DNA from: Sphingomonadaceae bacterium
Lineage (GTDB): Bacteria; Pseudomonadota; Alphaproteobacteria; Sphingomonadales; Sphingomonadaceae
Direction: 5' to 3'
NCBI GenBank assembly: GCA_021732525.1
Contig: JAKFUU010000004.1
Coordinates: 1-64,000, forward strand
Length of the DNA: 64,000 nt
The notes under the pieces: model-generated
The model's database searches: none
What the model was told of the DNA's origin: nothing
The model's input: the letters and a program-made list of their open reading frames with translations, nothing else
Made by a program: the position numbers and the translations under genes
In this document: positions 1-64,000 of the stretch, in pieces
Position numbering within the stretch: position 1 is the stretch's first letter
Layout: every line of letters begins with the position of its first letter

Positions 1-10
1 CGGATCAAAA

Positions 11-199
11 TTATTGCGCGGTAATTTCGTCGTTGGTTTCGGCTTCGATTGTGGCAGCCGTTTTTTCGGCTGCTTCTTCCAAAGCTTTTGTTTCACGGGC
101 AATTTCGCTTTGCGATGAATTGGCGTTTAGCGCGGCTGTATCATCGTCCGCCGAACAAGCGGTTGCCAACGAAAAGATCAATGCCAGATATCGGCTCAT
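11..199 (-). CDS. Small putative lipoprotein (62 aa)
   Basis: The product is a 62-residue protein of unknown function. It opens with a short hydrophobic stretch (residues 4-14) ending in LATAC, which could be a lipobox with Cys15 as the lipidated residue; the -3 position is Ala rather than Leu, so this is weaker than a classical lipobox. The mature part is acidic and rich in Ala, Glu and Thr and looks disordered or helical. Its ATG overlaps the stop of the upstream M28 peptidase gene by an ATGA at 196-199, so the two are probably translated together. I recognise no family. It may simply be a lineage-specific envelope protein. Confidence 0.55.
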   Translation of the reverse strand: MSRYLALIFSLATACSADDDTAALNANSSQSEIARETKALEEAAEKTAATIEAETNDEITAQ

Positions 200-1581
200 G
201 GTTTAATCTCTGGCCTCAACTCCCCGGCATAATTTGACAATTCTTCGAGGACGATGGTCCAAGCCACCACATTTTGCTGAAGTTGCTTTTTATCGATCAA
301 CGCGATGGTATCGCGGGCATTATGGTGAATTTCGAAATAGCGGCTGCCATCTTGTTGCAGGTCGATCACACCAAGACCCTGCGCTGCGATGATCGGGCCG
401 ACATCCGCGCCGCCGGTTGCCTTGTCGCGGCCCGGCGCGATGCCGAGCAAGGCCAAGCGCCGTGTAATCCGGTCTTGCAGCGGTTTTGCACCTTCGGGCA
501 AAGTGAAATCCACCCGCCACACCCGGTCGGCGCCAAAATCAGATTCCATCGCGAGCGCATGCGGCGTCGCTGCATGCTGAACGGCATAATCCTTGCCGCC
601 CCAAACGCCGACTTCTTCGGCGCCTGCCCATAAGATGCGGATGGTGCGCAGCGGCGTGCCATGATTTTTAATATAGCTGGCCGCCGCCGTAATGATGCCG
701 CAGCCCGCGGCATCGTCAAATGCGCCAGTGGCCAAATCCCAGCTATCCAAATGGCATGCGATCACGACCGGGGGCAGGGCGGAATTGCTGCCCGTAACCT
801 GTGCGATCACATTGCCCGATGGCTGCTGCCCCAGATTTTTGGGTGTTAACGTCAATGAAGCAGCAATAGGCCTGCGAATTTTGACATATAGGGCCACGAA
901 TTTATCGGCATCCAGGTTGGAAACTGCGGCGGCGGGTATCGGCGTTACACCGGCTTCAAAATTGGTATTGCCGGTATGCGGATGATCATGATCCGCGGTG
1001 CCGGCGGAGCGAACAAGAATCGCCAAAGCGCCCTTTTTTGCCGCCACATTCGGCCCTTGAAACCGCGCTCTGCCGAAATAGCTATAGCTGCTGCCATCTT
1101 GCGTTGCGGTCATATTATGATCGATGAAAATAATCTTGCCTTTGACTTGATCATCCTTGGCCGCGACAAGATCATCAAAGGTCTGGAAGTAAACGATTTC
1201 GCCGGTGAGTGCAGCCGCGCCCGTCGATCCTGAATTGCCCAGCGCAGCGATGCTCAATTCCATCTTCTGCGGCGCAGTGATGACCGCTGTTTCTGCGCCG
1301 CGCACCCATGTGGGCATCATGAATTTTTCCTCGCGCACATTGGCAAAACCAAGCTTAGCAAGCTTTTTCAGCGCCCAATCGCGCCCGCGCTGTTCGGCCT
1401 GCGTTCCCGCTTGCCGGTGGCCCACCTCGGCGGTGAGCTCGGCGGTAATTTGGTAAGCGATAACATCGCTTGCCGCCTTATCCGCCGGGCCGGTTGAGGG
1501 CGGCGCGGCGGTCAGGCCGAATGCGGGATTTGCCGCCATTAAGGCGGCGGCGAGGCTCAGGTGATAAGTCGTTTTTTTCAT
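196..1581 (-). CDS. Secreted M28-family zinc aminopeptidase
   Basis: An exported metallopeptidase of the M28 family, which removes N-terminal residues from peptides using two zinc ions. I start it at the ATG at 1581 because the next residues (MKKTTYHLSLAAALMAA) form a normal signal peptide; an upstream ATG at 1617 would add 12 residues ahead of it. A protease-associated (PA) domain lies around residues 150-235. The catalytic domain follows, with candidate zinc ligands in HLDSWD (about 277), the DD pair (289), EE (322), Asp348 and a late His in EIHHNARDT (about 419). It sits divergent from ettA and overlaps the downstream small lipoprotein gene by four bases. The exact substrate cannot be told from sequence. 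Confidence 0.88.
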   Translation of the reverse strand: MKKTTYHLSLAAALMAANPAFGLTAAPPSTGPADKAASDVIAYQITAELTAEVGHRQAGTQAEQRGRDWALKKLAKLGFANVREEKFMMPTWVRGAETAVITAPQKMELSIAALGNSGSTGAAALTGEIVYFQTFDDLVAAKDDQVKGKIIFIDHNMTATQDGSSYSYFGRARFQGPNVAAKKGALAILVRSAGTADHDHPHTGNTNFEAGVTPIPAAAVSNLDADKFVALYVKIRRPIAASLTLTPKNLGQQPSGNVIAQVTGSNSALPPVVIACHLDSWDLATGAFDDAAGCGIITAAASYIKNHGTPLRTIRILWAGAEEVGVWGGKDYAVQHAATPHALAMESDFGADRVWRVDFTLPEGAKPLQDRITRRLALLGIAPGRDKATGGADVGPIIAAQGLGVIDLQQDGSRYFEIHHNARDTIALIDKKQLQQNVVAWTIVLEELSNYAGELRPEIKP

Positions 1582-1697
1582 GGCGCACCGTCTATCAATG
1601 AAAGCGGCTATTGCCAATCTCTGATCTTGCGGCGCTCAGCGGCAATCGCTAGGGACGGTTCAAATTTCCAATAGAATGAACCGACAAGGGACGAGCC

Positions 1698-3377
1698 ATG
1701 GCCGCGCAATATAGCTTTGTAATGAAAAATATGAGCAAAACCTTTCCCGGTGCGAATAAGCCGGTGCTCAGCAATATTAATCTGCAATTCTATCCCGATG
1801 CGAAGATCGGCATCGTTGGTCCCAACGGCACGGGTAAATCGACCTTGATGAAGATCATGGCGGGAATGGACAGCGAATTTACTGGCGAGGCATGGCCCGG
1901 CGAACATATCTCCGTCGGCTATCTGGCGCAGGAGCCGCAGCTTGATGACAGCAAAACGGTGAAAGAGAATGTCATGGACGGCGTGCGGCCCGTTGCCGAC
2001 ATGATCGATCGTTTCAACGAAATTTCGATGCTGATGGGTGATCCGCCCGCCGATGCCGATTTTGATGCGTTGATGGAAGAGATGGGCACGTTGCAAGAGA
2101 AGATCGACGCCGCCGATGGCTGGGCGCTCGATAGCCATCTGGAGCTGGCTATGGAGGCGCTGCGCTGCCCGCCGGGCGATAGCGCGGTCACCAACCTGTC
2201 GGGCGGTGAAAAACGCCGGGTGGCGCTAACACGCTTGTTGCTCGAAAAGCCCGATATCCTGCTGCTCGATGAGCCGACCAACCATTTGGACGCCGAAAGC
2301 GTCGCCTGGCTGGAAAAGCATTTGTCCGATTATAAGGGCAATGTGATCCTGGTCACCCACGACCGCTATTTCCTCGACAATGTCGTCAGCTGGATATTGG
2401 AGCTCGATCGCGGGCGTTATTTTGTCTATGAGGGCAATTATTCAACCTATCTGGAAAAGAAGGGCAAGCGGCTCGAGCAAGAGGCGCGCGAGGACAGCGG
2501 CCGGCAAAAAGCCATCAAGGATGAGCTGGAATGGATCCGGCAGAGCCCTAAGGCGCGGCAGACCAAATCGAAAGCGCGGATTAAGAGCTTTGATCAGCTG
2601 GTGCAGGCGCAGGAAAACCGCACACCGGGCAAGGCGCAGATCGTTATCCAGACCCCCGAACGGTTGGGCAGCAAGGTGATCGAAGTTAAGAATGTTGCCA
2701 AAGCCTATGGTGATAAGCTTTTGTTCGAAAATCTGTCTTTTTCGGTTCCGCCTGGCGGCATTGTGGGTGTCATCGGCCCCAATGGTGCGGGTAAATCGAC
2801 CCTGTTCAAACTGATCACCGGGCAAGAAACCGCCGATAGCGGCGAGGTGGAATTGGGCGAAACGGTGAAGCTGGGCTTTGTCGATCAGAGCCGCGATGAT
2901 TTGGACGCGAATAAGAATGTCTGGGAAGAAATTTCCGACGGCGCGGACTTTATGAAGGTCGGCAAGCATGAAATGCCCACGCGCGCCTATGTCGGCGCCT
3001 TCAACTTTAAGGGTACCGATCAGCAGAAGAAGGTTGGTCAGCTATCGGGGGGCGAGCGCAACCGTGTGCATATGGCAAAAATGCTCAAACAAGGCGGCAA
3101 CGTGCTGCTGCTCGATGAGCCGACCAATGATTTGGATGTGGAAACCTTATCCGCGCTCGAAGAAGCGCTGGAAAGCTTTGCCGGATGCGCGGTGGTGATC
3201 AGCCATGACCGTTTCTTCCTTGACCGTTTGGCGACGCATATTTTGGCCTTTGAAGGCGACAGCCATGTCGAATGGTTCGAAGGCAATTTCGAAAGCTACG
3301 AAGAAGATAAAATCGCGCGGCTGGGCGATGAAGCGACCCGGCCAAGCCGCACAACTTATAAGAAAATGACACGTTAG
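1698..3377 (+). CDS. ettA: Energy-dependent translational throttle protein EttA (ABC-F ATPase)
   Basis: A soluble ABC-F protein of 559 residues with two ATP-binding cassettes and no membrane segments. EttA binds the ribosomal E site and controls entry into elongation according to ATP level. Visible motifs are Walker A GPNGTGKST (about 40) and GPNGAGKST (about 357), signatures LSGGEKRRV and LSGGERNRV, and Walker B boxes ILLLDEPTNHLD and VLLLDEPTNDLD. The linker between the cassettes is charged, as in the family. An AAGGGA sits just before the ATG. The length matches typical EttA. Its stop codon overlaps, tail to tail, the stop of the symporter gene on the other strand (TTAG at 3374-3377). Confidence 0.93.
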   Translation: MAAQYSFVMKNMSKTFPGANKPVLSNINLQFYPDAKIGIVGPNGTGKSTLMKIMAGMDSEFTGEAWPGEHISVGYLAQEPQLDDSKTVKENVMDGVRPVADMIDRFNEISMLMGDPPADADFDALMEEMGTLQEKIDAADGWALDSHLELAMEALRCPPGDSAVTNLSGGEKRRVALTRLLLEKPDILLLDEPTNHLDAESVAWLEKHLSDYKGNVILVTHDRYFLDNVVSWILELDRGRYFVYEGNYSTYLEKKGKRLEQEAREDSGRQKAIKDELEWIRQSPKARQTKSKARIKSFDQLVQAQENRTPGKAQIVIQTPERLGSKVIEVKNVAKAYGDKLLFENLSFSVPPGGIVGVIGPNGAGKSTLFKLITGQETADSGEVELGETVKLGFVDQSRDDLDANKNVWEEISDGADFMKVGKHEMPTRAYVGAFNFKGTDQQKKVGQLSGGERNRVHMAKMLKQGGNVLLLDEPTNDLDVETLSALEEALESFAGCAVVISHDRFFLDRLATHILAFEGDSHVEWFEGNFESYEEDKIARLGDEATRPSRTTYKKMTR

Positions 3378-4804
3378 ATCCGGGCCAGCGGTGTGGGCCT
3401 CATCACGCTAACAATCACCACCGCTGCCATCGCCGCTACAAATCCCGGGATAATTTCATAAAGTGACGCGCTCCAGCCCAGCGCGATCCAGCCGATAACG
3501 ACCAGCGCGCCGGTAATCATCCCCGCCATCGCGCCCGCCAATGTCATCCGCGGCCATGTGAGCGCCAGAATGATGACCGGGCCAAACGCCGCACCAAACC
3601 CGGCCCAGGCGTTGCTGACCAGGCTCAAGATACTGCTCGATGGATTTTGCGCGAGCAGCATGGCGGCGGCGGCAACCGCAACGACAGACAGCCTGCCCAC
3701 CGTCACAATCTCCCGCTCGCTGGCGCTGCGGCGGATGAATAAGCGGTATATATCCTCGGTCAATGAGGAGCCGGTTACGAGTAGCTGCGCCGAAATCGTG
3801 CTCATGATCGCCGCCAAAATCGCCGCCAGCAGGAAACCAATCGCCAGCGGGGCAAATAAATCCCCGGCGAGCAGGATGAAAATGGTTTCGGGGTCCGCCA
3901 CCGCCAACCCCTTTTGTTCGGCGTAGACCCGCCCGATCAAGCCAACCATCACCGCGCCGCATAGCGTAACCGCCATCCACACCATACAGATATTGCGGGC
4001 GAGCGGGATGTCTTTCACCGATCGGATGGCCATAAAGCGCACGATGATATGCGGCTGCCCAAAATAGCCAAGCCCCCATGCTGCGGTGGACAATATGCCG
4101 ACCGTCGTCGTTCCCGCAAACAGGCTGGTCATGCCGGGGTCGATATCGGTCAGCGCGGCCGCCAGATCGGTGCCCTGCGCCAACCCCTGCCATGCCAACA
4201 ACGGCACAATCACCAGCGCGATCGCCATAATCGTTCCCTGCACAAAATCGGTCAGGCTCACCGCCAAAAATCCGCCGAGCACAACATAAGCGACAACCAC
4301 CGATGCGGTGATCCATAATCCGGTTTGATAATCCGCATTAAAGGCGGTTTGAAACAGCTTCCCGCCCGCGACCAGGCCCGATGCCGAATAGAGCGCAAAA
4401 AATACGATAATCACGATGCTGGCGGTCAACCGCAAAATATGCCGTTGATCGCCGAAACGGTTGCCCAAAAATTCCGGGATCGTGAGCGCATTACCATAGC
4501 TTTCGGTCTGGGCGCGCAGCCGGGGGGCAACGATAATCCAATTGAGCAAAGCGCCGGTAAACAGACCGATCGCAATCCAAGCCTCCGCCAGGCCCGAAAT
4601 ATATAACGCGCCGGGCAGCCCGAGCATCAGCCATCCCGACATATCGGAAGCCCCCGCCGCAAGCGCGGTGACGGCGGGCCCCAGTTGCCGCCCCGACAGC
4701 AGATATTCGGCGCTGTTCGCGGTGGATTTGCGCCAGGCATAAATGCCAATGCCAAGCATTAAGACGAAATAAGCCGACAGGCTGATGATGGTTCCATTTG
4801 GCAT
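3374..4804 (-). CDS. putP: Sodium:proline symporter, PutP family
   Basis: An inner-membrane sodium/solute symporter of the SSS family, 476 residues with about 12-13 hydrophobic helices. The N-terminal third closely resembles E. coli PutP as I remember it: GASDMSGWLMLGLPGA carries the Asp/Ser pair (Asp54, Ser56) used in sodium binding, followed by SGLAEAWIAIGL. Proline uptake is therefore the likeliest job, though other SSS members carry other solutes. No proline dehydrogenase gene is next to it, so substrate is inferred from similarity only. It is convergent with ettA, sharing four bases including both stop codons, and is followed upstream by a 51-base gap to the PNPOx-family gene, which is on the same strand. 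Confidence 0.85.
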   Translation of the reverse strand: MPNGTIISLSAYFVLMLGIGIYAWRKSTANSAEYLLSGRQLGPAVTALAAGASDMSGWLMLGLPGALYISGLAEAWIAIGLFTGALLNWIIVAPRLRAQTESYGNALTIPEFLGNRFGDQRHILRLTASIVIIVFFALYSASGLVAGGKLFQTAFNADYQTGLWITASVVVAYVVLGGFLAVSLTDFVQGTIMAIALVIVPLLAWQGLAQGTDLAAALTDIDPGMTSLFAGTTTVGILSTAAWGLGYFGQPHIIVRFMAIRSVKDIPLARNICMVWMAVTLCGAVMVGLIGRVYAEQKGLAVADPETIFILLAGDLFAPLAIGFLLAAILAAIMSTISAQLLVTGSSLTEDIYRLFIRRSASEREIVTVGRLSVVAVAAAAMLLAQNPSSSILSLVSNAWAGFGAAFGPVIILALTWPRMTLAGAMAGMITGALVVIGWIALGWSASLYEIIPGFVAAMAAVVIVSVMRPTPLARI

Positions 4805-4855
4805 GATTCGTCTCCCGCTGTTATTGCTTTTGAACCAAGCTTAGCCGAATAGGGA

Positions 4856-5479
4856 TCAAGGGACCAGCCATTGTCCTTGCCACGCTCCGGCGGCGTCATT
4901 CCAACGAAACATCGCCCGGCGGTGACCTCGATTGGCGAGATAAAGCCAATCAACCCGGTCAAAAATGACATATAAAACCGCGAAATTATCGCGCGCGGGG
5001 GCAAGTTGATCTTCCGTGGGTTTGATACCCTCGATCCATTCAGGTAGCCCCGATGTCGGCGCGTCGCTGATGCCGCCCGGCGCATTTTCGGCCATATAGC
5101 ATCGCCGCGCAAAAAGCGTCGATTCGCGCCATGCTGCGTCAATTGCGGGGCTATCTGTTTCAATTTGCCCATGACCGGTGAGCCGCAATTGCAGCTTGGC
5201 CGGCTCGTCATAAATTAGCACGGATATTTTATTGGAGCCCGCCAGTTGGCCTACTTTGTCGCCCCGGCTGTCGGTGTGAAAGCGCAGGCGACGGGCTTCC
5301 CAATCGCATTCACGCAGGATCATCACGCGCTGGCTTGGCATGCCGCCCGCATCAACCGTAGCAACGACGGGCGTATGCGCGGCGCAATGCCGGTCCTGCG
5401 CGCCGCGAAGCAGCAATGCGCGCGCCTCAGCAAGGCTGAGCATCAGATCATCGTAAAAAGCGGGTATCTCGCCGCTCAT
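4856..5479 (-). CDS. Pyridoxamine 5'-phosphate oxidase-family flavoprotein
   Basis: A 207-residue protein of the PNPOx split-barrel flavin-binding family. The early part reads like PdxH (VVATVDAGGMPSQRVMILR, then RLRFHTDSRGDKVGQL), and the end has an aromatic/basic segment HRRAMFRWNDAAGAWQGQWL similar in position to the PdxH C terminus. It lacks the full set of PdxH C-terminal substrate residues I would expect, so I call only the family: FMN-binding and probably an oxidase or reductase. The ATG overlaps the stop of the carbonic anhydrase gene upstream by ATGA at 5476-5479, so the two form one transcription unit. Confidence 0.75.
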   Translation of the reverse strand: MSGEIPAFYDDLMLSLAEARALLLRGAQDRHCAAHTPVVATVDAGGMPSQRVMILRECDWEARRLRFHTDSRGDKVGQLAGSNKISVLIYDEPAKLQLRLTGHGQIETDSPAIDAAWRESTLFARRCYMAENAPGGISDAPTSGLPEWIEGIKPTEDQLAPARDNFAVLYVIFDRVDWLYLANRGHRRAMFRWNDAAGAWQGQWLVP

Positions 5480-6111
5480 GCCGCCGAAAATTCCCCGCTG
5501 ATCTCGTCAAGCACATGCAATTTGCCGTCGCTGATCGCGAAGAAGGCGCCGTGTAAGGTCAGCTCCCCGCCGGCTTCCTTTTCGCTTATGCATGGAAAAC
5601 TGCGCAAATTGGCGAGGCTGACTTTTACCGCCGCCAATTCCATCGCGCGTTCGGCGGCGCTCCCGCTGGTGCCGTGTGCTGCGGCCACCTCCGCCTGCGC
5701 ATCATCGAGCAAGCTGATCCAATCGGCGATGAAGCGGCCTTCGCCAAAATCCGCGCCTTCCATCTGCTTGGTCAAAGCCGCTCGGCACCCACCGCACAGG
5801 CCGTGACCCATCACCACTATCTCTTCCACTTTCAGAAATTGCACCGCAAATTCGAGCGCAGCCGAAACTCCGTGGCGGCCCGGCGTAGTTTCAAAAGGGG
5901 GCACCAAGGCGGCGACATTACGCAACACAAAAATCTCGCCGGGGTTGCAATCAAATATCTGTGTGGGGTCAACCCGGCTGTCGGAGCAGGAGATGATCAT
6001 GACCTTGGGCGATTGCCCTTCGGCCAGTTCCGACCAGCGCTCATGCTGAATTTTCCAAGCCTGCCTGCGAAATCGCTGATAGCCATCAACAAGATTGGTA
6101 AACAGCGTCAT
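5476..6111 (-). CDS. can: Beta-class carbonic anhydrase
   Basis: A 211-residue beta-carbonic anhydrase, which interconverts CO2 and bicarbonate in the cytoplasm. The zinc-binding set is complete: Cys42 with the Asp44-Arg46 dyad in CSDSRVDP, then His103 and Cys106 in GHGLCGGC. The open frame runs upstream to 6396, but that part lies in the divergent lipA promoter area and lacks family similarity; the ATG at 6111 ([14 protein letters not shown]) gives the usual length and start. It is translationally coupled to the PNPOx-family gene downstream. Divergent from lipA with about 90 bases between the start codons. Confidence 0.93.
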
Positions 6112-6201
6112 GGAATGGCCCCTTTTGGTTGCAATTTGCGCATCCCTAAACTGCCATTTTCGGGGTGGCAAGCGGGTAGAAAAATCCCTAGACCAAAAGC
6201 C

Positions 6202-7140
6202 ATGAATGAAGTGACCCGTATAGAGCCCGAGAATAACCCGCAAGCGCGCCCGCGCAAGCCCGACTGGATCCGCGTAAAAGCCCCAACCAGCAAAGGCTAT
6301 CACGACACGCGCAAGCTGATGCGTGATTTGAACCTCAACACGGTTTGTGAAGAGGCGGCTTGCCCGAATATCGGCGAATGCTGGACCAAAAAGCACGCAA
6401 CGGTGATGATCTTGGGCGATGTCTGCACCCGGGCCTGTGCCTTTTGCAATGTCAAAACCGGCATGCCCAAAATGGTCGATCCGTTAGAGCCGGAACATGT
6501 CGCCATCGCCGCTGCGAAACTTGGCTTGGAGCATATTGTCATCACATCGGTGGACCGCGATGATTTGCCCGATGGCGGGGCTGGGCAATTTGTGAAGGTG
6601 ATTAACGCGCTGCGCCGCAATACGCCCGGCACCACGATCGAAATTCTCACGCCCGATTTTCGCAATAAGGCGGACGCCGCGGTGGAAGCCATCGTCACTG
6701 CACGGCCCGATGTTTATAATCATAATCTGGAAACCGTGCCGCGGCTCTACCCCGCCATCCGGCCCGGCGCGCGTTATTATGCCTCGATCCGCCTGCTGGA
6801 AACCGTGAAGCGCCACGATCCGTCGATCTTCACCAAATCGGGTATTATGCTAGGGCTGGGTGAGGAGCGGCTGGAGGTGCATCAGGTGATGGATGATATG
6901 CGCAGCGCCGATATCGATTTCCTGACCATGGGCCAATATTTGCAGCCCACACCGCGCCATACCAAGGTGATGGATTTCATCACGCCTGCCGCCTTTGACG
7001 CCTATGCCGCCATCGCGCGCGCCAAAGGTTTTTTGCAAGTCGCCGCCAGCCCGCTGACCCGTTCGAGTTACCATGCGGGCGACGATTTTGCGCAAATGCG
7101 TGCCGCGCGCGAGGCAAAATTGGCCAAGGCGGCGGTTTAG
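6202..7140 (+). CDS. lipA: Lipoyl synthase LipA
   Basis: A 312-residue radical-SAM enzyme that inserts two sulfurs into protein-bound octanoyl groups to make lipoyl cofactor. All diagnostic cysteines are present: the auxiliary cluster set Cys49, Cys54 and Cys60 ([12 protein letters not shown]), the radical-SAM CxxxCxxC at 75-82 (CTRACAFC), and the C-terminal RSSYHAG whose serine binds the auxiliary cluster. An earlier in-frame ATG exists at 5674 but would run through the antisense of the carbonic anhydrase gene; ATG 6202 ([10 protein letters not shown]) gives the usual family start. A coenzyme-Q-binding-type gene follows 11 bases later, so they are likely co-transcribed. Confidence 0.96.
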
Positions 7141-7151
7141 GCTTAAAAAGC

Positions 7152-7583
7152 ATGCCCCGCCATCACGAGCGCCGTTCCTTGCCATATAGCGCCGCGCAAA
7201 TGTATGATCTGGTCGCTGATGTTCGCGCCTATCCGCAATTTCTACCCTGGGTGAGCGCCATTCGCGTGCGTCAAGAAAATGACCAGGAAATGCTCGCCGA
7301 CATGGTGGTCGGTTTCAAAAGTTTGCGCGAAACGTTCAGCTCACGGGTGGTAAAACAGCCAAAATCAGCGATTATCGTCGATTATCTCGATGGTCCGATG
7401 AGGAGCCTACACAATCAGTGGCTTTTTGAAGATGTGCCCACCGGCGGGTCACAGGTTGATTTCAGCGTCGATTTCTCGTTTCGCAATGCGTTATTTGAAG
7501 CCATGGCCGGACAGTTTTTTGACAGCGCATTGCGCAAAATGACCGGGGCCTTCGTGGGCCGGGCGGATGCGCTTTACGGTTGA
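7152..7583 (+). CDS. RatA/Coq10-type START-domain protein
   Basis: A 143-residue single-domain protein of the SRPBCC (START-like) superfamily, closest to the RatA toxin/Coq10 group. Typical sequence landmarks are LPYSAAQMYDLVADVRAYPQFLPW near the start (residues about 9-32) and the C-terminal amphipathic helix. In mitochondria Coq10 binds ubiquinone and helps its use in respiration; alphaproteobacterial relatives are thought to act likewise, while the E. coli relative was reported as a ribosome-association toxin. Function here is therefore open. It follows lipA by 11 bases and is followed by a palindromic repeat (7600-7738). Confidence 0.82.
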   Translation: MPRHHERRSLPYSAAQMYDLVADVRAYPQFLPWVSAIRVRQENDQEMLADMVVGFKSLRETFSSRVVKQPKSAIIVDYLDGPMRSLHNQWLFEDVPTGGSQVDFSVDFSFRNALFEAMAGQFFDSALRKMTGAFVGRADALYG

Positions 7584-7599
7584 TTATGGGTCTAGTCGC

Positions 7600-7738
7600 C
7601 GTCATGCTGAACTTGTTTCAGCATCCATTTCTCGGCTGTAACAGATGATGCAGTCTATATAGAAACTCAGAGCTTTTCTCTTATCTGCAGCCGCTGGCTA
7701 AGCTTCGCAATGGACCCTGAAACAAGTTCAGGGTGACG
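7600..7738. repeat. Palindromic intergenic repeat (GTCATGCTGAAC type)
   Basis: Two ~30-base arms, 7600-7629 and 7709-7738, are inverted copies of one another with about 26 of 30 positions matching; each outer end reads CGTCA. About 79 bases separate them. Elements with this GTCATGCTGAACTTGTTTCA arm are scattered in many sphingomonad genomes as far as I recall. The right arm overlaps the 3' end of cinA and supplies its stop codon (7728-7730). Confidence 0.8.
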
Positions 7739-8267
7739 GGGTATGTGTTGGCAGCAACAGTTCCAACGCATATTGCGCGGCCGAAAGGCGGATTTCCGCG
7801 CGCGATAAATGATTGCCCAATTGCTTGACTTCGGCAAAGACATCTTCGGGATCCTGTCCTTTTTTGGCCAAGGCAAAGACCACCGTGCCGACCGGCTTGT
7901 CGTCGCTGCCGCCGTCCGGTCCGGCAACCCCGCTTACAGCCACCGCGACATCCGCGCCGCTTTTGGCGAGCGCGCCCAGCGCCATCGCCCAAGCGGTCGC
8001 CACCGAAACCGCGCCAAAGGCATCGATTATGTCGCGGTTAACGCCGAGTATTTCGGTTTTGGCTTCGTTGGCATAGGTGACGAAGCCATATTCAAAAATC
8101 GCGCTGCTGCCCGGAATTTCGGTGATCGCCGCGCTAACAAGGCCGCCCGTGCAGCTTTCCGCCGTTGCCACTTTGCGGCCCGCCGCTGCATTTTCGCGCA
8201 CGACGCGGCGCGCCAATGCGGAAACCGCCGCTGGCAAGATTGAATGTGATGATTTTGCGCGCGCCAT
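7728..8267 (-). CDS. pncC: CinA-family nicotinamide-nucleotide amidohydrolase (PncC)
   Basis: A 179-residue stand-alone CinA C-terminal domain. PncC deamidates nicotinamide mononucleotide to nicotinate mononucleotide in pyridine nucleotide salvage. The conserved block ATAESCTGGLVSAAITEIPG (residues about 34-53) and the following GSSAIFEYGFVTYANEAK are clear, as is SGVAGPDGG further on. The N-terminal molybdopterin-binding-like domain of long CinA proteins is absent, as is usual in proteobacteria. It starts directly after the ispDF stop, in the same transcription unit. The last residues (THTPSP) and stop are written by the right arm of the palindromic repeat, so the native C terminus was probably altered. 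Confidence 0.9.
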   Translation of the reverse strand: MARAKSSHSILPAAVSALARRVVRENAAAGRKVATAESCTGGLVSAAITEIPGSSAIFEYGFVTYANEAKTEILGVNRDIIDAFGAVSVATAWAMALGALAKSGADVAVAVSGVAGPDGGSDDKPVGTVVFALAKKGQDPEDVFAEVKQLGNHLSRAEIRLSAAQYALELLLPTHTPSP

Positions 8268-9431
8268 TCAATTTTCCGCCCGGAATAAAGTCGCGATCGC
8301 TTGCGCCGCGATGCCTTCTTCCCGGCCCGTAAAGCCCAGCCGCTCGGTCGTGGTCGCCTTTACCGATATTTGACCGATATCGACCATCATTATTCCGGCC
8401 AACCGTTGCCGCATGGCTTGACGGTGCGGGCCAATTTTTGGGGCTTCGCAGATGATCGTCACGTCGGCATTGGCAAGGCCGTAACCCGCGCCGCGCGCAA
8501 GTTCCACCGCATGGCGCAAAAATTGATCCGACGAAGCGCCGCGCCATTTGGCATCGCTCGGCGGGAAATGATCGCCAATATCGCCCAGCGCCATTGCGCC
8601 CAATATCGCATCGGTCAGCGCGTGGATCGCCACGTCCGCATCGCTGTGACCCGCAAGACCGCTGTGATGATCAATCTTGATGCCGCAAAGCCAAAGCTCT
8701 TCGCCTTGGGTCAGCTTATGCACATCGAACCCGGTGCCGGAACGGACGGCGGGAAAGGTCATTCTATTCTCCTGATTTTGGCTAAAATCGCCGGCAAATG
8801 TATATTTATGAAGCGTTTCATCGCCCGGCACGATGGCGACATTATAACCGGCGGCCATCGCCATGCGGGCATCATCGGTGGCCTCTTGCGCGCTGTCCCA
8901 TTTGCGGTGTGCGTCCAATATGGCGTCATAACGAAAGGCTTGCGGCGTTTGAACCCGCCATAAATGTGCGCGCGGCACGGTCTCTCCCATAATCGCGCCG
9001 CCCCGCGCGAGGCTATCGACGACGGGCAGCGCAGGGACCGCGCCGGGATTTTCGGTTAGCGCTGCGATCAAATCATCAATCACCCGCGCAGGCAAAAATG
9101 GCCGTGCCGCATCATGGATCAACACCGCACCGGGCGGTTGATCCGCGAGCGCCTCGAGCGCGTGGCGCACGCTGTCGCGCCGGGTTTCGCCGCCCGTTAC
9201 AAATATCGCATCGGGTAGCCCGGCCAAGGCGTGACGCGCCCAAACCTCTTGCCCTGCGCCGATAACGACGATCACGCGCGAAATCGCCGGATGCGCCGAT
9301 AGGGTCATATAGCTATGGCGCAGCATCGGGTGACCTTGCAGAGTGCGATATTGCTTAGGCAGATCACCGCCCACGCGGCTACCCGAGCCGGCGGCGACGA
9401 TAATGGCGGCAATTTGGGGGATGGACGGCAT
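8268..9431 (-). CDS. ispDF: Bifunctional IspD/IspF enzyme of the MEP isoprenoid pathway
   Basis: A 387-residue fusion. The N-terminal part (about 1-220) is 2-C-methyl-D-erythritol 4-phosphate cytidylyltransferase, with IIVAAGSGSRVGGDLPKQY and VLIHDAARPFLP. From about residue 224 it is 2-C-methyl-D-erythritol 2,4-cyclodiphosphate synthase, with GTGFDVHKL (zinc-binding Asp/His), GLAGHSDADV and GALGDIGDHFPPSD-like sequence. It thus covers two non-consecutive steps of the MEP route. The frame extends to 9491 but the ATG at 9431 (MPSIPQIAAIIVAAG) fits the family. The fusion is common in alphaproteobacteria. pncC begins at the next base after the stop, so the two are coupled. Confidence 0.95.
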   Translation of the reverse strand: MPSIPQIAAIIVAAGSGSRVGGDLPKQYRTLQGHPMLRHSYMTLSAHPAISRVIVVIGAGQEVWARHALAGLPDAIFVTGGETRRDSVRHALEALADQPPGAVLIHDAARPFLPARVIDDLIAALTENPGAVPALPVVDSLARGGAIMGETVPRAHLWRVQTPQAFRYDAILDAHRKWDSAQEATDDARMAMAAGYNVAIVPGDETLHKYTFAGDFSQNQENRMTFPAVRSGTGFDVHKLTQGEELWLCGIKIDHHSGLAGHSDADVAIHALTDAILGAMALGDIGDHFPPSDAKWRGASSDQFLRHAVELARGAGYGLANADVTIICEAPKIGPHRQAMRQRLAGIMMVDIGQISVKATTTERLGFTGREEGIAAQAIATLFRAEN

Positions 9432-9513
9432 GATACGCTTTAACCAGACTGCTCTTGCTCGCCAAGCGCAATAAGGATAAAGGCTGCCCAAATTTTAGGC
9501 AATTTAGCATATT

Positions 9514-10524
9514 ATGAAACTGAAACCCATACAGATTGGCCCGATCACGATTGGCAGCCCAGTTATTTTGGCGCCGATGACCGGTGTGACCGACCTGCCG
9601 TTTCGCCGGCTGGTGCGGCGTTATGGCTCAGGCTTGAATGTGACCGAAATGATCGCCAGCCAGGCGATGATCCGCGAAACCCGGCAATCGATGCAAAAGG
9701 CGGCTTGGGACAAGATCGAAGAGCCGGTGTCGATGCAGCTTGCCGGATGCGATCCGCAAGCGATGGGCGACGCCGCCAAGCTGAACGCGGATTTGGGCGC
9801 GGCAATTATCGATATCAATATGGGTTGCCCGGTGAAAAAGGTGGTGAACGGCTTTGCCGGTTCCGCCTTGATGCGCGACCTGCCGCTCGCCGCTGACCTT
9901 ATCGAAGCGACGGTAAAAGCCGTGTCGGTGCCCGTGACGGTAAAAATGCGGATGGGCTGGGATCATAGCAGCCTGAACGCGCCTGAGCTGGCGCATATTG
10001 CCGAGGATCTGGGCGCAAAGATGATCACCGTCCATGGCCGCACGCGCAGCCAAATGTATAAGGGGCAGGCCGATTGGGCTTATATCCGTAAAGTGAAGGA
10101 TGCGGTCAAAATTCCGGTAATCGTCAATGGCGATATTTGCACGATCGAGGACGCCAGGACGGCGCTCGAACAATCGGGCGCGGATGGGATTATGGTGGGG
10201 CGCGGCGCTTATGGAAAGCCGTGGTTGCTTGGCCAAATGATGCATGGGTTCGCCGCCGGTGCCCCATTGGCCGATCCTGCCATTGATGAACAATATCGGC
10301 TGATCGTTGAACATTATCATGCGATGATCGAACATTATGGGGTGACGATTGGCGTGCCATGTATGCGCAAGCATATCGGCTGGTATACCAAGGGTTTGAG
10401 TGGATCGGCCGAGTTTCGCAACCATGTGAACCGGATCGATGACCCGGCCATCGTGCTGGATGAACTGGCGCGTTTTTATGAGCCGCTGATGACGCAGCCA
10501 TTCATGACCGCACGGGCGGCGTAA
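9514..10524 (+). CDS. dusB: tRNA-dihydrouridine synthase DusB
   Basis: A 336-residue FMN-dependent enzyme that reduces uridines in the tRNA D-loop. The TIM barrel begins with [14 protein letters not shown]; the catalytic cysteine is Cys105 in [11 protein letters not shown], and later [16 protein letters not shown] belongs to the phosphate-binding part. In alphaproteobacteria this gene (also called nifR3) stands just ahead of ntrBC, and here only seven bases separate it from ntrB, so it likely heads the operon. It is divergent from ispDF with an 82-base gap. Confidence 0.95.
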
Positions 10525-10531
10525 CGTCAAA

Positions 10532-11620
10532 ATGACAACCGATGTTGGCCCCGATGCGCTGCAGATTCTGGCCAATATTCCATTGCCTTTATTGTTGATC
10601 AATCGCGTTAATGAGGTGGCCTATGCTAATAACGCGGCCGAGGATTTTTTTGGCCGCAGCAAAAAGAAAATAATCGGTATATCGGCGGGCGAGATATTGA
10701 AATTTACCGATAATGTAATGATGCGATTATTGGATTTTGCCAGCGGCGACATCAGCGCGCAAGGCACGGGGATTAAAACCCGCGCGGGCGTTACATATTC
10801 GGATATTTTCGTGAGCATCATGGCGGACCATCCCGATTGGCGTTTGGTGATAATTTCGCCGCGCCATGGCGGACGCGCGCAAACGGGCGAGCTGGATCAA
10901 GCCGGCGCGCAGCAAGCGATCGGCGCGCCTGCCATATTGGGTCATGAGATTAAAAATCCGCTCGCCGGTATCAAGGGCGCGGCGCAATTACTGGCGCGAA
11001 AGGTGGACGCGGGCGCGCAGGCGCTGACCGACTTGATAGTGACCGAGGTTGACCGGATCGCCCGGCTGCTCGATCAAATGCAGAGCCTAAGCAACGCTGC
11101 GCCGCGCCATTTGGAGCCGGCCAATGTGCATCAAGTGATTGAACGGGCGATCCGCTCGGTGCGCGCCGCCAACCGCGCTTTGCCCGAAATTTCGATCAAT
11201 TATGATCCGTCTTTGCCCGATGTCTTGATGGATCAAGATGCCATGGTCCAGATATTGATCAACCTCGTCCAAAATGCCGTCGATGCGTCGGATAATCAGA
11301 GCGATTCTTATGTCGGGATTACCACGCGATTTGTGATGGGCGGGGAATATCGCGACGCTGGCGAAGATAAGCGTTTGGTCAAGCTTCCGGTTGAAATCTG
11401 CATTTCCGATAATGGGCCCGGCGTTCCGCCGCGGATCGAAAGCGAGCTTTTTTCTCCCTTTGTCACCACCAAACGGGATGGGCAGGGGCTTGGTCTGGCA
11501 ATCGTGCGCAAATTGGCAAATCAAATGAACAGCCGGATTTTATACGAAAGAGATATATCCGCGGGGATAACCTATTTTCGGTTGTTTATGCCGGTCGCAT
11601 CCAATGGAAATTTGAAATGA
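10532..11620 (+). CDS. ntrB: Nitrogen regulation sensor kinase NtrB
   Basis: A 362-residue cytoplasmic histidine kinase that phosphorylates or dephosphorylates NtrC according to PII state. An N-terminal PAS-like domain (about 10-110) is followed by the phosphoacceptor His138 in LGHEIKNPLAGIKGAAQLL, and an ATPase domain with NLVQNAVDAS (N box), SDNGPGVPPR (G1) and GQGLGLAIV (G2). No transmembrane helices are seen. It follows dusB by seven bases and overlaps ntrC by ATGA at 11617-11620. Confidence 0.95.
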   Translation: MTTDVGPDALQILANIPLPLLLINRVNEVAYANNAAEDFFGRSKKKIIGISAGEILKFTDNVMMRLLDFASGDISAQGTGIKTRAGVTYSDIFVSIMADHPDWRLVIISPRHGGRAQTGELDQAGAQQAIGAPAILGHEIKNPLAGIKGAAQLLARKVDAGAQALTDLIVTEVDRIARLLDQMQSLSNAAPRHLEPANVHQVIERAIRSVRAANRALPEISINYDPSLPDVLMDQDAMVQILINLVQNAVDASDNQSDSYVGITTRFVMGGEYRDAGEDKRLVKLPVEICISDNGPGVPPRIESELFSPFVTTKRDGQGLGLAIVRKLANQMNSRILYERDISAGITYFRLFMPVASNGNLK

Positions 11621-13056
11621 ATAGCCGCAAAATCCTTCTTGTCGAAGATGATCCATCGATTGGCATTGTCATTTCTGCGGGCCTGGCCGCCGAAGGGATC
11701 GACACCGAAATATGCGATAGCATCGCCTTACGCGATGCCGCCTTGGCCAGCGCGCGTTATGATTTGATGATCACCGATGTCATCCTGCGCGATAGCGACG
11801 GATTGGCCAATCTGGCCCCCGTTAAAGCGGCACATCCCGATATGCCGATTATCGTTATTTCGGCGCAAAATACCTTGGAAACCGCGGTGCGGGCCAGCGA
11901 AATTGACGCATTTGAATATTTTCCAAAGCCGTTCGATCTCAACGAATTGATCATGGCGGTAAAGCAAGGGATGGACCGCCGGTCGCGTCAATCGGATCAA
12001 ACCAGCAGCTTGGTTGAGGCCAATATGCCGATGGTTGGGCGCAGCGCCGCGATGCAGGAGGTATATCGCATGGTCGCCCGGTTGCTGCGCAATGATCTGT
12101 CGGTGTTGATTTTGGGCGAAAGCGGTACGGGCAAAGAGTTGGTTGCCGAGGCGATCCATAATCTTGGCCACCGCAAAACCGGGCCATTTGTCGCGGTCAA
12201 TATGGCGGCGATCCCGGCCGAATTGATCGAATCGGAATTATTTGGTCACGAAAAAGGCGCCTTCACCGGGGCGGTGGGGCAGGCGATTGGCCGTTTTGAA
12301 CAAGCGCAGGGCGGCACGTTATTTCTCGATGAAATTGGCGATATGCCCAAACATGCGCAAACCCGGCTATTGCGGGCGCTGCAAAGCGGGGTGATCAGCC
12401 GTGTGGGCGGTAAGGCCAGCATCCGTTTGGATGTGCGGATTATCGCGGCAACGCATCAAAATTTGGAACAGCAAATTGCCGCCGGAAAATTTCGTGAAGA
12501 TTTATTTTACCGGTTGAATGTGGTACCAATCGCTATGCCGCCGCTGCGCAAACGGCCCGAAGATATTGCTTTGTTGGCGCAGCATTTCTTGGGGCTTGCG
12601 GCAAAAGAGGGGCTGCCCTTGCGGCGTTTGGACGGTGGTGCGATCGATTGCTTGTCGCAGATGGGCTGGCGCGGCAATGTTCGCGAGCTTAAAAATCTGA
12701 TTTATCGGTTGGCGCTGGTTTCGCGGGAGGATGTCATTTCCGAAGCGACCATATTGCAGACGGTTGAACCTTCCGAATCCGCTGAACCATCGGCCGAAGG
12801 ATGCAGTTTCGACGCAGCGGTAACGCAGTTTCTTGGCACAAGCCAAACGCGCGGCCATCAAAAACAGATTTATCCGCGCGCTCTGGCCGCTTTTGAATAT
12901 CCGCTGCTCAAAACCATAATGAAACAGGCGCGGGGCAACCAGCTTAAAGCCGCCGCATTATTGGGGATTAATCGCAACACCTTGCGGAAAAAACTGTTGG
13001 AACATGGCTTATCAGGGTTTGGAACGGGGACGGGAACAGCCGAAGGCACCGGGTGA
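11617..13056 (+). CDS. ntrC: Nitrogen regulation response regulator NtrC
   Basis: A 479-residue sigma-54-dependent activator. Receiver domain with phosphoacceptor Asp54 (LMITDVILRD), AAA+ domain with Walker A GESGTGKE (167-174) and an intact GAFTGA loop (214-219) needed to touch sigma-54, and a C-terminal Fis-type helix-turn-helix (QLKAAALLGINRNTLRKKL). It should turn on ammonium assimilation and alternative nitrogen source genes. Translation is coupled to ntrB. Five bases after its stop the sequence enters a composite repeat that separates it from ntrY. Confidence 0.95.
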   Translation: MNSRKILLVEDDPSIGIVISAGLAAEGIDTEICDSIALRDAALASARYDLMITDVILRDSDGLANLAPVKAAHPDMPIIVISAQNTLETAVRASEIDAFEYFPKPFDLNELIMAVKQGMDRRSRQSDQTSSLVEANMPMVGRSAAMQEVYRMVARLLRNDLSVLILGESGTGKELVAEAIHNLGHRKTGPFVAVNMAAIPAELIESELFGHEKGAFTGAVGQAIGRFEQAQGGTLFLDEIGDMPKHAQTRLLRALQSGVISRVGGKASIRLDVRIIAATHQNLEQQIAAGKFREDLFYRLNVVPIAMPPLRKRPEDIALLAQHFLGLAAKEGLPLRRLDGGAIDCLSQMGWRGNVRELKNLIYRLALVSREDVISEATILQTVEPSESAEPSAEGCSFDAAVTQFLGTSQTRGHQKQIYPRALAAFEYPLLKTIMKQARGNQLKAAALLGINRNTLRKKLLEHGLSGFGTGTGTAEGTG

Positions 13057-13061
13057 GCCGT

Positions 13062-13288
13062 TTAGGCTGTGTTGACATTCAAATGCTCAATTTTTCATAA
13101 AACAATATTGTCATTCCCGCGCAGGCGGGGAACGCAGTGATCGCAGATCAATCCATCACCCGGCATCGAATTTTATACTGCGCGACCGTGTAAACTTAGC
13201 GCTCAGGTGATGGATTCCCGCCTGCGCGGGAATGACGAAGCTTTCTATATCAGAGAGATAACGCTTGAATATCAACACCACCTAGAGC
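13062..13288. repeat. Composite nested palindromic repeat, copy 1 (between ntrC and ntrY)
   Basis: Outer flanks begin TTTAGGCTGTGTTGACATTC and end near TTGAATATCAACACC; the outer ends are imperfect inverted repeats of each other. Inside are arms GTCATTCCCGCGCAGGCGGG (13110-13129) and the inverse (13216-13236) around a core at 13153-13213. Copy 2 lies at 17146-17347: its flanks run in the same direction, but its core matches this one only as the reverse complement. Copy 1 also carries about 20 extra bases between the left arm and the core. No gene is seen in 13057-13458; the stretch is this repeat, the 13282-13389 repeat, and a 69-base ntrY leader. Confidence 0.88.
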
Positions 13289-13389
13289 ATTGCGCGAAAA
13301 AGTGGGAACCGGTTTTTCGCATAAAGCGATGCGACAACGAAGTGATAGAGTGGGCGGTGTGTTTCAGATTTCACGCAGCGCGCTCTAAC
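13282..13389 (+). repeat. ~107-base CTAGAGC-ended repeat, copy 1
   Basis: Starts CTAGAGCATTGCGCGAAAAA and ends at GCGCGCTCTAA, so the tips are short inverted repeats. A second nearly full-length copy in the opposite direction lies at 51727-51832 upstream of aceA; the two agree at most positions by eye. A shortened relative is at 17099-17148. It abuts the composite repeat without a gap and sits 69 bases before the ntrY start. Confidence 0.85.
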
Positions 13390-13458
13390 CCGCTTCATTG
13401 CGACAAGAACATTGATTTTGTGCTTTTCAAGCAACGGTTTTACTGCAATAGTGTCCTA

Positions 13459-15699
13459 ATGGCAACAGATGCGCTGAATGATCGCCCGACGCTGATGCGG
13501 CTTTACCGCAAAGGGCTTGCGTCTTTTGCCGATTGGATCGGCAATGAACGTTCGGTCCAAACTTTAGAAATCGGCAGCGTTGCGGCGATTATCCTAATCG
13601 GCATTTTTACGGTCAATCTTTTATCCAATCAAACGGGCGATACCGAACCGCTGTCTCCGGCGATGACGGCGTTCCTTCTGGTGGCCAATCTGTTGCCCGC
13701 TACTATCTTATTGGTCATGATCGGCCGGCGGATGGCGCTGCGCAGGGCCAGGCGTGTCAATGCGGACAGCAAAAAGGGATTGCATGTTCGGTTGGTCGCG
13801 ATATTTTCGCTAATCTCGGCGACGCCGACATTGTTGCTGGTAATATTCGCCTCGCTATTGTTCCAAAGCGGGGTTCAATTTTGGTTTTCCGGCACGGCGA
13901 GAGGCATATTGGAAAATGCCGGCGAATTGGCGTCAGGATATAATCAGGAAAAAATGCGCGATGTGGGCGAAGAAACCGCGACCATGGCCAATGATTTCCG
14001 CAATTATTTGAACCAAACATCAGCCGACGACCCGGAATTTCTCAAAGCCTATTTTACTCAGGTTTTGAACCGGAAATTGAGCGAATCCGCGATTATCACC
14101 ATAGCCGGCGACGGCAGCCAAAATGTCGCGGCGGTCATATCGCCCAATGAGGAGCGCAAGGGCGAATGGATCGACGCGGAATATATTCGCCGGATTGACA
14201 CGGGCGAAAATATGGTTGTTGCGATAAAAAATGATCAAATCATCGCCATCACGCAAATTTTTGAAGAACCGCGATCCTATCTATATGCCAGCCGCGCCGA
14301 GACCGTGCCGACATTCCGCCTGGGTGCCAAGGCGCAATCGGTGCTTCGGGATTATCGCGCCATGGAACGGCGATCGCGAAGTTTGCAAATTCAGTTTAAT
14401 GCGGCGCTCTATCTCATCTCCCTGCTGATCATCGGGGTCACGGTATGGGTGGCGTTGATTGTCGCCGACCGATTGGTAAAGCCGGTGACCCAGCTTGTGG
14501 CCGCGGCCCAAAAAATTGCCGATGGCGATTTGGCCGCGCGCGTCGATGTAACCGATTTACGCGCCGATGAGGTTGGGTTTTTATCGCAATCTTTTAACCG
14601 GATGACGCAAAGATTGGAGAGTCAAACCGGTACGTTAATGGCGGCCAATCGGCAATTGGATGATCGCCGCGCGTTCATTGAAACGGTTTTGGAATCGGTA
14701 ACCGCCGGGGTTATCAGCCTGGATCCGCAAGGAACGGTGCGGCTGGCCAACTCCACCGCGGAGAGGTTGCTTTCGGGCAAGCGCGACACGATCGTTGGCG
14801 AAAAATTCAGCGAAATTGCCCCGGAAATGTCGGATATGATCGGCAAGGGGCAAAACAGTGCCGTTTTGCAACTGGGCGGCGGCCCCGAACCGCTGACCAT
14901 TGCGGTCAAAATTGTGACCGACCTGCAAGGCAGCGTGGTGACATTTGAAGATATCAGCCAGCAATTGGCGGATCAACGCCGCGCGGCTTGGTCCGATGTT
15001 GCCCGCCGGATTGCGCATGAGATTAAAAATCCGTTGACCCCGATTCAATTGGCCGCCGAACGGTTGCAACGCCGTTTTGGCAAACAAGTCAAAGAGGGCG
15101 GCCCGATATTCGAACAGTTAACCGGCACAATCATTCGGCAGGTCGGCGATTTGCGCAATATTGTCGATGAATTTTCGGCCTTTGCGCGCATGCCCAAACC
15201 GTCATTTCGCAAGGAAGATCTGAATGACATTATTGGCCGCGCGATATTCCTATATGAAGTGGCGCATCCCGATATCCGTTTTGTCTATAACCGTCCTGAA
15301 ACCACGCCTTTTTTAACTTGCGACCGGCGGCAACTGGGTCAAGCCTTTACAAATATTATGAAAAATGCGGTTGAGGCAATTTCGGAAAATGCGGTTGAAA
15401 ATGGTTGCATAACAATTGACCTTGCCGCCGACGATGACCGTGTCCGCGTTTGTTTCCGCGATAATGGGCCGGGGCTTCCCGAACAACGGGAGCGGATCAT
15501 CGAACCTTATGTGACAACGCGAACCACCGGTTCAGGCCTGGGTCTGGCGATTGTTCACAAAATTGCCGAGGAACATTTCGCGGAAATTAGCTTTGGCGAC
15601 GCGCCAGACGGCGGCGCCGAAATTCGCATCGATTTTTTTCCATCCATCATCGCGCAGCGAACAGGGGACGATTTTCAAGCTGAAAACAGCAAAAAATAA
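13459..15699 (+). CDS. ntrY: Nitrogen regulation membrane sensor kinase NtrY
   Basis: A 746-residue membrane histidine kinase, partner of NtrX. Hydrophobic helices are at about 37-57, 69-89, 111-136 and 313-337, with a periplasmic sensing part between the third and fourth. Then come HAMP (about 338-390), PAS (about 405-500), the phosphoacceptor His520 in ARRIAHEIKNPLTPIQ, and an ATPase domain with NIMKNAVEAI and GSGLGLAIV. The frame is open back to 13207, but that extra part translates the repeats, so I start at ATG 13459. No good ribosome binding site precedes it, and the repeats may have displaced the original leader; ATG 13495 is an alternative. Confidence 0.92.
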   Translation: MATDALNDRPTLMRLYRKGLASFADWIGNERSVQTLEIGSVAAIILIGIFTVNLLSNQTGDTEPLSPAMTAFLLVANLLPATILLVMIGRRMALRRARRVNADSKKGLHVRLVAIFSLISATPTLLLVIFASLLFQSGVQFWFSGTARGILENAGELASGYNQEKMRDVGEETATMANDFRNYLNQTSADDPEFLKAYFTQVLNRKLSESAIITIAGDGSQNVAAVISPNEERKGEWIDAEYIRRIDTGENMVVAIKNDQIIAITQIFEEPRSYLYASRAETVPTFRLGAKAQSVLRDYRAMERRSRSLQIQFNAALYLISLLIIGVTVWVALIVADRLVKPVTQLVAAAQKIADGDLAARVDVTDLRADEVGFLSQSFNRMTQRLESQTGTLMAANRQLDDRRAFIETVLESVTAGVISLDPQGTVRLANSTAERLLSGKRDTIVGEKFSEIAPEMSDMIGKGQNSAVLQLGGGPEPLTIAVKIVTDLQGSVVTFEDISQQLADQRRAAWSDVARRIAHEIKNPLTPIQLAAERLQRRFGKQVKEGGPIFEQLTGTIIRQVGDLRNIVDEFSAFARMPKPSFRKEDLNDIIGRAIFLYEVAHPDIRFVYNRPETTPFLTCDRRQLGQAFTNIMKNAVEAISENAVENGCITIDLAADDDRVRVCFRDNGPGLPEQRERIIEPYVTTRTTGSGLGLAIVHKIAEEHFAEISFGDAPDGGAEIRIDFFPSIIAQRTGDDFQAENSKK

Positions 15700-15708
15700 A
15701 GGCAATAT

Positions 15709-17100
15709 ATGGCGTTAGACATTTTAATTGTGGATGATGAAAAGGATATTCGGGATCTGGTCGCCGGGGTTCTGGATGATGACGGCTATCAAAGCCGGAC
15801 GGCAGCCACCGCCGATGCCGCTTTGGCGGCGGTTGACGAGCGTTTGCCATCGCTGATTTTGCTCGATGTTTGGCTGCGCGGGTCATCGATGGACGGGATT
15901 GAATTGTTGCAGCTGTTAAAGCAAAAACATCCCAAAATTCCGGTGATCGTCTTTTCCGGCCACGGCAATATTGACACCGCCGTCGCCGCCGTGCCGCATG
16001 GTGCCGTCGATTTTCTGGAAAAACCGTTTCAGGCGGAAAAATTGCTGCATCTGGTATCGAAAGCCACCGAAACGACAAGATTGCGGGAAGAGAATGAAAC
16101 GCTGCGCGCCAAAATTGGCCATGCCGAAGAGTTGACGGGATCATCAGCGGCAATTAATCATGTCCGCGCTACGCTTAAGAAGGTTGCATCCACCGGAAGC
16201 AGGGTGCTGATCACCGGGCCGGCGGGCGTCGGCAAAGAGGTCGCCGCGCGTTTGCTGCATAATTGGAGCCCGCGAGCGGATGCGCCCTTCGTTTCGGTTA
16301 GCTCCGCCAGACTGGCGTCGGATCGCTTTGAGGTTGAGCTTTTTGGCATAGAGGAAAACGGCGTTTTGATGAGCGCGGGCATGCTGGAACGCGCCAACGG
16401 CGGAACGATTTTCCTCGATGAGGTGGCCGATATGCCATTGACCACGCAAAGCAAGATCTTGCGCGTGCTGACCGATCAAAGCTTTACCCGCGTGGGCGGA
16501 AACCGCCAAATACGGATTGACGTTCGGTTCATATCGGCAACCGCGCGCGATTTGCAGGTCGAAATAGCCGAGGGCCGGTTTCGCGAAGATTTATTCTATC
16601 GTTTGAATGTCGTTCCCGTTGAAATCCCGCCATTATCGATGCGGCGAGAGGATATTCCCGATTTGGCGCATTATTATGCCGCGCGCTTCACCGCCGATCT
16701 GCGCGTTGCCGCGCCGGAGATATCGGGTGATGCCGTCGCGGCCTTACAAGCCTGCGAATGGCCCGGCAATGTACGTCAGCTGCGAAATATCATCGAACGA
16801 ACCATCATTTTGGCCCCGGCGGACCGGCTAAAACAGATTGACGCCGATATGCTGCCCGCCGAAGTGACCAATCGCTATGAGAGTTCGGAGCAGAATATCA
16901 CCTCATTAATGGCTGCACCGCTGCGTGAAGCGCGCGAATCCTTTGAGCGCGAATATTTGCAGGTCCATATTAAGCGTTTCTCCGGCAATATCTCGAAAAC
17001 CGCAAATTATGTGGGCATGGCAAGATCCGCGTTGCACCGCAAGCTGAAATTGCTTGGCATCAGCATGCGCAAAAATGGCGATGAGGGTGAAAACCTTTAG
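15709..17100 (+). CDS. ntrX: Nitrogen/redox response regulator NtrX
   Basis: A 463-residue NtrC-family regulator following ntrY by nine bases. The receiver carries Asp53 (LLDVWLRG). The AAA+ domain has a Walker A variant GPAGVGKE (170-177), but where sigma-54 activators have [13 protein letters not shown] this protein reads ELFGIEENGVLMSAG (about 210-224), so the GAFTGA loop is gone. It therefore probably works at sigma-70 promoters, as reported for alphaproteobacterial NtrX. The C-terminal Fis-type helix-turn-helix is present (NISKTANYVGMARSALHRKL). The stop codon TAG lies in the left end of a repeat element. Confidence 0.93.
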   Translation: MALDILIVDDEKDIRDLVAGVLDDDGYQSRTAATADAALAAVDERLPSLILLDVWLRGSSMDGIELLQLLKQKHPKIPVIVFSGHGNIDTAVAAVPHGAVDFLEKPFQAEKLLHLVSKATETTRLREENETLRAKIGHAEELTGSSAAINHVRATLKKVASTGSRVLITGPAGVGKEVAARLLHNWSPRADAPFVSVSSARLASDRFEVELFGIEENGVLMSAGMLERANGGTIFLDEVADMPLTTQSKILRVLTDQSFTRVGGNRQIRIDVRFISATARDLQVEIAEGRFREDLFYRLNVVPVEIPPLSMRREDIPDLAHYYAARFTADLRVAAPEISGDAVAALQACEWPGNVRQLRNIIERTIILAPADRLKQIDADMLPAEVTNRYESSEQNITSLMAAPLREARESFEREYLQVHIKRFSGNISKTANYVGMARSALHRKLKLLGISMRKNGDEGENL

Positions 17101-17148
17101 AGTATCGCGCGAAAAAGTGGGCACCGGTTTTTCACGCGATGCTTTAGG
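17099..17148 (+). repeat. Short variant of the CTAGAGC-ended repeat
   Basis: About 50 bases resembling the first third of the 13282 element: TATCGCGCGAAAAAGTGGGC, then ACCGGTTTTTCACGCGATGC. It includes the ntrX stop codon at its left edge and abuts the composite repeat copy 2 on the right, the reverse of the order seen before ntrY. The whole 17101-17532 interval holds repeats only; no gene is seen there. Confidence 0.7.
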
Positions 17149-17347
17149 CTGTGTTGACATTCAAATGCTAAATTTTTCATCAAACAATATTGTCATTCCC
17201 GCGCAGGCGGGAATCCATCACCTAAGCGTTAAGTTTACACGGTTGCGTAGTGTAAAATTCGATGTCGGGTGATGGATTCCCGCCTGCGCGGGAATGACGA
17301 AGCCTTCTAAATCAGAGATATAACGCTTGAATATCAACAGACCCTAG
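17146..17347. repeat. Composite nested palindromic repeat, copy 2 (after ntrX)
   Basis: Same flanks as the copy at 13062-13288 and in the same direction. The inner arms form a perfect 31-base inverted repeat (17192-17222 against its inverse ending at 17297), surrounding a short unique core. The 61-base core at 17215-17275 matches the copy 1 core at about 55 of 61 positions, but only after reverse-complementing. The two copies thus frame ntrYX as direct repeats with inverted centres. Confidence 0.88.
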
Positions 17348-17486
17348 AGCGTGATGACATATAACTGATCCGTCATTGCGAGGAGCGCAGCGACGAAGCA
17401 ATCTAGGGTTGTGCGCCGGTGACACTGGATTGCCGCGCTTCGCTCGCAATGACGAGGAGAATCAATTTAACGTCATCACTCTCTAG
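17344..17486. repeat. Nested palindromic repeat (GTCATTGCGAGGAGCG type)
   Basis: Outer tips CTAGAGCGTGATGAC and GTCATCACTCTCTAG are inverted. Inside them, arms CGTCATTGCGAGGAGCGCAG (from 17371) and GCTTCGCTCGCAATGACG (to 17454) form a second inverted pair. The inner arm type is a widespread bacterial repeat. The outer tips resemble those of the 13282 element, suggesting that an inner palindrome has landed inside an outer one. Confidence 0.78.
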
Positions 17487-17532
17487 GGGTTTGGGCCGCA
17501 TCATCAACCTTGAACCCACCGGTTTTCGGCCG

Positions 17533-18684
17533 TTATTTTTTGGGCGTCAGCTTCAATAGGCGGCCCGATGAACCATCCTCCAATAGCCATAAGGCGCCAT
17601 CGGGCCCGGTTTCAACCTCACGAATGCGCGCGCCCATTTTCCATTCATCGGCCTTTACGGCATTTGCTCCCTTAATTTGAACCCGCACCAAAGCCTCACC
17701 GCTGAGCGCGCCGAGAAACATTGAATTTTTCCATGCAGGGAAGAGATCGGCATTGTAAAAGGTCAACCCGCTTGGCGAAATGGCGGGGTTCCAAAAGGCT
17801 TTGGGCGCTGCAAATCCGTCGCCCGCGCGGTGATCGGGAATATCGCGGCCATCATAATGATTGCCGTTGGATACTTTGGGATAACCATAATTGGCCTTGG
17901 GCAAGACGAGATTCAGCTCATCCCCGTGCGCGGGACCCATTTCTTGATTCCACAGCTGGCCTTTGGCATCAAAGGCCAGGCCAAGCGGGTTGCGATGGCC
18001 GAGCGACCAAATTTGGGAGCGTACCGCGTTGCCTTCGACATAAAAGGGATTGTCTTTCGGGATGCTGCCATCGGGATAAAGCCGGACGATCTTGCCCAAA
18101 TTGCTGTTCATATCTTGTGCAGGATCGAATTTTTGCCGTTCGCCCGATGCGATGAATAGATATTTGCCATCGGGCGAAAAAGCCAAGCGGTGACCAAAAT
18201 GGCCGCGACCCGTTACTTTGGGATATTGGGACCAGATGACCTTGAGACCTTCGAGTGCTGCGCCGCCCGCCGCCGCCATATTAAGCTTTGCCATGCCAAC
18301 AACCGCGCCGCGGGTGTTATTTTCGCTGGCTTCGGCCCAGCTCAAGTAAATATGGCCGCTGGCCGCAAAATCGGGGGCCAATATCACGTCGCCCAAACCC
18401 CCTTGGCCGCCATAATCAACCTTGGGAATATTCTTAACTTCAACGGCCCCGCTATCTTTGCTCCATAGCATCAGCTTGCCATTTTTCTGTGTGATCAAGG
18501 CCGCAGAACCACCCGGCAAAAATGTCATCGCCCAAGGTTCGTTGAAAGTCGCCACGGCTTCCATGTTAAAGGGCGTATCGTTCGCGCCAGCCGATAGGTT
18601 GGCAGAATTGGCGTTGGAACCGCTCGGCGCGCAGCTGATAACGGCGACCGCGAAAGTGGCAAGCAAGGGGGCGGGGAGGCGCAT
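17533..18684 (-). CDS. PQQ-dependent sugar dehydrogenase-like lipoprotein
   Basis: A 383-residue exported protein of the glucose/sorbosone dehydrogenase beta-propeller family (aldose sugar dehydrogenase, YliI type). The signal sequence ends in AVISCAPSG, so Cys18 is a probable lipidation site. Family landmarks include FNEPWAMTFLPGG near the start, GGQGGLGDVILAPDF, SLGHRNPLGLAFDAKGQLW with the catalytic/PQQ region, and the end ETGPDGALWLLEDG. It should oxidise aldose sugars in the periplasm if PQQ is available. Whether the cell makes PQQ cannot be told here. It is divergent from rimP across a 200-base gap. Confidence 0.88.
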   Translation of the reverse strand: MRLPAPLLATFAVAVISCAPSGSNANSANLSAGANDTPFNMEAVATFNEPWAMTFLPGGSAALITQKNGKLMLWSKDSGAVEVKNIPKVDYGGQGGLGDVILAPDFAASGHIYLSWAEASENNTRGAVVGMAKLNMAAAGGAALEGLKVIWSQYPKVTGRGHFGHRLAFSPDGKYLFIASGERQKFDPAQDMNSNLGKIVRLYPDGSIPKDNPFYVEGNAVRSQIWSLGHRNPLGLAFDAKGQLWNQEMGPAHGDELNLVLPKANYGYPKVSNGNHYDGRDIPDHRAGDGFAAPKAFWNPAISPSGLTFYNADLFPAWKNSMFLGALSGEALVRVQIKGANAVKADEWKMGARIREVETGPDGALWLLEDGSSGRLLKLTPKK

Positions 18685-18884
18685 AGGATTGTCCTTTTGA
18701 TAGAGGTTCGACGGATTTTGCCACTCTATCGCGGTTAATGCAACAATATCGGTTGCAAAAATAGCCGATGCGGTCTAAGGGACTTTTATCCCGAAATAGT
18801 GATAAGAATTTGGGGCTGGCGCTGAAAAGGGCCGGCACGGTTTTTGTCGCGGTTCGGATGCTGCATTTTGCCCAAGGACCAAGC

Positions 18885-19448
18885 TTGACCGATATAGAAA
18901 CCCTGACCCCATTGATCGCGCCCGAAACCGAAGCGCTCGGTTTTGATCTGGTGCGCGTGATCTGGCTGAGCGGTGATGACGGGCTGACGTTGCAGGTGAT
19001 GGCTGAGCGGCCCGACACGCGGCAATTGGTGATCGAAGATTGCGCCGCGCTGTCCCGGCGGATTTCGGAGAAATTTGACGCGCTCGACCCGATTGCGGAG
19101 CCTTACCGGTTGGAGGTTAGCTCGCCGGGAATCGACCGTCCGTTAACGCGGCTGGGGGATTTTGCCGATTGGACCGGGCATGAGGCGAGCGTCAAGCTTG
19201 CCGCGCTGGTGGATGGCCGCAAGACATTGCGCGGTAATTTGCTGGGTGTTGACGATGCCGATATCGCCATTGACGACCGCAAAAATGGCCATGTTGTTTT
19301 CCGCATGATCGATGTGGAAAGCGCAAAGCTTATCTTGACAGACCGGCTGATTGCGGCGACTGCGCCCGTCATAATCGGCGGCGTGGATTTGGTCGAGCAA
19401 GACGATTTCCCGGAAAATGAATGGCCCGAAGACGAACAGGAAGAATAG
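18885..19448 (+). CDS. rimP: Ribosome maturation factor RimP
   Basis: A 187-residue protein needed for assembly of the 30S subunit. The first conserved block is LIAPETEALGFDLVRV, followed by IEDCAALSRRISEKFDALDP and LEVSSPGIDRPL, all typical. I choose the TTG at 18885 because AAGGA lies six bases ahead and the protein then begins at the family position; the in-frame ATG at 18858 has no Shine-Dalgarno sequence and would add nine residues. An open frame runs further upstream to 18768. It heads the rimP-nusA-ylxR-infB-rbfA cluster; nusA starts three bases after its stop. Confidence 0.9.
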   Translation: MTDIETLTPLIAPETEALGFDLVRVIWLSGDDGLTLQVMAERPDTRQLVIEDCAALSRRISEKFDALDPIAEPYRLEVSSPGIDRPLTRLGDFADWTGHEASVKLAALVDGRKTLRGNLLGVDDADIAIDDRKNGHVVFRMIDVESAKLILTDRLIAATAPVIIGGVDLVEQDDFPENEWPEDEQEE

Positions 19449-19451
19449 AAT

Positions 19452-21110
19452 ATGGCAAATCCGATTTCCGCCAATAAGGCAGAATTGCTGGCAATTGCAA
19501 ATGCGGTTGCAACGGAAAAAATGATCGATAAGGCGATTGTCGTCGAAGCGTTGGAAGAAGCGATCCAGCGGGCGGCGCGCGCGCGTTATGGTGCGGAAAA
19601 TGATATCCGCGCTAAGCTTGATACGCAAACCGGTGACCTGCGCTTGTGGCGCGTGGTCGAAGTGGTTGACGAAGTTGAGGATTATTTCAAGCAAGTCGAT
19701 GTGAAGCAAGCCGATAAGCTGGAAAAAGGCGCGAAAGTGGGCGATTTCATCGTCGATCCGCTGCCGCCGGTTGATCTGGGCCGGATCGATGCGCAATCGG
19801 CCAAACAGGTGATTTTTCAGAAAGTTCGCGATGCCGAGCGCGAGCGGCAATATGAAGAATTTAAGGACCGGGCTGGCGAAATTATCACCGGGGTCGTCAA
19901 ATCGGTCGAATTTGGCCATGTGGTTGTTGATCTTGGCCGCGCCGAGGGCGTCATCCGCCGCGATCAGCAAATTCCGCGTGAGGCGGTGCGCAATGGCGAC
20001 CGCGTCCGCGCGCTGATCATGAAGGTCGTGCGCGAAAATCGCGGCCCGCAAATTTTGCTCAGCCGCGCGCATCCCGACTTTATGAAAAAGCTGTTCGCAC
20101 AGGAAGTACCCGAAATTTACGACGGCATCATCGAGATTAAGGCCGCGGCGCGCGATCCGGGCAGCCGCGCGAAAATCGGCGTGATCAGCTATGATAGCTC
20201 GATCGGCCCGGTCGGTGCCTGTGTCGGGATGAAGGGCAGTCGCGTGCAAGCGGTGGTGCAAGAAATGCAAGGCGAAAAAATCGACATCATTCCCTGGTCC
20301 GAAGATGCCGCGACCTTCATCGTCAATGCGCTGCAACCCGCAACCGTCAGCCGAGTGGTGATTGACGAGGATGAAAACCGCATCGAAGTGGTCGTACCCG
20401 ACGATCAGCTATCGCTGGCGATCGGCCGCCGGGGCCAAAATGTGCGGCTCGCATCGCAGCTTACGGGGCGCGGCATCGACATTATGACCGAGGCCGAATC
20501 GAGCGAAAAACGGCAGAAGGAATTTGTCGAACGTTCCGAAATGTTCCAAAATGAACTCGATGTCGATGAGACATTGGCGCAGCTTTTGGTCGCCGAAGGC
20601 TTTGGCGAGTTGGAGGAAGTGGCTTATGTTGCGGCGGAAGAAATCGCGCTGATCGAAGGTTTCGACGAGGATTTGGCGGCCGAATTGCAAAGCCGCGCGC
20701 AAGAGGCGTTGGAGCGCAAGGAAGAGGCATCGCGCAGCGAGCGCCGCGAATTGGGCGTCGAAGATGCCTTGGCGGAACTGCCGCATTTGACCGAAGCAAT
20801 GCTGGTGGTGCTGGGCAAGGGCGGGATCAAGACGCTCGACGATCTGGCCGACCTTGCCACCGATGAGCTGATCCAAAAGGCGCGCGGCGACGCGCGCCGG
20901 AACAATAATAACGATCGCAGCGATCGCAATGAACGCAAGCGCGCCGATGAAAAACCAGGCATTCTTGCCGTCTTTGGCCTGTCAGAAGAACAGGGCAATG
21001 AGATTATCATGGCCGCCCGCGCGCATTGGTTTGACGATGAACCGGGGTTCGACGATGAACCGGGATCAGAAAATGAGGAGGACGCCCTTGCCGCGGACGC
21101 TTCTCAATGA
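19452..21110 (+). CDS. nusA: Transcription termination/antitermination factor NusA
   Basis: A 552-residue RNA polymerase-associated factor. In order: NusA N-terminal domain (about 1-130), S1 (about 135-200), two KH domains (about 230-345, with PVGACVGMKGSRVQAV and SLAIGRRGQNVRLASQL), and C-terminal acidic helix-hairpin-helix repeats (about 365-530) typical of the proteobacterial form. The tail contains a small tandem repeat, FDDEPG twice. It lies between rimP and ylxR; the ylxR start overlaps its last codons. Confidence 0.96.
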   Translation: MANPISANKAELLAIANAVATEKMIDKAIVVEALEEAIQRAARARYGAENDIRAKLDTQTGDLRLWRVVEVVDEVEDYFKQVDVKQADKLEKGAKVGDFIVDPLPPVDLGRIDAQSAKQVIFQKVRDAERERQYEEFKDRAGEIITGVVKSVEFGHVVVDLGRAEGVIRRDQQIPREAVRNGDRVRALIMKVVRENRGPQILLSRAHPDFMKKLFAQEVPEIYDGIIEIKAAARDPGSRAKIGVISYDSSIGPVGACVGMKGSRVQAVVQEMQGEKIDIIPWSEDAATFIVNALQPATVSRVVIDEDENRIEVVVPDDQLSLAIGRRGQNVRLASQLTGRGIDIMTEAESSEKRQKEFVERSEMFQNELDVDETLAQLLVAEGFGELEEVAYVAAEEIALIEGFDEDLAAELQSRAQEALERKEEASRSERRELGVEDALAELPHLTEAMLVVLGKGGIKTLDDLADLATDELIQKARGDARRNNNNDRSDRNERKRADEKPGILAVFGLSEEQGNEIIMAARAHWFDDEPGFDDEPGSENEEDALAADASQ

Positions 21111-21804
21111 AACCGGTCAGGCTGTAAAAAAAGCGGTTCCGGTTCGCAAATGCATCTTGACGCGCGCATGCGCGGACAGCGATGCACTCATTCGGCTGGC
21201 GCTTGGCCCTGACGGCGATGTTGCACCGGATATCAACGCCAAAGCGCCGGGACGCGGCGCTTGGATTGGTGTGACGGCAGCGGAATTGACCGAGGCACAG
21301 GCCAAGGGCAAGCTTGCCGGCGCGTTGAAACATGCATTCAAGGTTAAGATTTTGGCGCTGCCCGATGAATTGGCGGCGCGGATCAGCGCGGCCTTGCAAA
21401 AAGGCTGGCTTGACCGGCTGGGGCTGGAGGCGCGGGCGGGCAACTTAATTTGCGGTGCGGATAAGATCGATGCGGCGGCGCGCGCGGGGCAAGTGCATCT
21501 GCTGCTGCATGCCAGCGACGCCCGCGCGGACGGCATTGGCAAGCGCGATCAATCCTGGCGCGTTGGCACGGGGCGCGAAGGTTCGGGGCAGGGCGGAATC
21601 CGCTTGCCCGTGGACCGCGATATCATTTCGCAAGCGTTGGGGCGCAGCAATGCCGTCCATATTGCTTTGACCGACAAAAAAGCGGCCGAGCGCGTGATGC
21701 GTCATCTTGGCCGCTGGCTAAATTTCAACGGATGCGGTAACGGTGCGCCCCAAACCGGGGATGAACGCGCCAATATTGATAATCCCCCAAAGAATGAAGA
21801 GTAA
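21088..21804 (+). CDS. ylxR: YlxR-domain RNA-binding protein (DUF448)
   Basis: A 238-residue protein with an N-terminal YlxR fold (VPVRKCILTRACADSDALIRLAL, then PGRGAWI) and a C-terminal L7Ae-like part ending in ALTDKKAAERVMRHLGRW; this two-part form is usual for alphaproteobacteria. YlxR proteins bind RNA and have been linked to RNase P and nucleoid functions. The TTG at 21088 is preceded by a strong AGGAGG at 21076-21081 with six bases spacing, so I prefer it to the ATG at 21073 that lies within that site. The gene overlaps nusA by 23 bases and precedes infB by 14. Confidence 0.85.
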   Translation: MPRTLLNETGQAVKKAVPVRKCILTRACADSDALIRLALGPDGDVAPDINAKAPGRGAWIGVTAAELTEAQAKGKLAGALKHAFKVKILALPDELAARISAALQKGWLDRLGLEARAGNLICGADKIDAAARAGQVHLLLHASDARADGIGKRDQSWRVGTGREGSGQGGIRLPVDRDIISQALGRSNAVHIALTDKKAAERVMRHLGRWLNFNGCGNGAPQTGDERANIDNPPKNEE

Positions 21805-21818
21805 GGACTGAGTCTGTA

Positions 21819-24332
21819 ATGAGTGACGAAAATGAAAATAAACCGACTTTGACGCGCAAGCCGCTGGGTTTGCGGCGTTCGGTGGAGTCGGGCGAAGTCA
21901 AACAGACTTTCAGCCATGGTCGCACCAACAAGGTGGTCGTGGAGGTGAAACGGCGCAAGCTTGTCGGCAAACCGGGTTATGAGCCGGAACCCGAAGCAGC
22001 GACTGTGCCGCCCGTTGCTGCGCCGCCGCCGCCGATCGCAGCGCCTGCAAAGCCCGCGACGCCAAATGATATAATGTCACGTCAGGAACGTCAGGCGAAG
22101 CTGCTGCGCGAAGCCGAAGAAGCGCGCTTGGGAATGCTCGAAGAAAGCCGCCGCCGCGAAGATGAACAGCGCGCCAAAGCCGCCGAGCTTGAAAAGCAGC
22201 GCGCCGAAGATAATCGCAACGCAGAAGCGGCCACGCCATCCCCGCCCCCAGTTATCGAGACGATCGAAGCGGAAACGACACCGGATGAACCAGCCAGCGC
22301 GGATTCTGCGGCTCCGCCGCCCGCTGCACGCAAATTCACCCCGGTGGAAACGCCGAAACGCCCCGCGCGCGATGAAAAGAAGAAGGAACCGGCCCGGCCC
22401 GGCAAGAATGACCGCGGCGCTGATCGCCGGCAATCGGGCAAGTTGACCGTTAACCGCGCGCTGAATGATGATGAAGGCGCGCGGGCACGCTCGCTCGCCG
22501 CGCTCAAACGCGCGCGCGAGAAGGAAAAGCGTATCCAAGGCGGTTTTGGCCGCCGCGAGGCGCAGCCAAAGCAGAGCCGCGAAGTTAAGGTTCCCGATGT
22601 GATCACGGTGCAGGAATTGGCCGTGCGGATGGCCGAAAAGGGCAGCGACCTGGTAAAAGCCTTGTTCAATATGGGCATGCCGATCACCGTGAACGAAGCG
22701 ATTGATCAGGATACCGCAGAATTGCTGGTCACCGAATTTGGCCATATTATGAAGCGCGTTTCGGATGCCGATATTGATATTGTGCATGACGATGACACCG
22801 AAAAGGATGACCCGGCCACATTGAAACCGCGCCCGCCCGTTGTCGCGGTGATGGGGCATGTCGATCATGGCAAGACCAGCCTGCTCGATGCGTTGCGCGG
22901 GGCCAATGTGACCGCAGGCGAAGCGGGCGGGATTACGCAGCATATTGGCGCCTATCAAGTGGCGACGGGGCAAGGCGGATTGATTACCTTTCTCGACACG
23001 CCGGGCCATGAAGCCTTCACTCAAATGCGGCAACGCGGGGCGAGTGTGACCGACATCGTGATATTGGTCGTCGCCGCCGACGATGGTTTGATGCCGCAAA
23101 GCATCGAGGCGATCAAACATTGCAAGGCCGCTGGCGTGCCGATGATCGTTGCGATCAACAAAATCGATAAGGACGGCGCAAATCCGCAAAAAATCCGCGA
23201 ACGCTTGCTTGAACATGAAGTGGTGGTGGAGGCGATGGGCGGCGATGTGCAGGATGTCGAGATATCCGCGCTCAAGAAAACAAACCTGGATGGCTTGATC
23301 GAAAAATTGGCGTTGCAGGCCGAATTGATGGAATTGGGCGCGAACCCCGATCGCAGCGCCGAAGCCATCGTTGTCGAGGCGCAGCTCGATAAGGGCCGCG
23401 GGGCGGTGGCCACCGTGCTGATCAAGCGCGGCACGCTGCATCGCGGCGATATCTTCGTTGTCGGCTCAGAAAGCGGCAAGGTTCGCGCGATCATCGATGA
23501 TAAGGGCAAGCCGGTGAAAAAAGCGACGCCGGGCATGCCGGTTGAGGTGCTGGGCCTGTCCGGCGTACCTTCGGCGGGCGATATGCTGACCGTGGTGGAA
23601 AATGAAGCGCGCGCGCGCGAAGTCGCGGGTTACCGCAAAGAACAGCAGAATAAGGCGCGCACCACGCAGGCGCCGGTTTCGATGGAAAATCTCTTCTCCA
23701 ACGTCGCGGCGGACCGGGCGATGGAATATCCGGTGGTGATCAAGGCCGATGTGCAGGGTAGCGCCGAAGCCATTGTCACCGCGCTGAACAATCTGTCGAC
23801 CGATCTGATCAAGGTGCGGGTTTTGTTAAGCGGTGTGGGCGGGATTACCGAATCGGATATGCAATTGGCGGCAAGCAGCAATTGCCCGCTCATCGGTTTC
23901 AACGTGCGTCCCAACAGCAAGGCGGCGGCATTGGCCAAGCGCGACGGCGTGCGGTTGAAATATTTCGATGTGATCTATCACCTCACCGCCGATATCGCCA
24001 AGGAAATGGCGGGCGAGCTGGGGCCGGAGATCATCGAAACCGTTGTCGGCCGCGCCGAGGTGAAGGATGTGTTCAAATCGGGCAAACGCGACAAGGCGGC
24101 CGGCCTACTGGTTACCGATGGTCTCATCAAAAAAGGTCTCAGCACGCGGCTTACCCGCGAAGATGTCATCATCAGCGCCACGAAAATCGCCTCGCTGCGC
24201 CGGTTTAAGGATGATGTGGACGAAGTGCGCGCCGGAATGGAATGCGGCGTCGTGCTTGCCGATACCAATGATGTGCAGCCAGGCGATATGCTCGAAATCT
24301 TCGAAGTTGAGGAGCGTGAACGGGTGTTGTGA
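21819..24332 (+). CDS. infB: Translation initiation factor IF-2
   Basis: An 837-residue GTPase that brings initiator tRNA to the ribosome. The N-terminal ~250 residues are charged and proline/alanine-rich, with a [21 protein letters not shown] opening typical of alphaproteobacteria. An IF2_N domain follows (about 260-310), then the G domain with GHVDHGKT (about 345), DTPGHEAF and NKIDK, then the beta-barrel and C-terminal fMet-tRNA binding domains. Length is normal. rbfA begins three bases after the stop. Confidence 0.97.
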
Positions 24333-24335
24333 GGA

Positions 24336-24740
24336 ATGGCCAAGCATAACGATACATCCCCCGAAGGGCGATCGGTCCGGTTGCTGCGCGTGGGTGAGCA
24401 ATTTCGGCATATTCTATCCGAACTGCTCGCGCGCGGTGAGGTGCATGATGATCTGCTGACCAGCACCAGCGTGAGCGTAACCGAGGTGCGTATGTCACCG
24501 GATTTGCGCCATGCCACGGTGTTTATCAAGCCGCTGCTGGGCGCAAATGAAGCCGCGGTGCTCAAGGCGTTGCGCACGCATACTGCCTTTTTTCAGAAAG
24601 AAGTCGCAGGCCGGGTCAGCATGAAATATGCGGCGAAGATCAAATTCCTGCCCGATGAAAGCTTCGATCAGGCAGCGCATATTGAACAGCTGCTCTCCGC
24701 TCCCAAAGTGCAACAGGATCTGGGCGATAGCGAAGAGTAG
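24336..24740 (+). CDS. rbfA: Ribosome-binding factor A
   Basis: A 134-residue KH-fold protein that helps mature the 5' end of 16S rRNA. Recognisable features are [20 protein letters not shown] at the start, [19 protein letters not shown] in the middle and the final [16 protein letters not shown]. It lies immediately after infB and 15 bases before tdk, and probably forms part of one long transcript with rimP-nusA-ylxR-infB. Confidence 0.95.
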
Positions 24741-24755
24741 AGATACCGAAGAATA

Positions 24756-25331
24756 ATGGCCAAGCTCTATTTTTATTATTCGTCGATGAATGCGGGCAAA
24801 TCGACCACCTTGCTGCAAGCCGATTTCAACTATCGGGAACGGGGGATGGAAACGATGTTGTGGACGGCGGCGATTGACGGCCGGGGGGGTCGCGGTATCA
24901 TCAGTTCGCGTATCGGATTGACCGCGAAGGCGCATATTTTTGACGCGGATACCGATATTTTCGCGGCGGTGAGCGCGGAGCATCGCGCGCGGCGATTAGA
25001 TTGTATCTTGCTCGATGAAGCGCAATTTCTTTCTAAACTTCAAGTATTTGGTTGCGCGCGGGTCGCCGATGATCTTAATATTCCGGTGCTTTGTTACGGC
25101 CTGCGCACCGATTTTCAGGGCGAGCTGTTTCCCGGTAGCGCAGGCTTGCTGGGGATCGCGGATGTGTTGGTTGAATTGAAGGCGGTCTGTCATTGCGGCC
25201 GTAAATCGAGCATGAATTTGCGGGTGGACGATGATGGCAATGCGGTGAAAGCCGGGGCGCAGACCGAGGTTGGCGGTAATGACCGCTATGTCGCATTATG
25301 CCGCAAGCATTTTATGGAGAAAATGGCGTGA
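24756..25331 (+). CDS. tdk: Thymidine kinase
   Basis: A 191-residue type II thymidine kinase that phosphorylates thymidine for salvage. The P-loop is SSMNAGKST (about 8-16), the DEAQF box (LLDEAQFL) follows at about 87, and the C-terminal lobe has the zinc-binding cysteines in VCHCGRKS and ALCRKHF. It is an unusual guest in the rbfA-truB interval, though its spacing (15 bases after rbfA and a GTGA overlap with truB at 25328-25331) indicates that it is expressed as part of the cluster. Confidence 0.95.
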
Positions 25332-26356
25332 CGCGCGGCGCAGCGACGAGCGTATCGATCAACGGCTGGATCATTCTCGATAAGCCGCTGGGACTTGGCT
25401 CGACGCAGGCAGTGGCGGCGGTGAAGCGCAATTTGCGCGCGGCGGGTTTCGGTAAGGTGAAGGTTGGTCATGGCGGCACGCTCGATCCGCTGGCCACCGG
25501 CGTGCTGCCCATTGCGCTGGGGGAGGCGACCAAGCTGTGCGGGCGGATGCTTGATGCCAGCAAGATTTATGATTTCACGGTTAATTTCGGCACCGAAACG
25601 GCGGGGCTGGATGCCGAAGGGGAAGTGGTGGCGACGTCCGCCATCCGGCCCACCCTGGAGCAGATAGAAGCCATATTGCCCGAATTTACCGGGCCGATAC
25701 AACAGATACCACCGGCCTTCTCCGCCATCAAAATAGACGGCAAACGGGCCTATGATCTGGCGCGGGCAGGGATTGAGGTGGAGATGAAGGCGCGGCAGGT
25801 GACGGTCTTCGCTCTTAATACACGTCATCCCGGCGGAAGCCGGGATCTCTATAAGGACGGCGCAATAGGTGCAGCGGGAGATTCCGGCTTTCGCCGGAAT
25901 GACGAGAGTTTAGAAGGTGACTTAAGGTCTGACCGAGGTGACGAGCAGTTGTCGTCCATCACCCTAACCGCGCATGTCTCCAAGGGCACCTATATCCGCA
26001 GTCTGGCGCGCGATATTGCTCATGCACTCGGCACGGTCGGTCATGTCACCATGCTGCGGCGGACCAGAGCGGGGCCATTTTCCTTGTCGCAGGCGATTTC
26101 GCTGGACAAATTGAATGAAATCGGCGAAGGGGCCGCCGCAACAGAGTTAATTCTGCCGTTGGAGGCAGGGCTGGACGACATCCCGGTCCTTGATCTCACC
26201 CCCGAAGCGGCAGGGGCGATCCGGCAGGGCCGCGTTGTTACCGGGATTGCCATGGATGATGGTTTTCATTGGGCGAGAGACGCAGCAATGCGGCCCGTCG
26301 CATTGATTGAAATTTCGGCCGGAAAGCTGAAAATCATTCGAGGCTTCAATATTTGA
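25328..26356 (+). CDS. truB: tRNA pseudouridine(55) synthase TruB carrying a repeat-derived insertion
   Basis: A 342-residue enzyme that makes pseudouridine 55 in the T-loop of tRNA. The catalytic Asp53 is in [14 protein letters not shown], and later [16 protein letters not shown] is the second family motif. I use the GTG at 25328 that overlaps the tdk stop. Between residues about 165 and 205 there is a stretch ([13 protein letters not shown]..., then [14 protein letters not shown]) that does not belong to the family; it is the in-frame translation of a GTCAT...ATGAC palindromic repeat at 25823-25904 plus short flanks. The frame is intact on both sides, so the enzyme is probably still functional with a surface loop added. 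Confidence 0.93.
25823..25904. repeat. Palindromic repeat inserted in frame within truB
   Basis: Arms CGTCATCCCGGCGGAAGCCG (left) and GGCTTTCGCCGGAATGACG (right) are inverted with about 23 of 26 positions matching. The 82 bases are translated as roughly residues 166-192 of TruB with no stop codon. The ends CGTCAT and ATGACG are shared with the intergenic repeats near ntrYX, so this is a member of the same broad class that has landed within a gene. Confidence 0.88.
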
Positions 26357-26379
26357 CCGATGATGTTCGAAGGAAAATT

Positions 26380-26649
26380 ATGACGATTACCACCATACGT
26401 AAAGCCGAATTGGTCCAAGAACATGGCCGGGCCACCGATGATACCGGATCGCCCGAAGTGCAGATTGCGATTTTGACCGAACGGATCAACAATCTAACCG
26501 ACCATTTTCAATCCAACCATAAAGATAATCATTCGCGCCGCGGCCTTTTGATGATGGTGAATAAGCGCCGGACGCTTCTCGCCTATTTGAAAAAAGTGGA
26601 TGAGGCGCGTTATGGCAATTTGATTAAGAAGCTCGGTTTACGCAAATAA
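26380..26649 (+). CDS. rpsO: 30S ribosomal protein S15
   Basis: An 89-residue protein of the small ribosomal subunit platform that binds 16S rRNA early in assembly. The sequence has the S15 signature: [22 protein letters not shown], then [23 protein letters not shown] 26380 is preceded by AAGGA; the upstream frame to 26353 overlaps truB and is not needed. Length is exactly that of the family. A terminator follows eight bases after the stop. Confidence 0.97.
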
Positions 26650-26657
26650 TCCAACCA

Positions 26658-26684
26658 AACGGCTCCGTTTTCGGGGCCGTTTTT
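26658..26684 (+). terminator. Rho-independent terminator after rpsO
   Basis: AACGGCTCC and GGGGCCGTT form a nine-pair stem with one T-G pair and a six-base loop, followed by a T run. It probably ends, at least partly, the rimP-to-rpsO transcript before pnp. Confidence 0.85.
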
Positions 26685-26738
26685 GCATTCCAACCGTTCG
26701 AAAATTGGGGTGGCTGCGCAATCAGGCGAAGCCCGCCA

Positions 26739-26779
26739 TTGGGGCATAAGTCCCCAAACGCCGCAGGACGATTTCCTGC
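26739..26779 (+). promoter_or_regulatory. Hairpins in the pnp leader
   Basis: Two hairpins stand between the rpsO terminator and the pnp start: TTGGGG...CCCCAA at 26739-26757 and GCAGGA...TCCTGC at 26763-26779. In E. coli the pnp leader is cut by RNase III and used for autoregulation; these could serve a similar role, but that is inference. The remaining bases to 26842 hold the AAGGAAAA ribosome binding site. Confidence 0.4.
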
Positions 26780-26842
26780 AAATTAGCAAGGCCCCGCAGC
26801 GCGTAAGGCAATATGGCCGGCGCGTGCGGAAAAGGAAAAAAT

Positions 26843-29182
26843 ATGTTTGATGTGAAAAAAGTAGAAATGGAATGGGGCGGACAAACCCTCACTCTGGAAA
26901 CGGGCCGGATTGCCCGTCAAGCCGACGGCGCGGTGCTCGCGACCCTGGGCGAAACCGTTGTTCTTTGCGCCGTCACGGCGGCAAAATCGGTGAAAGAGGG
27001 GCAAGATTTCTTCCCGCTCACTGTGCATTATCAGGAAAAATTCTCCGCCGCTGGCCGGATTCCGGGCGGCTTTTTTAAGCGCGAACGCGGCGCAACCGAA
27101 AAAGAAACCTTGGTCAGCCGTTTGATTGACCGTCCAATTCGTCCGTTGTTCCCCGAAGGTTTCTACAATGAAATCAACGTTATTTGTCAAGTGCTCAGCT
27201 ATGATGGCGAAAATGAACCCGATATTCTTGCGATGGTGGCGGCCTCTGCTGCGCTGACCATTTCGGGTGTGCCTTTCATGGGTCCGATTGGCGCAGCGCG
27301 CGTGGGTTATAAAGACGGCGAATATTCGCTAAACCCCAATATGGCCGAAGTTGCCGCTGGCGAACTGGATCTGGTGGTCGCCGCCACGGGCGACGCCGTG
27401 ATGATGGTCGAATCCGAAGCGAAAGAGCTTTCGGAAGAAATCATGCTCGGCGCGGTGCTCTTTGCCCATGCCGAAATCCGCAAGGTTGCCGGCGCCATCA
27501 TCGATCTGGCCGAACAAGCCGCAAAAGATCCGTGGGAAATCGATCTGAGCGACAATACGGCGGACATGAAGGCGGAATTGAAAAAGCTGGTCGGCAACGA
27601 TATTGCGGCGGCCTATAAAATTACCGACAAATCAAAGCGCAGCAATGCGCTGAACGAAGCCCGCGCGGCGGCCAAGGCGCATTTCGCCAGCGCCGAGCCG
27701 CAAACGCAAATGGTTGCGGGCAAGGTGATGAAAAAGCTGGAGGCAGAAATTGTTCGCGGTGCTATCCTGAAAGACGGCAGCCGGATCGACGGCCGCACCA
27801 CCACGCAAATCCGCCCGATCGAGAGCATGGTCGGATTTTTGCCGCGCACGCATGGTTCGGCTTTGTTCACACGGGGCGAAACGCAGGCGATTTGCACCAC
27901 CACTTTGGGCACCAAAGACAGCGAGCAGATGATCGATGGTTTGGACGGCCTAAGCTATAGCAACTTCATGCTGCATTATAATTTTCCGCCTTATTCGGTG
28001 GGCGAAGTGGGCCGTTTCGGCGCTCCGGGCCGCCGCGAAGTCGGGCATGGCAAGCTCGCCTGGCGCGCGCTGCATCCGGTTTTGCCATCGGTTGAGGATT
28101 TTCCTTATACCATCCGTATCCTGTCCGACATCACCGAATCCAACGGTTCGTCGTCGATGGCGACGGTGTGCGGCGGATGCCTATCGATGATGGATGCGGG
28201 CGTTCCGATCGAGCGTCCGGTGTCTGGCATCGCCATGGGCCTGATATTGGAAGGCAAGGATTTTGCGGTTCTGTCCGACATTTTGGGTGATGAAGATCAT
28301 CTGGGCGATATGGATTTCAAGGTGGCGGGTTCCGAAAAGGGCATCACCACGATGCAGATGGACATTAAGATTGCCGGGATCACCGAGGAAATTTTCAAGG
28401 CTGCATTGACGCAGGCCAAAGAAGGCCGCGCGCATATTCTGGGCGAAATGACGAAGGCATTGGGCACCGCGCGTACGGAACTTTCGGCGCATGCCCCGCG
28501 CATCGAAACCTTGCAGATCGATAAGACCAAGATACGCGATGTTATCGGAACCGGCGGCAAAGTGATCCGCGAAATCGTCGCTGAAACCGGTGCAAAGGTG
28601 GATATCGATGATGAAGGTCTGGTCAAGGTCAGCTCGTCTGACGGCGCCGCGATCGAAGCCGCGATCAAATGGATCAAGGGCATCGTTGAAGAAGCGGAAA
28701 TTGGCAAAATCTATGACGGTAAAGTCGTCAATATCGTCGATTTTGGCGCTTTTGTAAACTTCATGGGCGGCAAGGATGGCCTCGTCCATGTGTCCGAAAT
28801 GCGCAACGAGCGCGTTGAAAAAGTATCCGATGTTATATCCGAAGGCCAAGAGGTGAAGGTGAAGGTCCTCGAAATCGACCCGCGCGGCAAGGTGCGCCTG
28901 TCGATGCGCGTTGTCGATCAGGAAACCGGCGCTGAGCTTGAAGATACCCGCCCACCGCGCGAAGAACGCCCCAGAGGAGAAGGGCGCGGAGAAGGGCGCG
29001 GAGAAGGGCGCGGTGATCGTGGACCCCGAAGAGAGGGTAGTAGAGAAGGCGGGCGGGATGGTGGCCGGGATGGCAATCGCGGACGCCGAGATCGCGGACC
29101 AAAACGGGACGGCGATCAAGGCAGCAAAGCTGGCCCCGATGGTTCAGCGGCGGACTTGCCGGATTTTATCAAGGGTGAGTGA
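26843..29182 (+). CDS. pnp: Polyribonucleotide nucleotidyltransferase (PNPase)
   Basis: A 779-residue phosphorolytic 3'-5' exoribonuclease, core of the RNA degradosome. Two RNase PH domains (about 10-240 and 310-550) flank the helical domain; the second has [15 protein letters not shown] and [22 protein letters not shown] ([20 protein letters not shown]) and S1 ([19 protein letters not shown]) follow. The final ~75 residues are an Arg/Gly/Asp-rich tail with three GEGR repeats encoded by a 12-base tandem repeat. The start is ATG 26843 with AAGGAAAA ahead; the earlier ATG at 26813 has no such signal. Confidence 0.97.
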
Positions 29183-29184
29183 TT

Positions 29185-29214
29185 GAAAAAAGCGGTCCTT
29201 GTGGCCGCTTTTTT
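29185..29214 (+). terminator. Rho-independent terminator after pnp
   Basis: AAAAAAGCGG and CCGCTTTTTT form a stem with a short loop, three bases after the pnp stop, ending in a T run. It closes the pnp transcript. Confidence 0.85.
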
Positions 29215-29338
29215 CTTGGATAATCGCATGACCGCAAATTTGGCGCTTATCATTCATATTGGGTAAAGCAAAATTTTGACATAATTTGCGCTCTAAAAGA
29301 GCCTTGGCGATAGCGTCAAGAGCATCTAAGGAACAGTT

Positions 29339-30127
29339 ATGAACCAAAAATATTCTACATATATCGCTTTGGCGCTCACCGCCGCATTGCTCACCGGCTG
29401 TTCCACCTTTGGCGGCGGCGGCGCGTCAAAAAAGGTCGATACACGCTATGTCGCGCGGGATGTGAACACATTATATAACGCGGCAAAAGAGCGGATGGAC
29501 AAGCAGCAATATGATATTGCCGCGGCGTTGTTTGACGAGGTTGAGCGCCAGCATCCCTATTCGCCATGGGCCCGCCGCGCGCAATTGATGAGCGCATTCA
29601 GCTATTATATGGGAACCAAATATAACGAGTCGATCCAAGCATCGCGCCGGTTTTTGTCGATCCATCCGGGCAATAAGGATGCGGCTTATGCTTATTATCT
29701 CATTGGAATCAGCTATTACGAGCAGATTAGCGATGTGACTCATGACCAAAAAATCACCGAACAAGCGCTGGCTGCGCTGGGCGAAGTTCAACGCCGCTAT
29801 CCCGGCACCCGCTATGCTGCCGATGCGGTATTGAAGGTTGATTTGGTCAACGCTCATTTGGCGGGCAAGGAAATGGAAATTGGCCGTTTTTATCAACGCC
29901 GGTCGCTATGGCTGGCGTCGGTGCTGCGTTTTCGCGAAGTGGTCGATAAATATGACACCACAACGCATACGCCCGAGGCTTTGTTTCGTTTAACCGAAGG
30001 CTATTTGGCGATGGGCGTTCCCGCCGAGGCGAAGAAAGCAGCCGGCGTGCTGGCGGCCAACTATCCGGGTAGCGAATGGTATGAGCGCGCCTATAAGCTC
30101 ATGCAAAAGCACGCGCCAACCGCATAA
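29339..30127 (+). CDS. bamD: Outer membrane assembly lipoprotein BamD
   Basis: A 262-residue lipoprotein of the BAM complex that folds beta-barrel proteins into the outer membrane. The signal sequence ends in ALLTGCSTF, a classical lipobox with Cys21. The rest is five tetratricopeptide-like helix pairs, with VARDVNTLYNAAKERMDKQQYD first and VEDKYDTT/TPEALFRLTEGYLAMG near the end. BamD genes lie before recN in many proteobacteria, as here, 21 bases apart. Confidence 0.95.
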   Translation: MNQKYSTYIALALTAALLTGCSTFGGGGASKKVDTRYVARDVNTLYNAAKERMDKQQYDIAAALFDEVERQHPYSPWARRAQLMSAFSYYMGTKYNESIQASRRFLSIHPGNKDAAYAYYLIGISYYEQISDVTHDQKITEQALAALGEVQRRYPGTRYAADAVLKVDLVNAHLAGKEMEIGRFYQRRSLWLASVLRFREVVDKYDTTTHTPEALFRLTEGYLAMGVPAEAKKAAGVLAANYPGSEWYERAYKLMQKHAPTA

Positions 30128-30148
30128 AAATATCCTAAAGTTTTTGGC

Positions 30149-33894
<3,746 letters not shown>

Positions 33895-33975
33895 ACGTCT
33901 AAACGGCGAGCTGCTTGACAAGCTGTCACAATAAACGGCGAGGCGCGAGCAGAACCCCCATTTGACCTATTCCGC

Positions 33976-34878
33976 TCAGCGCCCCGCCGCGACCACCGCA
34001 CCCTCTTGGGTTGCTGGGTCAAACTGTTTATTTTCGGGAAATAAGGGCCAAGCCAGCTGCTGACCTATGGGGGCCGTTGGCAGATTTTCCACGCCGTAAC
34101 TTTGCGGAAAGCGCCGGGTAATCTTGGCGGTTCCGAATAGAATATCCCAAAAGAACAGCAAATTTCCAAAATTGCCTTTATAATTAACCGCAGGATCGCT
34201 GTAATGGCGGCCATGATGCGCATGGTGGGTTGCGGGCGTCGATATGGTCCGCTCCACCACCCACATGAGCGGCGATAACCATTTATATTTCCACAAAGCC
34301 CGGTCCCAGGCGACATCGCTATGCGCGGCGATAATGACCGTTAATTTGACAATGATATATCCCGCATAGACCCAGCCGAGACCCAAATATACCAGCAGGG
34401 CGGACAGCCAGATGCTCGGCATTAACGCATAATAAAATATATTATTCCGATATACCAAGCGCACGCTCATATATTGCGCGTCATGATGCGCGCGGTGCAT
34501 ATTATAAAGCCAGGAAAAGCTGTGCGATGCGCGGTGCTGCCAATATTGCATCATATCGTCAAAAATCAGGAACAAGGCGATGGCAGCAACGATATTCAAG
34601 TCAGTCAATATCCCGCGCCATTCCGGCCAAACCTGCTCCATGCCCCAATTGACGAATAGCAAAATTGCTGGCTGCGTTATCATGAGCAGCATGGCGGTGC
34701 TGACTATTTCAACGACACCGTCCGCGCGCGTCTGACCCGCCTTTGCAAATAGCCGCGTGCGCCATAGCTCCAGCAAGCCGAAGGAAATATAGATGGCCAA
34801 TATTGCGTAAGTTGATACTGGCATGCGGGGCATTCCATTGACTGCTGAGGTTGGATTACTCACCAACGGTGCACCCAT
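33976..34878 (-). CDS. Sterol desaturase/fatty acid hydroxylase-family membrane enzyme
   Basis: A 300-residue integral membrane protein of the fatty acid hydroxylase superfamily, which uses a di-iron site held by histidine clusters. The clusters are HRASH and HRAHHDAQ (about 131-150) and a late HHAHHGRHYSDP (about 219-230); four or more hydrophobic helices surround them. Substrates in the family range from fatty acids to sterols and carotenoids, so the lipid here is unknown. Starts at 34878, 34833 (MPRMP) or 34824 are possible; the first is the longest. It is isolated, convergent with ligA and divergent from phhA. Confidence 0.78.
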   Translation of the reverse strand: MGAPLVSNPTSAVNGMPRMPVSTYAILAIYISFGLLELWRTRLFAKAGQTRADGVVEIVSTAMLLMITQPAILLFVNWGMEQVWPEWRGILTDLNIVAAIALFLIFDDMMQYWQHRASHSFSWLYNMHRAHHDAQYMSVRLVYRNNIFYYALMPSIWLSALLVYLGLGWVYAGYIIVKLTVIIAAHSDVAWDRALWKYKWLSPLMWVVERTISTPATHHAHHGRHYSDPAVNYKGNFGNLLFFWDILFGTAKITRRFPQSYGVENLPTAPIGQQLAWPLFPENKQFDPATQEGAVVAAGR

Positions 34879-35006
34879 TGACGATGCAAATCAAGCGATA
34901 ACAACAATATTTCTGCCTCAAAAGACAGAGGGTTATCGGTGTTAAAACCAGCGCATCACACCGCCGTCCGGCGGCTATTGATACGAAACAGTTTCAAGTG
35001 TAACCC

Positions 35007-35936
35007 ATGCCCATGGCCAATTTTCAGCATGTCTACGACAAGCCGCCCATCGGCGCAAATGCCGATTGGACGATTCCGCAAGATTGGGAGGCCTTCAGCG
35101 CCGACGAACACGCCATGTGGGACCGGCTGTTCGCGCGCCAAACGGCGATGTTGCCGGGGCGCGCCGCCGAGGCATTTTTGCGCGGTATCGATATGCTCCG
35201 GCTGGAACGGCCCGGAATCCCGAATTATCAGGAATTGAACGCCCGGTTGATGGCGGCCACCGGATGGCAGGTTGTCGCGGTGCCGGGGCTGGTTCCCGAT
35301 GATGTCTTTTTCGATCATTTGGCGAACCGGCGGTTTCCGGCGGGCAATTTTATCCGCAAGCCTGAACAGATTGATTATCTGCAAGAACCGGACATATTCC
35401 ACGATGTTTTTGGGCATGTGCCGATGCTCGCCAATCCGGTTTTTGCCGATTATATGGCGGCTTATGGCCGGGGCGGATTGCGTAGTCTGAATTTTGCTGC
35501 GCTGCATAAATTGGCGCGGCTTTATTGGTATACGGTTGAATTTGGCTTGATTGAGGAGGCGGGATCGCTGCGTATTTATGGCGCAGGTATCCTTTCGAGC
35601 TATGGCGAAAGCATGTTTGCGCTGGACGAGCACAGCCCGAACCGTATTTATTTCGATCTGATGCGGGTGATGCGCAGCGAATATCGGATCGATGATTATC
35701 AGCAGAATTATTTCGTCATCGGCTCGCTCGAACAATTGTTGGAAGAAACCGTCCAAACCGACTTTGCCCCGCTCTATACCGAATTGTCGCAGTTACCCGA
35801 TATCAAGGTGGGGAATTTGCTGCCTGAAGATCGCGTGATTACCCGCGGTACGCAGGCCTATGCGCGAAAAGCAGCGTTAGAGCATTTTGCGTTAAATGTG
35901 GATTGCTCAAATCCTCCCCGTTCCGGGGAGGATTGA
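35007..35936 (+). CDS. phhA: Phenylalanine 4-monooxygenase
   Basis: A 309-residue iron- and tetrahydropterin-dependent hydroxylase turning phenylalanine into tyrosine. The iron ligands fit the family: His132 and His137 in DIFHDVFGHVPML and Glu178 in YTVEFGLIEE, with the same spacing as I recall for the Chromobacterium enzyme. No pterin-carbinolamine dehydratase gene is adjacent. The final residues (CSNPPRSGED) come from a perfect palindrome at 35910-35934, so the natural C terminus may have been extended. ATG 35007 or 35013 may be the start; neither has a strong ribosome binding site. Confidence 0.92.
   Translation: MPMANFQHVYDKPPIGANADWTIPQDWEAFSADEHAMWDRLFARQTAMLPGRAAEAFLRGIDMLRLERPGIPNYQELNARLMAATGWQVVAVPGLVPDDVFFDHLANRRFPAGNFIRKPEQIDYLQEPDIFHDVFGHVPMLANPVFADYMAAYGRGGLRSLNFAALHKLARLYWYTVEFGLIEEAGSLRIYGAGILSSYGESMFALDEHSPNRIYFDLMRVMRSEYRIDDYQQNYFVIGSLEQLLEETVQTDFAPLYTELSQLPDIKVGNLLPEDRVITRGTQAYARKAALEHFALNVDCSNPPRSGED
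35910..35934. repeat. Perfect palindrome at the 3' end of phhA
   Basis: AATCCTCCCC and GGGGAGGATT pair perfectly around GTTCC. It lies inside the last codons of phhA and would form a strong RNA hairpin without a T run directly after it. Confidence 0.75.
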
Positions 35937-35958
35937 TATAGATTTATCGCAAATCGCT

Positions 35959-36001
35959 CTAGACCCTGTTCGTTTTTGATGGAATCAAAAACCGGGTCTA
36001 G
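35959..36001. repeat. Inverted repeat downstream of phhA
   Basis: CTAGACCC...GTTTTTGAT pairs with ATCAAAAACCGGGTCTAG. The stem could act as a terminator for either phhA or prmA, but there is no clean T run on either side. The CTAGA tips recall the other repeats of this window. The rest of 36002-36090 shows nothing I can name. Confidence 0.55.
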
Positions 36002-36090
36002 TTTCCCTGTTTTCCGCGCCTTCCGAGCCGTTCGGTGTTTCCACCTCACTCGAAATCGCTCTAATCGCACACGCTCCAAGGGCCGCCGCC

Positions 36091-37071
36091 TTACCAGCTG
36101 CCAAAATCGCCGGGTGGATGGCTATTTTTTTTGTTGCCCCGAACCCGCCGCCGCCATCCGTAACGGCGGCGTTTTATCAGATGCAGGCAGGGCCAATCGC
36201 CCTTGTCATGACGCGCTTGCAAGCGGAAACCATGCGCGCGGTAGGCGCGAAGCACGCAGTGACATTGGCTATCGAGCAGGCCCGCAAGGATCAAACTGCC
36301 GCCATCGGCGATCACTTGCGCAAAATCGGCGGCCAATTCGATCAGCGGGCCGGCCAAAATATTGGCGATCAGCAAGTCATAGGGCGCGCGCCGTTGAATC
36401 AGATCGTGATCCGTCCCCATGGCCGTGCATAGGGCTACGGTGCCGATTCGGTGACCCAGCTTTACCCGGTTCAAATGTGCATTTTGCGCGGTAACATCGA
36501 TACTAATCGGATCAATGTCGGACGCAGTGAGATAGCTATGCGGCCATAGCCGGCATGCCGCAAAGGCCAGCAAGCCGGTGCCGGTTCCGATATCGGCGAT
36601 ATTTTCAAATCGCATGCCGAGGCGCTTCATGCCGCCGAGCACCGCAAGACAGCCCGATGTCGTTTCATGCCCGCCGGTTCCAAAGGCTTGGCTGGCGGGG
36701 ATAATGAAGGGCACAGACCCCGGCGGCGCGGCACCGGCATATTCCGGTGTATGGACAAAAAACCGCCCCGCCTGCACGGGCTTTAGACCCTGCTGGCTGA
36801 TCAGCAACCAATCATCCTTCTTTAGCCTTTTCAGCGCCGGTTCCACCGATGCGGCGCTGGGCAACCGGCGATGGAGCGCGGCAATGGTCTGTTTGGGCGG
36901 CTTGCCGTCAAAATAAGCCACGATCCGCCATTGTTCCGCATCAAACGCAACCACCTCCTCCCCCACCAGGCTGGGCATGGGTTCCAAGCCATTCAAAAAA
37001 TCCCAATCTTCGATCAATAGCTCGGCTTCGGTCCGGGTGCAGGGCAGGGTGAGGGTCCAATCTTCAGCCAT
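36091..37071 (-). CDS. prmA: Ribosomal protein L11 methyltransferase PrmA
   Basis: A 326-residue SAM-dependent enzyme that trimethylates L11. The N-terminal domain binds L11; the catalytic domain has the PrmA landmarks AFGTGGHETTSGCL (about 136), the SAM loop IADIGTGTGLLAFAA, and LLIANILAGPLIEL (the NPPF-like motif position). The last ~24 residues (RRRYGWRRRVRGNKKN...) are very basic and go beyond the usual end WPCLHLIKR. The start at 37071 (MAEDW) avoids running into the SDR gene; it follows that gene by seven bases on the same strand. Confidence 0.9.
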   Translation of the reverse strand: MAEDWTLTLPCTRTEAELLIEDWDFLNGLEPMPSLVGEEVVAFDAEQWRIVAYFDGKPPKQTIAALHRRLPSAASVEPALKRLKKDDWLLISQQGLKPVQAGRFFVHTPEYAGAAPPGSVPFIIPASQAFGTGGHETTSGCLAVLGGMKRLGMRFENIADIGTGTGLLAFAACRLWPHSYLTASDIDPISIDVTAQNAHLNRVKLGHRIGTVALCTAMGTDHDLIQRRAPYDLLIANILAGPLIELAADFAQVIADGGSLILAGLLDSQCHCVLRAYRAHGFRLQARHDKGDWPCLHLIKRRRYGWRRRVRGNKKNSHPPGDFGSW

Positions 37072-37078
37072 TGTCGCC

Positions 37079-37792
37079 CTACCGAACATAGCTTGCCCCA
37101 TTGGCATCGAGCACGGCGCCGGTCATCGATGCGGGGGCGTCCAGCGCGCAATAGACGGCCATCGATGCTATTTCGGCGGGGTCGGCAACCCGGCCCAACG
37201 GAATATCGGCGAGCAGCTTATCGCCGCCGCGGCTTTCCAAATAATCTTCCGCCATCCCGGTCATGGTAAATCCGGGGCAGATGGCAAAGGCGTAAATGCC
37301 TTGACCTGCATAAGCGCGCGCGATCGTTTTGGTAACCGCCACCATTCCAGCCTTTGACGCGGCATAATGCCAATGGGCGGGGCTATCCCCGCGATGGGCC
37401 GCGCGGCTGGCGATATTGACGATCCGGCCGCCAGTTTGCTTTTTTTGCCAATCGAGCACCGCCAATCGGCATAAAGCGGCGGCGGCAGATAGATTCACTT
37501 GAATGGTTCGGTCCCAAGATTGAGTCCAATCATCAACGGACGCATCTAGGCGATTGGCCTCAAATATTCCGGCATTGTTAATCAGTATATGGATACCGCC
37601 GCTCAACCGATCCGTCGCGCTTACCCATAAGTCCTGCACGCCATCTTTGACCGATAAATCCGCGGCGATTAATCCAGGCGCCGGCTTGCTGGCATGGCCA
37701 ACAACATTCGCGCCGCGTTCGCGCAATTGTTCGAATATCGCTTTTCCAATGCCCCGGCTTGCGCCCGTGACCAATATATTCTTGCCGTCCAT
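37079..37792 (-). CDS. Short-chain dehydrogenase/reductase (FabG-like)
   Basis: A 237-residue classical SDR oxidoreductase. The dinucleotide-binding motif is TGASRGIGKAI (about 8-18), NNAG is at about 79-82, and the catalytic Ser, Tyr and Lys are in NIASRAAHRGDSPAHWHYAASK. The sequence resembles 3-oxoacyl-ACP reductase, but no fatty acid synthesis genes are close, so the substrate is unknown. I start at ATG 37792 (MDGKNILVTGASRG). prmA follows closely on the same strand. Confidence 0.83.
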   Translation of the reverse strand: MDGKNILVTGASRGIGKAIFEQLRERGANVVGHASKPAPGLIAADLSVKDGVQDLWVSATDRLSGGIHILINNAGIFEANRLDASVDDWTQSWDRTIQVNLSAAAALCRLAVLDWQKKQTGGRIVNIASRAAHRGDSPAHWHYAASKAGMVAVTKTIARAYAGQGIYAFAICPGFTMTGMAEDYLESRGGDKLLADIPLGRVADPAEIASMAVYCALDAPASMTGAVLDANGASYVR

Positions 37793-37841
37793 TGGGGCGT
37801 GGTAGCCCGGTTGCACCGCGATGAAAAGATGGCAGTTGTTA

Positions 37842-39224
37842 TCAGCCCTTGGCGACCAGTCGCTTGATGAAACTGCCTGCGTTATTTTGCAAAGCGGAAA
37901 TTTGCTCGGTCACCTGATCGAAGCCGCGTTCCAATCCACCAATTTCCGACACGACATTCTCGGTATCGCTACGGATCGCGGAAATGGTGCTCGACATCAG
38001 ATCTGCGGCAAGCGCTGTTTCATCCACCGATGCGGTGATCATGGTTACAGTCTGCGCCTGATCTTCCATGGCTCGGCGGATGTTATCGGCCGATACACGC
38101 ACTTCTTTAACCGTTTCCCGAATGGAATTATTCGATTCAACGGACGCTTTCGTTGCGGTCTGGATCGCGGAAATTTTTGTTGCAATTTCATCGGTCGCCG
38201 ATGCCGTTTGATTGGCCAGGCTTTTTACCTCTTGCGCGACAACCGCAAAGCCCCGGCCTGCATCGCCGGCTCTGGCCGCTTCGATGGTGGCATTGAGCGC
38301 AAGCAAGTTGGTTTGGCCGGCGACCTGACGGATCAACGCTAATATTGAATCGATGGATTTTGCTTGTTCGGACAATATGTCGGTGGCGACAACGCTCGCA
38401 TCGGCCTGTTCAACCGCTCTATTCGCGATCATCGCCGAATTTTCCACCTCGATGCGCGCATCTTCAATCGCCCGGATCAAACCAGCGGCTGTTTGCGCCG
38501 CTTCGCGCATCGCAATTGCCGATTGCTCGGACGCCGCAGCAACTTCGGATGCCTTATTGAGCATTCCTTGCGCCATTTTGGAGCTATTCACCGCCTGCTG
38601 GCGGATCAGCTTCGATTGTTCCGCTACATCATGTGCGGTTGATCCAATCTCGCTTTGAAACTGCTCGCCTTGTTGTTGTTGCCGGGCCATTATTGTTCGT
38701 TCCTTGCTAATTGCATAACAATGTCCGATCAATGCCAGCTCAATCGCAGTAATGACGGACACGCATCTTGACATGCGAGCAAATCGCGGGAAATCATCAT
38801 GACAATATTGCTCGATCAACGATAAAATATAAGGCATTGACCGGGTTGTTGCGGCCAATAAATGTTCCAAGGGCACACCCCCCTTGCACGCCCAGTTTAT
38901 CTGCTCAAACAGCATTGAGATGGATTCGACGCTGGTTAAATCAGAATAACGATGTTCAAAATATTTTTGAATCGCCGCAACGCCAACAACATATTGTTTT
39001 GAATTGGTTTCGGTTACGATGCCTTCGCTCACCCAGAATGACCAGTAATTTTCGCTGATGCTGGCCAAGTCACCTTGAACCAATTCCAAAATTTCTTTGG
39101 CATCCTGCCGCATTTGACTGTCGAAATCATAACGTCTCAAGAAAGACTTGACGTCAAAGTCGGCAGAATGGTTATCTTGTATCATAGTCTTTTCCATTTT
39201 TGCATTCTCACGCAACAAGCTCAC
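37842..39224 (-). CDS. Soluble methyl-accepting chemotaxis-like receptor with degenerate globin-like sensor domain (1)
   Basis: A 460-residue protein with no membrane helix. The C-terminal half is an MCP signalling hairpin: the tip reads [18 protein letters not shown] (about 291-308) followed by [21 protein letters not shown]. The N-terminal ~170 residues are helical and by eye follow the globin-coupled sensor layout (as in HemAT), but the position of the proximal heme histidine seems to be Trp. The GTG at 39224 overlaps the stop of the upstream homologue by GTGA; ATGs at 39197 or 39185 are alternatives. No che genes are nearby, so its signalling partner is unknown. Confidence 0.8.
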
Positions 39225-40534
39225 GCGACAAGTTTTTCGACAAATTGTTGGCCGCGTTGATTCAAATCTGACAATTTTTTATCCGCTTTTACAACGCCGT
39301 CGGATAAGGCCATAATTTGGTCAAAAATTGTATGCGTGTCTTTCGAGATCGATGCGATGGTCCCCGACATCATATCGGCGGCCAAAGCGGTTTCATCGAC
39401 GGCGGCGGTTATCGCCGTTACACTGCCCGACTGGCGGTCCATCGCCTGACAAATGCGTTGCGAGCTTTGGTGGACATTGTCGACGCTGTTGCGGATCGAA
39501 ATGGTGGCTTGCAAGGCCTTCTGAGTTGCATTCTGGATGGCCTCAATTTTCGCACCAATATCGTCGGTTGCCTCCGCGGTTTGGTTAGCGAGGCTTTTCA
39601 CCTCTTGGGCGACCACCGCAAAGCCCCGGCCTGCATCTCCTGCTCTGGCCGCTTCGATGGTGGCATTAAGCGCCAACAGATTGGTCTGGCCCGCAATTTG
39701 GCGGATCAAACCCAAGATGGATTCAATGGCCGTCGCTTGCTGCGACAATGTTTCTGAAATTGCCACGGCGATCCGGGCTTGCTCGTTGGCATCTGATGCA
39801 ATTGCTGCGGCGCTTTCCATCTCTTGTTTGGTATCATTAATAACGGCAATCAGCGAACCAGCGGTTTGCGCAGCCTCACGCATTGCAGCGGCGCTTTGTT
39901 CGGCGGCGGTGGCAACTTCGGATGTCTTTGCGAGCATTCCATTTGCCCCGGCACCGGCGGCGGCTGCATTGTCGCGCAATGCTTTGCTTTCCTTGGACGA
40001 CATTTCGATGCTTGCGGCGATCTCCTCACGATAGGCATGGGCCAGCTCAGCCTGATTCTTAAGGGCATCTTGCTCTGCCTGAAATGCATAGGAATCCGCC
40101 ATCATAGTATTTTCAAACATGGACGCCCGCATGATGGCATCGGCAAAAAGTTGCAATTGCGGTGTGTCATCGTCCAATTTTTCGCGTAAAATAGCCATCG
40201 TCATCTTTTGCGCTGCGCCAGATGCCATGGCAAAGCTTATAAAAGATATCCCCATCGTCTTTGCCTGTTGCCCGCGAGTTTCAATTGACATCAGCCAATC
40301 GAGATTATCCGCATGACGATATTTCATCTCGACAAATTTGCTGCTTTTGGCAATATTTTCGGCCAGTTTTTCTCCGCCCCATTCAAGATTGACGACCGGA
40401 TGTTTGGTCCATTCATTCCATAATGCAGCAGCAATTTTTTGCTCGTCACCACGCAATACCTCACCAATCTGCTGCATAGCAGAGATCAACGTCTTGTCTT
40501 CCTTAACAAAATTCATGATATCTTGGCTGCTCAT
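39221..40534 (-). CDS. Soluble methyl-accepting chemotaxis-like receptor with degenerate globin-like sensor domain (2)
   Basis: A 437-residue paralogue of the next gene and first of the pair. No transmembrane helix is visible. The signalling hairpin tip is [18 protein letters not shown], and the C-terminal halves of the two proteins are very alike, while the N-terminal ~180 residues differ strongly. Again the helices fit a globin-coupled sensor layout only loosely, and an Ala seems to stand where the heme-binding His should be. It is divergent from sdhC across a 181-base AT-rich gap, which should hold both promoters. Confidence 0.78.
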
Positions 40535-40715
40535 TGCGATTTTGACCCGTTTTTTAGATTGGAACGAATTTACATTTGATTGTCATCGCAAAAATTAGTT
40601 AACGAGCCGTTATTTATAATTGCAATAAAAGCATCCTGCGCGCCCTTGCGCCTTTCATCCAAACGATTAAAGAACGACTGCTCGGTTCGCAAAATACAAG
40701 ATGGAGGAACCTTTT

Positions 40716-41168
40716 ATGGCGCAAAGCGTGGGTAAAGATACCGAACGGCCAATCTCGCCGCATTTGATGCAATATCGCTGGGGTATCCATATGATGGCGT
40801 CTATCACGCACCGGATCACCGGATTTATCCTGGCAACGGTGGGTATGATGACCTTGGTTTGGTGGTTGTCGGCCATATCGGGCGGAATGGAGGGCTATGC
40901 CGCCTTTCAAACTTATGCGATCAATGCGGGCGACGATGCGACGCTGTTTCAAAAACTAAGCAATTGGTTTTTCTGGATATCGGGGCTTGTGATCATCTAC
41001 GCATTTTTCCAGCATTTTTTTTCGGGCCTTCGCCATTTAATTATGGATATGGGGGCCGGATTTGAATTGAATACCAGCCGGACATGGTCACAGGTGGTTT
41101 TCATTCTGGCCTTTTTATCCACCGCGATCACCGCAATATTTATTTACGCACGGGTTATAGGAGCTTAA
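40716..41168 (+). CDS. sdhC: Succinate dehydrogenase cytochrome b556 subunit SdhC
   Basis: A 150-residue membrane anchor of respiratory complex II. Family signature ISPHLMQYRWGIHMMASITHRITGF at the start, three hydrophobic helices, and RHLIMDMG, whose His is the likely heme b ligand. I start at ATG 40716 (MAQSVG), preceded by GGAGGA; an ATG inside that site at 40701 is less likely. sdhD follows two bases after the stop. Confidence 0.93.
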   Translation: MAQSVGKDTERPISPHLMQYRWGIHMMASITHRITGFILATVGMMTLVWWLSAISGGMEGYAAFQTYAINAGDDATLFQKLSNWFFWISGLVIIYAFFQHFFSGLRHLIMDMGAGFELNTSRTWSQVVFILAFLSTAITAIFIYARVIGA

Positions 41169-41170
41169 AT

Positions 41171-41560
41171 ATGGGCGCTGGAACACATATCGGCAAGGTT
41201 CGCGGGCAGGGCGCAGCGGGGCATGGCGGCGATCATTGGATTATGCAGCGGGTCACCGCAGTGGGCAATATTTTGTTGACGATTTGGTTTGTCATCTCAC
41301 TGTTTTTGCTACCAAATTTTGAATATGAGACATTGCGCGCCTGGCTTTCGCAAACCATGGTTGCCGTGCCGATGATGTTGCTTATCCTTTGCCTGTTCAA
41401 GCATATCCGTTTGGGCTTGCAGGTGCTGATTGAAGATTATGTCCATGACGCGGGGCTGAAATTTGGCGCAATCATGTTGCTGAATTTTTATGTGATTGGT
41501 GCCGGCGCGCTCGGTATTTTCGCCATCGTCAAAATAGCCCTAACCGGAGCGCCGCAATAA
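41171..41560 (+). CDS. sdhD: Succinate dehydrogenase membrane anchor subunit SdhD
   Basis: A 129-residue membrane anchor with three hydrophobic helices; [15 protein letters not shown] and [16 protein letters not shown] are the family landmarks, with His of the latter near the heme/quinone site. I start at ATG 41171 ([12 protein letters not shown]) rather than the upstream frame from 41084, which overlaps sdhC. Its stop overlaps the sdhA start by TAATG at 41558-41562. Confidence 0.93.
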
Positions 41561-43401
41561 TGCCCGAAACTGCTCAATCTAAAACTGCAAAGCCAGCCTA
41601 TAAAATTATCGATCACACCTATGACACCGTGATTGTCGGCGCGGGCGGTTCGGGCCTGCGCGCTTGCATGGGCAGCGCGGAAGCGGGCTTGAAAACCGCC
41701 TGCATCACCAAAGTTTTCCCCACGCGCAGCCATACCGTCGCGGCGCAGGGCGGCATCGCCGCCTCGCTGGGCAACAATACGCCCGATCATTGGACCTGGC
41801 ACATGTATGATACCGTTAAGGGTGCCGATTGGCTGGGCGATCAAGACGCGATCGAATATCTGGTGCGCGAAGCGCCGCAGGCGGTTTATGAGCTCGAACA
41901 TGCCGGGGTGCCGTTTAGCCGCAATGATGATGGCACAATTTATCAGCGGCCTTTTGGCGGGCATATGCAGAATATGGGCGCTGGCCCGCCGGTTCAGCGC
42001 ACCTGCGCCGCCGCCGACCGCACCGGCCACGCGATGCTCCATGCGCTGTATCAACAGAGCCTGAAATATGACGCGGATTTCTTCATCGAATATTTCGCGC
42101 TCGATCTGATTATGGAGGCGGGGGCAAACGGCCCCGAATGCCGCGGCGTCATCGCCATGTGCATGGAAGACGGCAGTATCCACCGTTTCCGCAGCCACGC
42201 GGTTGTGCTGGCCACGGGCGGCTATGGCCGCTGCTATTTCAGCGCGACATCGGCGCATAGCTGCACCGGCGATGGCGGCGGCATGGTACTGCGCGCGGGT
42301 TTACCGCTTCAGGATATGGAATTTGTGCAGTTTCACCCCACCGGCATATACGGTGCGGGTGTGCTGATCACCGAAGGCGCGCGCGGCGAGGGCGGCTACC
42401 TGACCAACAGCGAAGGCGAGCGCTTTATGGAGCGTTATGCCCCTTCCGCCAAAGATTTGGCCTCGCGCGATGTGGTTTCGCGTTGTATGGCGACCGAAAT
42501 ACGCGAAGGGCGCGGGGTTGGGCCCAATAAAGATCATATTTATCTGCATCTCGACCATATCGACCCCGCCGTGCTGGCGCAGCGATTGCCGGGGATTACC
42601 GAGACGGGCAAGATTTTCGCCGGCGTCGATTTGACGCGGCAGGCTTTGCCGGTAACACCAACGGTACATTATAATATGGGCGGTATTCCGTGCAATTATC
42701 ACGGCGAAGTCGTCTCCGGCGACCCCAAAAACCCCGATGCCATCGTGCCCGGCCTGTTTGCCGTTGGCGAAGCGGCTTGCGTTTCGGTGCATGGGGCCAA
42801 CCGGCTGGGTTCGAACAGCCTGATCGATCTGGTGGTCTTTGGCCGGGCAACCGGGCTACGTTTGAAAGCGACGATCAAACCCGGAACTGCGCATAAACCA
42901 TTGCCCGCCGATGCCGCCGACTTGGCCTTGGCCCGCGTCGATCATTTCCGCCATGCGAAGGGCGGATCGCCCACCGCGCAAATCCGCTTGGAAATGCAGC
43001 AGACGATGCAGAAACATGCCGCGGTCTTCCGCGACAATGAATTGCTGAGCGAAGGCGTGGCGCAGATGGATAAGGTCAACAAGCGCCTTCAAGACGTGCA
43101 TGTGACCGATCAAAGCCTGATTTGGAACACCGATCTGATCGAAACATTGGAGCTTGACAATCTTCTGGCGCAGGCGATGGTGACGATGCACAGCGCGGAG
43201 GCGCGCAAGGAAAGCCGCGGCGCGCATATGCATGAAGATTATCCGAACCGCGATGATGTCAACTGGATGAAGCATAGCACCGCCAAATTTGCCGGTTGGG
43301 GCGGAAAAGACGGACAGGTGACGCTCGGCGACCGCCCGGTGCATGAATTTACGCTGACCGATGAAATTGCGTATATTGAGCCGAAAGCAAGGGTTTATTA
43401 A
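41560..43401 (+). CDS. sdhA: Succinate dehydrogenase flavoprotein subunit SdhA
   Basis: A 613-residue flavoprotein oxidising succinate to fumarate. FAD-binding [12 protein letters not shown], covalent FAD His58 in [16 protein letters not shown], active-site [16 protein letters not shown] and a C-terminal [14 protein letters not shown] with the substrate-binding Arg. The sequence is of usual length. The next gene on this strand is creD, not sdhB, so the iron-sulfur subunit must be elsewhere or beyond this window. Confidence 0.97.
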
Positions 43402-43439
43402 AATGCGGCGTCATCCGCTTAATCCGGAAAGAATTATCC

Positions 43440-44858
43440 ATGAAAAGCGAGCGTTCACCCGGTTTTAAGCTGTTTCTCGTGGGCATCATCGGCACGATTT
43501 TGGCGGTGCCTTTGTTGATGGTTTATTGGCTCAGCTACGATCGGCAGCAGCAATCGGCGACCGCGCAAAATGCTATATCGGCCGGCTGGGGCGGGCCGCA
43601 GACTATCGTTGGCCCGGTGCTTGTCATCCCTTATGACAGCGACAATGTTGAAACCGTGCGTGAGAATGGCAAAGAGATTACCCGCACAGTCAAGGTGACT
43701 AAAGAATTATATCTTTCACCCCAGACCAATGAAATTAATACAGAGCTTAAGCCAAGGCGCCTTAAAAAATCGATTTATGAGAGCGTGCTTTTTGATGCAA
43801 TGAATAGCGGCAGCGCGAAATTTGCGCTGCCCGCCGATTTTGGCAACTATGGTATCGCACGCGAATCCTTGCGGTTGGGCAGCGCCGAATTGCGCTTTGG
43901 CGTGTCGGATGCGCGCGGATTGCAAGCCGATAGCACCGTAAGCATGAACGGAAGAAACCTTGCGTTGCAACCCGGCAAAGGATTGACCGCGTCTGGCGGA
44001 TCGGGCTTTTTCACTTTTGTGAGTTGGGATGGGGCGGCGCCGATCACGGTCCGCTATAAATATAGCATTCGTGGCAACAAGCGAATGACAATGGTGCCGC
44101 GCGGCGGAGAAACCAAATGGACCGTAAAATCAAGCTGGCCCAGCCCCAGCTTTGAAGGTGACTTTCTGCCGACGAACCGCTCGGTCAAAGCGTCCGGCTT
44201 TTCCTCGACGCATAAGATCAGCAATCTGGCGCTGGGTCAGTCTTTGATTTTAACCGAAGATCCGGCAGCGCCCTCCCGTTATAATGATGGAAATCCTGTT
44301 ATTTCCGGCGGGGCTGCGGCGATAAGCCAATCCGCCGCCATTGGCTTGATCGAACCGGTCGATCTTTATAGCCAGGTGGACCGGAGCATCAAATATGGCT
44401 TTCTGTTTATCGGTTTTACCTTTCTCGCTTTCCTGATGTTTGATCTGGTCGCTGGTGCGCGCGTGGCGGCGGCGGAATATCTGCTTACGGGAGCGGGGCT
44501 GATATTATTCTTCGTGCTGTTGCTGGCTTTTGCTGAGGTGGCTGGCTTTACAATTGCCTATCTGATCGCGGCAGGTGCGATTGCCGGCTTGCTAACGGCC
44601 TATTCCGCGGCAGTTTTGAGCAGTTGGACCAGGGCCAAAGTGATTGGTGGCTTGCTGCTGGGGCTTTATGCGACCTTATATGTGTTGCTTAATCTGGAGG
44701 CTTATTCGCTGATTATCGGATCATTGTTGCTCTTCGTTGCACTTGCTGCGGTGATGTGGGCAACACGGGCGATTGATTGGTCGGCTCGAGGTGATGCCCG
44801 TGCCGGTTCCCACGATGTCCAAGATAATATCAACGCCATCGTAACATCGACCGATTAA
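43440..44858 (+). CDS. creD: CreD-family inner membrane protein
   Basis: A 472-residue membrane protein of the CreD family, whose biochemical role is poorly known; in E. coli it belongs to the creBC stress regulon. One hydrophobic helix at about 10-30 precedes a long periplasmic domain (GWGGPQTIVGPVLVIPY is the family opening), followed by five or six closely spaced helices from about residue 315 to the end. No creB or creC genes are adjacent. It follows sdhA by 38 bases and could be co-transcribed. The last 29 bases overlap lldD on the other strand. Confidence 0.88.
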   Translation: MKSERSPGFKLFLVGIIGTILAVPLLMVYWLSYDRQQQSATAQNAISAGWGGPQTIVGPVLVIPYDSDNVETVRENGKEITRTVKVTKELYLSPQTNEINTELKPRRLKKSIYESVLFDAMNSGSAKFALPADFGNYGIARESLRLGSAELRFGVSDARGLQADSTVSMNGRNLALQPGKGLTASGGSGFFTFVSWDGAAPITVRYKYSIRGNKRMTMVPRGGETKWTVKSSWPSPSFEGDFLPTNRSVKASGFSSTHKISNLALGQSLILTEDPAAPSRYNDGNPVISGGAAAISQSAAIGLIEPVDLYSQVDRSIKYGFLFIGFTFLAFLMFDLVAGARVAAAEYLLTGAGLILFFVLLLAFAEVAGFTIAYLIAAGAIAGLLTAYSAAVLSSWTRAKVIGGLLLGLYATLYVLLNLEAYSLIIGSLLLFVALAAVMWATRAIDWSARGDARAGSHDVQDNINAIVTSTD

Positions 44859-45978
44859 GCTCACCAACCGAACGCACCCCCATCAACTTCATATCGCGTT
44901 CGATCTCATCGCGCAACTTTCCGGTGATGCGGCGCACGCCGGCTTCGCCCGCCGCCGCGAGCGCGTAAAGATAAAGCCGCCCGCCCGAGCAAGCCGTGGC
45001 CCCCGCGGCGAGCGCCTTGAGCACATGCGTGCCGCGTCTTATGCCGCCGTCGCAGATGATATCAATCTGTCCGCCAACCGCATCGGCAATTTCGCTGATC
45101 TGATCAAAGGGCGAACGGCTGCCGTCCAATTGCCGCCCGCCATGGTTGCTGACCATAATTGCTGTTGCGCCAATATCAACCGCGCGGCGGGCATCGTCGG
45201 CGGACATCACGCCTTTGAGGCAAAATTCGCCGCCCCAATCGCGGCGTATCTTTTCGGCCATTTTCCAATCGATCGATGGATCGAGCATGCTGTTGAAATA
45301 TTCCGCCACCGAGACGGCGACATTGGTTCCGGCATCGACATGCGTTTCCAGATTGGGCAGCGCAAATTTCTCGCGAAACAGATAATTGCATGTCCAGGCG
45401 GGGTGCATCGCATAGCTCATCACCGAAGCCGGGGTAAAACGCGGCGGCGAAGTGAAGCCCGTGCGCTGGCACCGTTCCCGGTTGCCCGCCACGACGGTGT
45501 CCACGGTGAGCGCGATGCAATCAAATTTCGCCGCTTTGCACCGCTGGATCATTGCGGCGTTTAACCCCTTGTCTTTGTGAATATAAAGCTGAAACATCTT
45601 GGGGGAGGCGATTGCGGCCCCAATTTCTTCGATGCTAACGGTGGCAAGGCTCGATATGCCGAACCATGTGCCCAGATCTTGCGCGGTGCGGGCAACCGCG
45701 CGCTCCCCCTGCCAATGGAACAATCGCTGCAAGGCGGTCGGTGAAAGCATCAACGGCAGGTTGATCTTGCGCCCCATTACGGTCGCGCTCATATCAATTT
45801 CGGCCACCCCGGCGAGGATATTTGGGACCAGGTCGCAATCATCAAAGGCGCTGCTGTTACGGCGTTTGGTTATCTCATCATCTGCCGCGCCGTCGATATA
45901 GTGGAATATCGGCGCGGGCAGGCGTTTTTGGGCGAGGCGGCGGAAATCCGCGACATTGTGACAATCAGAAAGGCGCAA
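44830..45978 (-). CDS. lldD: FMN-dependent alpha-hydroxy acid (L-lactate) dehydrogenase
   Basis: A 382-residue enzyme of the FMN hydroxy-acid dehydrogenase family, which oxidises L-lactate to pyruvate and feeds electrons to quinone. The catalytic motif SNHGGRQLDGSRSPFDQI is present, with the active-site His, and DGGIRRGTHVLKALAAGA marks the FMN phosphate region; FHYIDGAADDE marks the start. Mandelate or glycolate dehydrogenases share these features, so lactate is the likeliest substrate, not proven. It follows the zinc metallopeptidase gene by nine bases and overlaps creD tail to tail by 29. Confidence 0.88.
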   Translation of the reverse strand: MRLSDCHNVADFRRLAQKRLPAPIFHYIDGAADDEITKRRNSSAFDDCDLVPNILAGVAEIDMSATVMGRKINLPLMLSPTALQRLFHWQGERAVARTAQDLGTWFGISSLATVSIEEIGAAIASPKMFQLYIHKDKGLNAAMIQRCKAAKFDCIALTVDTVVAGNRERCQRTGFTSPPRFTPASVMSYAMHPAWTCNYLFREKFALPNLETHVDAGTNVAVSVAEYFNSMLDPSIDWKMAEKIRRDWGGEFCLKGVMSADDARRAVDIGATAIMVSNHGGRQLDGSRSPFDQISEIADAVGGQIDIICDGGIRRGTHVLKALAAGATACSGGRLYLYALAAAGEAGVRRITGKLRDEIERDMKLMGVRSVGELNRSMLRWR

Positions 45979-45987
45979 GCGGATGAC

Positions 45988-46905
45988 TTACAATATGCCT
46001 TGAAAATAATTGCATTGCGCCGGATTGCTGCTTTGTAAGCCGCGTTGCAGCGCCGCCATGCGTTGTTCGCTGGTGCCATGGGTGAACATCGATTCCACCG
46101 GACGCTGCCCCGCGTTACGGATCAAGGTATCATCGCCGATCGCGTTGGCCGCGCGCATGCCCTCTTCGATATCGCCCGCTTCCAACCGGCCTTTATTTTG
46201 CCCCGCCCAAAATCCGGCATAGCAATCGGCCTGCAATTCCATACGCACTTGCAAGGCATTGCCCTCGGCTTGGCTAGACCGCGCCTGCAAATTGCGGACT
46301 TTTTCGGAAATGCCGGTGATCGTTTGGACATGATGGCCCACTTCATGCGCGATAACATAGGCATAGGCAAAATCGCCGCCGCCGCCCAATTGCTGCTGCA
46401 TCTGCTGAAAAAAACTGGTGTCGAGGTAAACACCATTGTCGGACGGGCAGTAAAATGGCCCAGCGGCCGATTGCGCCGCGCCGCAGCGCGATTGCACATT
46501 GCCGCCGTAAAAATTTAATGTTGTCGGCGGATATTGCTGCCCTGCGGCGGCAAATAGCTGCCCCCAAGTATTTTCGGTCGATTTTAGCACGCGGCAGGCA
46601 AATAATTCCTCCTGCGTATCGCAAGCAACTCCATCGCCATTGCCGGCGGATTGCGCCGTGGGGTCCGATCCGACGCCCGCACCGCCGAAATTCAGCGCGC
46701 CGCTGGAAAGCACAAAATATCCCACAAGCCCGAGGATTGCGATTGTGCCGCAGCCCATTTTGCGGCCCATCAACAAGGGCAAAATACCAAATAGCAGCGA
46801 GATGAGACCGCCCCCTCCTCCGCCGCCAAATCCGCCAAAACCACCACCGCCGCTGCGGCCATGGTCATTGACATTGCTGCTTGGATCCAGATCGTCGAGG
46901 CGCAT
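45988..46905 (-). CDS. Neutral zinc metallopeptidase, YpfJ family
   Basis: A 305-residue predicted zinc metallopeptidase. The N terminus is Gly-rich (residues 19-33) followed by one membrane helix (about 45-70); the remainder is a catalytic domain with VIAHEVGHHVQ (HExxH) and CPSDNGVYLDTSFFQQM ahead of it. Family members are usually membrane-anchored with unknown substrates. It lies nine bases before lldD, so they share a transcript; a functional link is not obvious. Confidence 0.9.
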   Translation of the reverse strand: MRLDDLDPSSNVNDHGRSGGGGFGGFGGGGGGGLISLLFGILPLLMGRKMGCGTIAILGLVGYFVLSSGALNFGGAGVGSDPTAQSAGNGDGVACDTQEELFACRVLKSTENTWGQLFAAAGQQYPPTTLNFYGGNVQSRCGAAQSAAGPFYCPSDNGVYLDTSFFQQMQQQLGGGGDFAYAYVIAHEVGHHVQTITGISEKVRNLQARSSQAEGNALQVRMELQADCYAGFWAGQNKGRLEAGDIEEGMRAANAIGDDTLIRNAGQRPVESMFTHGTSEQRMAALQRGLQSSNPAQCNYFQGIL

Positions 46906-47005
46906 GATTATTCCCCACCTATGTTACGGTTTCAGCATTGCGGTTTTAACCCGAAAGCGCAAGTGATAAGGCAGCAGGCCTGTCCCAAAGTGAAAGGATT
47001 CTTAC

Positions 47006-47791
47006 ATGTTCTTACGCGGAAAAACCGCTTTGATAACCGGCTCCACCAGCGGCATTGGTTTGGGCTATGCCCGCACGTTGGCCGCCGAGGGCGCGGCGGT
47101 GATGATTAACGGTTTTGGCGACGCAGCCGAAATTGCGGGTTATGTCGCCGAACTGGCGCAAACCAGCGGGGCAGGCGCGCGTTACTGCGCGGCGGATATG
47201 ACCAAGCCTGCTGAAATTCGCGATATGGTCGCGCTATGCCATGCCGAGCTGGGCGGGCCGGATATATTGATCAACAATGCCGGTATTCAGCATGTGTCGC
47301 CGATTGATGAATTTCCCGAGGAAAAATGGGACGCGATTTTGGCGATTATCTTATCCTCCACCTTTCACACCACCGGCGCGGCGTTGCCCGCGATGAAGGC
47401 AAAGGGATGGGGCCGGATTATCAATACCGGATCGATGCATAGCCTGGTCGCCAGCCCTTACAAATCGGCCTATAATGCGGCCAAGCATGGGGTAGCGGGA
47501 TTGACCAAGACGGTGGCTTTGGAGGTCGCGACATTGGGTATTACCGCCAACACCATCTGCCCCGGCTATGTTTGGACGCCGCTGGTTGAGGGTCAAATTC
47601 CCGATACGATGAAGGCGCGCGGGTTAACGCGCGAACAAGTGATCAACGATGTCCTGCTCGATAAACAACCGCAGAAGCAATTTGTGACAATCGAGCAAGT
47701 GGCCGCGCTGGCGCTGTTCCTCTGCCGCGATGAAGCCGGTGCGATTACCGGCGCGGCTTTGTCGGTAGATGGCGGTTGGACCGCACAATAG
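47006..47791 (+). CDS. bdhA: 3-hydroxybutyrate dehydrogenase
   Basis: A 261-residue SDR that oxidises 3-hydroxybutyrate to acetoacetate, as in polyhydroxybutyrate use. TGSTSGIGLGYA is the NAD loop, NNAGIQHVSPIDEFPEEKW the substrate-region landmark, and the catalytic set lies in INTGSMHSLVASPYKSAYNAAKHG. The ending GWTAQ is common in this enzyme as I recall. A functional link with the downstream amidohydrolase is not obvious; 79 bases separate them. Confidence 0.92.
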   Translation: MFLRGKTALITGSTSGIGLGYARTLAAEGAAVMINGFGDAAEIAGYVAELAQTSGAGARYCAADMTKPAEIRDMVALCHAELGGPDILINNAGIQHVSPIDEFPEEKWDAILAIILSSTFHTTGAALPAMKAKGWGRIINTGSMHSLVASPYKSAYNAAKHGVAGLTKTVALEVATLGITANTICPGYVWTPLVEGQIPDTMKARGLTREQVINDVLLDKQPQKQFVTIEQVAALALFLCRDEAGAITGAALSVDGGWTAQ

Positions 47792-47870
47792 CGGGCGGTA
47801 TCGCCTGCAAGATCGGTTGACTTCGCGGCGAACCGCGTCATGATCCGGCTATCTATTTGGGAGAATTGGT

Positions 47871-49196
47871 ATGAGATATCTGTCCGCAATGTCGGTGGCC
47901 TTGATGTTGACTTGCGCTGCTGCATCGCCCGCGCAGGCCGATGATCTGCGCGATGCGGTCGCCCAGAATTTGCCTTCGTTGATCGCGCTTTACCGCGACC
48001 TTCATGCCAATCCTGAGCTTAGCTTTCAGGAGTTTAGGACAGCGGCAAAATTGGCCGCGGAGACGCGCCGGCTGGGGTTTGATGTCACCGAAAAAGTCGG
48101 CAAAACCGGCGTCGTTGCGGTGATGAAAAATGGCGCAGGGCCAACGGTGATGATCCGCGCCGATATGGACGGATTGCCGGTGGATGAACAAACCGGCCTA
48201 TCTTTTGCATCCAAAGCGCGCGGCACCAGCAAGGCAGGCGTGGAAACCGGCATTATGCATGCCTGCGGGCATGACACGCATATGTCCGCCTGGGTCGGCA
48301 CCGCGCGGCAATTGGCCGCCAACAAAGCCAAATGGTCGGGCACTTTGGTGATGATCTTGCAGCCTGCCGAGGAAATTGGCGCGGGCGCCAAGGCGATGTT
48401 GGCCGACGGGCTTTACACCCGTTTTCCCAAGCCCGATTATGTTATCGGCTTTCATGATGCAGCGCAGTTTCCGGCGGGGATGATCGGCTATTCCCCCGGC
48501 TTTGCGCTCGCCAATGTCGACAGCGTTGATATCAAAGTGCGCGGCGTGGGCGGTCATGGCGCTTATCCGCATACCACCAAAGATCCGGTCCTGCTGGCCA
48601 GCCGCATTGTCACATCGCTGCAACAATTGGTCAGCCGGGAGGTTGATCCGCAGGATGCCGCGGTGGTGACGGTGGGCAGCTTTCATGCCGGGGCCAAGCA
48701 TAATATCATCGCGGATGAAGCCACGCTTTTGCTCACCGTGCGCAGCTACTCGGACGAAACCCGCAAAAAACTGCTCGACGGTATCCGCCGGATTGCCAAA
48801 GGTGAAGCCATCGCGGCGGGCGTTCCCGATGACCGGATGCCGATTGTGACCATCGCCGAGGATGAATTTACACCCGCAACCTTTAACACGATCGAACTAA
48901 CCGGAAAGATGGCGGCTTTGTTTAAGCAGCGTTTCGGAGATAACCGGGTGATCCAAACCCCGCCGGTGATGGGCGGCGAGGATTTTAGCCAATTTTACCG
49001 CGCCGATAAGGAGAATGTCGAAAGCCTGATCTTCTGGGTAGGCGGCGTGCCGCAGGCGGAGTTTGACGCAGCCAAGAAGGATGGAAAAACGCTGCCGTCG
49101 CTGCATTCGCCATTTTGGGCACCCGATGCCGAAAAAGTCATTGCTACCGCGACGGAAGCGCTGACCGCATCGGCAATTCAGTTGATGAGCAAATAG
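47871..49196 (+). CDS. Exported M20-family amidohydrolase
   Basis: A 441-residue M20D metal-dependent hydrolase (amidohydrolase/hippurate hydrolase type) with a signal peptide of about 23 residues ending in PAQA. The metal-binding regions are VMIRADMDGLPVDEQTG, GIMHACGHDTHMS, and QPAEEIGAGAKAML; PPVMGGEDFSQFY supplies the last ligand. Substrates in this group include N-acyl amino acids and small peptides; the periplasmic location suggests nutrient scavenging. It follows bdhA by 79 bases on the same strand. Confidence 0.9.
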   Translation: MRYLSAMSVALMLTCAAASPAQADDLRDAVAQNLPSLIALYRDLHANPELSFQEFRTAAKLAAETRRLGFDVTEKVGKTGVVAVMKNGAGPTVMIRADMDGLPVDEQTGLSFASKARGTSKAGVETGIMHACGHDTHMSAWVGTARQLAANKAKWSGTLVMILQPAEEIGAGAKAMLADGLYTRFPKPDYVIGFHDAAQFPAGMIGYSPGFALANVDSVDIKVRGVGGHGAYPHTTKDPVLLASRIVTSLQQLVSREVDPQDAAVVTVGSFHAGAKHNIIADEATLLLTVRSYSDETRKKLLDGIRRIAKGEAIAAGVPDDRMPIVTIAEDEFTPATFNTIELTGKMAALFKQRFGDNRVIQTPPVMGGEDFSQFYRADKENVESLIFWVGGVPQAEFDAAKKDGKTLPSLHSPFWAPDAEKVIATATEALTASAIQLMSK

Positions 49197-49260
49197 CCCG
49201 GTGCTGGCGCAGGAACCAAAGGCTGTTAAATATCACGAGCGAAGTTGGTAAATTTTTGGC

Positions 49261-49743
49261 TTAACCCGGCGGAGGAACTACGCGCGGTCCCGGAATTGGC
49301 GGCGGAGCCGGCGGCAGCTTTATGCCCTGAATGGCCGGAATCCCGGAAGACACTGCGGTGCTATTTCCACTTGATGCAGCTTGATTATCGCGGATGAAAC
49401 TTTGCCCCTGATTGGCAACGCCAAAATTGTTTGTGCTATTGCTATTCACCGCGCCGCCAACGGCGTTGCTGCTGCTTTCGCTATCTTTGCTGGCTATTTC
49501 TTCATCACTGATCGGGGCCGTACTTAACACGGGATCGCCAAACTTGCCCTCTTCTTCTTCAATAACATCGGGGTCGGCATTGTCGAATTCCGAAGCTTGC
49601 GGCGTTGCCGGGGCAGGTACGACCGGTACAGACGCTTGCGGGGTAGGGTTTTTAGGAGAGCGATAGATTGCAGATTCGAGCATTAATGTTACCAAGCCGA
49701 CCGTTAACAACACAAAAATGACCGATTTTTGAATATTATCCAT
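49261..49743 (-). CDS. Membrane-anchored proline-rich hypothetical protein
   Basis: A 160-residue protein I do not recognise. It has one hydrophobic helix (about 7-22) next to the N terminus, then Pro/Ala- and acid-rich low-complexity sequence, a Ser/Asn-rich part and a proline-rich end (LPPAPPPIPGPRVVPPP). It would sit in the periplasm anchored to the inner membrane. The frame opens earlier at 49833, but ATG 49743 (MDNIQKSVIFVLL) places the helix at the start. It follows the terminator of the aceA unit, so it has its own promoter. Confidence 0.6.
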   Translation of the reverse strand: MDNIQKSVIFVLLTVGLVTLMLESAIYRSPKNPTPQASVPVVPAPATPQASEFDNADPDVIEEEEGKFGDPVLSTAPISDEEIASKDSESSSNAVGGAVNSNSTNNFGVANQGQSFIRDNQAASSGNSTAVSSGIPAIQGIKLPPAPPPIPGPRVVPPPG

Positions 49744-49815
49744 GGGAGCCTTTTTTGCGTTGACCAATGTATCTGTTGGACGATGTATCATGAGACTCTT
49801 AAATATTGATAAAGC

Positions 49816-49848
49816 AAAAAAGACCGGAGGCATCGCTGCCCCCGGTCA
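49816..49848 (-). terminator. Rho-independent terminator of the aceA unit
   Basis: Read on the minus strand, GACCGGGGG...CCTCCGGTC forms a nine-base-pair stem with one mismatch followed by six T. It comes 31 bases after the 52-residue ORF stop and ends the aceA transcript. Confidence 0.85.
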
Positions 49849-49879
49849 GTGCTGTTTTCCTCCCCAGGAAACATGTTGA

Positions 49880-50038
49880 TTACTTGCCGCCGGCACTTCC
49901 CAACCGGTGATAAAGGCTGGCGAATTTGACCGATTCGGGTGTATCTTTAATCGATTCCAAGTGACTGAGGACGGCCTGCCGCAGCAACGTCAAATCTTCG
50001 GTGGAAAGGACCGCGCGGGCCCGTGCTGGTTCTGCCAT
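49880..50038 (-). CDS. Small 52-aa protein downstream of aceA
   Basis: A short open frame of 52 residues (MAEPARARAVLSTEDLTLLR...). It has an AAGGAGA ribosome binding site six bases before ATG 50038, begins 32 bases after the aceA stop, and ends just before the terminator, all signs of a real gene. The sequence is amphipathic and helical with no known motif. I do not recognise a family. A role in glyoxylate-shunt control is only a guess from position. Confidence 0.7.
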   Translation of the reverse strand: MAEPARARAVLSTEDLTLLRQAVLSHLESIKDTPESVKFASLYHRLGSAGGK

Positions 50039-50070
50039 GCTTCTTCTCCTTTGATATGATTCGGCCGAAA

Positions 50071-51702
50071 TTAGCCGAATTGATTCATCGTGTTGTTGGC
50101 ACCGCCCGCTTTCAGCGCAGCTTCACCGGCGAAATATTCCTTGTGGTCATCGCCAATGTCGCTGCCCGACATATTCTGGTGCTTGACGCAGGCGATGCCT
50201 TGACGGATTTCGGGTCGCTGCACGCCCAAAACATAACCCAGCATGCCGGCATCCCCGAAATATTCCTTCGCCAGATTGTCGGTGGACAGCGCGGCGGTGT
50301 GATAAGTGGGCAGGGTGATCAGGTGATGGAATATCCCAGCGCGCTTGGCCCCATCGGCCTGAAATGTGCGGATGCGCTCATCGGCCAAATTGCCCAACTC
50401 TGTGCCGTCATAATCCACGCTCATCAATTTGGCGCGATCATAGGCTGAAACATCTTTGCCGTCTTCAACCATCATATCATAGACTTGCTGCCGGAAATTC
50501 AGCGTCCAATTGAAGCTGGGCGAATTGTTATAGACCAGCTTGGCATTCGGCACCACGTCGCGCACGCGGTCCATCATGCTCGCGATCTGTTCGATATGTG
50601 GCTTTTCGGTTTCGATCCATAGCAGATCCGCGCCATTTTGCAGGCTGGTGATACTATCCAGCACGCAGCGGTCGGCACCGGTGCCTTCGCGAAATTGAAA
50701 CAGACCCGATGGCAGGCGCTTGGGCCGCATCAACTTGCCATCGCGGTTGATGATGACATCGCCGTTGCGCGCGGTGGCAGGGTCGATCTCATCGCAATCG
50801 AGGTAGCTATTATACAGATCGCCAATGTCGCCCGGCGCGTTGGAAACCGCGATCTGCTTCGTCAGGCCAGCGCCGAGCGAATCGGTGCGGGTGACGATGA
50901 TGCCGTCTTCGACGCCCAGCTCCAGAAAAGCATAACGGCAAGCGCGGATTTTCGCGATAAAGTCATCATGCGGCACGGTGACTTTGCCGTCCTGATGCCC
51001 GCATTGTTTTTCGTCGGACACCTGATTTTCAATTTGCAAAGCGCAGGCGCCCGCTTCGATCATCTTTTTGGCGAGCAGATAAGTTGCCTCGGCATTGCCA
51101 AAACCCGCATCAATATCGGCGATGATCGGAACGACATGCGTTTGATGGTTGTCGGCGGCTTGGAGCAGTTCCTGTTCCCTGACGCTATCGCCAGCGGCGC
51201 GTGCGGCGTCGATGTCGCGGAACAACAGGCTCAGCTCACGGGCATCGGCTTGGCGCAGGAAAGTATATAGCTCCTCGATCAGCGCAGGAACTGAGGTTTT
51301 TTCGTGCATCGACTGATCGGGCAGAGGGCCAAATTCGCTGCGCAAGGCGGCGACCATCCAACCCGACAGATAGAGGTAGCGCCGCTGCGTGCTGCCAAAA
51401 TGCTTCTTGACCGCGATCATCTTCTGCTGCGCGATAAAGCCGTGCCAGCATCCCAAAGATTGCGTATACAGCGCGCTATCGGCATCGTAAGCGGCCATAT
51501 CCTTGCGCATGATCGCGGCGGTGTAGCGCGCGATGTCTAGGCCGGTGCGAAACCGGTTTTGCAGACGCATTCTCGCGACGGATTCGGCGTTGATCCCTGT
51601 CCAGTTGCCCGCATAACTTTGGATAAGCTGCTGCGTGGCATCCATTTCATCCGCATAGCGCATATGCGGATCGGTGGGGGAGAATTTTTGGTGGTAGGTC
51701 AT
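50071..51702 (-). CDS. aceA: Isocitrate lyase AceA
   Basis: A 543-residue isocitrate lyase, first enzyme of the glyoxylate shunt, cleaving isocitrate to succinate and glyoxylate. The catalytic loop reads SDEKQCGHQDGK (Cys of KQCGH; the classical bacterial motif is KKCGH), followed by VTRTDSLGAG with the Mg-binding Asp region; YLSGWMVAAL is the early landmark. Its size fits the longer subfamily of isocitrate lyases. A divergent ScfR-type regulator starts 286 bases away, and a repeat element lies in between. Confidence 0.95.
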   Translation of the reverse strand: MTYHQKFSPTDPHMRYADEMDATQQLIQSYAGNWTGINAESVARMRLQNRFRTGLDIARYTAAIMRKDMAAYDADSALYTQSLGCWHGFIAQQKMIAVKKHFGSTQRRYLYLSGWMVAALRSEFGPLPDQSMHEKTSVPALIEELYTFLRQADARELSLLFRDIDAARAAGDSVREQELLQAADNHQTHVVPIIADIDAGFGNAEATYLLAKKMIEAGACALQIENQVSDEKQCGHQDGKVTVPHDDFIAKIRACRYAFLELGVEDGIIVTRTDSLGAGLTKQIAVSNAPGDIGDLYNSYLDCDEIDPATARNGDVIINRDGKLMRPKRLPSGLFQFREGTGADRCVLDSITSLQNGADLLWIETEKPHIEQIASMMDRVRDVVPNAKLVYNNSPSFNWTLNFRQQVYDMMVEDGKDVSAYDRAKLMSVDYDGTELGNLADERIRTFQADGAKRAGIFHHLITLPTYHTAALSTDNLAKEYFGDAGMLGYVLGVQRPEIRQGIACVKHQNMSGSDIGDDHKEYFAGEAALKAGGANNTMNQFG

Positions 51703-51726
51703 GGCTTTTGCCCTTCTAAATGGTCT

Positions 51727-51832
51727 TAGAGCGCGCTGCGTGAAATCTGAATCACACAGCCCGCTCTATCGCTTTGTTATCGCATCGCTTTATGCGAAAA
51801 ACCGGTTCCCACTTTTTCGCGCGATGCTCTAG
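51727..51832 (-). repeat. ~105-base CTAGAGC-ended repeat, copy 2 (aceA leader)
   Basis: Read on the minus strand this is CTAGAGCATCGCGCGAAAAA... to ...CACGCAGCGCGCTCTA, almost the same as the element at 13282-13389 and in the opposite direction. It lies from 25 to 130 bases upstream of the aceA start, so it could be part of the aceA leader mRNA or its promoter area. Confidence 0.85.
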
Positions 51833-51905
51833 CGCCTCACTGATTTTTCAGTTTTTGATGCTTTCGGATGATGGGTTGCCACAAGCGAGGCAAATATCCC
51901 AAGAT

Positions 51906-51970
51906 AAATTGTAAATATTGTTGTTATTATCGCGGACTTTATCGAATTTTGTTGTAATTTTGTAAATTTC
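51906..51970. promoter_or_regulatory. Candidate ScfR/aceA operator region
   Basis: Two similar AT-rich words, AAATTGTAAATAT at 51906-51918 and ATTTTGTAAATTTC at 51957-51970, lie between aceA and scfR, the second only 18 bases before the scfR start. RamB/ScfR-type regulators of other bacteria bind TTTGCAAA-like sites near aceA; these words are close but not identical. Autoregulation is plausible. This is inference. Confidence 0.4.
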
Positions 51971-51988
51971 ATAACAAATATCGCTGCT

Positions 51989-53359
51989 ATGGCCGATCAA
52001 AAGCTTTTTGCCGGGCGCGCGGTGCGCCGTATTCGCCGCGCCAGCGGCCTGACACAGGTTGCGATGGCCGATGCGCTCGATGTGTCGGCCAGCTATCTCA
52101 ACCTGATCGAAAGCAATCAGCGCCCGCTTACCGCCGCCATTCTGCTGCGCCTGGCCGAGCGTTTTGATTTTGACGCCAGGAGCTTGACCGGCGCCATACC
52201 GGGCGGCGGGGCCGAGGCGATCCGGCGGCGGCTCGCCGATCCGATTTTCGCCGACCTGTCGATTGACCGCAGCCAAATTGAAGATTGGATCGCCGCCGCC
52301 CCCGATGCCGCCGAAGCTTTCGCCCGCGCCTTTGACCGGCTTGCCAGCGGCAGCGGCGGCATGATTCCGCAGAATAATGCCATCGCTGCGGTGCGCGATC
52401 AAATACAGAAATGGCGCAACCATTTTGCCGATCTGGATGAACAGGCCGAAAAACTCGCCGATGAGCTGCGGCTGGAAAGCGCCGATCTCTATGGCGCAAT
52501 TGCCGACCGGCTTCGCAGCCGCCACCGGCTATCGATTCGAATTTTGCCCGTGGATGTGATGCCCGAACATTTGCGGCGGCTTGATCTGCACGCCCGGCAA
52601 TTGCAGCTTTCGGAGCTGCTGGACCCGGCCAGCCGGACCTTCGCCGCCGCCTTTCAACTGGCGCAGATTGAGGCAAAAACCGAAATTGATGCGCTGGTTC
52701 GCGGTGCGGATTTTGCCGACCGGGCAAGCGCGCGGCTGTATCATCGGCATCTATCGGGCTATTTTGCCGCCGCGGTGATGATGCCCTACGCCCGCTTTCT
52801 GCGCGCCTGCGAAAGCACAGGCTATGACATTAGATTGCTCACCCGGCGGTTTGGTGCGGGTTTTGAACAAGTCGCGCATAGGCTCACGACGATGCAGCGT
52901 GTGGGCGCGCGGGGATTGCCTTTTTTCATGATCCGCATCGACCGGGCCGGGCAAAGCAGCAAACGCTACGCCGGCGCGAGCGGCGCGTCGCTGGTCGACG
53001 GCGATGGCCGCTGTCCATTATGGGCACTGCACCAGGCCTTTGATGCGGGCGGACAAATCGTGACACAATTGGCCGAAATGGAGGATGGCAGCCGCTGGTT
53101 CACGATCGCCCGCACGGTTCACCCGCAAAATAGCGATGCGGAATTTGCCATCGGCCTGGGGTTGAATGCCGCCATGGCTGCGCCGTTATCCGCCGCGCGC
53201 GGCATCGATTTGAAAAATGGCGAAGCGGCGCAAATTGGCCTGGGCTGCACCGCCTGCACCCGCCCCAAATGCCCGCAACGCAGCGCCCCGCCCGTGGGCC
53301 GCGTGCTGACGTTCAACGAACAGGAACGGGGATTGACGGCATTTGAATTTGTGGGGTGA
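51989..53359 (+). CDS. Short-chain fatty acyl-CoA-type regulator ScfR/RamB-like
   Basis: A 456-residue XRE-type regulator. The helix-turn-helix is at about 14-55 (GLTQVAMADALDVSASYLNLIESNQRP with its recognition helix), followed by a large IrrE/ImmA-like metallopeptidase-related domain and a C-terminal segment with a Cys cluster (LGCTACTRPKCPQ). Relatives such as RamB and RshA/ScfR control glyoxylate and propionyl-CoA genes, often binding acyl-CoA. The divergent position next to aceA strongly suggests that it controls that gene. No ribosome binding site of note before ATG 51989. Confidence 0.85.
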   Translation: MADQKLFAGRAVRRIRRASGLTQVAMADALDVSASYLNLIESNQRPLTAAILLRLAERFDFDARSLTGAIPGGGAEAIRRRLADPIFADLSIDRSQIEDWIAAAPDAAEAFARAFDRLASGSGGMIPQNNAIAAVRDQIQKWRNHFADLDEQAEKLADELRLESADLYGAIADRLRSRHRLSIRILPVDVMPEHLRRLDLHARQLQLSELLDPASRTFAAAFQLAQIEAKTEIDALVRGADFADRASARLYHRHLSGYFAAAVMMPYARFLRACESTGYDIRLLTRRFGAGFEQVAHRLTTMQRVGARGLPFFMIRIDRAGQSSKRYAGASGASLVDGDGRCPLWALHQAFDAGGQIVTQLAEMEDGSRWFTIARTVHPQNSDAEFAIGLGLNAAMAAPLSAARGIDLKNGEAAQIGLGCTACTRPKCPQRSAPPVGRVLTFNEQERGLTAFEFVG

Positions 53360-53370
53360 GGGTTGCCCGC

Positions 53371-54441
53371 TCAGCCGCGATCCTTCAACGCCTCCACGAT
53401 CCGCTTTACCTCTTGGCTTTTGCCGCGCGGGATGATGAGTATGTCATTGCCGCTGGCGACCACGATCATATTTTCTAGGCCGACGGTGTGAATGCGGATG
53501 CCGTCGCTGCGGATGAGGTTGCCGGTGCCGTCAATTTCGGTCACACGATCGCTGGGCGCGGCTGATCCGCTATTTTGGCCGATTTCGTAAAGCGCATCCC
53601 AGCTGCCAACATCGGACCAGCCCATGCTGACGGGGACAACGCAAACTTGGCCGGTGGGTGATGCGGCGGCCTTTTCCATCACCGCATAATCGATGCTATC
53701 GGCGGGGCAGGCGGCAAAGGCGGCTTCATCGGGATGGATTTGCGCGCCATCGATCCGCGCTTTGTCCATCGCGGCTTTTGCGGCAGCCAGCATTGCGGGC
53801 GCATATTGGGCAAGCGCGGCCAGAAAGCTATCGGCGCGAAATAGGAATATGCCGCCATTCCAAACATGATCCCCGCCCGCGATCATTTCGGCGGCGCGCG
53901 CGGCGCTGGGCTTTTCGACAAAGCGCGCGACCCGGTGAACACCGCCGCGCAGCTCTTCGCCCGATTGGATATAGCCATATCCGGTTTCCGGGCCCGTGGG
54001 ATTGATGCCGAAAGTTGCCAGATAGCCTTGCTCGACAAGCGGCAGGGCGGCGCGGATGGCGGCGTAAAAGGCGGGGGCATCTATGATCACATGATCGCTC
54101 GGCATCACCAGCAAGGGCGCCGCGGGATCTTCGGCGGCGAGCGCGGCGAGCGCGATTGCCGGCGCGGTGTTGCGCGCGCAAGGTTCGAGCAGCAACCGGG
54201 CATTATGGATACCGATAGCATGCAATTGCTGCTCAATCAGCGCCGCATGACGCGCGCCTGCGACCACCAGCGGCGCGGCGAATAACGCGCGATCGGCGCT
54301 TCGCAGCAAAGTCATCTGGAACATGGTTTCTTCGCCGGTCAACGCCAGAAATTGCTTGGGACATTCGGGCCGCGACATCGGCCATAACCGCGTGCCGCCG
54401 CCGCCGGAAAGGATGATTGGGATAATTTCGGGCATGGGCAT
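53371..54441 (-). CDS. manC: Mannose-1-phosphate guanylyltransferase
   Basis: A 356-residue enzyme making GDP-mannose for polysaccharide synthesis. The nucleotide-binding loop is LSGGGGTRLWPMSRPECPKQF (about 10-30), with PSDHVI at about 113 and VEKP later; the isomerase half of bifunctional ManC/AlgA proteins is absent. It ends 11 bases from scfR, convergent with it. Divergent from the sugar transferase gene, with which it probably works in exopolysaccharide production. ATG 54441 or 54435 may be the start. Confidence 0.93.
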   Translation of the reverse strand: MPMPEIIPIILSGGGGTRLWPMSRPECPKQFLALTGEETMFQMTLLRSADRALFAAPLVVAGARHAALIEQQLHAIGIHNARLLLEPCARNTAPAIALAALAAEDPAAPLLVMPSDHVIIDAPAFYAAIRAALPLVEQGYLATFGINPTGPETGYGYIQSGEELRGGVHRVARFVEKPSAARAAEMIAGGDHVWNGGIFLFRADSFLAALAQYAPAMLAAAKAAMDKARIDGAQIHPDEAAFAACPADSIDYAVMEKAAASPTGQVCVVPVSMGWSDVGSWDALYEIGQNSGSAAPSDRVTEIDGTGNLIRSDGIRIHTVGLENMIVVASGNDILIIPRGKSQEVKRIVEALKDRG

Positions 54442-54620
54442 CAGCGGGAAGTTCCAATTTCTGAACGCTTTCTAAACGGTCTACGCCGCAGTGCAAGCGC
54501 GTTATCACTTGTCAATTATACATAATATTACAATGTTCTAACCCAGATATGTAAATTTAACCGACAGTTTACTTATGGTGTGTAAAGCAAAGAGACCAAA
54601 TATGTTGAGGCAATAAGCGT

Positions 54621-56009
54621 GTGATCCGGCTGTTCAAACATTATATTCCCTATGCCGTGTTGTTTCTGGGAATCGTGGATATATTTCTGCTGCTCGCGGC
54701 GGCGGAGACCGCGTGGGTGGTTCGTGCCAATCAAATTGGCATGACGGTCGATTATATTGGCACCCGTTTTTGGCCGCTTTTCACCTTTGCATTGTCGGTG
54801 CAGGTGGCGGCGATGGCGGTGGGGGTCTATAGCCCCGAAGCGTTGCAATCGCTGCGTTTCTCCGTTGCACGGCTGCTCGTTGCGGTGTCTCTGGGTGTGA
54901 TTTTTCAATCGGTGATGGGCTTTATGATGCCGGGAATGACGCTGTGGCGCTCCAACTCGCTTTATGCGATGGGCCTGGCTTTCTTATATCTGGCGGCGAG
55001 CCGGGCCTTGCTCGGCAGCTTGATCGGGGCCGAGGCGTTTAAACGCCGCGTGCTAATATTGGGCGCGGGCAAGCGGGCGCAGCGGATTAAAGATTTGGAG
55101 GCGCAAAAAGGCGCGGGCTTTATCATCGTCGGTTATATCGCGATGAATGAAAATAAGCGCGTGATCCCCGAGGCGATCAACCGCGATGCGATTTATAATC
55201 TCGCGGATTTTGTGGTGAAATTGGGCGCGAGCGAGGTGGTGCTGGCGCTGGAGGAGCGGCGCAACGCGATCCCGCTTGACGATCTGCTGCGGATCAAAAC
55301 CACCGGCGTGCATGTGAATGAAGTATCAAGCTTTTTCGAGCGCGAAACCGGGCGGGTGGATTTGGATAGCGTCAACCCCAGCTGGTTGATCTTTTCCGAT
55401 GGTTTTTCATCGGGGCGGCGGATTTCCGGGATCGCCAAACGGCTATTTGATATTTTGGTAAGTTCGCTGCTGCTGCTGCTGTCGATCCCGGTGATCATGC
55501 TATTTGCCATATTGATAAAACTGGAAAGCAAAGGCCCGGCGATATATCGGCAGCAAAGGGTGGGCCTTTATGGACAGCTCTATTTTGTCAACAAATTGCG
55601 CTCTATGCGCAGCGATGCCGAAGAAAATGGCAAGGCGGTTTGGGCATCGCAAGATGACCCGCGCATCACCCGCATTGGCCAATTCATCCGCAAGGTTCGG
55701 ATTGATGAGTTGCCGCAAACCTGGAATGTGCTGAAAGGTGAAATGAGCTTTGTCGGCCCGCGTCCCGAGCGGCCCGAATTTGTCGCCGATCTTGAAAATC
55801 AACTCAGCTATTATGCCGAACGCCATATGGTGAAACCGGGGATCACCGGCTGGGCGCAGATCAACTACCCTTACGGCGCATCGATCGATGATAGCCGCCA
55901 AAAGCTTGAATATGACCTTTATTATGCCAAAAATTACACGCCATTTTTAGATATACTCATTTTGCTGCAAACACTACGGGTCATTCTATGGCCGTCGGGT
56001 GTCCGGTAA
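54621..56009 (+). CDS. Exosortase-associated polyprenyl-phosphate sugar transferase
   Basis: A 462-residue membrane glycosyltransferase. Four or five hydrophobic helices (to about residue 135) precede a Rossmann-like domain (RVLILGAGKRAQRIKDLE, about 142), then a further helix (about 275-297) and the sugar-1-phosphate transferase catalytic region with KLRSM, IDELPQTWNVLKGEMSF, VGPRPE and a final ITGWAQINY. It should load the first sugar onto undecaprenyl phosphate. The type is the one linked to PEP-CTERM/XrtA loci, in keeping with prsK, prsR, prsT after it. It starts at a GTG. Confidence 0.88.
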   Translation: MIRLFKHYIPYAVLFLGIVDIFLLLAAAETAWVVRANQIGMTVDYIGTRFWPLFTFALSVQVAAMAVGVYSPEALQSLRFSVARLLVAVSLGVIFQSVMGFMMPGMTLWRSNSLYAMGLAFLYLAASRALLGSLIGAEAFKRRVLILGAGKRAQRIKDLEAQKGAGFIIVGYIAMNENKRVIPEAINRDAIYNLADFVVKLGASEVVLALEERRNAIPLDDLLRIKTTGVHVNEVSSFFERETGRVDLDSVNPSWLIFSDGFSSGRRISGIAKRLFDILVSSLLLLLSIPVIMLFAILIKLESKGPAIYRQQRVGLYGQLYFVNKLRSMRSDAEENGKAVWASQDDPRITRIGQFIRKVRIDELPQTWNVLKGEMSFVGPRPERPEFVADLENQLSYYAERHMVKPGITGWAQINYPYGASIDDSRQKLEYDLYYAKNYTPFLDILILLQTLRVILWPSGVR

Positions 56010-56010
56010 T

Positions 56011-58107
56011 ATGACGGCGATATTGCCCATGATCGGTATTGTTGGCCACGGCGCGGCAGCCTTTGCCTATGCCGCATTGGCAATTTGGGTTTTTCATAAA
56101 TATGGCACGCAAAATCGTCAGCAAATATTGCTGATAACGGCGTTGGGATTGACCGCCCTATGGGCCGGTGCAGCCGCGCCAGCTTATTCGTTTAAGATAG
56201 CTCCATTGGCAATGGAAACGCTGCGCAATGCGGGCTGGCTTGGCTTTATGTATTTCTTATTGCGAAGCGGCGAAGGGCGTAAACAACCACGCACGATTAA
56301 TGTAATTTATATAGTATTGGCCACCGTGCTTTTATGTCAACCGGCGATCGACGTGCTGGTTATGAAATTACCCGTGGAAATGCCCGTGGCGATCGCGGCA
56401 TCGCAAACGGCCCTGCTCTTACGGATGTTATTTGCGGTCGGCGTGTTGGTGGCGGTGCATAATCTCTATACCGTTTCCGCACCCGAAACCCGCTGGGGGA
56501 TTAGCTTGCCGATGGCCGCGTTGGCGGCAATGTGGACATTCGACCTCAATCTTTACACGATAGCCTATTTGACCAACGAGACACCGGCAGAGCTGATGTT
56601 CACCCGGGGATTGGCGATGCTATTGCTGGCACCCGTTTTTGTGCTGGCGTCCAGAAGGAACGGTAAATGGCGATTGCGTTTGTCGCGTTCAGTGGCGTTC
56701 CAATCGGTCTCTTTATTCGCGATCGGGGCTTATTTTCTGGCCATGCTGTTACTTGCCGCCGTGATTGAATTTGTCGGCGGTGATTATGTGCGGCTCACGC
56801 AGATAACGATGATTATTGCTATGTCAATTTCAGCATTGCTGATCCTTCCATCCGGACGGTTTCGGGCTTGGATAACGGTTACTATCGCCAAAAATTTCTT
56901 TCAGCATCGCTATGATTATCGCAACGAATGGATGCGATTTGCCGATACCATAGGTTTTCCGAGCGCCGAGGCCGGCCCATTTCATGAGCGGGTCATCAAA
57001 TCGCTTGCGGATATATTCGACAGCCCTGGCGGTCTGCTATTGGTGCCCGACGATCAAAATCGGATGACATTGCAGGCGCGGTGGCGATGGCCAACGGCGG
57101 ATGTTCCGGTCAATTGTATCACATCGCAAACCCTGCCCTTTTTCGAATCCACTGGGCATATCTTGTCAATGGATGATGCACGCGCCGGCACCGATGATCG
57201 CTGCGATCCGCGAGCGGTTCCGCAATGGTTGTATGATGAACCGCAAGCCTGGGTAGTGGTGCCAATGGTTCATTTCGGTAAGCTTGCCGGATTAGTGATT
57301 TTGGCACGTCCAACTGCCGATCGGCGGCTGGATTGGGAAGATTTGGATATGCTGCGCGTGGTCGGCCGTCAGGTTGCAAGCTATCTTGCCGAGGCGACCA
57401 GTTATCAAGCCCTAGCCGAAGCGCAGCAATTTGAGCAGTTCAACCGCCGTTTTGCCTTTGTTATGCATGATATCAAAAATTTGGTTAGCCAGTTGAGCAT
57501 ATTATCACGCAACGCCGAAAAACACGCCAGCAATCCTGAATTTCAGGCCGACATGGTGGAAACACTCAGTGGCTCGGTGGAAAAGATGAATGATCTTCTG
57601 GCGCGGCTGTCGCAGCATAATAAAACCAAACACACCCCGCCAAAGACAATCGACATAAGCGAGGTTGTTATACAGGCGGTTTACGAAAAAAGATTAATCT
57701 ACCCTATTGAGACGCAGCTGATCAAAGGGATTAAGGCGATTGCCGATCCAGCCCGCGTGGAAACGATTATCAGCCATCTGGTGCAAAATGCGATCGAAGC
57801 GACCGATGATGGCGCGCCGGTTAAAATAACCTGTCGCAGCCACGGCATGGATGTAGCGATCCGCATCTCCGACAGCGGCATTGGGATGAATGAGGCATTT
57901 ATTGCTAATCAGCTATTCAAGCCGTTTGAATCCAGCAAACCAGGGGGTTTCGGCATCGGCGCTTATGAAGCGCGCGAACTTGCCTTGTCCATGGGCGGTC
58001 AACTTCGCGTTGAAAGCAGACCCGGTAAAGGCACTCATTTTACTTTGTTGTTACCTGCGGTGCAAGCAGACAGCGACACAAATCAACCTATAGAAGAGGC
58101 AGCGTAA
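56011..58107 (+). CDS. prsK: PEP-CTERM system histidine kinase PrsK
   Basis: A 698-residue membrane histidine kinase. The first ~275 residues contain about eight hydrophobic helices, a GAF-like domain follows (about 310-460), and the kinase core has FAFVMHDIKNL (phosphoacceptor-like His about 486) and an ATPase domain ending in GGFGIGAYEARELAL. This arrangement fits PrsK, partner of PrsR in exosortase loci. An earlier GTG at 55999 overlaps the upstream stop; I use ATG 56011. It overlaps prsR by a TAATG at 58105-58109. Confidence 0.9.
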   Translation: MTAILPMIGIVGHGAAAFAYAALAIWVFHKYGTQNRQQILLITALGLTALWAGAAAPAYSFKIAPLAMETLRNAGWLGFMYFLLRSGEGRKQPRTINVIYIVLATVLLCQPAIDVLVMKLPVEMPVAIAASQTALLLRMLFAVGVLVAVHNLYTVSAPETRWGISLPMAALAAMWTFDLNLYTIAYLTNETPAELMFTRGLAMLLLAPVFVLASRRNGKWRLRLSRSVAFQSVSLFAIGAYFLAMLLLAAVIEFVGGDYVRLTQITMIIAMSISALLILPSGRFRAWITVTIAKNFFQHRYDYRNEWMRFADTIGFPSAEAGPFHERVIKSLADIFDSPGGLLLVPDDQNRMTLQARWRWPTADVPVNCITSQTLPFFESTGHILSMDDARAGTDDRCDPRAVPQWLYDEPQAWVVVPMVHFGKLAGLVILARPTADRRLDWEDLDMLRVVGRQVASYLAEATSYQALAEAQQFEQFNRRFAFVMHDIKNLVSQLSILSRNAEKHASNPEFQADMVETLSGSVEKMNDLLARLSQHNKTKHTPPKTIDISEVVIQAVYEKRLIYPIETQLIKGIKAIADPARVETIISHLVQNAIEATDDGAPVKITCRSHGMDVAIRISDSGIGMNEAFIANQLFKPFESSKPGGFGIGAYEARELALSMGGQLRVESRPGKGTHFTLLLPAVQADSDTNQPIEEAA

Positions 58108-59474
58108 TGGCAAGCGAACAGCAGAAGACTTTACCTAAATTGTTGATCGTTGAGGATGATTTGGGCCTGCAGAAGCAGCTCAAATGGTCCTATGATCAAT
58201 TCCACGTATTATGCGCTTCCAACCGCGACGAAGCGCTTGCATTATTGCGCGCCGAAGAGCCCGATGTTGTGACATTGGATCTGGGATTGCCGCCCGATCC
58301 CGATGGGGTTTCGGAAGGCTTCAAAGCGCTCGACGAGATGCTGAAACTAAAACCAGACACAAAAATTATCGTCGCATCTGGCCATGGTGCCAAGGAAAGT
58401 GCCTTGCAGGCGGTTTCTGCAGGGGCGTGGGATTTTTATCAAAAGCCCGTTGATATTGATGAGCTGCATCTAATCGTTAAGCGCGCCTTTCACATGCGCG
58501 CGTTGGAAATGCAGAATAAAAAAGTGCAATCGACGCCGGTCGATGGAGAAATGCCGCTCGGTACCATCATCACCGGTTCACCAGAAATGCTGCGAATTGC
58601 CCGCACGATCGAACGTGTGGCATCAACAGGGGCATCGGTCTTATTGTTGGGGGCCAGCGGCACGGGTAAAGAATTGCTGGCCCGTGGTTTGCATGATGCC
58701 AGCGACCGGAGAGACAAACCATTTGTCGCAATCAATTGCGGCGCCATCCCAGAAAATTTGTTGGAATCAGAGCTTTTTGGTCATGAAAAAGGTGCATTCA
58801 CCGGCGCATTCAAAACAACCGAAGGCAAGATTGAACTGGCCGATGGCGGCACGTTATTCCTTGATGAAGTCGGCGATATTCCGATTAATTTGCAGGTAAA
58901 GCTGCTGCGATTCCTGCAGGAACGGATGATCGAACGCGTTGGCGGGCGTAAGGCTATTCCTGTCGATGTGCGCGTGGTATGCGCGACGCACCGCGATTTG
59001 AACCGGATGATGGCTGATCAAAATTTCCGTGATGACCTTTATTATCGGCTGGCTGAGATCACCGTCAATATTCCGCCGTTGAATGAACGGACGGGCGATT
59101 CGGTTTTGCTCGCCAAGCATTTTGCCCATCGCTTCGCAAAGGAGATGAACCCAAATATAAAGGGTTTTTCCAACGCTGCGCTAACCGTAATTGACCAACA
59201 TAACTGGCCTGGCAATGTTCGCGAGCTTGAAAACCGGGTGAAACGCGCCGTGATTATGGCGGACGGGAAATTCATCACTCCAGATGATCTTGAATTTAGC
59301 AATGATGACGAATTACCGCTGAATTTGAAAGCTGCGCGTGAACAGGCCGATCGTAAAGCGATAAAACGCGCAATCTCGCGAACCGAGGGAAATATTTCCA
59401 GCGCAGCAAAATTATTGGGGATCAGCAGGCCGACTTTATACGATCTGCTTAAGCAATATGAACTTCAGGTATAG
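58107..59474 (+). CDS. prsR: PEP-CTERM system sigma-54 response regulator PrsR
   Basis: A 455-residue NtrC-type regulator: receiver with Asp58 ([14 protein letters not shown]), AAA+ domain with GASGTGKE and an intact GAFTGA loop in [14 protein letters not shown], and a Fis-type helix-turn-helix ([20 protein letters not shown]). It should activate sigma-54 promoters of PEP-CTERM and exopolysaccharide genes on phosphorylation by PrsK. Overlaps prsK start-to-stop and prsT by 17 bases. Confidence 0.92.
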
Positions 59475-61527
59475 GCCGCCCGATCGAAAAAAGCGGGAAA
59501 CCCGTCTGGAAAAGCTGACGCGGAAATTAATCGCAATCCGCAAAACCCTGCTTTATTCAGCCGCTGGGCTAGGGCTGTTTCTGCTGCTTTTTGCAACCGG
59601 TTATATGTTGCTAAGCGAACGCGGCCAAACCGCGGCCAATTCCGCTTATGCAAGGGCGCAACAATATCGTCAGGCCCATGATTTAAACGCCGCGCGTATT
59701 GAGCTTTTGAACGCAGTCAAGGCCAGCCCGCAATGGTCACCCGCGTTAATCGCACAGGCCGAGGTTGCGCTGGAGATGTTTGACGGAGAAACGGCAAAGG
59801 CAGCGCTGGAAAAGGCCGTTCGGGCGGGAACCAAACAAGCCAATTTGCTCCATCTGCTGGGCCATGCGCTCTGGCTATCGGGGGACGATGTGCGCGCACA
59901 AGCCATGTTAACGGACAAGGCGATACCAACGACCAATCGCGCTTATGCTATGCGCATTTTGGGCCAGTTATATACCGGGCGCGGCGATTATGATGCCGCG
60001 CGAACGGCATTCGATGCTGCGTTGAAAATAGCGCCGGATGATAGCCGTCTTTGGACCGAGATTGCCCGATACCGTTTTGCCTTTGCCGATCAGGTTGGCG
60101 CCGCTGCGGCGTCGGATAAAGCGGTCGCACTTAATCCAGGCGATTATCGCGCATTGGAATTTCGGGCGCAGATGGTGCGGTCACAATTTGGTCTGGTCGC
60201 CGCCTTGCCCTGGTTTGAACGCGCGCTGGCCATCAATCCAGATGACATTGCGCTGCTCGAAGAATATGCCGTTACGCTTGGTGAAATTGGCCGTAACCGG
60301 GATATGCTTGCCGGGGCGCGGCGGATATTGGCGCTCAATAGCAAAAATGGACGCGCATATTATATGCAAGCGGTGATCGCTGCACGAGCGGGTAATTTTG
60401 AGTTGGCGCAGCGGATATTAAACCTGGCAGGGCCAGCGGCCAACGGCTTACCCGGCGCAATGCTTGTTTCCGCCATTGCCGAATATGAGCTTGGCAATTT
60501 TCATAAATCGGCGGAAACATTGGAACGATTATCCGCCATGCAGCCGGAAAATTTGCGCATCCGCAGACTGCTCGCCAGAGCGAAACAGCGGGTTGGCGAA
60601 AACCAGGATGCACTCGATAATATTGAGCCGTTGGTGGTCAGCGGCGAAGCCGGCAGCTATGATGCGCTATTGGCAGCCCGTTCTTTTGAAGCCGAGGGTG
60701 ACAGGCAAAAGGCCGCAGCGGGCTTGTCCGCAGCCTCGCAGCCGGCGATCCGCAAAATCCGGCCGCTACCGCAAGCGCGGTCGCTATCCGCCGCTGCCGC
60801 GGGTGCCTATCGCAATCCGAATGACGCGCGCTATGTCGTGCCATATATTCGCGCGCTGCTGCTGGCTGGCGATATGGCGCTTGCAATAGAACAGGCCAAG
60901 CGGCTGCAAAAACTGAGCCCCGGTGTCGCTGATGCCCATATGCTAGTCGGCGATGTCGAAGCGGCTCGCGGCGATTACCCGGCAGCGACGGCATCTTATC
61001 AACGCGCACGCGCAATAGAATTTTCTGAAGCTGTTATGCTGCGTTTGGTGGACAGCTATCGGCGGCAGGGTCAATTTGCCGCAGCCAATAGCATAATCCA
61101 AACCTATCTATATCTTAATCCCAACAATCTATCCGCGCAGCGTTTGACGGCTTATTTGTTCTTGGATCAAAAACGCTGGGCTGAATCGATCCCCTTGCTG
61201 GAGCGATTGCGCAAACGCATCGGCTATAATGATAGTATTTTAAGCGCTAATCTGGCGCGGGCTTATTCGGGCGTGGGCCGTCATGACGACGCCATTTTCA
61301 ATGCAAAGGCAGGTTACCGGGTGGACCCCGCCAATCCAATGGTGACATTGATCTATGCCCAAACGTTGCAGAAAGCGGGGCGTCAACCCAAAGCCGTTCT
61401 GGAGCTGTTTGAAAAGGCAAATGCGATGATCCCTGGAAACCCCGATGTTGCAAAGGGTTTAAGTTTGGCAAGAGCAGCGCAAAGAGCGGCGCAAAAATCG
61501 GCCAAGTCAATCCGGTCTAGCAAATGA
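59458..61527 (+). CDS. prsT: TPR-repeat protein, PrsT-like
   Basis: A 689-residue protein with a basic N terminus, one membrane helix (about 35-55) and about 14 tetratricopeptide-like repeats filling the rest, e.g. YTGRGDYDAARTAFDAALKIAP. It likely lies in the periplasm tethered to the inner membrane. It comes straight after prsR, its start inside that gene, and fits the PrsT slot of exosortase loci, though typical PrsT is longer (about 900 residues as I recall). Its partner is probably exported polysaccharide or the exosortase apparatus; unproven. Confidence 0.83.
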   Translation: MNFRYRPPDRKKRETRLEKLTRKLIAIRKTLLYSAAGLGLFLLLFATGYMLLSERGQTAANSAYARAQQYRQAHDLNAARIELLNAVKASPQWSPALIAQAEVALEMFDGETAKAALEKAVRAGTKQANLLHLLGHALWLSGDDVRAQAMLTDKAIPTTNRAYAMRILGQLYTGRGDYDAARTAFDAALKIAPDDSRLWTEIARYRFAFADQVGAAAASDKAVALNPGDYRALEFRAQMVRSQFGLVAALPWFERALAINPDDIALLEEYAVTLGEIGRNRDMLAGARRILALNSKNGRAYYMQAVIAARAGNFELAQRILNLAGPAANGLPGAMLVSAIAEYELGNFHKSAETLERLSAMQPENLRIRRLLARAKQRVGENQDALDNIEPLVVSGEAGSYDALLAARSFEAEGDRQKAAAGLSAASQPAIRKIRPLPQARSLSAAAAGAYRNPNDARYVVPYIRALLLAGDMALAIEQAKRLQKLSPGVADAHMLVGDVEAARGDYPAATASYQRARAIEFSEAVMLRLVDSYRRQGQFAAANSIIQTYLYLNPNNLSAQRLTAYLFLDQKRWAESIPLLERLRKRIGYNDSILSANLARAYSGVGRHDDAIFNAKAGYRVDPANPMVTLIYAQTLQKAGRQPKAVLELFEKANAMIPGNPDVAKGLSLARAAQRAAQKSAKSIRSSK

Positions 61528-61548
61528 CATGTCGCTTTGCTTTTACCG

Positions 61549-61893
61549 TTAATTCTCCAATTTCACCAAATCTGCTATTTCAAGGCCGGCGCGGCGCATT
61601 TGCGCGGTAATATCGGGCCAGATATTCTTCAAAAAATAATCGCGCTCTTGCCTGCGCAGTTTGCTAATTGCGCCTTGAGCGACGAACAATCCGACACCGC
61701 GTTTCACATCAACCAAGCCGCTATCCTGAAATAATTGATAGGCCTTTGCCACCGTGAGCGGATTGGCCCCTTGCTGCGCAGCAAAGGCGCGCACCGACGG
61801 CAGCATTTGTCCCTCGCGATAATCACCATCCAAAATTGCCGCAGCAATAACATCCCTCAATTTCAAATAGACCGGCTTATTTTCATTTTTCAT
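61549..61893 (-). CDS. Small GntR-family transcriptional regulator (YtrA type)
   Basis: A 114-residue regulator with a GntR winged helix-turn-helix (KPVYLKLRDVIAAAILDGDY, then LPSVRAFAAQQGANPLTVAKAY) and a short helical C terminus typical of the YtrA group rather than a ligand-binding domain. I start at ATG 61893 (MKNENKPVYLKL); ATG 61920 would add nine residues. It is the second gene after the nitroreductase on the same strand (44-base gap) and convergent with prsT. YtrA-type genes usually precede ABC transporters, but none is seen here. Confidence 0.82.
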   Translation of the reverse strand: MKNENKPVYLKLRDVIAAAILDGDYREGQMLPSVRAFAAQQGANPLTVAKAYQLFQDSGLVDVKRGVGLFVAQGAISKLRRQERDYFLKNIWPDITAQMRRAGLEIADLVKLEN

Positions 61894-61937
61894 ACGCCAT
61901 CTACTGCCATAATACAGCATAGCGCGTCAAGTTCGGC

Positions 61938-62531
61938 TTATTTAGCTTTTGTGCCGATTTGCGGCCAATGGCGCGATATATCAATAAGGGCCGGGCGTGG
62001 CCGCTCTTCGAGCGCAGCAACCTGCGTGCCGATAAAGAAAAATCCAGCGATGCGCTCGGTTTCCTCACTGCACAGCTCCGCCCGGACTGTTTCGTCATAG
62101 GCCGCCCAGCCGGTGATCCAATTGGCGGCAAAACCATGCATATGCGCGGCGTGGAGCAAATTCATTGCCGCGGCGCCCACCGATAGCTGCTGTTCCCATT
62201 CGGGGATCTTCGCGCTCACCTGCGGCGCATAGAGCAAAGTTACCAGCATGGGTGCCATAAAAGCCATCGCGGCGGCGGCCTCTATCTGCGCCGGACGGCT
62301 TTGCGGATTGGCAGCCCGAAAGGCTCGCTGAAACAACGCAGCAAGCGCCGCGCGGTCCTCAATAACCACGAAACGCCAGGGGAAAAGCTTGCCATGATCG
62401 GGCGTGCGCGCCGCCAATTGCAGGATTACCGATAGCGTATCCGTGTCTGGCCCTGGTGCCGATAGCTCGCGCGCTTTGCCCGAACGGCGGGTGGCGAGAT
62501 AGGCGGCGGGGCTGGATAGATCGTTATACAT
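61938..62531 (-). CDS. Nitroreductase-family oxidoreductase (YdjA-like)
   Basis: A 197-residue FMN-dependent enzyme of the nitroreductase family, resembling YdjA. RTPDHGKLFPWRFVVIEDRA is the FMN-binding segment (about 43-62); EWEQQLSVGAAAMNLLHAAH and GFAANWITGWAAYDE are further family landmarks. Probably a homodimer using NAD(P)H to reduce an unknown substrate. The frame continues to 62612, but ATG 62531 (MYNDLSSP) is the likely start. Divergent from the peptide transporter gene; a CCGTAA...TTACGG inverted pair lies in the gap. Confidence 0.82.
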   Translation of the reverse strand: MYNDLSSPAAYLATRRSGKARELSAPGPDTDTLSVILQLAARTPDHGKLFPWRFVVIEDRAALAALFQRAFRAANPQSRPAQIEAAAAMAFMAPMLVTLLYAPQVSAKIPEWEQQLSVGAAAMNLLHAAHMHGFAANWITGWAAYDETVRAELCSEETERIAGFFFIGTQVAALEERPRPALIDISRHWPQIGTKAK

Positions 62532-62697
62532 CACCCGGCCATAGCCTGATATCCGCAGGATTTCACGAAAAACCCGGTCCGCGGCGGCAAAAAAACAAAT
62601 GCTGCGCAACAAAATTCTTCACAGCCGTAATTTTTCGGTTACGGTAAACGATCGGCGCTCCGGGGGAGCGGCAATTTTAACAAAAATGAGGGATGGG

Positions 62698-64000
62698 ATG
62701 ACCGAATTAAAACCTATGGGCCTATGGGCCGAGAGCGACTGGATCGTGGCGATAACGGTCGTTGTGTTGGGTGTTTTTCTGGCGCTGGGCGCGAAAATTG
62801 CGATCCAGAAGGAAGCCGAATTTGCCGGCCATCCCAAAGGGCTTTACATGCTGTTCTTCGCCGAAATGTGGGAGCGTTTTTCTTATTACGGCATGCGCGC
62901 GATCCTGATTTTTTACCTGACCCAGCATTGGCTATTTTCGGATGCCAAATCCAGCCTGATTTACGGAGCCTATACCAGCTTGGTCTATATTACCCCGGTA
63001 TTGGGCGGCTATCTCGCGGATCGCTATCTGGGGCAACGCAAAGCCGTCCTATTCGGCGGTATTTTGCTGGCGGCGGGACACAGCTTGATGGCGGTTGAAG
63101 GTGTCGGCGGGCAGGATGATCCGACGATCAATGTGTTCTGGGCGGCTTTGGCCTTCATCATTGTGGGGTCCGGGTTCCTGAAAGCGAATATCTCGGTGAT
63201 GGTGGGGCAGCTATATAAATTGACCGATGTGCGCCGTGACGGCGCTTATACCGTTTTCTATATGGGAATAAACGTCGGCGCGGCGATTGGCACCATCCTG
63301 GTCGCTTATCTCGGCCAAACGATTGGCTGGGGATGGGGCTTCGGTTTGGCGGGTATCGGTATGCTTGCGGGACTCGTCGTTTTTGTGGCGGGTAAAGCGT
63401 CGCTCAACGGCGCGGGTGAGGCACCTGCACCGCTTGGCAAGGGCAAGGAGATGGTGATTTACGCCATCGGTATCGCCGCCGTCGCGGTGATTTGGGCGCT
63501 GGTCCAATATCAAGATGTGATCCAAACGCTGTTGATTATTTCCGGGGTTTCATTGCTCGGTTATGTTTTATATGAGAGTTTCAAGCTCGAAAAGGAACCG
63601 CGCGAACGGATGTTTGCCATCCTCTTTCTAATTTCGCTCAACCCGATTTTCTGGGGCCTGTTCGAACAAGCGGGCGGATCGATGAATCTGTTTACCGATC
63701 GGTTTGTGGATCGCGGCGGGGTGCCTGCGGGTATTTTCCAATCGATTAATCCGATCATCATCATGCTGGTGGCACCGATATTTGCCTGGCTATGGATTTG
63801 GCTGGGCAAAAGGGGCGCGGAGCCATCCGCCCCGGCTAAATTCGGCTTGGCCATCATCCAAATGGGGTTGGCCAACTTGGTTCTGGTTTGGGGCGCGGCG
63901 GCATTTGGAATTGCGGTGATGACACCGGTTATTCTGGTTTTTGCCTATTTTCTGCTGGCGACCATGGCGGAGCTTTGCTTGTCGCCGGTCGGCCTGTCGG
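62698..64000 (+). CDS. Proton-dependent oligopeptide transporter (POT/PTR2), partial
   Basis: The first 434 residues of a major facilitator of the POT family, which takes up di- and tripeptides with protons. The frame is open to the window end, so the C terminus is missing. Features: FFAEMWERFSYYGMRAILI, then GGYLADRYLGQRKAVLFGG (the PTR2 signature region), and later LFEQAGGSMNLFTDR. At least nine hydrophobic helices can be counted. ATG 62698 follows a GAGG six bases upstream; ATG 62686 is in frame but lacks one. Confidence 0.9.
   Translation, partial: MTELKPMGLWAESDWIVAITVVVLGVFLALGAKIAIQKEAEFAGHPKGLYMLFFAEMWERFSYYGMRAILIFYLTQHWLFSDAKSSLIYGAYTSLVYITPVLGGYLADRYLGQRKAVLFGGILLAAGHSLMAVEGVGGQDDPTINVFWAALAFIIVGSGFLKANISVMVGQLYKLTDVRRDGAYTVFYMGINVGAAIGTILVAYLGQTIGWGWGFGLAGIGMLAGLVVFVAGKASLNGAGEAPAPLGKGKEMVIYAIGIAAVAVIWALVQYQDVIQTLLIISGVSLLGYVLYESFKLEKEPRERMFAILFLISLNPIFWGLFEQAGGSMNLFTDRFVDRGGVPAGIFQSINPIIIMLVAPIFAWLWIWLGKRGAEPSAPAKFGLAIIQMGLANLVLVWGAAAFGIAVMTPVILVFAYFLLATMAELCLSPVGLS

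Follow-up and report, generated by a model that had tools for sequence, protein, structure and literature searches.

Two composite repeats beside ntrYX in an alphaproteobacterial draft genome: a putative CGTC-1 REP dimer nested in a MITE-like element, with one probably inverted spacer

In G000, the draft genome of an alphaproteobacterium assembled as 68 contigs totalling 3.01 Mb, two composite repeats lie on either side of the ntrY and ntrX genes and are probably copies of a nested, dispersed, non-coding element in which the inner dimer is ancestral and the spacer of the second copy was inverted once between perfect arms. The window, meaning the whole stretch of 64,000 nucleotides that was analysed, lies within G000, and the five best named relatives of its ntrX come from Sphingomonadales and Sphingorhabdus MAGs. 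A sequence-only reading had placed two such repeats here, and both were recovered with refined boundaries at 13063-13284 and 17145-17346.

Copy 1 (13063-13284, plus strand) occupies the intergenic region between ntrC and ntrY and is an outer element that carries TA at each end and has the termini TAGGCTGTGTTGACATTC and GAATATCAACACCACCTA. Its left arm begins with the outer 20 nt of the left REP, GTCATTCCCGCGCAGGCGGG (13110-13129, plus strand), is interrupted by a 20-nt insert (13130-13149, plus strand) that has no second match in the window at up to 3 mismatches, and ends with the inner 11 nt, AATCCATCACC (13150-13160, plus strand). The 45-nt core or spacer follows (13161-13205, plus strand), oriented as in a third full copy at G000:C18:6271-6476, and then a 31-nt right arm that contains the right REP (13206-13236, minus strand). 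The 20-mer GTCATTCCCGCGCAGGCGGG has four matches in the window, all of them exact with up to 3 mismatches allowed, against 0.01 expected. Downstream are ntrY (13459-15699, plus strand; NtrY_N, HAMP, HisKA and HATPase_c domains) and ntrX (15709-17100, plus strand; response regulator and sigma-54 activator).

Copy 2 (17145-17346, plus strand) lies 44 nt past the ntrX stop and ahead of a convergent glucose/sorbosone dehydrogenase gene, the space between convergent genes being described as a usual position for REPs (PMC3733652). From the outside inward it consists of TA and GGCTGTGTTGACATTC with the rest of the outer end, a 31-nt left arm (17192-17222, plus strand), the 45-nt core (17223-17267, minus strand, inverted relative to copy 1 and to the C18 copy), a right arm (17268-17298, minus strand) that complements the left arm perfectly over 31 nt, as the sequence-only reading had reported, and an end of the same type in inverse orientation. 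The left arm comprises a REP with a TGTC tag, a ATTCCCGC stem, a GCAG loop and a CCA tail, plus 5 nt. Copy 2 matches its own reverse at 71 % of positions, so that the entire element is a weak palindrome, and as single-stranded DNA it has a predicted fold of -48.4 kcal/mol (z -14.07).

By its published features the inner unit appears to be a head-to-head dimer of CGTC-1 REP palindromes, a feature of known kind whose inverted arms had been read correctly from the letters alone, and because the arms bear these REP features the "core" is taken as the dimer spacer. According to the passages on this family in Di Nocera, De Gregorio and Rocco 2013 (PMC3733652), CGTC-1 REPs have a CGTC (or TGTC/CCTC) tag, an 8-bp stem beginning with AT, a 4-nt loop and a CCA tail, occur mainly as head-to-head dimers with most spacers of 20-100 nt, largely in alphaproteobacteria, and apparently have no dedicated transposase. 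In each arm of copy 2 the sequence ATTCCCGC-GCAG-GCGGGAAT forms a short palindrome with an 8-bp stem starting with AT, and CCA comes after it; the tag outside it is TGTC on the left and CGTC on the strand of the right arm, and 55 nt separate the CCA tails, which fits head-to-head spacing. The likeness to the dimers of those passages thus extends over tag, stem, loop, tail, pairing, spacer size and an alphaproteobacterial host, and the complementary spacer ends seen here are also present in several published CGTC-1 dimers (PMC3733652). The difference is that the present dimer sits within a larger element whose ends are TGTGTTGACATTC. Nesting has a precedent in Halothiobacillus neapolitanus, in which CGTC-1 dimers are described inside 41-bp palindromes (PMC3733652), although the outer sequence there differs, and here some outer copies have lost or lack the spacer and carry just one REP. 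The passages on CGTC-1 dimers in the same paper (PMC3733652) contain no description of spacer inversion. A Y1_Tnp (RAYT) transposase was rejected as the mover, with no match in G000; among the 24 relatives of the same genus that were searched, 23 had none and one (G023) had matches, as did 6 of 16 genomes of other families. An Rfam scan of the window gave no matches at gathering scores and the tRNA scan beside it found no tRNA; at E<=1 the interval 13000-17600 contained two sub-gathering Rfam matches, whose starts (13275 and 17342) lie beyond the arms and cores. The Neisseria dRS3 and NIME mosaics are small palindromes in intergenic repeat mosaics. By description the present repeats are like them in being small palindromes of the same family within intergenic repeat mosaics, and unlike them in belonging to another genus; dRS3 has been equated with CGTC-1 (PMC3733652).

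The outer element has ends of the form TAGG(C/T)TGTGTTGACATTC, and its end motif, TAGGNTGTGTTGAYATTC, occurs at 16 places in the genome (<=2 mismatches; control 0) as terminal inverted repeats. By eye, TA stands at both ends of copies 1 and 2 and of the copies at C18, C3:148658 and C54, and may be a target duplication. IS5-type MITEs are short and non-coding, with terminal inverted repeats and TA at both ends. The outer element is likewise short and non-coding with terminal inverted repeats, has TA ends as judged by eye, and would on this basis be MITE-like. The only insertion sequence found with similar ends, an IS5-like element at G000:C30:28182-29048 with GGTAGTGTTTACATTC ends and two reading frames (DUF4096 and DDE_Tnp_1), does not match the outer ends exactly.

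Several other repeats and genes were recorded in the same region. A second dispersed repeat, GCGCGAAAAAGTGGG(A/C)ACCGGTTTTT, lies near both composites at 13292-13317 and 17107-17132 and again at 51797-51822; it occurs at 62 places in the genome (<=3 mismatches; control 0), and is overlapped by the sub-gathering Rfam match, BASRCI27 (13275-13445, E 3.6e-4). After copy 2, at 17372-17463, yet another palindromic repeat was seen by eye, consisting of GTCATTGCGAGGAGCGCAGCGACGAAGCAATC and a partial inverted match to it, making the space past ntrX a repeat mosaic. In five relatives (L107-L111) ntrX is followed by hfq, encoding proteins of 165-168 aa; the assignment was Pfam-tested in L107, whose protein has two matched Hfq stretches. 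Here (17100-18684) ntrX is followed by the convergent GSDH-family gene, and no convincing hfq match was found within the window. Two adjoining paralogous genes of 460 and 437 aa with long similar stretches, methyl-accepting chemotaxis-like by eye, lie at 37842-40534 on the minus strand.

The opposite orientation of the two cores, claimed by the sequence-only reading, was reproduced: of the 61 positions in 13153-13213, 55 agree with 17215-17275 when the latter is reverse-complemented and 37 when it is read directly, while the outer flanks run in the same direction (47/49 matching positions on the left, 44/50 on the right). Restricted to the strict 45-nt cores (13161-13205 and 17223-17267), the match is 39/45 inverted and 21/45 direct, compared with a mean of 11.4 and a maximum of 22 in 5000 shuffles scored in the inverted sense. 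A 208-nt query recovered three full copies in G000 (C12:13061, C12:17143 and C18:6271) plus shorter relatives. The core of the third full copy is oriented as in copy 1 (43/45 direct), and the copy 2 spacer matches each of these two at 39/45 in the inverted sense only, so that a clean inversion is seen in one of the three full copies. Every pair of full copies differs at 2/49 left-flank and 6/50 right-flank positions, a star pattern; the copy 2 spacer is about as distant as the right flanks, and is thus read as the same spacer turned round.

Two further copies, C3:148658-148780 and C6:14083, carry no spacer: where the dimer would sit in this outer element they have a single REP-like palindrome, GTCATTCCC..GGGAATGAC, the second copy being truncated shortly beyond the REP on its right side. 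All five outer-element copies found hold REP sequence at the same junction, and none is empty. More distant dimers within similar outer ends were noted by eye at C54:2549, C39:7143 and C3:80927, two of the three also by pattern. Because the five copies share the REP junction and the three full ones share the spacer, the dimer was probably not inserted twice and is most likely ancestral. Among 395 further genomes of the order, none matched the composite at E<=1e-14 (two candidates scored per genome); at 1e-10 there were matches in 8 of 60 relatives, covering all or part of the inner dimer (about positions 32-163 of the 208-nt query).

In the preferred reading, the CGTC-1 REP dimer would have been in place inside the outer element before the element spread, and the copy 2 spacer would later have inverted, once, between its perfect inverted arms, either by homologous recombination or by template switching on an extruded hairpin. 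Since each arm is itself palindromic, the two arms also align roughly as direct repeats, and in that register a sister event would delete the spacer and leave one REP; the spacers of C3:148658-148780 and C6:14083 may have been lost in this way. Both product forms, the inverted spacer and the spacer-less single REP, are present in one assembled genome. The spacer-less copies could instead be the older form. The inversion is probably genuine, present in cells rather than only in the assembly, and rare.

The dimer family was followed across the genus with a covariance model built from 19 aligned dimers. It matches 34 of 45 genomes of the genus at E<=1e-6, G000 among them, and the dimer widely stands alone; within G000 there are 49 matches at this threshold, both strands counted, as expected of a dispersed repeat. 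Compensatory changes on both sides were found at 10 of 31 predicted arm pairs, and could mean hairpin selection or homogenisation. The spacers share a directional motif, with an orientation-fitting score of 220 compared with 67 +/- 6 for shuffled sets. The set comprised 22 dimers, a few of them orthologs or near copies of one another, and the fit was restarted 300 times on the real spacers and 20 times on each of 20 shuffled sets.

Spacer orientation was then compared between species for 118 placed elements from among the matches listed, which formed 24 flank-sharing groups with 66 pairs. Left out were five of the listed places (three in G007, one in G027 and one in G034), nine loci from other genomes (L206-L208, L210, L211 and L213-L216), and copies 1 and 2 together with the stand-alone dimers of G000; pairs were dropped if they came from the same genome, had spacers below 8 nt, or had flank matches shorter than 120 nt or more than 150 nt from the element. 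Seventeen groups contained at least one pair with a conserved spacer (score >=0.4 per base), and all 40 such pairs had the same orientation. Of the remaining 26 pairs, the same orientation gave the better score in 18, exceeding zero in 10, and the inverted one in 8, exceeding zero in 5. The latter five pairs represent three sites (G027:C67 against G021, G007 and G034; G007:C20 against G027:C1; G036:C37 against G032:C41), with diverged spacers and inverted scores of 0.10-0.17 per base. In a background of 1511 non-orthologous long-spacer pairs the 95th percentile was 0.07 and the 99th 0.17, so that each of these scores is weak taken singly. At G027:C67 the flank is 97 % identical to G021 on the available side, the G021 contig ending 32 bases beyond the element, and the spacer is strongly diverged. 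Exchange of spacers, or an untidy inversion, suits the appearance of these sites better than a clean flip does, and, as their diverged spacers align better inverted, rare inversion or exchange in the genus is plausible on these alignments.

Arm perfection bears on the same point. A perfect arm run of at least 25 nt was found in 7 of 44 elements in conserved-spacer pairs. Perfect 31-nt arms occur in copy 2, in the C18 copy, and in both members of the ortholog pair G036:C37:4380 and G032:C41:16454, whose better inverted alignment is weak; at the other two candidate sites the longest perfect runs are 8-19 and 12-18 nt. These data agree only in part with an inversion that requires perfect arms, and perfect arms are just as much a hazard for assembly. 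The idea that the core flips between its arms, raised by the sequence-only reading, stands as a rare past event: an inversion between the arms best fits the sequence, and none of the 17 orthologous groups with recognisable spacers shows a flip.

An assembly effect, in which the assembler reversed the spacer in one copy, is possible and judged unlikely. On an inferred k-mer argument, k-mers that do not exceed the arm in length would not fix the direction of a spacer between perfectly inverted arms; copy 2 and G000:C18:6320-6426 both have perfect 31-nt arms in an assembly of 68 contigs, and the perfect-armed G036/G032 candidate comes from assemblies of about 150 and 280 contigs. Against this, ordinary-length reads would cover flank, arm and spacer, and separately assembled orthologs agree in all 17 groups with recognisable spacers, four of which have an element with a perfect arm run of at least 25 nt. 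Moreover, 6 of the 45 bases of the copy 2 spacer disagree with copy 1, and 6 with the C18 copy, so it was not simply borrowed from either.

Conversion by another copy paired in inverse register is quite unlikely; the palindromic arms would admit a donor either way round and the spacer would be overwritten. Quite different spacers do occur between flanks that are 87-97 % identical (G027:C67:66316 against G021, G007 and G034; G007:C20:10923 against G027:C1:155380), and two unlinked G007 loci have a near-identical spacer in common, but when seven genomes were searched for a donor of the G027:C67 element, nothing closer than its own orthologs was found, and in G000 no spacer other than those of copy 1 and C18 (39/45 each) comes close to that of copy 2. 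Inversion and conversion by an oppositely paired sister copy are indistinguishable from sequence here. The two G007 loci (L253 at G007:C14:33131 and L254 at G007:C2:88748) share this near-identical 44-nt REP-dimer spacer and a few flanking bases, which suggests recent movement or conversion of a CGTC dimer. At another intergenic site, G026:C64:52981 and G002:C16:14840 have REP dimers of different size class (107 and 84 nt) with closely matching junctions, which suggests spacer exchange or repeated insertion at that one site.

The proposal that a flipping switch controls ntrYX is very improbable. Both orientations do lie next to ntrYX in one assembled genome, but the repeat family is dispersed, orientation is constant between species wherever the spacer is recognisable, and no sigma-70 promoter-like site was found in either repeat region in a search of the sigma-70 type. 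Neither motif was seen beside ntrYX in related genomes: among 18 such loci (L096-L113, of which L100 and L107 are possibly one genome), the outer-end motif had no match, while the window as positive control gave back all of its sites. A lone match resembling the REP, with the full 4 mismatches allowed, fell inside the coding match of L102. That the inner dimer entered two outer repeats separately, at an identical base and with opposite orientation, is conceivable given the H. neapolitanus dimers reported inside palindromes (PMC3733652), but it is scarcely credible and was rejected on the shared spacer and shared REP junction.

Titles and abstract openings were searched for work on inverting REP spacers or on inversion across inverted repeats and gave no paper on REP spacers; one study (PMC3161906) reportedly concerns inversion in starving E. 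coli. As a caution, where a spacer lies between perfect inverted arms, its orientation may have been chosen by the assembler. More broadly, and tentatively, CGTC REP dimers could be recombinationally live, their self-palindromic inverted arms letting spacers invert, vanish or be replaced in place, most easily where the arms are perfect. If true, this would explain copy 2, the spacer-less copies and the three genus sites. For CGTC-type REP dimers, which apparently have no dedicated transposase (PMC3733652), an inverted spacer together with spacer-less sisters in one genome is a small clue that REP arms recombine.
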